From: Oscillospiraceae bacterium
GTDB lineage: Bacteria > Bacillota > Clostridia > Oscillospirales > Oscillospiraceae
Direction of reading: 5' to 3'
DNA: 38,665 nt
Assembly (NCBI GenBank): GCA_017435615.1
Contig: JAFSET010000085.1
Span: forward strand, 1 to 38,665
The notes below the pieces were generated by a model. That model saw only the letters and a program-made list of their open reading frames with translations, ran no database searches and was not told where the DNA came from. Shown here piece by piece: positions 1 to 38,665 of the stretch. Position numbers and translations under genes: made by a program. Numbering within the stretch: the stretch's first letter is position 1; every line of letters starts with the position of its first letter.

Positions 1-235
1 ACTTACCACAGCCGGAAGGACCGACCAGAACGATGAATTCCTTGTCGGCGATCTCCAGATTGAACTCCTGAACGGCAACAACGCCTTGCTCAGTGATCTG
101 CAGATTGACCTTCTTCTCGGGCTCGACGTACTCGCCACTCTTCTTCAGCTTACGCTCCATTTTCTTGGTGGCTTTGACATCATCGCTGTTGTGGGGGTAG
201 ATCTTCTTGATGTTTCTCAGGGACAAACTTGCCAT
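1..235 (-). CDS. ABC transporter ATP-binding protein, MsmK/UgpC type (partial, runs off left edge)
   Basis: This is the N-terminal 78 residues of the ATPase that powers CUT1-type sugar or glycerol-phosphate importers. It starts MASLSLRNIKKIYP and reaches the Walker A motif GPSGCGK at the window edge; EFNLEIADKEFIVLVGPSG is the usual lead-in for the MsmK/UgpC/MalK family. An extra Lys/Glu-rich stretch of about 35 residues (roughly 15-48) lies between the first strand and that lead-in and is absent from textbook MalK. The assigned ATG at 235 has only a weak Shine-Dalgarno sequence. A better one (GAGGAG) precedes an overlapping out-of-frame ATG at 254. The subunits it serves are outside the window, so the substrate is unknown. 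Confidence 0.88.
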   Translation of the reverse strand, partial: MASLSLRNIKKIYPHNSDDVKATKKMERKLKKSGEYVEPEKKVNLQITEQGVVAVQEFNLEIADKEFIVLVGPSGCGK

Positions 236-254
236 AATGCACGACTCTAAGCAT
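180..254 (-). other. Possible 24-codon leader ORF overlapping the ABC ATPase start
   Basis: An ATG at 254 lies 5 nt after GAGGAG and opens a 24-codon frame that ends with TGA at 180-182, inside the ABC ATPase gene but in another frame. The ATPase ATG at 235 lies inside this ORF. It may be a leader for translational coupling, or chance. The peptide starts MLRVVHYGKF and matches nothing I can name. Confidence 0.25.
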
Positions 255-419
255 ACCGACTCCTCGCATATGCTCTCACGAACGCCGGGTAAAACAACGA
301 ACGCTTTACGACAGGTCTCCACACTGCCGCACCGTGAGTCAGACGGGGTTTACTTTTCCTCCTTTTGTGACGCATAGAGCCTAATATGTGGAGTAGACAC
401 CATACGCCCGGATGCTAAT

Positions 420-448
420 ATACTACCACAGTGCAACAGAAATTGCAA
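420..448 (-). promoter_or_regulatory. Sigma-A-type promoter for the ABC ATPase gene
   Basis: On the minus strand TTGCAA (443-448) and TAGTAT (420-425) are 17 bp apart. Transcription would start near 412 and give a leader of about 175 nt. That leader holds an isolated perfect AAGGAGG (358-364) with no start codon at a usable distance. Confidence 0.55.
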
Positions 449-489
449 TAGGTATTTCTGCCGGAAATTGTAAATATTATTTGTATAAG

Positions 490-518
490 TTGACAATTCC
501 TTCTGCTGCCGTTACAAT
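490..518 (+). promoter_or_regulatory. Sigma-A-type promoter for the PH-domain protein gene
   Basis: TTGACA (490-495), 17 bp, TACAAT (513-518): near consensus, just upstream of the AAGGAGG site of the gene at 542. It diverges from the ABC ATPase promoter, with about 40 bp between the two -35 boxes. Confidence 0.7.
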
Positions 519-541
519 AAAACAAAAAGGAGGTTATTACC

Positions 542-946
542 ATGGAATACATTTGGAAAGACAGAATGCGCCGTCTCGGCCTGCCCCTGAGCTTTACCCG
601 CTATGCCTTGTCCGAGGACCGGCTGTTTTTATCCGTCGGCTTTCTGAACATTAAGGATGAAGAGGTTTTGCTGTACCGTATCCGGGATATCAATTCCTCC
701 CGGACCCTGTGGCAGCGGTTATGTGGCGTCGGCACCATTTCGGTTGTCTCCTCCGATAAGACCATGCCTACCCTGGTCCTGAAGAACATCAAAAAGCCTC
801 TGTATGTAAAGGAGCTGCTCCATCAGCAGGTAGAGGAAATGAAGATCGCACGTAAGGTCCGTTTGGGCGAGATCATGACCGACGATGACGGCTGTGACCA
901 TGATCTGGACGGCGACGGCGAGATCGATGTGGATGCAGACAATTAA
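542..946 (+). CDS. Small PH-domain-like (YdbS/bPH_2-type) protein with acidic, EF-hand-like tail
   Basis: The 134-residue protein has no signal peptide or membrane segment. Residues 10-100 fit the bacterial PH fold found in short Firmicutes proteins: alternating strands with RLFLSVGFLNIKDEEVLLYRIRDI, then STRTL-like and KTMPTLVLKNIKKP motifs, ending in a helix. The last 20 residues are very acidic and contain DLDGDGEI, which matches the first eight positions of an EF-hand calcium loop (D-x-D-x-D-G-x-I), although position 12 is Ala. The start is set by AAGGAGG 9 nt upstream. It is a single-gene unit between its own promoter and a terminator. The family assignment is moderate and the biological role is unknown. 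Confidence 0.72.
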   Translation: MEYIWKDRMRRLGLPLSFTRYALSEDRLFLSVGFLNIKDEEVLLYRIRDINSSRTLWQRLCGVGTISVVSSDKTMPTLVLKNIKKPLYVKELLHQQVEEMKIARKVRLGEIMTDDDGCDHDLDGDGEIDVDADN

Positions 947-960
947 AAACCATCATAAAA

Positions 961-999
961 GGGTCTGTTGCAAATTGCTGCAACAGATCCTTCATTTTT
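961..999 (+). terminator. Rho-independent terminator after the PH-domain gene
   Basis: Stem GGGTCTGTTGCA / TGCAACAGATCC (961-990) is followed by TTCATTTTT. The stem core closely matches the hairpin at 6981-7018. Confidence 0.75.
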
Positions 1000-1199
1000 G
1001 TCAAAAAACCTGTTTTTTGACAAGCTGAAGAGGTCAAAGGAGCCGACAAGTCAAAACACCTTGCGCAGCAAGGCGTTTCATACGCTCCCCCCAGTTTTGC
1101 TTTCAGCGAAACATCCCTCCTCACAACTGCGAGGGGGCAAGGGATGGACCTGATTTGAATCATTGTATTTTGACGGTTTGGGGGTTCTCTGACGCCCTG
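998..1199. other. Intergenic stretch with several hairpins, no gene seen
   Basis: It holds a 12-bp palindrome TTGTCAAAAAAC / GTTTTTTGACAA (998-1023), a CCTTGC/GCAAGG hairpin (1059-1073), and a CCCTC...GAGGG inverted repeat near 1116-1136. No ORF with a ribosome binding site was found. It separates the converging PH-domain and EamA genes. Confidence 0.5.
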
Positions 1200-1231
1200 A
1201 CAATTGGGGGTACGGCTGCACCCCCAATTGT
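1200..1231 (-). terminator. Hairpin directly after the EamA gene stop
   Basis: A 12-bp stem ACAATTGGGGGT / ACCCCCAATTGT starts at the base after the EamA stop codon. No U-tract follows it on the minus strand, while the plus-strand side is T-rich. It is a plausible transcript end or RNA stabiliser but not a textbook terminator. Confidence 0.5.
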
Positions 1232-2108
1232 TTATTTCTTTACCGGAGCAAGCTCATTGTACATAGTAAAGCCCAGGATCAGCACGCCGCCAAGGGCCTG
1301 CCAAGGACTCATATGCTCCCCCAAAACCGTCACCGACAGCACCACCGCCAAAAGCGGATCGATGTAGCTTAAAATAGCGGCCTTTTGTCCGGGCAGCTCT
1401 TTCAGGGAGGAAAAAATACAGACAGTAGGCAACGCCGGTATGCACCAGGCCCACCACCAGCAGGCAGACCCAGCCGATGCTGTCAAGGCTGCCCAACGTC
1501 ACACCGCCGGTACAGGCAACATAGGGCACCAGCACCGCAACGGCCGATAGGAACTGGAGGAAGGTTCTGTGCAGGCCTTCCACATTTTTGATGTATTTGT
1601 TCAGCAGGATCACAGTGGCGTACAGGCAAGCCGCGCCCAGGCCAAAGCCGATACCCACCAAATGATTGCTCCCGGCGCCTAAATCGCCCAATCCGGTGAT
1701 CAGCACCAGCCCAACGGTGGACATGCCAAAGCACAGCCACTGCCGGGCACCCATCTTTTCCCGGAACAGGATCGGACAGGCCAGTGTCACCAGAACCGGC
1801 GCAAAATAATAACTCAAGGTCGCAACGGACACCGTGGTGTAGTTGTAGGCTTCAAACAGCAAGATCCAGTTAAAGCCCATAGCGCAGCCGGACAGAAGCA
1901 AAACAGGAAGTTCCTTTTTGATCTGCCGAAAAGGTATTTTCTGCCGGGTAACCAGCAAAAACAGACCGATCAGCACTGCTGCCATAATGGCTCTGTACAG
2001 TGCCAGTTCCCCGGAGGAGACACCGATCTTGCGTACAAACAGTCCCAATGTTCCGAAAATGACCATTGCGGCAATATTCATCAGCCGGGCAATATTTTGA
2101 TTATGCAT
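1232..2108 (-). pseudogene. EamA/DMT-family transporter, interrupted by a one-base frameshift
   Basis: This is a ten-helix drug/metabolite (EamA/RhaT-type) permease. The first frame runs from MHNQNIARLMNIAAMVIF (ATG at 2108, weak AAAGGG site) through two EamA-type halves to about residue 230. It then reads into a Arg-rich tail and stops at 1254. The family-like C-terminus (ILSYIDPLLAVVLSVTVLGE ... PVKK) continues in another frame to 1232. The switch falls at an A6 run on the plus strand (1411-1416; T6 in the gene). Dropping one T joins YCLYF to SSLKELPGQ and gives 291 residues, a normal family length. This is either a real inactivating or phase-variable slip, or a homopolymer sequencing error. 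The substrate is unknown. Confidence 0.8.
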
Positions 2109-2208
2109 AACGAGCACCCTTTCACAGGAAACGATTGCCAAAGGCTTACAACATTGGGAAGAATTGGATACAAAGCTGCTCAAAAAAACGACCGTCCCGG
2201 AATGAATT

Positions 2209-4530
2209 TTATTTCACTTTCAACGTTGCCACAGCGGAATGCACCACATTGCCATACTTGTCTGTGATGACACAGCGGTACTGGTAGCCGTTTCTTGCGG
2301 CGGTGACCGGCACCTTCAGGGTAGCGGTCTTGTTGCCGGTGGCGGAGGCTTTCTTCCAGGTGCCTTTGGCAGAAGTACGGTACTGCCACTGATAGGTAAG
2401 GCCCGTACCCTTGGCAACCACTTTAAACGTGGCGGTTTTACCCTTGGCCAGTGTCACGGAGGAGGGCTGGGTAGTGATCTTCAAGGTCACGATCTTTAAA
2501 GTGGCGGCATTGGAGTAGATCACATTGCCGTACTGATCCGTGATCTTACAGCGGTACTGGTAGCCGTTCCGTGTGGCAGTAGCAGGAACAGACACAGTTG
2601 CCGTCTTATTGCCCGTTGCAGATGCGTTTTTCCAGGAACCCTTGGAGGATGTACGGTACTGCCACTGGTATTTCAGTCCTGTGCCGGATACCTTGACAGT
2701 AAACTTTGCAGTCTTACCGGCAGGCAAATACTTATTTGCAGGCTGAGTAGTGACCTTCAACGTCACCACCTTCAAGGTTGCGGCATTGGAGTATACCACA
2801 CGGCTTTCCTGATCGGTAACCTTGCAGCGGTACTGATAGCCATTGCGGGTAGCCGTAACCGGTACACTCAGTGTAGCCGTCTTATTCCCGGTAGCCGTGG
2901 TATTCTTCCAGCTACCCTTTGCAGAAGCGCGGTACTGCCACTGATAGGTTAATCCCTCACCGGTAGCCTTAACCGTAAACTTCGCAGTCTTTCCGGCAGG
3001 CAAGTATTTGTTTTCAGGCTGTGTCTTGATACCAAACACTGACAGCTCTGCAAAATCTGTGTAAACCTCTAATCCGAAACCGTCAGTGATCTTACACCGA
3101 TACTGATAGCCATTCCGTGCTGTCGTTACAGGTACCGTTAACACAGAAGTTTTGTTGCCGCTGGCAGAGGCATTTTTCCATTCTCCGTTTGCAGAAGTCC
3201 TATATTGCCACTGATATGCCAAACTGCCTCCGGTCGCTAAAACAGTTAACTTTACATTATTCCCTGCCACTGCATTTTGATCCATGGGATGGGTTTTGAT
3301 AACAGTCGGAATGTAGTTTGCATGAATGGTCGCATCCGCCAAACTATAGTTGTTGTCACCGATTGTAATTCCGCTCCACTGTTCCGGTGTGCCGGTGTAA
3401 TAGATATCCTCAATCAAACAATTATGGAATACTCCAGTTCCAATGCTAACGACACTGTCCGGAATGACCATTGAAGATAAATTGCAGCAATAGCTAAACG
3501 CGCCACTATCAATGGTGATTAAGCCTTTTGGAAGAATAAGGGCAGTCATCAATAAGCAATTATCGAATGCGTCAGAAATCTCTATAACACCGTCAGGTAC
3601 AGTATAGCTGCCGGATAACGATCTTGGTGCGCAGTGCAAAACTGTTTTATCCTTGTTAAAAAGAACACCGTAGCTGTCACTGCTAAAGCAGGCGTTATTG
3701 ACACCAACCAATATTTCCGTAAGGTTCCGGCACGCCGAAAAAACACCGTATCCCATACCGGTTAAACCGTCACCGATGCGTATCGATGTCAGGCTGTTGC
3801 AACCGGAAAATGCTCGGTTTCCAATATGTTTCACTCCGTCTGGAACCACAACCGTGCATAGCGCCGAACAGGATGCGCATGCGCTGTATCCAATTATTTT
3901 AGTGTCCTTATGTATGGTAATGGAGGTTATATTTTCTGATGTCGTGTCCATCAGTACAAGATGGGGATTTTCTTCATTGCCAAGATATTTACCGGTATCC
4001 CAGATATGATATACAAGGTTAGGACAGTCTCGGAACGCCCAATCCCCGATACTTGTCACACTGTTTCCAATTGAAACAGAAGTAAGACGGAAACATTCCC
4101 TAAATGCAAAGTCTCCAATGCTTGTTACACTGTTACCGATGATTACGGAGGTCAGCGAGTTACTTCCAGTAAATGCTTTATCTCCAATAGCGGTTACGGG
4201 GTAGCCTTCGATGGTGGCCGGGATGATCAGTTCACCGGAGGCGGTTTCGTCGCAGTCCGTGATGGTTACTTCGCCGTTCACGATCTCGTAGGACAGGCAC
4301 TCAGGGACGGTTTCCTGGGGAACCGTCGTGGCAGGCTCCGTCACAGGGTCTGTGGCAGGTTCCGTTGCAGGCTCTGTGGTAGGTTTGGTGGTTGAGGGAG
4401 TACCGGGAATCATCGGCAGTTCGATGGGGCCCCGGTTTGCTGCGGCATGAACCGGCAAAGCCAGCACCAAAACCATCATAAATACCAGCACCAACGCCAA
4501 TAAGCCGCCGTTTTTCAAAAATCCTCTCAT
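2209..4530 (-). CDS. Secreted BspA-type leucine-rich-repeat protein with four Ig-like repeats
   Basis: The protein has 773 residues. It starts at ATG 4530, which has GGAGGG 6 nt upstream; an ATG 18 nt earlier lacks one. Residues 1-30 form a signal peptide (LALVLVFMMVLVLALPVHAA). A Thr/Pro/Glu linker of repeated T-E-P-A units follows (about 40-75). Residues about 80-390 are BspA/LRR_5 repeats, seen as recurring S-I-G-x-x-A-F and L-T-S-V-x-I-G units. Four Ig-like repeats of about 87 residues follow (about 425-773), each with TxP, GKTAKFTV, YQWQYRTS, NGYQYRCK and YSNAATLKV. No LPxTG or NPxTN sorting motif or C-terminal anchor is visible, so it is probably secreted or loosely bound. A role in adhesion or matrix binding is inferred from the family. 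It follows ychF by 17 bp and may share its transcript. Confidence 0.88.
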   Translation of the reverse strand: MRGFLKNGGLLALVLVFMMVLVLALPVHAAANRGPIELPMIPGTPSTTKPTTEPATEPATDPVTEPATTVPQETVPECLSYEIVNGEVTITDCDETASGELIIPATIEGYPVTAIGDKAFTGSNSLTSVIIGNSVTSIGDFAFRECFRLTSVSIGNSVTSIGDWAFRDCPNLVYHIWDTGKYLGNEENPHLVLMDTTSENITSITIHKDTKIIGYSACASCSALCTVVVPDGVKHIGNRAFSGCNSLTSIRIGDGLTGMGYGVFSACRNLTEILVGVNNACFSSDSYGVLFNKDKTVLHCAPRSLSGSYTVPDGVIEISDAFDNCLLMTALILPKGLITIDSGAFSYCCNLSSMVIPDSVVSIGTGVFHNCLIEDIYYTGTPEQWSGITIGDNNYSLADATIHANYIPTVIKTHPMDQNAVAGNNVKLTVLATGGSLAYQWQYRTSANGEWKNASASGNKTSVLTVPVTTARNGYQYRCKITDGFGLEVYTDFAELSVFGIKTQPENKYLPAGKTAKFTVKATGEGLTYQWQYRASAKGSWKNTTATGNKTATLSVPVTATRNGYQYRCKVTDQESRVVYSNAATLKVVTLKVTTQPANKYLPAGKTAKFTVKVSGTGLKYQWQYRTSSKGSWKNASATGNKTATVSVPATATRNGYQYRCKITDQYGNVIYSNAATLKIVTLKITTQPSSVTLAKGKTATFKVVAKGTGLTYQWQYRTSAKGTWKKASATGNKTATLKVPVTAARNGYQYRCVITDKYGNVVHSAVATLKVK

Positions 4531-4547
4531 AATTTTCCCTCCGGTCA

Positions 4548-5642
4548 TTAAACATTAAACAGGAAGTTCACGATGTCGCCGTCTTTCATGATATATTCCT
4601 TGCCCTCGCTGCGGACCTTGCCCTGGCTCTTGGCGTTGGCCATGGTGCCGCACTCCTTCATATCGTTAAAGGCAATGACCTCTGCGCGGATAAAGCCACG
4701 CTCAAAGTCGGTGTGGATCTTACCGGCAGCCTGAGGTGCTTTTGTGCCATTCTTAATGGTCCAGGCACGGCACTCGTCAGAGCCGGCTGTCAGGAAGGAG
4801 ATCAGGCCGAGCAGCGCATAGGAGCTGCGAATCAGCTTGTCCAGGCCGGATTCGTTCACCCCCAGCTCTTCCATAAACATAGCCTTTTCCTCGGGATCGT
4901 CCAACTCCGCAATGTCTGCCTCCAGCTTGGCGCAGATGGGAATGAGCTGACTGCCCTCGGAGGCTGCCAAATCCTTCACCGCCATATAATGCCGGTTGTT
5001 TTCCGGCTCATTGATCTCGTTTTCCGCCAAATTGGCCACATAAATGGTCTTTTTCAGGGTCAACAGGTCACTGGTGCCGATCAGGGCCATATCCTCCGAA
5101 TCGGCGTCGAAGGTCCGGGCCAGCTTACCTTCGTTCAGGTGCTTCAAAAGCTCGCTGAACAGCTCTGCCTCACGCAGAAACTTCTTGTCACCCTTGGCGG
5201 CCTTTTGGGCCTTGTCGATCCGGCGCTCCACCATTTCAATGTCCGCCATCACCAGCTCCAGGTTGATGATCTCAATATCACGAAGCGGATCCGTGCTGCC
5301 CTCCACATGGGTCACATTGGAGTCATCAAAGCAGCGGACCACGTGGACGATTGCGTCAGTGGTGCGGATGTTAGACAAAAATTTGTTGCCCAGGCCCTCA
5401 CCCTTGGAAGCACCCTTCACCAAGCCTGCGATATCCACAAACTCGATCACCGCCGGGGTGGTCTTCTTGGGCTGATGGAAATCCGACAGCCACTGCAGCC
5501 GTTCATCCGGCACACTCACCACACCCACATTGGGGTCGATGGTGCAAAACGCATAGTTATCCGCCGGCACACCGGCATTGGTAATGGCATTAAACAAAGT
5601 AGACTTGCCAACATTGGGCAAACCAACAATTCCTAATTTCAT
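4548..5642 (-). CDS. ychF: Redox-regulated ATPase YchF (OLA1 family)
   Basis: The 364-residue length is normal for YchF, a universally conserved ribosome-associated P-loop NTPase of the Obg/HflX superfamily that prefers ATP. The P-loop GLPNVGKST is at residues 7-15, followed by the switch sequence [14 protein letters not shown], the G3 motif [17 protein letters not shown], and the YchF-type G4 NLAENE in place of NKxD. A coiled coil lies around 130-200 and the C-terminal TGS domain contains [17 protein letters not shown]. The start is supported by AAGGAG 11 nt upstream. It begins 18 bp after the sdaA stop, and the pair is probably cotranscribed. Confidence 0.97.
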
Positions 5643-5660
5643 AATGTATTTAACTCCTTA

Positions 5661-6869
5661 TCATTTCTTTCTGGCATAGATCCGGGCAAGGCCGCCTTCG
5701 CTGGTTTCACGGAAGCGGTGGTTCAGGTTGATGCCTGTTTCATGCATGGCTCGACAGACCATATCATAGCTGATATTTCTGGAGCCTGTGAGGAAATAAC
5801 TGAGGTTACAGGCATTCATAGCACGCATAGCCGCCACGGCGTTACGCTCGATACAGGGAATTTGCACCAGGCCGCAGATGGGGTCACAGGTCAGGCCCAA
5901 ATGGTGCTCCATCGCCACCTCAGCGGCGTACTCCACCTGGTCCAAATCCTGGTCATACAGCTCTGCCAGGGCCGCGGCCGCCATGGAACAGGCGGTGCCG
6001 ATCTCTGCCTGGCAGCCACATTCCGCGCCGGAAATGGAGGCGTTGCGCTTGGTCAGGCTGCCGATAATACCGGCAGTTGCCAAACCGCGCAGGATCTGCT
6101 CATCGGTATAGTTTCTGGTATCCTGGGCATATTTCAGCACCGCAGGCAGCACGCCGCAGGCTCCGCAGGTCGGTGCGGTCACCACAGTACCGTTATCCGC
6201 ATTTTGCTCTGCCACTGCGTAGGCATAGGCGGCGATCTGCTGGAATTCCTTCAAAGCGTGCAGGTCTTCCTGAGGCTCCTGCTCATACAGATACTTGGCT
6301 TTGCGCTGGACATTCAAACCGCCGGGCAAGGTGCCGGTTGCGGCAAGGCCGTCGGCAATGGACTGCTTCATGGTCTGCCAAACCTGGGCCAAAAATTCCC
6401 AAATTTCCTCGCCCTCATTCAGCTCCACATAGTCCGACAGCTTGTGAATATACCGCCATTTGCAGAAATCCGCAATTTCCGCAAAGGAGTTCTCCGGATA
6501 CACATCCGGGCTGTCCAGCGTTTTTTCACCGGGCACACGGATATCACCGCCGCCAATGGACTCGATCCGCAGACTGCCCAGCTTTTCCTCTCCGGAGAAA
6601 GCAATCAGGTCCATGGTATTGGGGTGGCTGTCCGGCAGCACTTCCTTGGAAAACTCGATCTCCACAGGCTTGGGATCCAAGACCTGGCGAATCACCCGGT
6701 CTGTGCCGTGGCCTACGCCGGTTTTACTCAGAGAGCCGTACAGGATCACCTGAAACCGGTCCGCCTGAGGATATAAGCTTTTAAAATGCTCTGCCGCCCG
6801 TTCCGGTCCCATAGTATGGGAGGAGGATGGGCCTTTTCCGATTTTATAGATCTCGCGGATGGATTTCAT
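5661..6869 (-). CDS. sdaA: L-serine dehydratase (iron-sulfur), single chain
   Basis: The enzyme deaminates L-serine to pyruvate and ammonia in the cytoplasm with an oxygen-sensitive [4Fe-4S] cluster. The 402 residues join the beta domain (KIGKGPSSSHTMGPERAA, about 6-25; SIGGGDI) to the alpha domain, which holds TAPTCGACGVLPAVL, ISGAECGCQAEIGTACSMA and LTCDPICGLVQIPCIERN. The cysteines of the last three motifs are the family's cluster and active-site candidates. The start at ATG 6869 has GGAGG 7 nt upstream; a longer frame has no such site. It leads a likely operon with ychF and has its own extended -10 promoter and a leader hairpin. Confidence 0.96.
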   Translation of the reverse strand: MKSIREIYKIGKGPSSSHTMGPERAAEHFKSLYPQADRFQVILYGSLSKTGVGHGTDRVIRQVLDPKPVEIEFSKEVLPDSHPNTMDLIAFSGEEKLGSLRIESIGGGDIRVPGEKTLDSPDVYPENSFAEIADFCKWRYIHKLSDYVELNEGEEIWEFLAQVWQTMKQSIADGLAATGTLPGGLNVQRKAKYLYEQEPQEDLHALKEFQQIAAYAYAVAEQNADNGTVVTAPTCGACGVLPAVLKYAQDTRNYTDEQILRGLATAGIIGSLTKRNASISGAECGCQAEIGTACSMAAAALAELYDQDLDQVEYAAEVAMEHHLGLTCDPICGLVQIPCIERNAVAAMRAMNACNLSYFLTGSRNISYDMVCRAMHETGINLNHRFRETSEGGLARIYARKK

Positions 6870-6891
6870 AAAAAGCCTCCGTTCTTGCCAG

Positions 6892-6916
6892 GTTGTATGA
6901 CAAAAGTCCATACAAC
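6892..6916 (-). promoter_or_regulatory. Leader hairpin upstream of sdaA
   Basis: Stem GTTGTATG / CATACAAC with a 9-nt loop lies between the predicted transcription start and the sdaA ribosome binding site. It may be a regulatory or stabilising leader structure. No known riboswitch pattern was recognised. Confidence 0.4.
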
Positions 6917-6931
6917 GCCATTTTCCATTTT

Positions 6932-6959
6932 ATTATAGCATAAATTTCTGATCTTGCAA
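6932..6959 (-). promoter_or_regulatory. Strong sigma-A promoter for sdaA
   Basis: Minus strand: TTGCAA (954-959 of the 6-kb block), 16 bp, TATAAT (6932-6937), preceded by TGC, an extended -10. It points at sdaA and gives a leader of about 55 nt. Confidence 0.75.
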
Positions 6960-6980
6960 CTGTAACCGCTAAAATAGTTT

Positions 6981-7018
6981 TAGGGTCTGCTGCACGTTTT
7001 GATATGCAGCAGACCCTA
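6981..7018 (-). terminator. Terminator hairpin after the amidohydrolase operon
   Basis: A 14-bp perfect stem TAGGGTCTGCTGCA / TGCAGCAGACCCTA with a 10-nt loop lies just past the stop of the gene ending at 7024. AAAACTATTTTA follows on the minus strand, so the U-tract is weak. The stem core resembles the terminator at 961-990. Confidence 0.65.
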
Positions 7019-7023
7019 TGACA

Positions 7024-8070
7024 TTAACCGTAAATAGATTTTCTTGCGCCCTCGATCAAATCGTGGGCATTGTTATACATGATGTCTTCAATATCCTGAC
7101 GGGACAAGCCCAATTTTTCCGCAACACGCTTAAAGGAGAGCAGCTCCTCGTAGGCAAAGAAAGTGATCTTCTCCCCTTCCTCCGGGCTGACCTCACGCAT
7201 ATGGGGATCGCCGCCTAAGTCACCGTACATTCCGGGAGGCACCAGATTGATGTAGGTGCCATTTTCCTGAATTCGGTGAGTCCGCAGCCGCAAAATGGGC
7301 ATATCCAGGCCAAACATCAAATGCTTGGGTCCGGCATGGCGCAAACAAGCCTCAATGGCTTCATCACAGCAATTGGCACAGAAATCATACATCAGGTCCG
7401 GGTACCGGTCCAGCGTATCAAAGGCATTTCCGATGTCCGACTGCACATAGGCTCTGCCGATGTGGGCTATGATCAGGCGGATATTGGGAAATTCCTCCTT
7501 GATCTGCGCGATCTGCGCCAGGTTGACCGGATCCTTCAGCCGTCCGTTTCTGGGAATGTGAAGCATCACAATGCCGCCCAGCTTGTCCAAAACCGCCAAC
7601 TGGTGCTTGGGGAAAAAGTCGAAAATACGCACCTCAGGGCCGGGAATATACTTGGGGCTCAGGCTCAGATAGGACTTGACACCCAAAAATCCGCCCTCAC
7701 GGATGTGCTTTTCCACTTCCTCGGCAGTTTCACTGGGATGGGAAAAGTACAGCGCAGGCCAGCCGGTCAGCTTGGAGCTTTGGGCCACATACTGATTGTT
7801 GCCATCCCCTTCTCCGTTGGCGAAAAACAGGGCAGACACACTTTTCCCGGGAAATAACAGCTCATAGGTCTCCTGCAAATGCTCAATGGGATCATCCTTT
7901 GCCACCACCCGTGTCCAGGTGACGGTACGCTTCGGCTCGTTGGGGTCAACCACACGCAGATGATCCAGCCACACATGGGCGTGGACATCAATGATCCGCT
8001 CCGGCAGGAAATCCTTCAGCTCCTGCTCGTAAATACGCCTGTCGTTGGCAGTCACTTCAAAAAGTGCCAT
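7024..8070 (-). CDS. Metal-dependent amidohydrolase (amidohydrolase_2 family)
   Basis: The 348-residue TIM-barrel hydrolase is of the PF04909 type. Its metal ligands are visible: the N-terminal HxH in IIDVHAHVW (about 30-32), His in GIVMLHIPRNG, His in RLIIAHIGRA, and Asp in HLMFGLDMPIL. Family members are decarboxylases, lactonases or deaminase-like hydrolases, so the reaction cannot be read from the sequence. The start at ATG 8070 has AAGGAG 8 nt upstream and follows the preceding NagB-like gene by 11 bp. It is the last gene of a three-gene operon. The two NagB-fold genes upstream suggest an amino-sugar or sugar-acid substrate, but it is not the NagA deacetylase family. Confidence 0.88.
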   Translation of the reverse strand: MALFEVTANDRRIYEQELKDFLPERIIDVHAHVWLDHLRVVDPNEPKRTVTWTRVVAKDDPIEHLQETYELLFPGKSVSALFFANGEGDGNNQYVAQSSKLTGWPALYFSHPSETAEEVEKHIREGGFLGVKSYLSLSPKYIPGPEVRIFDFFPKHQLAVLDKLGGIVMLHIPRNGRLKDPVNLAQIAQIKEEFPNIRLIIAHIGRAYVQSDIGNAFDTLDRYPDLMYDFCANCCDEAIEACLRHAGPKHLMFGLDMPILRLRTHRIQENGTYINLVPPGMYGDLGGDPHMREVSPEEGEKITFFAYEELLSFKRVAEKLGLSRQDIEDIMYNNAHDLIEGARKSIYG

Positions 8071-8081
8071 AATTCTACTCC

Positions 8082-9017
8082 TTAAAACTCGATCAGGTCC
8101 ATGGGGGCAATGGGACGGGCCATATCCTCGCTGACATAAATGGTGCCCTTTGTAAGCTGATAGATGGAGGCAGGCACCTCTTTGCACACCGGTCCGTAAA
8201 GCTGCAGACGGGAGATCATACGCTCCCAGGAGCTGTAGCCGCCGCAGAAGCCCAGGTCGTGACGCTCCAGGTGATCCCGGGCGTGCATCACGTCACGGGG
8301 ACCGATGGAAACGGAGTAGCAGGGTGTGTGGTACACATCACCGGAGCCGTAGCCCATGGAGTTTTGGATAATGGTCAGCCGGTGGTTGTCCACAAAGCCT
8401 GCAGGCAGGGTCAAAAACTCTTCCAGGGTGTCAGCCTTGAATTTCTTGGTTGCCGGGTCGATAAAGGCAGTATGGCCCACCCAGCCGGTAGCGGAAATGA
8501 TCAGGTCCGCACCGCCGTTACCGGTCTCGTCGATCAAATCGGAATAATGGCCGATGTTTTCGTTGGTATAGTAATGCATCTGAGCCAGCGGAGGACGCAG
8601 ATCCTCACGGAATTGCAGATAGAACTCCTCCAGGAACCGGCCACCCAGGGACGGACCGTAGCTGATGGGGGCCACATTGCCGTCCTCGTCGGCCCACTCA
8701 TCCATACAAAACGCGTGGATGTTCCGGCCGCTGATGTTAAAGCGGTTACACATCTGCACAGCGGCAGTATAAATGTTTCTCCAGGAGTTGGGGAACACGA
8801 TTACGGTCTTTTTATCCTCCACATCGGAGCGGCGGATCCAGTTGAACAGCTCGGCGGTAACGGCGCTGCTGGGATGGGGTACCACCCGAACGCTGTAGCC
8901 GTTTTCGTTGGTGATCTCCATTTCCTCCCGGCGCATATTCCGGCAGTACTCCAAAACCTTTTGATCCTGGGTAGGAAGCCAGGCAGAGGGCGCAAAATCA
9001 AATACACTTCTATTCAT
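8082..9017 (-). CDS. NagB/glucosamine-6-phosphate isomerase-like protein, second paralogue
   Basis: This 311-residue protein has the NagB/RpiA fold of glucosamine-6-phosphate deaminases and 6-phosphogluconolactonases. CMDEWADEDG (about 104-113) corresponds to the MDEY strand-loop of NagB, and SATGWVGHTAFIDP (about 175-188) to the GxGxDGHxAFNEP signature. The catalytic-base Asp of that signature (Asp141 in E. coli NagB) is Val180 here, while the neighbouring His (182) and the GH-AF frame are kept. The start is translationally coupled to the upstream paralogue: TAATG overlap at 9017 with AGGAGGAGGG in the end of that gene. The substrate is unknown; classical deaminase chemistry is doubtful without the Asp. 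Confidence 0.8.
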   Translation of the reverse strand: MNRSVFDFAPSAWLPTQDQKVLEYCRNMRREEMEITNENGYSVRVVPHPSSAVTAELFNWIRRSDVEDKKTVIVFPNSWRNIYTAAVQMCNRFNISGRNIHAFCMDEWADEDGNVAPISYGPSLGGRFLEEFYLQFREDLRPPLAQMHYYTNENIGHYSDLIDETGNGGADLIISATGWVGHTAFIDPATKKFKADTLEEFLTLPAGFVDNHRLTIIQNSMGYGSGDVYHTPCYSVSIGPRDVMHARDHLERHDLGFCGGYSSWERMISRLQLYGPVCKEVPASIYQLTKGTIYVSEDMARPIAPMDLIEF

Positions 9018-10003
9018 TATTTTCCCTCCTCCTGTTTTCTGATCGCGTCAATTCTTGCTGCAAGGGCATCTTCGTCGCCATGATAGCTGCCACAGGTGGC
9101 TACTTCCTCGGAAACATAGCACACGCCGGACATCAGGCGCATCATAGAGCCGATATTATTGGGGCCGATGGGCGCAAACAGGCTCAGCTGCAGGCCCGGC
9201 TTCTGCTGCACGGCAGATCCGCCGCAGGCGGCCAGGAACTGCAAATGAACACGGTCCTTTGCCTGGGCAATATCCCGGGGACCGATGGTGACTGCACAGG
9301 GAGGCACATTGCCGATATCACCGGAGCAGCCAAACATACCTCTCAGGGAGTCCATGGCAATGGTCTCGGGCATGGGAGTAACATAGCGGCTGCCCATCTG
9401 CATCAATTGCTCCATGGTGTCTGCCGGGAAGGTTTCTGCATCAATGGCACCAATGCCGCCGCAACGGGACATGGTGGTATAAACCACATCAGCACCGCCT
9501 TCTGCGGCGATCATATCGGAATAGCTTTCAATATTGCTGTCTGTCCAGAAGTGGATCTGCTCCATAGGCATCCGCAGAGCGCCGTCCAGCCGATTATAGA
9601 AATAGCGCATAAAGTGACCGCTGCGGCTGTAGGGACTGTTCCAGGGGGCAACCTGTCCTTTTTCGTTGGCATACTCGTACAGGAAAAATACATGGACATT
9701 CCGGCAGCTTACACGGTACTTGTTCAGCACCTCCGCCAGGGAAATAAACACTGCGTTTTCCGGGCTGGGCAGGATCATAACCAGCTTTTGATCGTTGTCA
9801 TCCGAAAACTTGATGCGATAGAACAGGTCCGTGGTGAAATAGTTATGTACATCCCACACCACCTGAACGTCAAAGTCCGGATGCTCGTACACCTTGCCCT
9901 GATGGGCCTTAATGTCTGTCAGCATTGCCCGATCCAAGTCCTCCTGGGCAAACTTAGGCAGCCAGGGGGCCGGAGCAAAGGTAAATTTGGAAATAAATGC
10001 CAT
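9017..10003 (-). CDS. NagB-fold paralogue with degenerate active site, first gene of operon
   Basis: The 328-residue protein is a full-length relative of the gene that follows it. They share the FAPxxWLP start, RNVHVFFLYEYANEKG (matching NIHAFCMDEWADEDG), the SDMI/SDLI helix, SIGPRD/TIGPRD, and CYVSEE/IYVSED near the end. Its active-site strand reads TMSRCGGIGAIDAE, so both the Asp and the His of the NagB signature are gone, and MDEY has become LYEY. It therefore looks like a non-catalytic or re-purposed subunit, perhaps partnering the downstream paralogue. ATG 10003 has AGGAGG 6 nt upstream; in-frame codons further upstream lack a site. A promoter lies at 10032-10059. Confidence 0.78.
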   Translation of the reverse strand: MAFISKFTFAPAPWLPKFAQEDLDRAMLTDIKAHQGKVYEHPDFDVQVVWDVHNYFTTDLFYRIKFSDDNDQKLVMILPSPENAVFISLAEVLNKYRVSCRNVHVFFLYEYANEKGQVAPWNSPYSRSGHFMRYFYNRLDGALRMPMEQIHFWTDSNIESYSDMIAAEGGADVVYTTMSRCGGIGAIDAETFPADTMEQLMQMGSRYVTPMPETIAMDSLRGMFGCSGDIGNVPPCAVTIGPRDIAQAKDRVHLQFLAACGGSAVQQKPGLQLSLFAPIGPNNIGSMMRLMSGVCYVSEEVATCGSYHGDEDALAARIDAIRKQEEGK

Positions 10004-10031
10004 ACTGCACCTCCTATTTAATCTCGGTTTC

Positions 10032-10059
10032 ATTATAAAGCTTTTCCCTTCCAATGCAA
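10032..10059 (-). promoter_or_regulatory. Promoter for the NagB-like/amidohydrolase operon
   Basis: Minus strand TTGCAT (10054-10059), 16 bp, TATAAT (10032-10037), directly upstream of the ribosome binding site of the first gene. Confidence 0.6.
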
Positions 10060-10215
10060 TAGATAATCGTTTTTTCTTCTTATACTTTTGTACTATCCTC
10101 ATACAGAAAGTGTCCAAAATTATATTTCCTGTCGACATTTTTTTCTTGTATCCCATGTGAAAAACAAGTAAAGTATTGTCGGCGGTCATTTTTCCCCAAA
10201 TGCGACAAGCCGCCA

Positions 10216-10251
10216 AAAGCCGCCGCTGTGTTCCCCCACAGCGGCGGCTTT
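10216..10251. terminator. Symmetric GC-rich terminator-like hairpin
   Basis: A 15-bp perfect stem, AAAGCCGCCGCTGTG / CACAGCGGCGGCTTT, has a 6-nt loop. Flanking A and T runs let it work on either strand. For minus transcription it would end the hslO transcript before the NagB-like operon promoter. Confidence 0.6.
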
Positions 10252-10285
10252 ATGATCTAATCCCAGAGCTATATCAACTGTACAG

Positions 10286-10438
10286 CACCGTAGGGCAGGG
10301 GCTTGCTCCCACCGCCCGCCCAATATTTTGCAGGCAAAATATTGGGATTTTCACAAAAAAATCATAGGCAATCGTCTTGCGACGATGTGATTTTGTTTGC
10401 AAAATCACCGGGCGGCGAAACGCCGCCCCAACGAGTAG
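10286..10438. repeat. Cluster of short hairpins (REP-like array), no gene
   Basis: Adjacent small inverted repeats occur in series. GGGGCTTGCTCCC lies around 10297-10309. CCCAATATTTTG/CAAAATATTGGG with a 4-nt loop is at 10319-10346. ATCGTC/GACGAT flanks TTGC near 10371-10386. GTGATTTTG/CAAAATCAC flanks TTTG near 10387-10408. GGGCGGCG/CGCCGCCC flanks AAA near 10411-10429. The CCGCCCG near the start can also pair with CGGGCGG near the end, enclosing the whole set. The first unit recurs at 29119-29145. Confidence 0.6.
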
Positions 10439-10465
10439 AACAAAAACGGGGGGGATCAATATAGA

Positions 10466-11344
10466 TTACGCCTTTTCGATCAGGGTGCGGATATCCTCCG
10501 GGGTATATTCGTACACCGTGTCGCAGAACTGGCACTCCACCGGGAAGGTCTTCCCCTCCTCCATGATCTCCGTCAGTTCTTTTTTGCCCAGGCTGATCAA
10601 GGCTCCGGAGACCCGTTCCCGGCTGCAATAGCATTTATAAGAAATCTCCGTCTTTTCCATAAAGACGATACCCAAATCACCGCAGACCTGTCCCAAAATA
10701 TCCTCCGGGGTCAGGCCCTGCTCCAGCATTGCGGTGACGGCACCGGCACGCTGAATTCCCTGCTCCAGCTTGTCGATGGTCTCCTCCGGCGCACCGGGCA
10801 GCAATTGCAGCAAATAGCCGCCTGCCACCTTAACCGAACAGTCCCGGTCCACCAGCACGCCCAGGGCGCAGGCGGTAGGGGTCTGCTCACTTTGGGCAAA
10901 ATAGGCCGTCACATCGTCACCGATCTCGCCGGACACCAGCTCCACAGAGCCCACGTAAGGCTCCTTCATCTGCAGGTCCCGGATCACAGTCAGGGTGCCG
11001 TCTGTGCCCACTGTGGCACCCACATCCAGCTTGCCGGGGTATTTCTCCACCAAGGGTACATTGGGCTCATACACATAACCCCGGACATTGCCCACCGGAT
11101 CGGAAACGCACACAATGCTGCCGATAGGGCCGCCGCCCTTGATCTGCAGCGTCATAGAGCCGTTATCCACCTTCTGCATATTGCCCATCATGGAGGCTGC
11201 CGTCAATGCCCGTCCAAAGGCCGCAGTGGCATTGGGGGTTGTTTTATGAATGGATGCGCCACGGCGCACGGTTTGAGTGGAGTCAATGGCAACGGCCTTG
11301 ACAAAGCCGTCCATGCTCATACCACGCACAAGATAATCACTCAT
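10466..11344 (-). CDS. hslO: Redox-regulated molecular chaperone Hsp33
   Basis: The 292-residue length is normal for Hsp33, a cytoplasmic holdase switched on by oxidation and unfolding. The N-terminal domain starts DYLVRGMSMDGFVKAVAID and contains LTLQIKG-like and GPIGSIVCVSD segments. The C-terminal zinc/redox switch has KCYCSRERV (C-x-C) and ECQFCDTVY (C-x-x-C), the four Zn-binding cysteines. The ATG overlaps the stop of the upstream methyltransferase by 4 bp (ATGA), so translation is probably coupled. Confidence 0.96.
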   Translation of the reverse strand: MSDYLVRGMSMDGFVKAVAIDSTQTVRRGASIHKTTPNATAAFGRALTAASMMGNMQKVDNGSMTLQIKGGGPIGSIVCVSDPVGNVRGYVYEPNVPLVEKYPGKLDVGATVGTDGTLTVIRDLQMKEPYVGSVELVSGEIGDDVTAYFAQSEQTPTACALGVLVDRDCSVKVAGGYLLQLLPGAPEETIDKLEQGIQRAGAVTAMLEQGLTPEDILGQVCGDLGIVFMEKTEISYKCYCSRERVSGALISLGKKELTEIMEEGKTFPVECQFCDTVYEYTPEDIRTLIEKA

Positions 11345-12090
11345 TTGATTTTTCCCTTCCTTGCTTTCAAATAGATCCTTTGTTCTCCGTCCCGGGGCTT
11401 TTCCAGCACCCGGTCACCAAATACTTCTATGGATGTAAAACCGGCTTCTTTCAGCCAAAGCGTCAGCATTTCGGCACTGTAGGCATATTCCTGATGCTCC
11501 TCAAAACTACGGACCCAAACATCGCCGTTGCGCTGAAACAGGTCCATGCCGTAGGACAGGATATTACTTGCTTCATCAAAATCCCCACGCCACACGCAGA
11601 AGGTATCCTCATTTTCATCCAGGAACACCTGTCCATCCATGGCCCGGAGCTTTTCGGGGGTATTCACATCGAAAATGAAGCAGCCGCCGGGATTTAGGGC
11701 CTTGTATATCCGGAAAATGGCCTGACGGCACTCATCCGGATCTGTGATGTAATCCAGTCCGTCTAAGGCACTGACCGCCAGATCAACGCCCCGGGGCAGA
11801 TGCAGCCGCTGCAACGGCTGACAGACAAAGGTGGGGCGGTTTTGCATGTTCTGCGCCTTTTGGGCCGCAACGCAAAGCATATCCTCGGAAATGTCCACCC
11901 CTGTGACCCGCAGTCCCCTTTGTGCCAAACGGATGGCCACAGAGCCGGTGCCGCAGGCCAGGTCCGCTGCGGTACGGGGCTTTAACCCTTCCCTGTCCAA
12001 AAGCTGCATATAAAAGCCTACCACCGCATCATAATCCACGTCCAGGGTCAGGCTGTCATAGCTTTGCGCCAACGCGAAATAGGAATTCAT
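11341..12090 (-). CDS. Class I SAM-dependent methyltransferase
   Basis: The 249-residue methyltransferase has a Rossmann core. Motif I is ADLACGTGSVAIRLAQRG (about 43-60), followed by the acidic loop VTGVDISEDML, then LAVSALDGLDYI and LNPGGCFIFDVN as motifs II and III. It starts MNSYFALAQSYDSL, typical of YqeM-like small-molecule or tRNA-type methyltransferases of Firmicutes; the substrate is not identifiable. ATG 12090 has GGAGG 6 nt upstream. It sits just after the ftsZ terminator and overlaps hslO by 4 bp. Confidence 0.9.
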   Translation of the reverse strand: MNSYFALAQSYDSLTLDVDYDAVVGFYMQLLDREGLKPRTAADLACGTGSVAIRLAQRGLRVTGVDISEDMLCVAAQKAQNMQNRPTFVCQPLQRLHLPRGVDLAVSALDGLDYITDPDECRQAIFRIYKALNPGGCFIFDVNTPEKLRAMDGQVFLDENEDTFCVWRGDFDEASNILSYGMDLFQRNGDVWVRSFEEHQEYAYSAEMLTLWLKEAGFTSIEVFGDRVLEKPRDGEQRIYLKARKGKIK

Positions 12091-12107
12091 GGCATCCTCC
12101 GAAAAAT

Positions 12108-12141
12108 GAAATAAATTCAGGGAGTGTTTTGCAACACTCCC
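12108..12141 (-). terminator. Rho-independent terminator after ftsZ
   Basis: On the minus strand GGGAGTGTT / AACACTCCC (12120-12141, 4-nt loop) is followed by TGAATTTATTT. It lies between the ftsZ stop and the methyltransferase start. Confidence 0.7.
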
Positions 12142-12154
12142 CGGATTTTACAAA

Positions 12155-13201
<1,047 letters not shown>

Positions 13202-13269
13202 GCAATCCTCCTATGTATGCATTTACAGGTGGGTACGCCCACTCTGCCCTTTTACAGTATTTCTTGTAT

Positions 13270-13298
13270 ATTCTACCGCTAAAATGTGATTTGGTCAA
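13270..13298 (-). promoter_or_regulatory. Promoter for ftsZ
   Basis: Minus strand TTGACC (13293-13298), 17 bp, TAGAAT (13270-13275), within the 148-bp gap between ftsQ and ftsZ. The leader is about 60 nt. Confidence 0.65.
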
Positions 13299-13349
13299 TA
13301 GGCAATATTTGTTTTTCTCCAAAAATTTTGCATTTTTTTCGCGCAAGCA

Positions 13350-14219
13350 TCAGGAAAACGGCGTGTATCCCACCTCTGTGGGCCAAAAAGTGAAGCTTGC
13401 ATCCAGTGTTCCGGCGTCATAGGTGTCCATTTGGTCCACTGCCTGCTTCAGGGCATCGACCTTGCGATAGAGGTCTTTACTGTCACCCAGCAGCATTTGG
13501 AACCGGGTGCCGTACCACATTTGGATATCCTCCAGCTCGGTCACATCCAGGGAGGTGATCACACCCATCATGCCAACCTTTTCCATATTCTGCATAATCT
13601 GCAGCGCTGCCTGAAGACGCTCCCCGGCATACACGGTCACCGGGACTGTCTCTCCATCCTCGTCCGGCTCCTGCACCGGCTCATAGGCCGCCGCCTGGCT
13701 TCCCACCTCAGGGGCGGAAAGCTGAACGCCCAGGATCTTGGTATAATCCTCCGCGGAAGCGGCAGCGCACTGCTCAACGATCCGTCCGTCGGCGCTGATC
13801 AGCCACCACTCCCCGGCAGAATCCTCCACAGCATAAACAACTTCCAGCTCCGTCACCTGGATATGGACTGTATCCGGCAACTCTCTGCCGATACGCACAT
13901 CCCGGATATAAGGCAGCTTGGACATAATATTGTCACTGATCCGTCCTTTACTCAGGGTCAGCAAATTTTCTCCGTCAACGATCCCACTGGCCTCACGGAC
14001 CGCCCAGGGATCATATTTGACAGTGCCGGAAACGGTGATCTTCTCCTGGTCCACCTTGAAAAAGATGGACATACCGAACACCAATGCCAGCACCACCGCC
14101 GCCACCGTTGCCAGCCGCAGCAAAAAACGGTTGCGGTGAAACGGCTTGGGCTGGGTATAGACTGCGTCCTTTTGGCTTTTGGGACGTTGTCTTGTATTTT
14201 TTCTTTCTTTTGTTTTCAT
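13350..14219 (-). CDS. ftsQ: Cell division protein FtsQ/DivIB
   Basis: This bitopic division protein bridges FtsL/DivIC and the septal synthase. The 289 residues give a basic cytoplasmic tail (1-32), one membrane helix (LLRLATVAAVVLALVFGMSI, about 33-52), then a POTRA domain starting KITVSGTVKYDPWAVREASG and a beta domain. The start follows the murG stop by 3 nt with AAAGGA upstream. It is the last gene of the main dcw transcript before the separate ftsZ promoter. Sequence conservation in this family is low, but position and domain order make the call firm. Confidence 0.92.
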   Translation of the reverse strand: MKTKERKNTRQRPKSQKDAVYTQPKPFHRNRFLLRLATVAAVVLALVFGMSIFFKVDQEKITVSGTVKYDPWAVREASGIVDGENLLTLSKGRISDNIMSKLPYIRDVRIGRELPDTVHIQVTELEVVYAVEDSAGEWWLISADGRIVEQCAAASAEDYTKILGVQLSAPEVGSQAAAYEPVQEPDEDGETVPVTVYAGERLQAALQIMQNMEKVGMMGVITSLDVTELEDIQMWYGTRFQMLLGDSKDLYRKVDALKQAVDQMDTYDAGTLDASFTFWPTEVGYTPFS

Positions 14220-14222
14220 AAA

Positions 14223-15347
14223 CTATCCTTTCGCCAGTGCCTGCATAATGGCACATACCCGTTCTGCCGAGTCCGGCACCACCATAGAGTGCAGCGCCTT
14301 CTGCATTTGCTCGCAGCGTTCTTTGTCGGAAGTGATGCTCATGACCTGGTCAAACAGCTCCTGAGCATTGCAGTCCTTTTCCAGGACCACCACTGCACCG
14401 CCGCTTTTTTCCAGCGCCCGGGCATTTTTTTCCTGATGATTGTCCGTCACATTGGGGGACGGAATTAAGATGCAGGGTGTTCCTGAGGCAGCGATCTCGT
14501 TGCAGGTGGATGCGCCGGCACGGCTGATCACCACATCCGCCGCCGCCATCACGGTGGGCATATTGTAAATATACTCCTGCATGGTAATAGCAGTTGCCTT
14601 CTCCAAATCCACACCCTTATCCTTCACAAGCTGAGGCATCCAGGGCCATCCGTAGGAGCCTACAGCGTGGATATGCTGAAAGGGAAAACCTGCCTGCTGC
14701 TCCAGCCGGAACAGCTCTGCCATGGCTTCATTCATAGCTTTAGCTCCCTGAGAGCCGAAGGTGGACACGATCACAGGCCGTTCGTCCAGAGAAAGCTCCT
14801 GACGGGCCTTTTGCTTTTCCGTGAAAATAAACTCCCGGCGGACGGGCATGCCAACCACCTCCACTTTGGAGGCATTTTTATAGTGCCGGATGCTTTCCGG
14901 GAAGCACACCATCACCCGGTCCACAAAGCCTGCGGCCATTTTGGTGGTCATGCCGGGCATAGCATTGGATTCGTGGACACAGGTGGGAATTCCCATCAGG
15001 TGACCGGCAAGCAGTGCCTGAAAGCTGGCATAGCCGCCGGTGCCTACGATCACGTCCGGCTTAAATTCCTTAAATATCTTCTTGCATTTGGCAACGCCCC
15101 GAACCGTGGCGCACACCGCTTTGATATTGCCCTTGAAGGCCTTGAAGCTTTTGCTGCGCCAAATGCCGTAGGCCGGTACGCAGATCAGCTTGTAGCCTGC
15201 CTTGGGCACCAGCTCCTGCTCCAGCTCATCTCCGCCGCCGATAAATAAAATTTGGCTGTCGGGATGGCGTTCTTTCCATATATTCGCTACGGCGATGGCC
15301 GGATTGATATGTCCGCCGGTTCCGCCGCAGGTAAATACCACATTCAT
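14223..15347 (-). CDS. murG: UDP-GlcNAc:lipid I N-acetylglucosaminyltransferase MurG
   Basis: MurG adds GlcNAc to lipid I to make lipid II at the inner face of the membrane. The 374-residue GT-B enzyme has the G-loop FTCGGTGGHINPAIA (5-19), IVGTGGYASFQALLAG, HESNAMPG, and the donor-site segment ISRAGASTCNEIAASGTPC. Its ATG overlaps the ftsW stop by 4 bp (ATGA), so expression of the two is coupled. Confidence 0.98.
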   Translation of the reverse strand: MNVVFTCGGTGGHINPAIAVANIWKERHPDSQILFIGGGDELEQELVPKAGYKLICVPAYGIWRSKSFKAFKGNIKAVCATVRGVAKCKKIFKEFKPDVIVGTGGYASFQALLAGHLMGIPTCVHESNAMPGMTTKMAAGFVDRVMVCFPESIRHYKNASKVEVVGMPVRREFIFTEKQKARQELSLDERPVIVSTFGSQGAKAMNEAMAELFRLEQQAGFPFQHIHAVGSYGWPWMPQLVKDKGVDLEKATAITMQEYIYNMPTVMAAADVVISRAGASTCNEIAASGTPCILIPSPNVTDNHQEKNARALEKSGGAVVVLEKDCNAQELFDQVMSITSDKERCEQMQKALHSMVVPDSAERVCAIMQALAKG

Positions 15348-16513
15348 AGGAACTCCTCCTGTTTTGCTGCCCGGTTTCGGTAACGGGAGATGCTTAATAG
15401 GATCCCCATCTCCCCCAAATTGACCGCCAGTGCCGTGCCGCCGTAAGAGAAAAACGGCAGTGCCACACCGGTGGAGGGCAATAAATTGGTCACCACGCCC
15501 ATGTTCAGAATGGTCTGCACAGCAATTTGGGTGATCAGACCTGCTGCTAGAACGGTGGAAAACCGGTCCCTGGCTCTCAGGGCGATCCAGTAGCCACGCA
15601 GGATCAGGGCGCCGAACAGCGCAATGATCAACAGCGCCCCCACTAAGCCCAATTCTTCACAAACCACCGCAAAGATATAGTCATTATACTGAAAGGGCAG
15701 ATACATATACTTCTGCTTGCTTTTGCCAAAGCCCAGACCGAACAGTCCGCCGGAGCCGATAGCATACAGCGATTGCAGGATCTGATAGCCGGTATTGCCC
15801 GGATCCTGCTCCGGGTGAAACCAGGCGGTGATCCGGTCACCGGCATAGCCCAACAGGCTCACATACACCACCACGAACACCACCGCCCCAGCGGCACCGG
15901 CCATCAGCCATTTGCCTCTGGTACCGGCCACGAACATCATCACCACCGCCACCATGCCCATCAGCATAATGGCAGAAAGATGCCGTTCCAGTGCCAGGGG
16001 TACCAAAATGCCCATCAGGGCCACGCCAAAGCCCAGCACGCCGTAGCGAAAGGTTTTGGCATCCTCTCCGAAGCCTCTTGTCAGCTTCGCAAACAGTAAA
16101 ATCAGGGTAAATTTTGCAATCTCTGAGGGCTGAAATTGCAGCCCTGCAATGTTGATCCACCGCTTGGCCCCGTTGACCGTCTGCCCAAACAGCAGCACTA
16201 GCAGCAGCAACACAATGCTGCCAAAATACAACGGCCAGGCCATTTTCAACCAAAATTCCGCCGGGACCCGGCTGATCAGCGCCATCGCCACCAGGCCGAT
16301 CACGGCGCATACCGCCTGCCGCTGCAAATAGCGTGTGGAGGATCGGTAGCCGGTGTCATAAAGGCTTTGGGCGCAGCTTGCAGAGTAGAGCATCGTCAGG
16401 CCCACCGCCAGCACCAGCAACAAGATCACAAGAAAAGGGATATCCACTGTTTCGCCTGCAAGCGTTCGCCTGCGGCGGTCCTCTTTGGCATACAGAGCTT
16501 TCCCTGCAGCCAT
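15344..16513 (-). CDS. ftsW: FtsW/SpoVE-type SEDS peptidoglycan glycosyltransferase
   Basis: This 389-residue polytopic membrane enzyme polymerises glycan strands at the septum together with its class B PBP. About ten membrane helices are visible. SEDS signatures include QTVNGAKRWINIAGLQFQPSEIAKF (about 112-136), GNTGYQILQSLYAIGSGGLFGLGFG and LPSTGVALPFFSYGG near the C-terminus. AAGGAG lies 6 nt before ATG 16513. Whether it serves division (FtsW) or sporulation (SpoVE) cannot be told from sequence. It directly follows mraY with no murD between them. Confidence 0.95.
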   Translation of the reverse strand: MAAGKALYAKEDRRRRTLAGETVDIPFLVILLLVLAVGLTMLYSASCAQSLYDTGYRSSTRYLQRQAVCAVIGLVAMALISRVPAEFWLKMAWPLYFGSIVLLLLVLLFGQTVNGAKRWINIAGLQFQPSEIAKFTLILLFAKLTRGFGEDAKTFRYGVLGFGVALMGILVPLALERHLSAIMLMGMVAVVMMFVAGTRGKWLMAGAAGAVVFVVVYVSLLGYAGDRITAWFHPEQDPGNTGYQILQSLYAIGSGGLFGLGFGKSKQKYMYLPFQYNDYIFAVVCEELGLVGALLIIALFGALILRGYWIALRARDRFSTVLAAGLITQIAVQTILNMGVVTNLLPSTGVALPFFSYGGTALAVNLGEMGILLSISRYRNRAAKQEEFL

Positions 16514-16529
16514 ATGGGGCTCCTTTCCC

Positions 16530-17522
16530 TTATTTGATGAAACAGCTCACGCCAAACCAGGCGATCAGGCACATCACGGCAGTGACGGCAGAGAAGACCA
16601 GTACGATCTTCTCTTCCTTCCAGCCGGACATCTCAAAATGATGATGGATGGGGGCCATCTTGAAGATCCGCTTGCCGTGGGTAGCCCGGAAATAGGCAAA
16701 CTGGATCAGATCGGAGAGCACCTCCACCATATAAATAAAGCCAACCAGCACCAAAATCACCGGCATATCCAGGGCAAAGGCCAGGGCGCAGACCACGCCG
16801 CCCAAAAACAGGGAGCCGGTATCCCCCATAAAGACCTTGGCAGGATGCCAGTTGTAGAACAGATACGCCACCAGTCCGCCAAACAGGCTTGCAGGCAGCA
16901 GCGCCAGGTCCAGCATCCCCTTAGCAATAGCTGTGGCAGCGAAAAAGACCATAACCGGCAGCGTCACCGTGGCGCACAGGCCGTCAACGCCGTCGGTCAG
17001 GTTGACCGCATTAACGGTACCCACCATCACGAACATAGCAAAGAAGATGTAAAGGATCGGATGGATCTCGAAGGGCTTCTCCACAAAGGGGATGTACAGA
17101 TTGCAAAGGCCGTTTTCATTGCAAAGCGTGCCGTTTTTATACAGCAAATACAGGTAGATCACGGAAACCACAAGCTGCAGCGCCATTTTCTGAAAAGCGG
17201 TCAGGCCCAGATCCCGTTTGAATTTGACCTTGAAGAAGTCATCCAAAAAGCCCACTAAGGCGAAGCACAGGGCAAAGCCCAGCACATAGAAAACCGTGTA
17301 GTCCTCAATGGTGATCAGGCTGACCAGCATGCAGATCAGCACAGCGCCGATGAACATCAGGCCGCCCATCAGGGGCGTACCGGCTTTGATGTTGTGCCAG
17401 GTTGGTCCGATCTCCCGGACAGACTGGCCGGCCTTCAGTGCCCGCAGCACAGGCAGCAAAATCAGTCCTAAAACGCCGGACAGGACTCCGCCGGCAATGG
17501 CTGTCAAAAGAATTCTTGTCAT
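16530..17522 (-). CDS. mraY: Phospho-N-acetylmuramoyl-pentapeptide transferase MraY
   Basis: MraY makes lipid I from UDP-MurNAc-pentapeptide and undecaprenyl phosphate in the membrane. The 330-residue protein has ten predicted helices. Family motifs include GTPLMGGLMFIG, the Asp pair in ALVGFLDDFFKV, NAVNLTDGVDGLCA, FNW-like FYNWHPAKVFMGDTGSLFLGG, and APIHHHFEMSGWKE. GGAGG lies 8 nt before ATG 17522, and the murF stop is 15 nt upstream. Confidence 0.98.
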   Translation of the reverse strand: MTRILLTAIAGGVLSGVLGLILLPVLRALKAGQSVREIGPTWHNIKAGTPLMGGLMFIGAVLICMLVSLITIEDYTVFYVLGFALCFALVGFLDDFFKVKFKRDLGLTAFQKMALQLVVSVIYLYLLYKNGTLCNENGLCNLYIPFVEKPFEIHPILYIFFAMFVMVGTVNAVNLTDGVDGLCATVTLPVMVFFAATAIAKGMLDLALLPASLFGGLVAYLFYNWHPAKVFMGDTGSLFLGGVVCALAFALDMPVILVLVGFIYMVEVLSDLIQFAYFRATHGKRIFKMAPIHHHFEMSGWKEEKIVLVFSAVTAVMCLIAWFGVSCFIK

Positions 17523-17537
17523 ATGTTCGTCCTCCGC

Positions 17538-18893
17538 TTATTTCTCTGTTCCTGCCGTGAATTTCTCCAGGATCAGCTCCATTTTCATTCCCCGGGAGCC
17601 TTTGAACAGCACAACATCTCCGGGCTGTGCCAGCTTCAACAGGTCATCGGCCAGGGCATCCCGGTCGGTATAGTGGCTGGCATGGGTCATGCCTGACTGC
17701 AGAGCCCCTTGCAGCATATGCGCACACTGCGGTCCAAAGCACAGCAAAATATCGGCCTTTTGGGCGGCAAGCTGTCCTACCTGGGTGTGCGCCGTTTGGC
17801 TGTGGTCTCCCAGCTCCAGCATATCACCCAGCACGGCAATTTTCCGTCCAGGCCGGTTGCCCAGCACATGCAGCGCCGCAGCCATAGACTCCGGTCCTGC
17901 ATTGTAGCAGTCGCTGATCACTGTGCAGCCGTGATGCTGGAAGATCTCCTGACGGCCCTGCATGGTTTGAAACGCACCCAGGCCCTTTTGGATATTTTCC
18001 GGACTCACGCCCAATTCCAGTCCTACGCTGACTGCTGCCAGGGCGTCGGACACATAGTGCATACCCTCCAGGGGCAGATGCACCGGGAATGCCCTCCGGT
18101 CATACGCCACCGTGAATTCAATGCCATCAGGTGTTTGGCGTACATCCTCACCCCTTACTGCGCACTGTGCAGAAGTACCAAAGTAAGAAACCGGCTGTTG
18201 CAAGCTGTCCTTTGCGCCCCACAGGTAGGCATCGTCACCGTAAAGCAGCAGCTTTCCGTCTTCGTCCATACCCTTGGTGATCTCCAGCTTGGCCCGGAGA
18301 ATTCCCTCCTGAGAGCCTAAGTTTTCTATATGCATGGTACCGATGTTGATGATCACGCCAATATGAGGCTTTGCCATGCAGGACAGGTACTCAATTTCGC
18401 CAAAGTGGCTCATACCCATCTCCAGCACCAACGCTTCGGCGTCAGCGTCCATAGCCAGCACCGCTGCCGGCAGACCCAAATCGTTATTATGGTTTGCCGG
18501 GGTCTTGCAAACTTTATAGGTTGTTCCCAGCACCGCCGCGATCATTTCCTTGGTGGTGCTTTTGCCGACAGAGCCGGTGACGCCAATGATCTTGGCATCC
18601 ATCTGCTTCAGCAGTCCTGCGGCGATCCTGCCCAGGGCGATCCGGGTGTCCTCCACCACGATGGCAGGGTAATCCCCGTCAGCATGGTTGCACAGCACTG
18701 CGGCAGCTCCCTTTTCCAGGGCTCCGGGAATAAAATCGTGACCGTCCCGGGCCGCCACCAGCGCAACAAAAAGCTGCCCCGGCTCCAGCTTTCGGGAGTC
18801 GATATTGGCACCTTCAAAGGTGACACGCGCATATTTGGGATCTACCCGGCCACCGCACCAGGCAGCCGCCTGCTCCAGGGAAATCCTTGCCAT
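17538..18893 (-). CDS. murF: UDP-MurNAc-tripeptide:D-Ala-D-Ala ligase MurF
   Basis: This Mur ligase adds D-Ala-D-Ala to UDP-MurNAc-tripeptide in the cytoplasm. At 451 residues it has normal length: an N-terminal Mur domain with NIDSRKLEPGQLFVAL, the ATP loop GVTGSVGKSTTKEM, ANHNNDLGLPAAVL, EMGMSHFGEI, and the C-terminal domain with YNAGPESMAAAL and AVLGDMLELG. It starts one nucleotide after the murE stop (TGA-A-ATG). Confidence 0.97.
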   Translation of the reverse strand: MARISLEQAAAWCGGRVDPKYARVTFEGANIDSRKLEPGQLFVALVAARDGHDFIPGALEKGAAAVLCNHADGDYPAIVVEDTRIALGRIAAGLLKQMDAKIIGVTGSVGKSTTKEMIAAVLGTTYKVCKTPANHNNDLGLPAAVLAMDADAEALVLEMGMSHFGEIEYLSCMAKPHIGVIINIGTMHIENLGSQEGILRAKLEITKGMDEDGKLLLYGDDAYLWGAKDSLQQPVSYFGTSAQCAVRGEDVRQTPDGIEFTVAYDRRAFPVHLPLEGMHYVSDALAAVSVGLELGVSPENIQKGLGAFQTMQGRQEIFQHHGCTVISDCYNAGPESMAAALHVLGNRPGRKIAVLGDMLELGDHSQTAHTQVGQLAAQKADILLCFGPQCAHMLQGALQSGMTHASHYTDRDALADDLLKLAQPGDVVLFKGSRGMKMELILEKFTAGTEK

Positions 18894-18894
18894 T

Positions 18895-20343
18895 TCAGTT
18901 CCTCGTTTCGTTCAGATACCGGGCGACCTCTTCCCGTTCGTCCAGGTGGTTTTTCACACCGCAGATCTCCTGATAGGTTTCGTGGCCCTTGCCCGCCAAT
19001 ACGATTATATCATCTTTTTCCGCAATGTCCATAGCATATCGGATGGCTTCCACCCGATTTTCGATCACGGCGCAGTTGCTCCGATCCTCCACGCCCTGCA
19101 AAATATCCCGAATAATGGCATGGGGGTCCTCGGTACGGGGGTTATCGGAGGTGATCACCGCAATATCCGCGATCCGCGCGCCGATGCCGCCCATAATGGG
19201 CCGCTTCACCGGGTCCCGGTCACCGCCGCAGCCAAAGACCGCGATCAGTCTGCCCTTGCAGTAGCCCTTCACAGAGGACAGCACATTTTCTAACCCGTCC
19301 GGGGTATGTGCATAGTCGATGAGCACCGTATAATCCGTGCCGGGAGTGGGTACTACCTCCACCCTGCCCTTAACGCCCTTTGCGGTTTTTAAGGCGCAGG
19401 CACTTTCCTCCAGGGAAATCCCCAGCCGCAGGGCAATGCCCAGCACCGTCAGGGCGTTATACACCGTAAAGCCACCGGGAATGGGCAGCTCGATGGGCAC
19501 TTGCTGCTTGCCGTACACTGCGGTAAAGCGGATGCCGTCAGACAGCAGCACCGGGTCCTTTGCCATCAGGGTAGCCTTTTGCTCCACGCCGGTGGTCATC
19601 ACCGGGCAGGTGCCTGCGGCGCAAATTCTGCTGTACCAGGGGTCATCCGCGTTGACCACCGCCGTGTGGCACCGGGCAAAGAGCTTTGCCTTGGCGTCAC
19701 AGTAAGCCTCCATGGTTTTATGAAAATCCAAATGATCCTCAGTCAGGTTGGTAAAGGCCGCCACATCATAGTGTACGCCCCCTACACGCTCCAATTCCAA
19801 GGCGTGGGAGGAAACCTCCATAATGGCGTAGGTGCAGCCGGCATCCACCATCCGGGCAAACAGGGCCTGCAGATCCGGGCTTTCCGGTGTGGTGCGCTCT
19901 GTGGGTACCGCCTGGTCGCCGATGAGATTTTCCATGGTGCCGATCAGGCCCACCTTTGCCCCCCGGACTGTCTCCAGGATATGCTTTACCAGCAGGGTCA
20001 CCGTGGTTTTTCCGTTGGTGCCGGTCACGCCGATCAGGCACAGCTTTTTTGCCGGATGGCCGTAAAGATTGGCTGCGATCTGCGCCATAGCCATCCGGTC
20101 AGAGGCCACCAGCACATAAGGCACCTCCTGCTCCGGCTTCCGGGCCGTGACCACCACAGCCGCACCTTTTTCCATAGCACCGGGGATGAACCGGTTACCG
20201 TCGGTAGCGAAGCCGGAAATTGCCATAAACAGGTCTCCCGGCTGAACCTTCCGGGAATCAAAAGTCATATTCTGAATATCCATAGCCAGGTCTGCGGATA
20301 CTTCCAAAACCTCCACATCCTGCAAAAGCATTTCCAATTTCAT
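18895..20343 (-). CDS. murE: UDP-MurNAc-L-Ala-D-Glu:meso-diaminopimelate ligase MurE
   Basis: MurE adds the third residue of the stem peptide. The 482-residue protein carries the ATP loop GVTGTNGKTTVTLL, TTPESPDLQ, MEVSSHALELERV, a carbamylated-Lys region near DAKAKLF, and the DNPR motif in ITSDNPRTEDP. The DNPR motif marks meso-DAP rather than L-Lys specificity, so this organism's peptidoglycan probably has meso-DAP. AAAGGAG precedes ATG 20343. The PBP stop is 25 nt upstream. Confidence 0.97.
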   Translation of the reverse strand: MKLEMLLQDVEVLEVSADLAMDIQNMTFDSRKVQPGDLFMAISGFATDGNRFIPGAMEKGAAVVVTARKPEQEVPYVLVASDRMAMAQIAANLYGHPAKKLCLIGVTGTNGKTTVTLLVKHILETVRGAKVGLIGTMENLIGDQAVPTERTTPESPDLQALFARMVDAGCTYAIMEVSSHALELERVGGVHYDVAAFTNLTEDHLDFHKTMEAYCDAKAKLFARCHTAVVNADDPWYSRICAAGTCPVMTTGVEQKATLMAKDPVLLSDGIRFTAVYGKQQVPIELPIPGGFTVYNALTVLGIALRLGISLEESACALKTAKGVKGRVEVVPTPGTDYTVLIDYAHTPDGLENVLSSVKGYCKGRLIAVFGCGGDRDPVKRPIMGGIGARIADIAVITSDNPRTEDPHAIIRDILQGVEDRSNCAVIENRVEAIRYAMDIAEKDDIIVLAGKGHETYQEICGVKNHLDEREEVARYLNETRN

Positions 20344-20368
20344 ATCTATTCTCCTTTGTATGAGATCA

Positions 20369-22708
20369 TCAGTCCCGAAGTGCCGGGTCTGTAAATGTCA
20401 GTCGCACGGTGGTGCCCACCGGCACCGGGGATCCTGCCGGGCAGGATTGCAGAGTTGCCACGGTTGCACCGGAAAGGTCCTGATTGCCCTGAGGCAGGAT
20501 GCACAGTCCCACCTTCCGGGCCTTGTCAGCAGCCTGCTGATAGGTCATGCCGGTAAAATCCGGCACCAAAACTGTTTGCTGCTGCGCCATTGGTCCGCAG
20601 TATAAGATCACCTGGCTGCCGCCGGTCACCTGTGTGCCGGGACATGGAACCTGGGCTGTTACTGTTTGGGCATTGCCCTGGATGAGAGCTTCCAGTCCCT
20701 GCTGCTGCAAAAGCTCTTTGGCCTGCTCGACGGTACAGCCCGTCAAGTCCTGCAAAGTGACTGTCTTCCCCTGAGGCGCATCCTCCGGATAGGACCGGCT
20801 CACCCCAAGGTAGGGCAAAATATCCGCCAGCACCGCCCCCACTGTAGGCGCGGCCATCACACCGCCGGAAATGTACAGCCCCGTCTGCCGGGAGGGGGTG
20901 TCCAGTGCCACCAATACAATATACCGCGGATCGTCCATGGGCGCAACCCCTACGAAGGATACAATTTTATCCAGTGTGGGATTTCCGTTTTCATCCAGCA
21001 CATCGATTTTTTCGCTGGTGCCGGTTTTGCCGCCGATGGAAAAGCCGTAGACCTGGGCATTTTTTGCTGTTCCGTCGGTAACCACCGACTCCATCAGGCT
21101 GCACATGGTTTTGGAGGTCTCGTTGCTGATCACCTGGCGCAGCACCGTAGGCTCCTGCCGCAGCACTGTATTGCCCTGACTGTCTGTAACCTCCGAAACC
21201 ATATAAGGCTCCAGCAGATAGCCGCCATTGACCACACAGGCAATGGCCCGCACAAGCTGCAGCGGTGTGAGCTTAAAGGTCTGTCCGAAGGACCCGGAGG
21301 TCAAGGAAGCCGTCCCCCATTTTTGGGTGTTGGTGACCAACTCCCGGTCAAAGAAAATGCCCTTGCTCTCCCCTGCCAGGTCAATGCCCGTTTTTTCCAT
21401 CACGCCAAAATTCCGGATGTACTCATAAAACCGCTCACCGCCCAAGGAAAGGGCAATGTGGGCAAAGGCAATATTGCAGGAATTTTGCAGTGCCTGAGGA
21501 GTTTGCTGACTGCCGTGGCCGGTGGACCGCCAGCAGTGCAGGAGCTGGCTTCTGCCGGGAATGTTCTCTGCGCCGCCGCAGTGAAAGCTGCTGTTTAAGC
21601 TGATGGCACCGCTGTCCAGTGCCGCCGCCATAGTCAGCACCTTGAAGGTGGACCCGGGCTCGTAGCCGTCGGAAATACACCGGTTGCGCCACTGCTTGAG
21701 CTGTGCCGCCTGCAGAGCCTGCAGGTACTGCTGCCTGGCCTCTTCATACTTTTGTGTGCCTTCCGGAAGGCTTGTATATTGCTGCTGAAGTGCCTTAAGC
21801 TTTTCAGCCGTAGCTTCATCGCATATTCTCAGATAATCGTTGGGATCGTACCCACCCAGGGTGGCCATTGCCAAAATTTCCCCGGTGTCCACATCCATCA
21901 CCATGCCGAAGGCACCGTTTTGCACATCGTAGCGGTCTATGGCAGCGGCCATCTGCTTTTCCAGGCAGGCCTGGACCGTGGTGTCCAGCGTCAGCACCAC
22001 ATCACAGCCGGGCTGAGCCGCCTGATAAGCCTCATAGGAATAGGGCATATCCATTTCATTGTTGCCCTTTCCGGTGACCACCTTGCCGCTGCCGCCCTGT
22101 AAATAGCTGTCGTAGGCGGCTTCTACCCCTTCCGAGCCGGTATTGGAGGCATTGACAAAGCCAATGACCTGAGATGCCAGTGTGCCGTAGGGATAGACCC
22201 GTTTGGAAGCCGGCTCCAAATGGATGCCGGACAGAGCCTGGGTATTGATATAGGTCCGGAGCTTCTCCGCGGTTTCGCTGTCGATGCTGTCCGCGATCTT
22301 TTTGTAGCGCATAGAAAAATCCTTCGCCTGCTCCAAGATCCACTGCGGCTCCTTTTCCAGCAAGGCCCCCAGCTCCTGCGCCGTTTCTTCCAGATCCACC
22401 CCGGCCTGCCTCAGCTCCCGGGGATTGAGATACACCGTTTCCACCCCTTCGCTGCAGGCCAGGATATTCATATTGCGATCATACACCGTCCCCCGGTCCG
22501 GGGCCACCAGGGTGGTACGGGTTTGATTGTTCTGTGCTTTTTCGTAGTAGTAATCGTAGTCCGTGACCATCAGCTTATAAAGCTGCAGTGCCACGGGAAT
22601 AAAAGCCGCCACACCTAAAAATACGGCCATGGCCAATATGCGGCGATGCTGTCCGCTATCACCGCGCAGTCTTCCGCTGTGCCTTGTGCGCCTTTGCTTT
22701 TTCATCAT
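20369..22708 (-). CDS. spoVD: SpoVD/PBP2-type class B penicillin-binding protein with two PASTA domains
   Basis: This septal transpeptidase cross-links peptidoglycan and pairs with the FtsW/SpoVE enzyme. A membrane anchor follows a basic N-terminus, then the PBP dimer domain (APDRGTVYDRN). The transpeptidase has active-site Ser in EPGSTFKVLT (about residue 353), SCN in QNSCNIAFAH, and GGKTGTSEK. Two PASTA domains end the protein (VTLQDLTGCTVEQAKELL and VLVPDFTGMTYQQAADKA). I place the start at ATG 22708, which has GGAG 6 nt upstream; ATG 22720 is the alternative and lacks a site. The division (pbpB/ftsI) and sporulation (spoVD) versions are not separable by sequence alone. Confidence 0.93.
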   Translation of the reverse strand: MMKKQRRTRHSGRLRGDSGQHRRILAMAVFLGVAAFIPVALQLYKLMVTDYDYYYEKAQNNQTRTTLVAPDRGTVYDRNMNILACSEGVETVYLNPRELRQAGVDLEETAQELGALLEKEPQWILEQAKDFSMRYKKIADSIDSETAEKLRTYINTQALSGIHLEPASKRVYPYGTLASQVIGFVNASNTGSEGVEAAYDSYLQGGSGKVVTGKGNNEMDMPYSYEAYQAAQPGCDVVLTLDTTVQACLEKQMAAAIDRYDVQNGAFGMVMDVDTGEILAMATLGGYDPNDYLRICDEATAEKLKALQQQYTSLPEGTQKYEEARQQYLQALQAAQLKQWRNRCISDGYEPGSTFKVLTMAAALDSGAISLNSSFHCGGAENIPGRSQLLHCWRSTGHGSQQTPQALQNSCNIAFAHIALSLGGERFYEYIRNFGVMEKTGIDLAGESKGIFFDRELVTNTQKWGTASLTSGSFGQTFKLTPLQLVRAIACVVNGGYLLEPYMVSEVTDSQGNTVLRQEPTVLRQVISNETSKTMCSLMESVVTDGTAKNAQVYGFSIGGKTGTSEKIDVLDENGNPTLDKIVSFVGVAPMDDPRYIVLVALDTPSRQTGLYISGGVMAAPTVGAVLADILPYLGVSRSYPEDAPQGKTVTLQDLTGCTVEQAKELLQQQGLEALIQGNAQTVTAQVPCPGTQVTGGSQVILYCGPMAQQQTVLVPDFTGMTYQQAADKARKVGLCILPQGNQDLSGATVATLQSCPAGSPVPVGTTVRLTFTDPALRD

Positions 22709-22739
22709 TCCCGACTCCATATTACCGAATTAGCAAAGC

Positions 22740-22770
22740 ATGGGCAGCAAGGGAATCCCTCACCGCCCAT
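22740..22770 (-). other. Hairpin between ftsL and the spoVD-like gene
   Basis: ATGGGC / GCCCAT extends through G-U pairs to a stem of about 14 bp with an ATT loop. No U-tract follows. It may be an RNA processing or stability element in the dcw transcript. Confidence 0.35.
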
Positions 22771-22807
22771 TTGAGCTGCTATTTCAGTGTATTGTTCGGG
22801 ACAATCT

Positions 22808-23275
22808 TTATGCAAAAAGATTTGTCAAAAACGCAACGATCTGCTGCCAAAAATTAGGAGCAGTCTGCCCTGCGTCCTGGCTGAGCTGAATATGTACGCT
22901 CTGAACCTGATCCTTGGGCACCATGCCCAATGCCAGGGCTGTTTTTTCCACTTCCTCCAAATTCACCTCGGCATCAAACCGGGTTTGAAGCTGCTCATTT
23001 TCCGCTGTCAGCTCCTGCAGATACTGTTCCATCCGCTGGGCCTCCAAACGGGCATTTTGGAACTGGCTCAGTCCCACAGCCATCATGATCAGCATCACTG
23101 CCGCCACCATCAGGCTGCAAATGGCCACAGGATCGAAATAGACAACGGTTTTCTTCTTTTTCTTGGCCCGGGGCTTTCGCTGGGGCTGCATTTCAGGAAA
23201 TGCAGGCGCGATCTTCCGGGCGGCAGAGCCGTCTGTATAGAAATTCACATAGAGGATATCATGTTTTCTTGCCAT
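22808..23275 (-). CDS. ftsL: Septum formation protein FtsL-like
   Basis: This small bitopic protein forms a complex with DivIC and DivIB at the septum. It has about 155 residues: a cytoplasmic N-terminus with a Lys cluster (KPRAKKKKK), one membrane helix (AICSLMVAAVMLIMMAVGL), then a coiled coil (LEAQRMEQYLQELTAENEQL) and an extracellular end. ATG 23275 sits 9 nt after AGGTGG; the ATG two codons earlier is too close to it. The family is identified by topology and by its place between rsmH and the PBP gene. Confidence 0.85.
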   Translation of the reverse strand: MARKHDILYVNFYTDGSAARKIAPAFPEMQPQRKPRAKKKKKTVVYFDPVAICSLMVAAVMLIMMAVGLSQFQNARLEAQRMEQYLQELTAENEQLQTRFDAEVNLEEVEKTALALGMVPKDQVQSVHIQLSQDAGQTAPNFWQQIVAFLTNLFA

Positions 23276-23297
23276 CTGCATTTCCCACCTTTCTCAA

Positions 23298-24233
23298 TTA
23301 TAGCTTTTCGCACACTCGCAGTTTGGCACTGCGGCTGCGAGGGTTTTCTTCCAATTCTTCGTTGGATGCCACGATCGGCTTGCGGCTGATCACCTTGACC
23401 AGCGGTTTCTTTCCGCACACGCACACCGGGAAGTTGGGCGGACAGGTACAGCCCTTGGCTGCCTCGTTCATACCGATTTTCACGATCCGGTCTTCCAGGG
23501 AGTGGAAGGTGATGATCGCCAGTCTTCCGCCGGGGTTTAACAGCTTCGGACCGTCGGCCATGATCTGCTCCACCGCACCCAGCTCATCATTGACGGCAAT
23601 GCGGATGGCCTGAAAGCTGCGCTTTGCCGGGTGCTGCTTTTCCCGTAAGGCTGCGCTGGGCATTGCCGAACGGATCACATCCACCAGCTCCAGGGTGGTT
23701 TCAATGCTCTGCTGCTCCCGGCGGCGGCAAATGGCCGCTGCGATTTGGGGAGCATAGCGTTCTTCACCGTAGGTGTAGAGGATGCGTTTTAATTCCTCCT
23801 GGGGCCAGGTGTTTACCACTGTGTGGGCGCTTAAGCTGTCACCGCTGTTCATGCGCATATCCAGGGGAGCATCTGCCATATAGGAAAAGCCACGCTCAGC
23901 GTCATCGAGCTGTGGGGAGGATACACCCAGGTCCAGCAAAATGCCGTCCACACCGGATATTCCCAACTGCTGAAGCACCTGAGCCATCTGGCAGAAATTG
24001 GCGTGGACCAGAGTTACCCGGTCGGCATACGCCTCCAGCCGCTTTCCTGCCGCTGCCAGGGCCACCGGATCCCGGTCGATGCCAATAAGCCTGCCGGTGG
24101 TCAGCTTTTCCGCGATCTTACTGGAATGGCCTGCGCCACCCAAAGTACCGTCTACATACACACCGTCAGGCTTGATATTCAGTCCGTCGATACATTCCTG
24201 CAGCAAGATGGAAACATGATGAAACCGACTCAT
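23298..24233 (-). CDS. rsmH: 16S rRNA (cytosine1402-N4)-methyltransferase RsmH (MraW)
   Basis: RsmH methylates N4 of C1402 in the decoding centre. The 311-residue protein has the family start FHHVSILLQECIDGL, motif I YVDGTLGGAGHS, GIDRDPVAL, ILLDLGVSSPQLDDAERGFS with the DxRMN-like PLDMRMN, and the C-terminal ITFHSLEDRIVK. It overlaps mraZ by 4 bp (ATGA). Confidence 0.98.
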   Translation of the reverse strand: MSRFHHVSILLQECIDGLNIKPDGVYVDGTLGGAGHSSKIAEKLTTGRLIGIDRDPVALAAAGKRLEAYADRVTLVHANFCQMAQVLQQLGISGVDGILLDLGVSSPQLDDAERGFSYMADAPLDMRMNSGDSLSAHTVVNTWPQEELKRILYTYGEERYAPQIAAAICRRREQQSIETTLELVDVIRSAMPSAALREKQHPAKRSFQAIRIAVNDELGAVEQIMADGPKLLNPGGRLAIITFHSLEDRIVKIGMNEAAKGCTCPPNFPVCVCGKKPLVKVISRKPIVASNEELEENPRSRSAKLRVCEKL

Positions 24234-24658
24234 AGGCCAATGGCCTCCAAAGAAGCCAGCAGCTTTTCCGGTGTAAGGTTTTCCTGTTCAAAGCGGTCGA
24301 ATTCCTCAGCGTCCCAAATCTCCGCCTGACCGGCTCGACCGACGATCATCACATCTCTGCCCAAATTGGCATACTCCAGCAGGGGCTGGGTCAGAGAAAA
24401 GCGGAACTGCTTATCCGGGGTGCACTGGGTCGCATTCATAAAGATCAGGCTGGTAGCGGCAGAGCGGTGGGAGATGGGCAGATTGTTGTAGTTCTGCACC
24501 AGCACCGCCCAATCCTCGGCGGTGTAAACTGTCAGGCAGCGATGACCGCAATTAACGCCCAGGGTGACAAAAAAGTCTTCGCCCAGCTCTGCACGAAGCT
24601 TTGCAGGAACAAACAGCCGGTTCTTATCATCCAGCTTGGCAGGGTATTTTCCGATCAT
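24230..24658 (-). CDS. mraZ: Transcriptional regulator MraZ
   Basis: MraZ is a DNA-binding protein with two SpoVT/AbrB-type half-domains; it heads and controls dcw clusters. The 142-residue length is normal. The two DxKxR-type motifs are KLDDKNRLFVPAKLRAEL (about 8-25) and the ALFVGRAGQ-like second half MIVGRAGQAEIWD. AAAGGAGG lies 7 nt before ATG 24658. Direct repeats that look like MraZ sites lie immediately upstream (24671-24712), consistent with autoregulation. Confidence 0.96.
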   Translation of the reverse strand: MIGKYPAKLDDKNRLFVPAKLRAELGEDFFVTLGVNCGHRCLTVYTAEDWAVLVQNYNNLPISHRSAATSLIFMNATQCTPDKQFRFSLTQPLLEYANLGRDVMIVGRAGQAEIWDAEEFDRFEQENLTPEKLLASLEAIGL

Positions 24659-24670
24659 TTCGCCGCCTCC

Positions 24671-24712
24671 TTTCTCCATTTTACTCCACTTAACTACACT
24701 TTTACTCCATTT
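24671..24712 (-). promoter_or_regulatory. Predicted MraZ-binding direct repeats
   Basis: The minus strand reads four similar units in a row at 10-11 bp spacing: AAATGGAGTA, AAAGTGTAGTT, AAGTGGAGTA, AAATGGAGA. Spaced G-T-G-G-like repeats between the promoter and the mraZ start are the known pattern of MraZ operators. Confidence 0.65.
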
Positions 24713-24718
24713 AATGAC

Positions 24719-24747
24719 AGTATAATAGATGAATTATCAAAAATCAA
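24719..24747 (-). promoter_or_regulatory. Promoter of the dcw operon (mraZ)
   Basis: Minus strand TTGATT (24742-24747), 17 bp, TATACT (24719-24724), directly upstream of the MraZ repeats. Confidence 0.6.
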
Positions 24748-24804
24748 TATTTTTCTTCAAAAAAATTTGATTTTTTTCGTCAAAAGACTGTGTTTTTCCT
24801 ATTT

Positions 24805-24820
24805 TAGAACGCTTGTTCTA
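24805..24820. promoter_or_regulatory. LexA/DinR-box-like palindrome
   Basis: TAGAAC-GCTT-GTTCTA contains GAAC-N4-GTTC, the core of Gram-positive LexA boxes. It lies about 60 bp upstream of the mraZ -35 box and just after the clpC stop. One short site can arise by chance. Confidence 0.35.
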
Positions 24821-24838
24821 TATACATCCCCGTTTCGG

Positions 24839-27151
24839 TCACCCAAAGCACACCCGGTCCCCTTCCAGGGTGCACCGAATTTTGGAAGGCTTCTTGGTGC
24901 ACGACAGCAAAAAGCTTGCCAGGGGCGTTTCCACCTGCTCCTGGACATAGCGGCGCAAATGCCGCGCTCCGGCCCTTGCTGTTCCAGCCGATGCCAGCCA
25001 GGGTGTGAGCCGGTCCGGAAACTGCAGGGTCATCCCATTAGCCGCTGCCCGTTGGGCAAGCTGATCCAAATACTTTTGGGCAATGCGCTCTAAGTCCCCG
25101 GCCTGAAGGGGGTTGAAGCTGACCACTTCGTCCAGTCTGCCTAAAAATTCCGGGGTAAAGTGCTGGCGCAGAGCCTTCTCCGCCCGGTCTGCCCGGTCCG
25201 CCGGCTGAAAGCCCAGCCCTTCCGTCTGCTGCTGCGCGCCTAAGTTGGAAGTCATAGCGATCACCGCGTTTTTAAAGCTGACACGGCGGCCGGTGGAGTC
25301 GGTCAGCTCCCCTTCCTCCATGATCTGCAGCAGAATTCCCGTCACATCCGGATGGGCCTTTTCCAGCTCATCCAGCAGCACCAGGCAGTATGGTTTGCGG
25401 CGCACCGCCTCCGTCAGCTTTCCTCCCTCCTCATAACCTACATAACCGGGAGGCGCACCGATCAGCCGCGCCACCGACTGTTTTTCCATATATTCCGTCA
25501 TATCCAGCCGGATCATAGCATCATTTTTTCCGAATAGCTCCCGGGCAAGAATTCTGCACAGCTCCGTTTTTCCCACGCCGGTGGGGCCAGTCAGCAGCAT
25601 ACAGGCCACCGGTCTGTTTTCATCCCGGATGCCGGAAAGTCCCGTCCGCACTGCCCGGCAGACCTGCTCCACTGCCCGGTCCTGACCCACAAGCTGACTG
25701 CCGACTGTCTTTTCCAGCTCCAGCAGCCGCTGCCGCCGGCTCTCCGTCAGGCGGCCGGCCGGGATGCCGGTGCGCATGGATACCGCCCAGGCCACATCCG
25801 CAGCGGTGACCGTCCTTCCACGCCTGCCTTCTGCGGACCGGGAAGTCATTTTCTGCATTTTGTCCCGGATCTGCGCCGCCCGTTCAAACTGGCTGCTTTT
25901 CACGGCATCACTAAGCTCCTGCTCCAAAATCTGATGCATATCATGGCGAACCGCGTACAACTCCTCCATCCGGGCATGGGAAGCCCCCTCATCCAGCAGG
26001 TCGATGGCCTTATCCGGCAGATACAGATCCGGCAAATACCGCACCGACAGACGCACCGCCTCCGTCAGGGCCTCCTCGCTGATCCGGATGCGATGGTGCC
26101 GTTCCAATCCCGGCTTCAGGCCACGGAGGATCTCCATGGTCGCCGCTTTGTCTGGCTCCTCCACCCGTACCGGACGGAACCGCCGTTCCAGGGCCGGGTC
26201 CTTTTCAATATGCTTTCTGTACTCGTCCAATGTGGTAGCCCCAAGCATCTGCAGTTCTCCCCTGCCCAATGCAGGCTTGAAAATATTGGAGGCGTCGATC
26301 GCCCCTTCTGCGGCACCGGCTCCCACAATGGTGTGCATTTCGTCCACAAACAGGATCACATCACCGCTGCGGCGGATCTCCGCCAGCACATCCCGGAGCC
26401 GTTCTTCAAACTCTCCCCGGTACTTGGTGCCTGCCACCAAATTGGCCATATTTAGACTGATCAGCCGCTTGTTTTTCAGCTGCGGCGGCACATTTCCTGC
26501 CGCCATCCGCTGGGCAAGACCCTCCGCAATGGCGGTTTTTCCCACCCCCGGCTCTCCGATCAGCGCCGGATTGTTTTTGTTCTTCCTACTTAAAATGCCA
26601 ATGACCGTCTCGATCTCCTGATTTCTTCCGATCACCGGCTCCATATTGGCCGCCTTTTGAATCAGGTCCTCACTGAATTGCTCCAACAGCTTCGTACTGA
26701 CCGCCTCCTTTTTCACTTTGACCTGCTGTCTTTGGATACTCTCCACGGTTTTGGAAAACAACATCCCAGCATCCACGCCGCAAAACAGCATCAGATCCCG
26801 GGCCGCCGTCTGTTCCTGCCGCAGGGCAGACAGCAAAATATGAATCGTTTCCACCTGGCTTGCGCCATTGCACCGGGCTTCCCACGCGGCACCCTGCAGC
26901 AACTCTGCCGCCTCCGGGGAAAACCCCTGGGGCAGCGGCAAGTCCGCCGTCCCCTTGCCATAGAGCAGCCATATGAGCTTCTCCAGCAGCCCCGGTGTCA
27001 GCCCTGCGCCCCGCAGAAGCTGCCCGGTGTGTCCCGGAAGGTAGGAAAGCGCCAGCAGCAGATGATTGCTGCCTACATAGCTGTGTCCCAATTGCCTGGC
27101 CTGCTCCGCGGCACTGACCAGTAGTTGCCGGGCCTGAGCCGAATAACGCAT
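24839..27151 (-). CDS. clpC: ClpC-type AAA+ unfoldase, ATP-binding subunit of Clp protease
   Basis: ClpC unfolds proteins and feeds them to ClpP. The 770-residue protein has a double Clp_N repeat (1-140), AAA-1 with Walker A GEPGVGKT and Walker B VILFVDEMH, a middle region with a UVR-like segment (SDAVKSSQFERAAQIRDKM), AAA-2 with GPTGVGKT and LVLLDELEKAH, and a tripeptide LGF in the position of the ClpP-docking loop. It is a little shorter than B. subtilis ClpC, and no ctsR, mcsA or mcsB neighbours are present. ATG 27151 follows a GGGGGAG site. It is codirectional with and upstream of mraZ. Confidence 0.92.
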   Translation of the reverse strand: MRYSAQARQLLVSAAEQARQLGHSYVGSNHLLLALSYLPGHTGQLLRGAGLTPGLLEKLIWLLYGKGTADLPLPQGFSPEAAELLQGAAWEARCNGASQVETIHILLSALRQEQTAARDLMLFCGVDAGMLFSKTVESIQRQQVKVKKEAVSTKLLEQFSEDLIQKAANMEPVIGRNQEIETVIGILSRKNKNNPALIGEPGVGKTAIAEGLAQRMAAGNVPPQLKNKRLISLNMANLVAGTKYRGEFEERLRDVLAEIRRSGDVILFVDEMHTIVGAGAAEGAIDASNIFKPALGRGELQMLGATTLDEYRKHIEKDPALERRFRPVRVEEPDKAATMEILRGLKPGLERHHRIRISEEALTEAVRLSVRYLPDLYLPDKAIDLLDEGASHARMEELYAVRHDMHQILEQELSDAVKSSQFERAAQIRDKMQKMTSRSAEGRRGRTVTAADVAWAVSMRTGIPAGRLTESRRQRLLELEKTVGSQLVGQDRAVEQVCRAVRTGLSGIRDENRPVACMLLTGPTGVGKTELCRILARELFGKNDAMIRLDMTEYMEKQSVARLIGAPPGYVGYEEGGKLTEAVRRKPYCLVLLDELEKAHPDVTGILLQIMEEGELTDSTGRRVSFKNAVIAMTSNLGAQQQTEGLGFQPADRADRAEKALRQHFTPEFLGRLDEVVSFNPLQAGDLERIAQKYLDQLAQRAAANGMTLQFPDRLTPWLASAGTARAGARHLRRYVQEQVETPLASFLLSCTKKPSKIRCTLEGDRVCFG

Positions 27152-27236
27152 ACCGCTCCCCCTTCATTTTTTCGGTTCTTCCGGAGAGTTTTGCCAGGGC
27201 TGTAAAAAAATATACGCCGTTTTTTCAAAAAAACCA

Positions 27237-27264
27237 TTGCATTTTGCGCAATCCGTGTTAGAAT
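27237..27264 (+). promoter_or_regulatory. Promoter for the ferredoxin gene
   Basis: TTGCAT (27237-27242), 16 bp, TAGAAT (27259-27264), about 55 bp before the ferredoxin start. Confidence 0.6.
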
Positions 27265-27318
27265 AGAACTGCGCACAGCTTCCTGTGCTTACGAAAATAC
27301 ATAATTGGAGGGAAAATC

Positions 27319-27489
27319 ATGGCTTATAACATCACTGATGCTTGTGTCAAGTGCGGTTCCTGCGCTGACAACTGCCCTGTCGAGGCCATCTCTGAGGGCG
27401 AGGATAAGTACGTTATCGATGCCGATGTCTGCGTAAACTGCGGCACCTGTGTTGACAACTGCCCTGTTGAAGCAATCGAGGAAGGCTGA
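27319..27489 (+). CDS. 2[4Fe-4S] clostridial-type ferredoxin
   Basis: This 56-residue electron carrier is too short for many gene finders. The two cluster motifs are CVKCGSCADNCPVEAI and CVNCGTCVDNCPVEAI, both with the exact CxxCxxCxxxCP spacing and near-identical halves. It starts MAYNITDA with GGAGGG 6 nt upstream and ends EEG. It has its own promoter and terminator. It serves as a low-potential donor or acceptor for enzymes such as pyruvate:ferredoxin oxidoreductase or hydrogenase, none of which lies in the window. Confidence 0.97.
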   Translation: MAYNITDACVKCGSCADNCPVEAISEGEDKYVIDADVCVNCGTCVDNCPVEAIEEG

Positions 27490-27506
27490 TTCTCCGATCT
27501 TGCTAT

Positions 27507-27547
27507 CAGCCTGCGCACCGGATCATCGGCAGCGCAGGCTGTTTTTT
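27507..27547 (+). terminator. Rho-independent terminator after ferredoxin
   Basis: Stem CAGCCTGCGC / GCGCAGGCTG (27507-27516 and 27532-27541) is followed by TTTTTT. It lies only about 20 bp before the next gene, which probably depends on read-through. Confidence 0.85.
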
Positions 27548-27566
27548 CATTTTGCAGGGGGTTTTT

Positions 27567-28256
27567 ATGGAACACTTACATAGCGGTTACACCTTAGAGC
27601 TTGCTCCGGGCAGCTTTCCCTTAAGCACCGATTCCATGGCATTGGCAGGCTTCGTCCGTCTGCCGAAAAAAGCCGCTGTCCTGGACCTCGGCTCCGGCTG
27701 CGGCACACTGGGACTTTTGCTGTGCGGCAAAGATCCTAATTGCTGTGTGACCGGCATAGAGCTTTCCCCGGAGGATCACCAAATGGCACTGCGCAACGCT
27801 TTGCAAAACGGGATTTCCCACCGTCTTACCAGTATATGCGGTGACCTTCGTTCCATCCCGGATTTTTTACAGCCCGGATCCTTCCAGGTCTGCGTGTCCA
27901 ATCCCCCATACTATACAGGCGGCTTTCAAAGCAGCCGCACCCCCCAGGCCCGGCATACCGACACCTGCAGCACGGAGGAGCTGTTTCGTGCCGCCGGGTG
28001 GGCACTGAAATACGGCGGTGATTTTTTCATCGTGCACAAGCCGGATAATCTGGCCCAGCTTTGTCACCATGCTGTATCCAACCAATTGGAGCCGAAAAAG
28101 CTTCAACTTCTGCGCCACAAAGAGGGCGGCCCTGTCAGTCTGATCCTTTTGCAATGCCGTAAAGGCGCAAAGCCGGGACTTGTCACAGAAGAAGCCGCTC
28201 TGCATACCCCTGACGGCGCGGCTACCGACTTTTACAAGTCTTTATACCATCTGTAA
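27567..28256 (+). CDS. TrmN6/YfiC-like adenine-N6 methyltransferase
   Basis: The 229-residue class I methyltransferase resembles tRNA1(Val) A37 N6-methyltransferase. Motif I is AVLDLGSGCGTLGLLL (about 37-52), then VTGIELSPEDHQMA, CGDLR, and the N6-adenine signature NPPY in VSNPPYYTGG. ATG 27567 has AGGGGG 5 nt upstream; an in-frame TTG five codons earlier is less likely. It is followed by rsmI after 14 bp, and the pair is common in Firmicutes. Substrate tRNA or rRNA is inferred from the family. Confidence 0.9.
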   Translation: MEHLHSGYTLELAPGSFPLSTDSMALAGFVRLPKKAAVLDLGSGCGTLGLLLCGKDPNCCVTGIELSPEDHQMALRNALQNGISHRLTSICGDLRSIPDFLQPGSFQVCVSNPPYYTGGFQSSRTPQARHTDTCSTEELFRAAGWALKYGGDFFIVHKPDNLAQLCHHAVSNQLEPKKLQLLRHKEGGPVSLILLQCRKGAKPGLVTEEAALHTPDGAATDFYKSLYHL

Positions 28257-28270
28257 GGAGGTCATACAAA

Positions 28271-29101
28271 ATGGCCGGAATGTTATATTTGGTCCCCACC
28301 CCCATCGGCAATTTAGGGGATATCTCCATCCGTTGCAGGCAAACCCTGGAGCAGGCGGATTTCATTGCCGCCGAGGACACCCGGGTGACATTGAAGCTAC
28401 TGAACCATTTGGGCATTAAAAAAAGCCTTGTCAGCTACTTTGAGCATAACAAGGCGCAAAAAGGCGACCAAATCGTGGGGCGCATCTTAGCAGGAGAAAC
28501 CTGCGCACTGGTGTCCGATGCCGGAAGTCCGGCCATTTCCGACCCCGGTGAGGAGCTGGTGCAGCAGTGTGCCGCTGCCGGGATCACCGTGTGCGCCATC
28601 CCCGGTCCCTGTGCGGTCATCACCGCCTTAAGCATTTCCGGACAGGCCACCGGCCGGTTTTGCTTTGAGGGCTTTTTGTCCACAGCCAAGAAAAACCGCC
28701 GTGCCCACCTGGAGAGCCTGAAAAATGAGCAGCGGACCATGATTTTCTACGAAGCCCCCCACAAGCTGTGCGCCACTTTGGAGAGCATGGCGGAGGCCTT
28801 CGGCCCGGACCGGCCCATCAGCCTGTGCCGGGAGCTGACAAAGCTTCACGAAGAGGTGATCCGCACCACCCTGGCAGGTGCTATGGAGCTTTACACCCAG
28901 CAGCCGCCCAAGGGGGAATACGTTTTGGTGGTGGCCGGCGCACCGGTGATCGAAGAACCTGCAGCCACCACTGTGGATGCCAAGGACCGGGTCCGGGAGC
29001 TGATGGAGCAGGGACTGAGCCGGAAGGATGCCGTCAAGCAGACCGCTCAGGAGCTGAATATGCCCAAGAACGCAGTCTACGAAGCCGCTTTGCAGGATTA
29101 A
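28271..29101 (+). CDS. rsmI: 16S rRNA (cytidine1402-2'-O)-methyltransferase RsmI
   Basis: RsmI methylates the ribose of C1402. The 276-residue tetrapyrrole-methylase-fold protein starts MLYLVPTPIGNLGDISIR. It then shows AAEDTRVTLKLL, ALVSDAGSPAISDPG, ITVCAIPGPCAVITAL, FCFEGFL, and RELTKLHEEV, all diagnostic. The C-terminal helix bundle KDRVRELMEQGLSRKDAVKQ is also typical. AAGGAGG precedes the start. Its modification partner rsmH is also in this window, in the dcw cluster. Confidence 0.97.
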   Translation: MAGMLYLVPTPIGNLGDISIRCRQTLEQADFIAAEDTRVTLKLLNHLGIKKSLVSYFEHNKAQKGDQIVGRILAGETCALVSDAGSPAISDPGEELVQQCAAAGITVCAIPGPCAVITALSISGQATGRFCFEGFLSTAKKNRRAHLESLKNEQRTMIFYEAPHKLCATLESMAEAFGPDRPISLCRELTKLHEEVIRTTLAGAMELYTQQPPKGEYVLVVAGAPVIEEPAATTVDAKDRVRELMEQGLSRKDAVKQTAQELNMPKNAVYEAALQD

Positions 29102-29118
29102 CAAATGAAACATGTATG

Positions 29119-29145
29119 CGTAGTGCGGGGGCTTGCTCCCGCACT
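29119..29145. repeat. REP-like hairpin, second copy of the GGGGCTTGCTCCC family
   Basis: AGTGCGGG / CCCGCACT closes a loop containing GGCTTGCT. The core and the preceding GTAG match the first unit of the cluster at 10286-10438. It could also form a first hairpin at the end of the rsmI transcript. Confidence 0.55.
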
Positions 29146-29192
29146 GCGTGTTGTACGGTGGATATACCTCGATAAACTGAAACATATAAAAT

Positions 29193-29224
29193 GACCGGGG
29201 AAGCTTTGGCTGCCCCGGTCTTTT
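29193..29224 (+). terminator. Rho-independent terminator after rsmI
   Basis: Stem GACCGGGG / CCCCGGTC (29193-29220) is followed by TTTT. It closes the trmN-like/rsmI unit. Confidence 0.8.
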
Positions 29225-29297
29225 GTATAACAGCTCAGGGTTCACACAGATAAACCGCGAGCCCTCATTTCATTTTAATGCCTATGCAGTGTGTTTT

Positions 29298-29810
29298 CTA
29301 AGAATGACGCTTCCAGCTATCCGCAGCCAATTCCCATTCCCGTTTTCTATACCACAGGCAGGGGATGCGCTCACCTTTTGCAAACACCAGATAAAAATCC
29401 TCTCCAACCTCTGTTGCATCGTAAAATTCCTTATCAACAGAAACAGCTACCTTCCAGTCCCCTTTTTTATTGTAAAACCACAACTGCCACTTATCGGGAG
29501 CTTCATCGCGTTGCGAACGTTTTTTCTCGACACAGGGACGCTCTATGGCATAATACTGCAATTTATGGCGTTTTATGTCTTTTATGATGCGCTGTGTAAA
29601 AGTAAACGGATACACAATGAGAAATAAATAACACGCAGGGTTAAAAAAGTGTGAAAATGCTATGATCGCGCCTATCCAAACCAGTTCAATAAGGTATTCC
29701 AGTAAAGATGCCTTTTGTTTTCGAAACGCAATATCCACTACCGATTTACTCAGCTCTTTTTTACCGTTAGGCAGAATCGCAATTTCTGTTTTTGATTTTG
29801 TTGACTTCAT
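29298..29810 (-). CDS. Hypothetical membrane protein (two predicted helices)
   Basis: I do not recognise a family for this 170-residue protein. Residues 1-32 are polar and basic (MKSTKSKTEIAILPNGKKEL). Two adjacent hydrophobic stretches follow (LLEYLIELVWIGAIIAFSHF and ACYLFLIVYPFTF, about 35-70). The rest is a soluble, aromatic-rich domain (WQLWFYNKKGDWKVAVSVDK). GGAG lies 9 nt before ATG 29810. It is AT-rich compared with the housekeeping genes and stands at the edge of an accessory island. Confidence 0.65.
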   Translation of the reverse strand: MKSTKSKTEIAILPNGKKELSKSVVDIAFRKQKASLLEYLIELVWIGAIIAFSHFFNPACYLFLIVYPFTFTQRIIKDIKRHKLQYYAIERPCVEKKRSQRDEAPDKWQLWFYNKKGDWKVAVSVDKEFYDATEVGEDFYLVFAKGERIPCLWYRKREWELAADSWKRHS

Positions 29811-30042
29811 CAGAAAATCTCCATTCGTATATCTTTCTCACGGTGATCCATTGCCCCATCCTGAACACGGCACGATAAGAACCCCCGTTTCCGAAAAGTC
29901 CTTCATCCAAACCGGAAAACTGTGATCTGCCAAATACGGAGGTTTGCGAAAACGCAAACCTCCGTACAACTCATATGGTGAATTTATCCGGTATGTCCTA
30001 ACATGATGGACAAGCTATGTTTTCATCAGCTTGCTGATCACC
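29811..30042. other. Intergenic stretch with one strong hairpin
   Basis: It contains TACGGAGGTTTGCG / CGCAAACCTCCGTA (29935-29966, loop AAAA), a perfect 14-bp stem after the lipoprotein gene. U-rich sequence after it is weak on both strands. It may terminate the island operon. No other gene is seen. Confidence 0.5.
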
Positions 30043-32157
30043 TTAGTTTTTCGTTCCAATGTCAGTCAGGCTTTCGTTGCCCAAACCTCTGTCAAAACCG
30101 GTGTAGGTACACTTATCCACGAAAAAGGCAAATCCATCTTCACCACAGGTATTGCCAATGATACCGCCAAACCAGTTTTTATAATTCTCTGCGTCAATAT
30201 TGACAACATCCAAATTTCCGGTGTTTTTGCTATTTGTGATCTTCAAGCAGGCGTTATCGGATTGAATATTCTTTTCGTCAGCTTCATCGGAATCCGTAGT
30301 CAGGAAAAGGCCGGAACCGACACGGCCAACAATACCGCCGGCAATACGGGAAACAGTCATGATCTCGGCATCCTGTTCGGTCATATTGTCCGCCGCGGCG
30401 GTAATTGCAAGCGTACCGCTATTGGCGCAATTATCCACGACTGTTGCAACATTCGCCATTCCCCAGTTGCCGAGGATACCACCGATATACCCATTAACCT
30501 TATCAATTGTGATGTTTCCGCTGTTGACACAATTGGAAATCGAAACGGAAACGCCATCACCCATTTCAAGGCAAACCGGCATATCCATAAAGCTGATTAC
30601 GCCGCCAGCGTTCAAAGCAGAGGCAATGCTGCCTGTATTCTCACAGTTGTCAATAACCGTATTGCTATTGGAGGGCTTGCTGTTCATGATCCAATATGCG
30701 ACGATACCGGCACAATGCTGGCCTTCCGACGCAAGGGACCCGGTGTTTTTGCAGCCCTTGATTTTGACATTGCCTGTTTCACTCATAAATCTACCAATGA
30801 TACCGCCAACCGTTCCCTTGCTCAGGTCAGCCTTGTTTTCGCAGTTTTCCACTACAATGCTGTCGCCATTGTCCGCATCACCGGTGCACTCCAAATGTCC
30901 AATGATACCTGCGGTATAATCTTTAGAAATCACAACACCGCTATTGACACATTCAGAAACGGTAACGCAATAATCATTATGGTCATTGGAGACCTGTCCT
31001 GCAATGCCGCCTGCATACATCTGTCCGGAAACCGAACCGCTGTTTTCGCACTTGGTAACCAGAGCTCCACGGCTCATATATTTTTCGCTGCCTGTTGCGG
31101 AAACGAAAACCTTGCCAACAATACCGCCTGCAATCGCTAACTGTTCACCGTCTTTCATCTCGCAATCAAGCGTACCGGTGTTTTTACAGTTGGAAACTGT
31201 ACCTTCGCTCATTCTGCCTGCAATGCCGCCTACGGAATCAACATTACTTCCGGTGAAAGCAATCGTGCCATGATTGACACAAGCCTCGACATTTCCGTCG
31301 CACTCACCGATGATACCACCGATATAGGTCATTGCATCTTCTTTTACCTGCGTGATTTTTCCGGCAAAGGTGCAATTTGCAATGGTGGAATAGTTAACTT
31401 CTCTTTCTTCACCATCGTCAACGACGCCGGTATCAACACCGCCGTAAGCATTGCCGGCAATTCCGCCCAGGACATTATCGTAGCAGTTTAAAACCGCTGT
31501 GCTGGAGCAGCCGTCAATCATTGCCTGATCCATCAAAAGACCCGCAATACTGCCAACACCACAGGGACGACCGGAAACAGCTATAAAAGACTTGTCGATT
31601 TTAACATTCTTGACTGTACCGTCAACGGTATCAAACAAGCCGTAATTGTTTGTAGAGTTTTCATCTGCCGTTCCGCAGTTGGTGTTGATATAAAGGCCGG
31701 AAATGGTGTAGCCCTTGCCATCAAACACGCCGTCAAACTCTACAGCATCAAAGCCAATGGGCATCCAGGAATATTCGGGAGCTGTATTTTCCCAACTGTC
31801 GAAATTGGCCACATCATTGATCGCAATATCTGCTGTCAAAACATAATGCGCGCTCTTATACTCGTCCTTAAGTTCTTTATCGTCAGCTACCATTTTTTCA
31901 TGGAGCAACGCCAACTCAGCAGCGTTCGAGATCTGATACGGGTTGCCTTCAGAACCGTCACCGCCTGCAAACGCAGAAGCAGCAGTTACATATTTTGCTT
32001 CAGGCAATTCACGGAATAAATATTCATAAGCGTTGTTTTCCGTTTGATTGTTTGTGGTTTCTTGATCGTGATTGGGCTCTTTGCTATCGTTGCCGCATCC
32101 GGCAAATGCGGACACGATCAGCATCAATGATAACAGGACTGCTAATGTCTTTTTCAT
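30043..32157 (-). CDS. Repeat-rich (GLUG-like, beta-helix) surface lipoprotein
   Basis: The 704-residue protein has a lipoprotein signal peptide: KKTLAVLLSLMLIVSAFAGC, with Cys20 the likely lipidated residue. It is followed by an Asn/Thr/Glu linker. A conserved opening motif GDGSEGNPYQISNAAELALL and FDGVFDGKGYTISGLYI leads into many repeats of the form GGI-x-G ... I-x-x-C-x-N-x-G. These are GLUG-type turns of a right-handed beta-helix, as in adhesin-like or mucin-binding proteins. Function is inferred only at that level. AAAGGAG lies 8 nt before the ATG. It follows the zinc-ribbon gene by 14 bp, so both should be transcribed from the direction of the invertible segment. Confidence 0.82.
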   Translation of the reverse strand: MKKTLAVLLSLMLIVSAFAGCGNDSKEPNHDQETTNNQTENNAYEYLFRELPEAKYVTAASAFAGGDGSEGNPYQISNAAELALLHEKMVADDKELKDEYKSAHYVLTADIAINDVANFDSWENTAPEYSWMPIGFDAVEFDGVFDGKGYTISGLYINTNCGTADENSTNNYGLFDTVDGTVKNVKIDKSFIAVSGRPCGVGSIAGLLMDQAMIDGCSSTAVLNCYDNVLGGIAGNAYGGVDTGVVDDGEEREVNYSTIANCTFAGKITQVKEDAMTYIGGIIGECDGNVEACVNHGTIAFTGSNVDSVGGIAGRMSEGTVSNCKNTGTLDCEMKDGEQLAIAGGIVGKVFVSATGSEKYMSRGALVTKCENSGSVSGQMYAGGIAGQVSNDHNDYCVTVSECVNSGVVISKDYTAGIIGHLECTGDADNGDSIVVENCENKADLSKGTVGGIIGRFMSETGNVKIKGCKNTGSLASEGQHCAGIVAYWIMNSKPSNSNTVIDNCENTGSIASALNAGGVISFMDMPVCLEMGDGVSVSISNCVNSGNITIDKVNGYIGGILGNWGMANVATVVDNCANSGTLAITAAADNMTEQDAEIMTVSRIAGGIVGRVGSGLFLTTDSDEADEKNIQSDNACLKITNSKNTGNLDVVNIDAENYKNWFGGIIGNTCGEDGFAFFVDKCTYTGFDRGLGNESLTDIGTKN

Positions 32158-32171
32158 TCTTCTTTTCTCCT

Positions 32172-32948
32172 TTACTTTTTAACAAAGCCTTGACCTAACA
32201 AGGTGCTTTCCGTTGCAGACATAGAGATAAAAGTATTTGCCTGCAAAATTCCTGCGCTGTACAATTCAGCGTAGCTGCTTTCTTGATCCACGTTGGAATA
32301 GGTGCAGGTAATGGTGAAATAACTTGTACCCATTTTGTAAGTAACCGTGCAGCAGTTAAGGGCTTCTACTGTCGCAAATTGTGTTTTCATTGTATTTTCC
32401 AATTCTGCCTTTTGCGCATCCGTATGCTCAGAAACCGGAATATACATGGTTTCTACCCACTGCTTGACGGTGTCATCCTTGTAGCCATAGTCAGCACAAC
32501 AAATTATTCCGTCATTCTGCTTGAATGCAAAGCTCTTCATTTCCATATTAAAGAATGTCTGGAAATGTACGATATATGTGTCGTCAAAAATTGCATCGTA
32601 GGCAGGATTTGCCGAGTTTACAGACGATCCGCCCATGTTATTTGTATTTTGTTGAGATTGGCTGCCCTGGTTACCCGTCTGGTTGCCAGGGTCAGATACC
32701 ATGGACGGCGCAATTACAAACTTTCCAATCAAAAAAGCACATAACACAACAGCTAAAACGATAAAAATATTTGCTTTCTTTTTAGGCGCTTTTGGGGGTT
32801 GCTGGGGTGGTGCTTCAGCAATTTCAGGCTGATTTACCGTTGCTTGCAGTTCGGAATTCCTATTCTGAGTTACTTGTTGCTGCGCACCGCAAAAGTTGCA
32901 GAACTTTGCGGTGTCCGGAAGCTGCTTTCCACAATTTGAACAGAACAT
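32172..32948 (-). CDS. Zinc-ribbon membrane protein
   Basis: The 258-residue protein opens with a zinc ribbon, MFCSNCGKQLPDTAKFCNFCG (C-x2-C ... C-x2-C, residues 3-21). A Pro/Gln-rich linker leads to one membrane helix (NIFIVLAVVLCAFLIGKFVI, about 64-84), then a Gln/Asn-rich spacer and an extracellular domain of about 140 residues with Cys pairs (GIICCADYGY, ALNCCTVTYK). The N-terminal zinc finger is thus cytoplasmic and the C-terminus outside. AAGGAGG sits 5 nt before ATG 32948, which rules out the longer in-frame ORF. No specific function is recognised. It is the first gene downstream of the inverted-repeat segment. Confidence 0.78.
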   Translation of the reverse strand: MFCSNCGKQLPDTAKFCNFCGAQQQVTQNRNSELQATVNQPEIAEAPPQQPPKAPKKKANIFIVLAVVLCAFLIGKFVIAPSMVSDPGNQTGNQGSQSQQNTNNMGGSSVNSANPAYDAIFDDTYIVHFQTFFNMEMKSFAFKQNDGIICCADYGYKDDTVKQWVETMYIPVSEHTDAQKAELENTMKTQFATVEALNCCTVTYKMGTSYFTITCTYSNVDQESSYAELYSAGILQANTFISMSATESTLLGQGFVKK

Positions 32949-33130
32949 ACTCTCCTCCTTTAAAAATATATATTTTTTGATTTCCTTCACACGAACACGC
33001 TGATCACAGTTCGCACGCAGGACCTGAAGCAAGCATAGTCCCTAAATCTGTTAAGCTACCGCTTGCAATTGCCCCTGCGAAGACACAGTCATCCAAGCCT
33101 GCCGCTATCTCTATACTCCTTTCTGATATT
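32949..33130. other. Leader region between the inverted repeat and the zinc-ribbon gene
   Basis: It contains an isolated AAAGGAG (33116-33122, minus strand) directly outside the left repeat. An open frame of 34 codons follows (33004-33108) but has only ATA at the expected start position. No convincing promoter was seen here, so transcription probably comes from the neighbouring segment. Confidence 0.4.
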
Positions 33131-33156
33131 ACATAATCTGCATTATGTTGTGAATT
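33131..33156 (+). repeat. Left inverted repeat (26 bp)
   Basis: It begins ACATAATCTGCATTATGT and continues GTTGTGAATT-type sequence up to 33156. It is the exact reverse complement of 33383-33408, and identity ends at both borders. It contains an inner palindrome ACATAAT-CTGC-ATTATGT. Confidence 0.92.
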
Positions 33157-33337
33157 ACGGTAAAGAAAAACGCTTACAAATAATTTTTGAATACGGATAA
33201 CCGAAAAATGGGTATACAAAGCCGAGCCTTTTCAATTTTTTTGTTTGAAAAGGCTTATTTGTGCTACATAATGCTTGCTGTTTTTTGCAAAACATTCTTT
33301 TTCCCTCAAAGTACTTGCTATTGTCGCTGCGGTGTGA

Positions 33338-33346
33338 TATATTATA
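33338..33346. promoter_or_regulatory. Bidirectional extended -10 elements inside the segment
   Basis: TGATATATT on the plus strand and TGATATAAT on the minus strand overlap. Both match the TGn extended -10. The -35 boxes (TTGCTA; ATTACA) match consensus at 4 of 6 positions each. Confidence 0.5.
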
Positions 33347-33382
33347 TCAGAAAAATCTAATATGTAATTTGTTTTTCAAAAA

Positions 33383-33408
33383 AATTCACAACATAATGCA
33401 GATTATGT
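33383..33408 (-). repeat. Right inverted repeat (26 bp)
   Basis: It reads AATTCACAACATAATG then CAGATTATGT. This copy extends to a symmetric site CAACATAAT-GCAG-ATTATGTTG (ending at 33410), the shape of a tyrosine-recombinase crossover site with two 9-bp arms. Confidence 0.92.
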
Positions 33409-33412
33409 TGCT

Positions 33413-33437
33413 GCCGCCGTTTTCGGTGGCTTTTTTT
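33413..33437 (+). terminator. Rho-independent terminator facing out of the segment
   Basis: GCCGCCG / CGGTGGC with a TTTT loop is followed by seven T on the plus strand. It stands between the right inverted repeat and the 3' end of the convergent recombinase gene, and would stop rightward transcripts from the segment. Confidence 0.75.
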
Positions 33438-34281
33438 ATATGGTCAAGCGCATATTTTCCAACTGCTTTCGGTGCTCGTTGCCGGTGGTGATAATATAGA
33501 TTCGTGTCGTGTTGATACTGCTGTGACCGAGAATATCTGCAAGCTTGGCAATGTCCTTTTCGATGCCGTAAAAGGTACGTGCGAACAGGTGCCGAAGATT
33601 ATGGGGAAATACCTTTTGCGGATTTACCCCTGCCTGCTCACAAAGGTTTTTCATCTCCCGCCAAATGTTGGTACGGCTCATCGGCTTGCCGTTACGGGTT
33701 ATGAACACTGCACCCGTTGTGATGTTTTGTTCTGCAGCATATCGAAGTATTTTCCTTTGCAATTCTCGAACAATAAAAACCGAGCGCGTTTTACCTTTTA
33801 GCGAAACAACTGCCTGACCGCGCCTTGCAGCCTCCACCGTAATGGACCGCAGTTCGCTGACACGGATACCTGTGGCGCATATTGTTTGGATCAGCAAGCT
33901 TAGCCGTTCATTGCCTTTCTGCCCGGCCGTGTTTACAAGGCGCATATATTCCGCTTTGGTCAGTTCCTTTTCTTCGGGACAGTAGATCTGCCGTTGAAGC
34001 TTGATGGACTTCACTTTTAAATCTGTCCATCCCAAAAATGAGAGCAAACCGTTGATAGAAGCAAGCATTGAATTTACACTGCGTGCGGCATAGTGATTGG
34101 CAAGCAGTTTGTTTTTATAGGCAATCACCGTTTCCTTTGTGATCTGCGCATCGCCAAGATAAGCAGAAAACGCCCTCACATCACGGATATATTTTTCTAT
34201 CGTATTTTCGCTTTTTTCCTCGCTTTTGAGATATGCGGCAAACCGCGTTATTTGAGTATCTGTTATAATTCTTCCTTTCAT
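33436..34281 (-). CDS. Tyrosine recombinase (Xer/phage-integrase family)
   Basis: The 281-residue site-specific recombinase has an N-terminal SAM-like core-binding domain (residues 8-95, with SENTIEKYIRDVRAFSAYL). The catalytic domain shows the full set: Arg140 (ATGIRVSEL), Lys164 (LKGKTRSV), His227 and Arg230 (PHNLRHLFA), His253 (LGHSSINTTR) and the nucleophile Tyr262. It therefore looks active. Its length is that of stand-alone invertases and Xer-like enzymes, not of full phage integrases with an arm-binding domain. GGAGG lies 8 nt before ATG 34281. Its 3' end abuts the inverted-repeat segment, the probable substrate. No phage genes or excisionase are nearby. Confidence 0.92.
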   Translation of the reverse strand: MKGRIITDTQITRFAAYLKSEEKSENTIEKYIRDVRAFSAYLGDAQITKETVIAYKNKLLANHYAARSVNSMLASINGLLSFLGWTDLKVKSIKLQRQIYCPEEKELTKAEYMRLVNTAGQKGNERLSLLIQTICATGIRVSELRSITVEAARRGQAVVSLKGKTRSVFIVRELQRKILRYAAEQNITTGAVFITRNGKPMSRTNIWREMKNLCEQAGVNPQKVFPHNLRHLFARTFYGIEKDIAKLADILGHSSINTTRIYIITTGNEHRKQLENMRLTI

Positions 34282-34590
34282 GGACTTTACCTCCGGATCG
34301 TTTTCCTCTTATTTTACCCGAAAAGTAGGATATGAAAACCATCATCCAAATTATAGGTAAACACTGTATTCCAGTCGAATATAACATATACGGAAATGAT
34401 GCCGTTTGCCTGAGGCAAAACCATTCATTTTGCGCCGTATAGACACCCGTCCCCGGGTGTCTGAAATTCAAAAACAGCACAAATCTGCGTAATTTTTGCA
34501 AATTTTGTGCTGTTTTTCTGTGCTAATTACGGACGCCTCGGAGAGGTGAGGCTACAAAACCATTTTAAGACAGCTCCGTTTTTGTCGATA
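34282..34590. other. Intergenic region with two hairpins, no gene
   Basis: It carries AGACACCCG/CGGGTGTCT (34441-34462) and a strong bidirectional terminator (34471-34516). A TATAAT-like -10 for the recombinase gene lies at 34350-34355 (minus strand) with a poor -35. No ORF with a ribosome binding site is seen. Confidence 0.5.
34471..34516. terminator. Terminator between the AbrB-type and recombinase genes
   Basis: A 13-bp stem AAAACAGCACAAA / TTTGTGCTGTTTT closes a loop of about 20 nt. A and T runs on the two sides allow function on either strand, most usefully for the AbrB-type transcript. Confidence 0.65.
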
Positions 34591-34833
34591 TTACAGGTCA
34601 TTGAGCGCCTGGATGCAGTCTGCGCAGACGGCTCTGCCCCGGTGGATCACCAGAGAGTTATTTCCCCGGCAGAACACGCAGGAATTCTCATACTTTTTCA
34701 AGATCAGGCGGTCTTCGTCCAAATATATCTCAAGCTCGTCTTTTTCGCTGATATCCATCGCACGGCGCAGCTCGATCGGCAGCACGATGCGCCCAAGCTC
34801 ATCTACCTTACGAACGATTGCGGTCATTTTCAT
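34591..34833 (-). CDS. AbrB/SpoVT-type transcriptional regulator with C-terminal zinc-binding motif
   Basis: The 80-residue protein has an N-terminal swapped-hairpin AbrB domain (AIVRKVDELGRIVLPIELRRAM, residues 5-26, and DELEIYLDEDRLILKKY). AbrB proteins are transition-state regulators that bind AT-rich promoters as dimers or tetramers. The C-terminus adds CVFCRGNNSL and VCADCIQAL, two CxxC pairs that probably bind a metal. The start at 34833 has GGAG 11 nt upstream. It is driven by a perfect consensus promoter (34888-34916), which implies high or tightly repressed expression, perhaps autoregulated. Confidence 0.9.
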   Translation of the reverse strand: MKMTAIVRKVDELGRIVLPIELRRAMDISEKDELEIYLDEDRLILKKYENSCVFCRGNNSLVIHRGRAVCADCIQALNDL

Positions 34834-34887
34834 TTTCCCAAAATCTCCTTTTATCCTTATATTCTTTCATAACGGCTAATGTTCAGT

Positions 34888-34916
34888 ATTATACTATTTT
34901 AATTTCCTCCTGTCAA
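34888..34916 (-). promoter_or_regulatory. Perfect consensus sigma-A promoter for the AbrB-type gene
   Basis: On the minus strand TTGACA (34911-34916) and TATAAT (34888-34893) are exactly 17 bp apart. It is the strongest promoter sequence in the window. Confidence 0.85.
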
Positions 34917-35015
34917 TTTCTTTTTTCTTTTTTTGAAAATTCTTTTCGGCTTGCTCATACACTTGTCTATCAAGGGCAAGCACCTGCTTGCGTGTCGGAT
35001 ACAGGAGGTATTTTC

Positions 35016-35597
35016 ATGCTGATGAGCTATATTTGGACCGGGTTGGTTGCCGTATCCTTACTTGCGGCACTTTGGACCGGGCAAGGCGGTGCTTTGGCTT
35101 CCGCCGTTGCCCAAGGTGCCCGGGAGGGCATTACTTTGGTGATCTCCCTGGCCGGGTCCATCTGTCTTTGGACCGGCGCAGGGAGGCTAATGGAGCACGC
35201 CGGTGTCACCGGATTGCTTGCGCGGATGTTAAAGCCGGTGCTTGGAAGACTGTTCCCCTCCAGCCGCACGGACCGGCATTTGGCAGGCAGCCTCAGTGCC
35301 AATGTATGCGCAAACCTTTTGGGGCTGGGCAATGCCGCTACGCCTATGGGAATTCAGGCTGCTCAGCGGCTGGCGCTGCAAAGTAAAAACGGCGTTGCCA
35401 CCGACGAATTATGCCGCCTGATCGTCCTCAATACCGCCTCTATTCAGTTGATCCCGGCCAATGTAGCCGCTGTGCGCACCGCCTTAGGCTGCGCCTCCCC
35501 TTTCGACATTTTGCCTGCTGTTTGGATCACCTCTGTCTGCTCTGCCGGTTTAGGCGTTACCGCCGCCTGGCTGTTGGGGAGGTGCTGGCGGAAATGA
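35016..35597 (+). CDS. spmA: Spore maturation protein A
   Basis: SpmA is a membrane protein of the nucleoside-recognition (Gate) family that, with SpmB, affects spore core dehydration in Bacillus and Clostridium. The 193-residue protein has four or five hydrophobic helices and the family segments EGITLVISLAGSICLWTGAG, LAGSLSANVCANLLGLGNAATPMGI and LIVLNTASIQLIPANV. AGGAGG lies 6 nt before ATG 35016; the longer ORF upstream is not coding. It overlaps spmB by 4 bp (ATGA). Its presence implies an endospore-forming lineage. Confidence 0.93.
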   Translation: MLMSYIWTGLVAVSLLAALWTGQGGALASAVAQGAREGITLVISLAGSICLWTGAGRLMEHAGVTGLLARMLKPVLGRLFPSSRTDRHLAGSLSANVCANLLGLGNAATPMGIQAAQRLALQSKNGVATDELCRLIVLNTASIQLIPANVAAVRTALGCASPFDILPAVWITSVCSAGLGVTAAWLLGRCWRK

Positions 35598-36106
35598 CCG
35601 ATTATGTTGTGCCACTTTTGCTGCTTGTCAGCTCTGTTTTGGCCCTGAGAAAAAAAGAGCCGGTTTACGACCTGCTGCTGCAAGGCGGTGCAGAAGGGTT
35701 GAAGCTTTTGGTGACCCTGATCCCTACCCTGGTGATACTACTGGTGGCCGTTACCATGCTCCGGTCCTCCGGGGCTATGGAGCTGATCGGACAGTTCACT
35801 GCCCCGGTGTTTCGCCTGTTCGGCATCCCGGAGGAAACCGCCCTTTTGGTGCTGATCCGTCCCATCAGCGGCAGCGCGGCTCTGGCAGTGGGCACGGAGC
35901 TGATGGCAAGCCACGGCGTTGACTCCCTCGTAGGACGCACCGCCGCCGTGATGCTGGGCTCCACAGAAACCACCTTTTATACCATCAGCGTCTATTTTGG
36001 CGCAGCCGGAATTCGCAAGACCCGCTACACACTGATCGCTGCCCTTTTGGCCGATCTTACCGGTTTTTTTATGGCCAGCTTAACGGTTCGGCTGCTGTAC
36101 CCGTAA
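35594..36106 (+). CDS. spmB: Spore maturation protein B
   Basis: SpmB is the partner of SpmA. The 170-residue membrane protein of the same superfamily starts MTDYVVPLLLLVSSVLALRK and contains GAEGLKLLVTLIPTLVILLV, LIRPISGSAALAVGTELM and MLGSTETTFYTISVYFG, the conserved gate motif. It is translationally coupled to spmA. The pair is usually expressed in the forespore; no forespore sigma promoter was confidently identified upstream. Confidence 0.93.
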   Translation: MTDYVVPLLLLVSSVLALRKKEPVYDLLLQGGAEGLKLLVTLIPTLVILLVAVTMLRSSGAMELIGQFTAPVFRLFGIPEETALLVLIRPISGSAALAVGTELMASHGVDSLVGRTAAVMLGSTETTFYTISVYFGAAGIRKTRYTLIAALLADLTGFFMASLTVRLLYP

Positions 36107-36167
36107 TTCCTGTATATTTGAACTGTTCTTTTTCTCCTTTTCGCTCATTTTTTATCGATAATACCAG

Positions 36168-36196
36168 TTTACTTTCCGGGGATTTAATGGTATGAT
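36168..36196 (+). promoter_or_regulatory. Promoter for the sortase gene
   Basis: TTTACT (36168-36173), 17 bp, TATGAT (36191-36196). The -10 box overlaps an upstream in-frame ATG at 36192, so that ATG cannot be on the transcript and the start is at 36216. Confidence 0.55.
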
Positions 36197-36215
36197 AGGT
36201 GCAGGATGTGATACG

Positions 36216-37019
36216 ATGCGCAAATGGATATTCAGAGTGCTGATCGTGATCTTTGGCGGTATTCTTATTTTCTCCGCCGGTCAGCTCATTAACTACTATG
36301 TTCACTCCCGACAGCAACAGCAGCAATTCGACGAATTGGCACAGCTTGTGCAAAGCAGCACCACTGTGCCTGTTACCCGTCCTGTTCCGGAGGATCCTCC
36401 CCAGGAAACCGAACCAACGGAGCCTGCGGAAACCGCTCCGCCGGTGATCTTGCCGGAGTACGCGGAGCTTTACGGAATGAATAACCATGTGGCAGGCTGG
36501 CTGCAAATCGAAGACACCCGGATCAACTACCCTGTGATGCAGGTCCCGGATGCCGTCGACTACTACTTACAACGGGATTTTTACGGCAACTACAGTGCCC
36601 ACGGCTGTCTGTATGCCCGGGAGCAATGCGATCTCAACAGACCCTCGGACAACATCACCGTTTACGGCCACGCCATGAAGGATGGCTCTATGTTCGGCGG
36701 TCTTTCCAGCTACCGCAGCGAAAGCTACTGGAAGGAGCACCGATATATCCGATTTGACACCCTTTACGAGCATCATACCTACGAGATTTTCGCTGTTTTC
36801 GTCACCACCGCCCACAAGGTAAAAGGCTTTGCCTATCACCTGTTTGTGGATGCGCAGGATCAGGCCGATTTCGACAGTTTTATCGCACAATGCAAGGAGC
36901 TTGCTCTGTATGACACCGGCTTGACTCCGGAGTACGGTGACAAGCTGCTCACCCTGTCTACCTGCGAGTACACCCAAAGCGATGGCCGCCTTGTGGTCAT
37001 GGCCAAACAAATTCGTTAA
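36216..37019 (+). CDS. srtB: Class B sortase
   Basis: Sortases are membrane-anchored transpeptidases that attach exported proteins to peptidoglycan or each other. The 267-residue protein has an N-terminal membrane helix (FRVLIVIFGGILIFSAGQLI), a Gln-rich then Pro/Glu/Thr-rich stalk (about 32-75) and the catalytic domain. Active-site residues are visible: His in VYGHAMKDGSMFGGL, Cys in TLSTCEY and Arg in DGRLVVMAKQI. The DGSMFGGL and TLSTCEY motifs are those of class B. No sorting-signal substrate is encoded in the window, so its target is elsewhere. Confidence 0.93.
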   Translation: MRKWIFRVLIVIFGGILIFSAGQLINYYVHSRQQQQQFDELAQLVQSSTTVPVTRPVPEDPPQETEPTEPAETAPPVILPEYAELYGMNNHVAGWLQIEDTRINYPVMQVPDAVDYYLQRDFYGNYSAHGCLYAREQCDLNRPSDNITVYGHAMKDGSMFGGLSSYRSESYWKEHRYIRFDTLYEHHTYEIFAVFVTTAHKVKGFAYHLFVDAQDQADFDSFIAQCKELALYDTGLTPEYGDKLLTLSTCEYTQSDGRLVVMAKQIR

Positions 37020-37045
37020 CAAATCATTTCAGGAGGAATATAAAT

Positions 37046-38218
37046 ATGGATTACGCAAAAGAATCTCTGCGGCTTCACGGTGAGTGGGGCGGCAAAATCG
37101 AAGTGGTGGCCAAGGTCCCCGTTGCCACCAAGGAAGACCTTTCTCTGGCTTATACCCCCGGCGTTGCACAGCCCTGCCTGGAGATCCAGAAGGATGTGAA
37201 CAAGTCCTACGAGCTGACCCGCCGTCACAATCTGTGCGCCGTGATCACCGACGGCACTGCCGTCCTGGGTCTGGGCGACATTGGTCCTGAGGCCGGTATG
37301 CCCGTTATGGAGGGCAAGTGCGCTCTGTTTAAGGCTTTCGGTGACGTGGACGCCTTCCCTCTTTGCGTTAAGAGCAAGGATGTGGACGAGTTTGTAAACG
37401 CCGTTTACCTGATGTCCGGCTCCTTCGGTGGCATCAACCTGGAGGATATCTCCGCTCCCCGTTGCTTTGAGATCGAGCGCAAGCTGAAGGAAAAGTGCGA
37501 CATTCCCATTTTCCACGATGACCAGCACGGCACCGCTGTGATCACCCTGGCCGGTCTTCTGAACGCCATCAAGGTGGTGGGCAAGAAGAAGGAGGATGTA
37601 AAGATCGTCACCTCCGGCGCTGGCGCTGCCGCCATTGCTATCGTGAAGCTGCTGCTCAGCGCAGGCTTCAAGAATGTGGTGATGACCGACCGTACCGGCG
37701 CCATCTACGCCGGCCGTGAGAACCTGAACTGGATCAAAGAGGAAATGGCTCAGGTCACCAACCTGCAGAAGCAGACCGGCAAGCTGGAGGATGTGATCAA
37801 GGGAGCGGATGTATTCATCGGTGTTTCCGGCCCCGGTACTCTGACCACCGAAATGGTCAAGAGCATGGCTAAGGACGCCATCATCTTTGCCTGCGCCAAC
37901 CCCACCCCCGAAATTTTCCCCGATGACGCCAAGGCAGGCGGCGCACGGGTAATTGCCACCGGCCGCAGTGATTTCCCCAACCAGATCAACAACGTGCTGG
38001 CCTTCCCCGGCATTTTCCGCGGCACCTTCGATGTTCGCGCCAGCGACATTAACGAGGAGATGAAGATGGCTGCCGCTCAGGCTCTGGCTGACCTGATCTC
38101 CGACGAGGAACTCAACGAGGACTACATCATTCCTGCTGCTTTCGACAAGCGTGTTGGCCCTGCCGTGGCCAAGGCTGTTGCCGAAGCCGCCCGGAAATCC
38201 GGCGTTGCCAGAATTTAA
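37046..38218 (+). CDS. NAD(P)-dependent malic enzyme
   Basis: The enzyme decarboxylates L-malate to pyruvate and CO2 with NAD(P) in the cytoplasm. The 390-residue bacterial short form shows LAYTPGVAQPCLEI, TDGTAVLGLGDIGPEAGMPVMEGK, PIFHDDQHGTAVI (metal-binding Asp pair) and the dinucleotide loop SGAGAAAIAIVKLL. FACANPTPEIFPDDA and ATGRSDFPNQINNVLAFPGIF follow, all diagnostic. AGGAGG lies 9 nt before ATG 37046. Its very codon-biased sequence (few A/T third positions) suggests high expression. It ends at a strong terminator. Confidence 0.97.
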   Translation: MDYAKESLRLHGEWGGKIEVVAKVPVATKEDLSLAYTPGVAQPCLEIQKDVNKSYELTRRHNLCAVITDGTAVLGLGDIGPEAGMPVMEGKCALFKAFGDVDAFPLCVKSKDVDEFVNAVYLMSGSFGGINLEDISAPRCFEIERKLKEKCDIPIFHDDQHGTAVITLAGLLNAIKVVGKKKEDVKIVTSGAGAAAIAIVKLLLSAGFKNVVMTDRTGAIYAGRENLNWIKEEMAQVTNLQKQTGKLEDVIKGADVFIGVSGPGTLTTEMVKSMAKDAIIFACANPTPEIFPDDAKAGGARVIATGRSDFPNQINNVLAFPGIFRGTFDVRASDINEEMKMAAAQALADLISDEELNEDYIIPAAFDKRVGPAVAKAVAEAARKSGVARI

Positions 38219-38231
38219 TCCCATAAACCAC

Positions 38232-38273
38232 CACCCCCCGGGAAAGCCTGTAAACAGGCTTTCCCGGGGGGTG
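38232..38273 (+). terminator. Very strong terminator hairpin after malic enzyme
   Basis: A 19-bp perfect stem, CACCCCCCGGGAAAGCCTG / CAGGCTTTCCCGGGGGGTG, has loop TAAA and is followed by CATTTCTTTCCTTT. Confidence 0.8.
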
Positions 38274-38340
38274 CATTTCTTTCCTTTGATTGGACAGATT
38301 TCCTTAGCAGGCAATAACATCCAGCGAATGTCAGGGAACG

Positions 38341-38375
38341 GATTGCCACGCCGACATTTGGCGGCTCGCAATGAC
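38341..38375 (+). repeat. REP-like palindrome, copy 1
   Basis: It runs GATTGCCACGCCG to GGCTCGCAATGAC around a variable centre that pairs as GCCG/CGGC. The shared ends are GATTGCCACG and CGCAATGAC. Confidence 0.75.
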
Positions 38376-38470
38376 ATTCTGGTGGGTTTTTGTTGTTTTG
38401 TTAAACAGGATAATCGCTGATACGCAAAGCCTTTTTCTTTTTGCAGAAATACCAAAAAACCTAAAGCGGT

Positions 38471-38507
38471 GTCATTGCGAGCCAGTGCTCACACTGGCGT
38501 GGCAATC
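38471..38507 (-). repeat. REP-like palindrome, copy 2 (opposite orientation)
   Basis: GTCATTGCGAGCCAGTG, loop CTCA, then CACTGGCGTGGCAATC. It has the same conserved ends as copies 1 and 3 but is inverted. Confidence 0.75.
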
Positions 38508-38631
38508 TCAAAACGCAAAGGTGTACATTACCCGAGCCCAAAGGACACGTTCCGGCCTAAAATAATGATTATTTATTATTTCAGGTCCCTAATATCCTTT
38601 GGCACCATCAACGAATAAAGTTTCCCTTTGA

Positions 38632-38665
38632 GATTGCCACGGGTGCTGCGCACCCTCGCAATGAC
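38632..38665 (+). repeat. REP-like palindrome, copy 3 (reaches right edge)
   Basis: GATTGCCACGGGTGC, then GCACCCTCGCAATGAC, ending at the last base of the window. The region 38282-38665 holds these three copies and no supported gene. Confidence 0.72.

Follow-up and report, generated by a model that had tools for sequence, protein, structure and literature searches.

The 38,665-nt stretch of DNA analysed here (referred to as the window) very probably contains a promoter-inverting ON/OFF switch, which would be run by the recombinase encoded beside it. In the window, short inverted repeats flank a segment that bears a promoter (recognized by its sequence), as in invertons, and two inverted sites that share one core lie just past the recombinase gene, as in the cassettes described below. 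According to the mechanism we propose, the recombinase (33436 to 34281) would bind two inverted dif-like sites (33129 to 33150 and 33389 to 33410), which would be paired by bending the approximately 260 bp between them into a loop. Strand exchange at a 6-bp core would then leave the segment inverted. The segment would carry one promoter, close to one of its ends. In the OFF state, which is the orientation as assembled, this promoter would fire to the right and be stopped at 33410 to 33430, giving a predicted short RNA of about 80 to 90 nt. In the ON (inverted) state it would fire to the left, through the left site and into an operon coding for a zinc-ribbon protein and a lipoprotein. The site pairing, the matched cores, the presence of both orientations in relatives, the promoter position, and the terminator direction were obtained by comparison; what we infer is that inversion takes place in the window strain, that the adjacent enzyme catalyses it, how ON and OFF are transcribed, and that the spacing serves looping.

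The probable switch and its surroundings in the window

A repeat search over positions 28000 to 38665 returned 13 inverted pairs, of which the pair formed by the arms 33131 to 33156 and 33383 to 33408 ranks first. The arms are 26 nt long, 100% complementary, and have 226 nt between them, exactly as the initial annotation had described them. Its placement of a tyrosine recombinase 27 bp from the right repeat was likewise borne out (the open reading frame ends at 33436 and the arm at 33408). It had also pointed to a symmetric site in the right repeat; this site is real, but the proposed 9-4-9 layout is less apt than the 22-bp site with a 6-bp core obtained by motif scan. From the motif scan and the repeat arms, the left (operon-side) recombination site on the forward strand is TTACATAA-TCTGCA-TTATGTTG at 33129 to 33150, with its core at 33137 to 33142. 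The right (recombinase-side) site, also given on the forward strand, is CAACATAA-TGCAGA-TTATGTTG at 33389 to 33410, and its core (33397 to 33402) is the reverse complement of the left core. Between the two 22-bp sites lies the predicted invertible segment of 238 nt (33151 to 33388). In the window's own genome (one assembly, 76.6% complete), the site's 20-mer occurs with at most three mismatches in only two places, both being these sites. On the reverse strand, an open stretch of about 34 codons (33028 to 33130) follows the left site and includes a Shine-Dalgarno-like AGAAAGGAG with no standard start codon at the usual distance; among the fetched loci this 34-residue stretch had no relatives.

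The proposed invertase (281 aa, reverse strand, 33436 to 34281) was identified by its domain matches and catalytic residues. It matches Phage_integrase (E 3.5e-25) and has an N-terminal SAM-like domain. Tyrosine recombinases share the catalytic set R, K, H-x-x-R, H/W, and Y, and this set is present in the window's enzyme, where R140, K162, K164, H227, R230, H253, and Y262 are identical in all 78 readable recombinases, the window's included, of 81 considered. The closest solved structure is 4a8e, a XerC-like protein. The best NCBIfam model is recomb_XerA_Arch with 145.1 bits, which lies below the cut-off of 220, and assignment as a XerC/XerD/XerA equivalog was rejected on that score. The tyrosine-type DNA invertase models NF007371 and NF007370 were rejected as well, scoring 31.4 and 28.4 bits where their cut-offs are 222 and 221, respectively.

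To the left of the switch, two genes are encoded on the reverse strand. The first (32172 to 32948) codes for a protein with an N-terminal zinc ribbon found by domain scan and, by eye, a membrane-spanning-like stretch. The second (30043 to 32157) codes for a protein of 704 aa with a lipobox-like start (by eye) and no Pfam match. An exported-protein operon had been placed 182 bp past the left repeat; the distance is correct (the first ATG is at 32948), but a clear export signal is seen only in the second protein. For this 704-aa lipoprotein, partial matches only were found, in 16 of 60 other genomes of the same genus.

The switch and the operon are held in a block (29102 to 34590) of 5.5 kb that separates rsmI from an abrB-type gene. 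The block was probably acquired, since rsmI and the abrB-type gene adjoin in several genomes of the same genus. All 41 genus genomes that were searched have rsmI, and 29 loci besides that of the window were returned. Read with up to 1.5 kb of flanking sequence, 12 of the 29 have an abrB-type gene immediately after rsmI, and a further four have the next conserved gene near. Nine longer stretches taken from the remaining 13 loci have the next gene within a few kb in three cases, abrB approximately 9.5 kb away in one, and neither in five; none of the nine contains a site pair. The place between rsmI and abrB is probably a variable spot at which the window's block was acquired.

Matched sites and helical spacing among relatives

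Relatives of the recombinase were collected by a protein-based scan of genome contigs, of which the best 80 of 244 loci (mostly Clostridia metagenome assemblies) were kept, giving 81 loci with the window. One of them (L043) belongs to the cultured Merdimmobilis hominis An559, and its contig place recurs in a same-order genome (G118), so that the window's genome presumably falls within the Clostridia. Twelve contigs end within 420 nt of the recombinase, two loci have no pair, and 67 have one, i.e., 67 of the 69 loci that extend far enough have a site pair beside the recombinase. An unguided inverted-repeat search places the beginning of the pair approximately 30 nt past the recombinase stop in most relatives, and the aligned family site just after the recombinase reads CAACATAA-N6-TTATGTTG. 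When the distal site was chosen by arm score alone, the 6-bp cores matched as inverted copies in 63 of the 67 loci (65 with free choice of partner); with shuffled partners the number of matches averaged 3.0 and never exceeded 11. The loci share ancestry, so that these counts are not independent events, and the many metagenome assemblies among them may combine strains. The 67 loci have 31 different cores. A core that varies between loci and is identical within a locus is the pattern that strand exchange at the core predicts.

Within the same genus, a matched pair was also found beside five of six more distant recombinases (53 to 59% identical). Furthermore, a degenerate DNA pattern that ignores the recombinase was searched blindly in 394 genomes of the same order, yielding 24 places in 22 genomes. 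The cores match in all 24, and the reversed-pattern control hit none of the 394 genomes. A recombinase of the family adjoins 20 of the 22 blind-pattern loci (window included). This set is only partly independent, as at least five of its 22 genomes also supplied loci of the relatives scan (same contig places). Two loci, L119 and L120, have matched-core site pairs and no family recombinase within the fetched stretches, and may be served from elsewhere. When the pattern was applied to the 41 genomes that hold 42 of the 80 relatives-scan loci, it matched in 32 of them, and the cores agree in all 35 places listed. A pattern with a shorter gap matched in three of 287 genomes of another family, one of which (G652) has unequal cores; at that contig place a second partner with an equal core lies further on (G316).

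Extra copies of the site with the same core were observed 63 nt away (six helical turns) in L077, L115, and L118, and at 55 and 33 nt in L087 and L112. Such loci may hold two coexisting invertible lengths.

A few loci deviate from the common layout. L082 has no sites and L051 has one. The latter, a relative of L044, retains the recombinase (end at 6834), the terminator, one hybrid site, and the L044-like downstream sequence, and the segment is missing. The left half of the hybrid site matches the outer arm of the proximal site of L044 and its right half the outer arm of the distal site, which is the product that would be expected of a rare deletion exactly at the sites. In L067 and L092, no partner with a matching core was found. 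The two cores of L067 differ (ACATTA versus CGCAGT), and those of its close relative L064 match; L067 has possibly swapped with another cassette, or is locked.

The distances from site to site cluster at approximately 241, 251, 261, and 272. For a period of 10.5 bp, the Rayleigh R is 0.66 over 64 loci and 0.57 (p ~1e-4) over the 28 loci outside the main mode. The 24 loci of the blind search gave an R of 0.61, with the pattern itself restricting the range to approximately three turns, and 34 further, more distant cassettes gave an R of 0.67 (p ~2e-7). Because the loci are related, the p values are underestimates, but all three sets are in agreement. The period is not pinned to exactly 10.5 bp, as 10.35 and 11.1 fit the 64-locus set equally well, and the best-fit periods of 11.0 (24-locus set) and 10.7 (distant set) are at the upper end of the values tried. 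It is likely that the sites must face the same side of the helix, meeting across a loop of about 25 turns. If the switch reading is right, the cassettes would offer a clean case for testing the helical-phase limit on recombination over about 250 bp.

Promoter orientation, hairpins, and competing explanations

The conserved outward promoter of the window (TTGCTA-17-TATATT, with TG before the -10 element) lies on the forward strand at 33315 to 33343, 45 nt from the segment end, and points to the right, away from the operon. It is overlapped on the reverse strand (33341 to 33368) by a leftward promoter-like site (ATTACA-16-TATAAT, also with TG) that scores low in the family profile and may leak some transcription to the operon in the OFF state. 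Promoter calls were restricted to segments of 200 to 310 nt, which kept 64 of the 67. With the profile, one strand scores at least 8 bits in 63 of 64 segments, and the opposite strand does so in one of 64. This contrast is inflated by training on these very segments (7% of shuffled segments reach 8 bits). The fixed promoter position and the segment-alignment test are not built into the trained profile. The promoter ends 34 to 50 nt from one segment end in 56 of the 64. When all segments were aligned against each other, all 284 same-strand pairs had equal promoter calls, and 92 of 93 homologous pairs on opposite strands had opposite calls.

In 53 of 64 loci the promoter is directed toward the recombinase and in 11 toward the operon (52 and 12 before the correction of L049, which was operon-facing by a weak score and was reassigned since the alignment contradicted this call). 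An opposite-strand alignment of 238 nt links the segments of L023 and L073, which both stand upstream of large proteins with near-identical starts, and another links L064 and L067 (88.7% over 168 nt). On a recombinase tree of 61 of the 64 rows (three recombinases with broken frames in MAG data are omitted), 11 changes are required for the 11 operon-facing loci, a number not below that obtained with shuffled labels. The window and its tree sister differ in orientation, the window facing its recombinase (OFF) and L023 facing the operon (ON-type). A comparison of orientations across related genomes, which the initial annotation had suggested as a check, thus returned both of them among relatives, with one genome per species. 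Its reading of the segment as an invertible promoter is supported by the comparisons made here (site pairs, matched cores, both orientations among close relatives, helical spacing, and arms that follow the recombinase), with the amendment that the conserved promoter faces away from the operon as assembled. Because this promoter faces the recombinase, the operon is probably OFF as assembled, and the OFF state is the most likely reading of the assembled window. If this is right, the orientation of such loci in metagenomes can be predicted from sequence alone by locating the promoter.

Between the right site and the 3' end of the recombinase gene, the window has an intrinsic-terminator-like hairpin on the forward strand (33410 to 33430), which would terminate OFF-facing transcripts before they could extend antisense into the recombinase gene. 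A terminator-like hairpin directed toward the recombinase, between its stop and the proximal site, is found in 53 of 64 loci; in the opposite direction none is found in the 64 loci, and shuffles also give none.

A second hairpin, GAGCCTTTTC...GAAAAGGCTT, occupies the center of the window's segment (33224 to 33256) and is proposed to be a terminator or insulator. Hairpins were analysed in the 53 of 67 segments that are 225 to 256 nt long, 38 of which conserve the central GCCTTTTC...GAAAAGGC by a simple pattern. The inner helix, named by hand, is supported by pairing in 90% of cells, changes on both sides in eight of ten pairs, and 449 Watson-Crick cells (402.5 in shuffles). The outer helix was dropped (193 Watson-Crick cells versus 202.3 in shuffles). 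Unaided, RNAalifold found no consensus structure in the alignment of 53 rows, and Rfam gave only two matches, far below gathering scores. Within a 12-nt window, a T-run fit for termination opposite to the promoter is present in 31 of 53 segments and one in the promoter direction in 6 of 53; the window's own central hairpin has neither. In the OFF state, the central hairpin would keep transcription that comes from the recombinase gene from continuing into the operon.

Three other explanations have to be weighed. The family switch may be real and the window's copy locked, either because the segment no longer inverts or because the operon is otherwise driven, which we regard as improbable. The window is known from a single assembly, its central hairpin is without a T-run, a divergent leftward promoter-like site is present, and some relatives have lost or mismatched sites. 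Moreover, the 182 nt between the left arm and the first ATG make a long leader that speaks against a switch in the window, as 47 of 67 loci have an open reading frame of at least 70 aa that begins no more than 60 nt from the distal site and the window has none. Against a locked copy, the catalytic residues, the recombinase reading frame, and the terminator are all intact, and the 26-nt repeats and the cores are identical; perfect repeats are what a recent inversion would leave.

It is very unlikely that the repeats are an att-like or dif-like site at which the recombinase or the host's XerC/D integrates or excises DNA, with the promoter being incidental. The recombinase resembles XerA/XerC/XerD, and the arms of the window and family sites presumably resemble dif half-sites; the block between rsmI and abrB looks acquired, and L051 has lost its segment at the sites. 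These points are outweighed by cores that agree as inverted copies in 63 of 67 loci, an arrangement that gives inversion, by the occurrence of both segment orientations with a promoter at a constant distance from one site, and by a terminator that faces the OFF direction only. The idea that the repeats are a pair of hairpins (terminators or regulator sites) that do not recombine is scarcely credible. Each site is near-palindromic and could fold, but neither a hairpin nor an operator needs cores that vary between loci and match within a locus, and the opposite orientations among relatives also argue against it. An invertible promoter remains the reading we prefer.

A proposed cassette family and its relation to known switches

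When 287 genomes from one related family were searched with the recombinase, at least 101 gave a match at E 1e-70 or better, and among the matches listed a single genome had as many as eight. Forty copies were fetched from 11 genomes, of which three stop at contig ends and 37 are usable. All 37 are followed by an inverted-repeat pair scoring at least 12, a score reached by 1.1% of 370 shuffled stretches. Besides ACATAA, the arms GACAAAA, CACGGAA, and ACAGAA occur in these copies. A generic site rule was passed by 93 of 118 recombinases (34 of the 40 new ones), the rule itself demanding identical cores. Among the 93 cassettes, similarity of the arms follows recombinase identity with a Mantel r of 0.71 and similarity of the cores with an r of 0.28, none of 999 permutations being as high in either case. 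The tracking of arms and recombinases fits a dedicated enzyme for each site pair, and shared descent alone would explain part of it.

Several copies can coexist in one genome, as in G701, where six copies have six different cores. Avoidance of equal cores within a genome is not apparent, as 1 of 57 within-genome and 5 of 609 between-genome pairs share a core among 37 cassettes of 11 genomes (one more match on each side if the site of L244 is read one base over). The contigs C7, C8, and C20 of G111/G460 (L215 to L217) present three cassettes in one genome, two with the same core in G111, and two of the contigs start approximately 55 nt before a site, as if the assembly breaks at the switch.

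The cargo is diverse. Pfam matches were obtained for 12 of 17 chosen downstream proteins, including SPFH/Band 7 proteins, surface proteins of the Big_3/cohesin/GLUG and collagen-repeat kinds, a histidine kinase, a response regulator, a PLD/SNF2 helicase, polysaccharide synthesis, a protein kinase, a T5orf172/ResIII protein, and MatE. The PLD/SNF2-helicase protein (L045) and the T5orf172/ResIII protein (L061) are each encoded downstream of the switch, and defence-like systems may be phase-variable too. In both the phage and the plasmid collection, all matches are below 60% identity; one plasmid match (L169) has a matched site pair, and two other matches (L168 and L170) have none by the strict pattern.

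On balance, we favor the view that these loci form a large, cargo-independent Clostridia family of self-contained cassettes. Each would combine a dedicated recombinase, co-diverging arms, a freely variable 6-bp core serving as a private key, whole-turn spacing that lets the short loop close, an OFF terminator, and a central insulator hairpin, and would front adhesin, exopolysaccharide, signalling, SPFH/zinc-ribbon, or defence-like genes; a genome with six or more copies would then have that many separate and mostly orthogonal switches. If this is right, many uncultured gut and rumen Clostridia use one standard module to put operons for surface, signalling, and defence-like functions under phase variation, each operon being served by an enzyme of its own. 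The 93 matched sets of recombinase and sites would provide a table of how tyrosine recombinases read arms, and the cassettes a supply of candidate orthogonal switches for engineering.

The dif site has a 6-bp core between inverted arms. The cassettes share with XerC/XerD on dif a Xer-like protein and this layout, and differ from them in having paired inverted sites that flank a promoter and in suggesting no role in chromosome dimers. In fimS of E. coli, the promoter lies on a 314-bp invertible segment with 9-bp inverted repeats, the two tyrosine recombinases FimB and FimE are encoded by adjacent genes, and control is exerted by IHF, Lrp, and H-NS (PMC11316696). The window's family resembles fimS in its promoter on a short segment, its inverted repeats, and the tyrosine recombinase encoded alongside, but unlike fimS it has one recombinase, 22-bp sites, a variable 6-bp core, and many unrelated operons. 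With the RecV switches of C. difficile (PMC7446863) it shares the Clostridia host and the predicted site-specific DNA inversion upstream of an operon; a difference is the dedicated recombinase, which in the window lies 27 nt from its own repeats.

A further counterpart is inverton group 139 of the hCom2 gut strains, which comprises 33 invertons (32 from Clostridia), is linked to one tyrosine recombinase group (invertase group 35), and has orientation changes measured in reads (PMC11892184, 2025). In two of its members the repeat starts are 231 and 241 bp apart by the printed coordinates (PMC11892184), which roughly fits the spacing ladder of the window's family, and repeat starts need not equal site starts. 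The printed position of an Intestinimonas member of group 139 had no match among the matches listed for the 287 genomes of one family (PMC11892184). The cassette family may overlap with group 139, the spacing agreement being only rough. A full-text literature search returned no title or abstract start describing the cassette build, which is weak evidence of novelty, as subscription papers and preprints are thinly covered. The working principle is known from fimS and other invertible promoters, and the stereotyped build of the cassette looks new.
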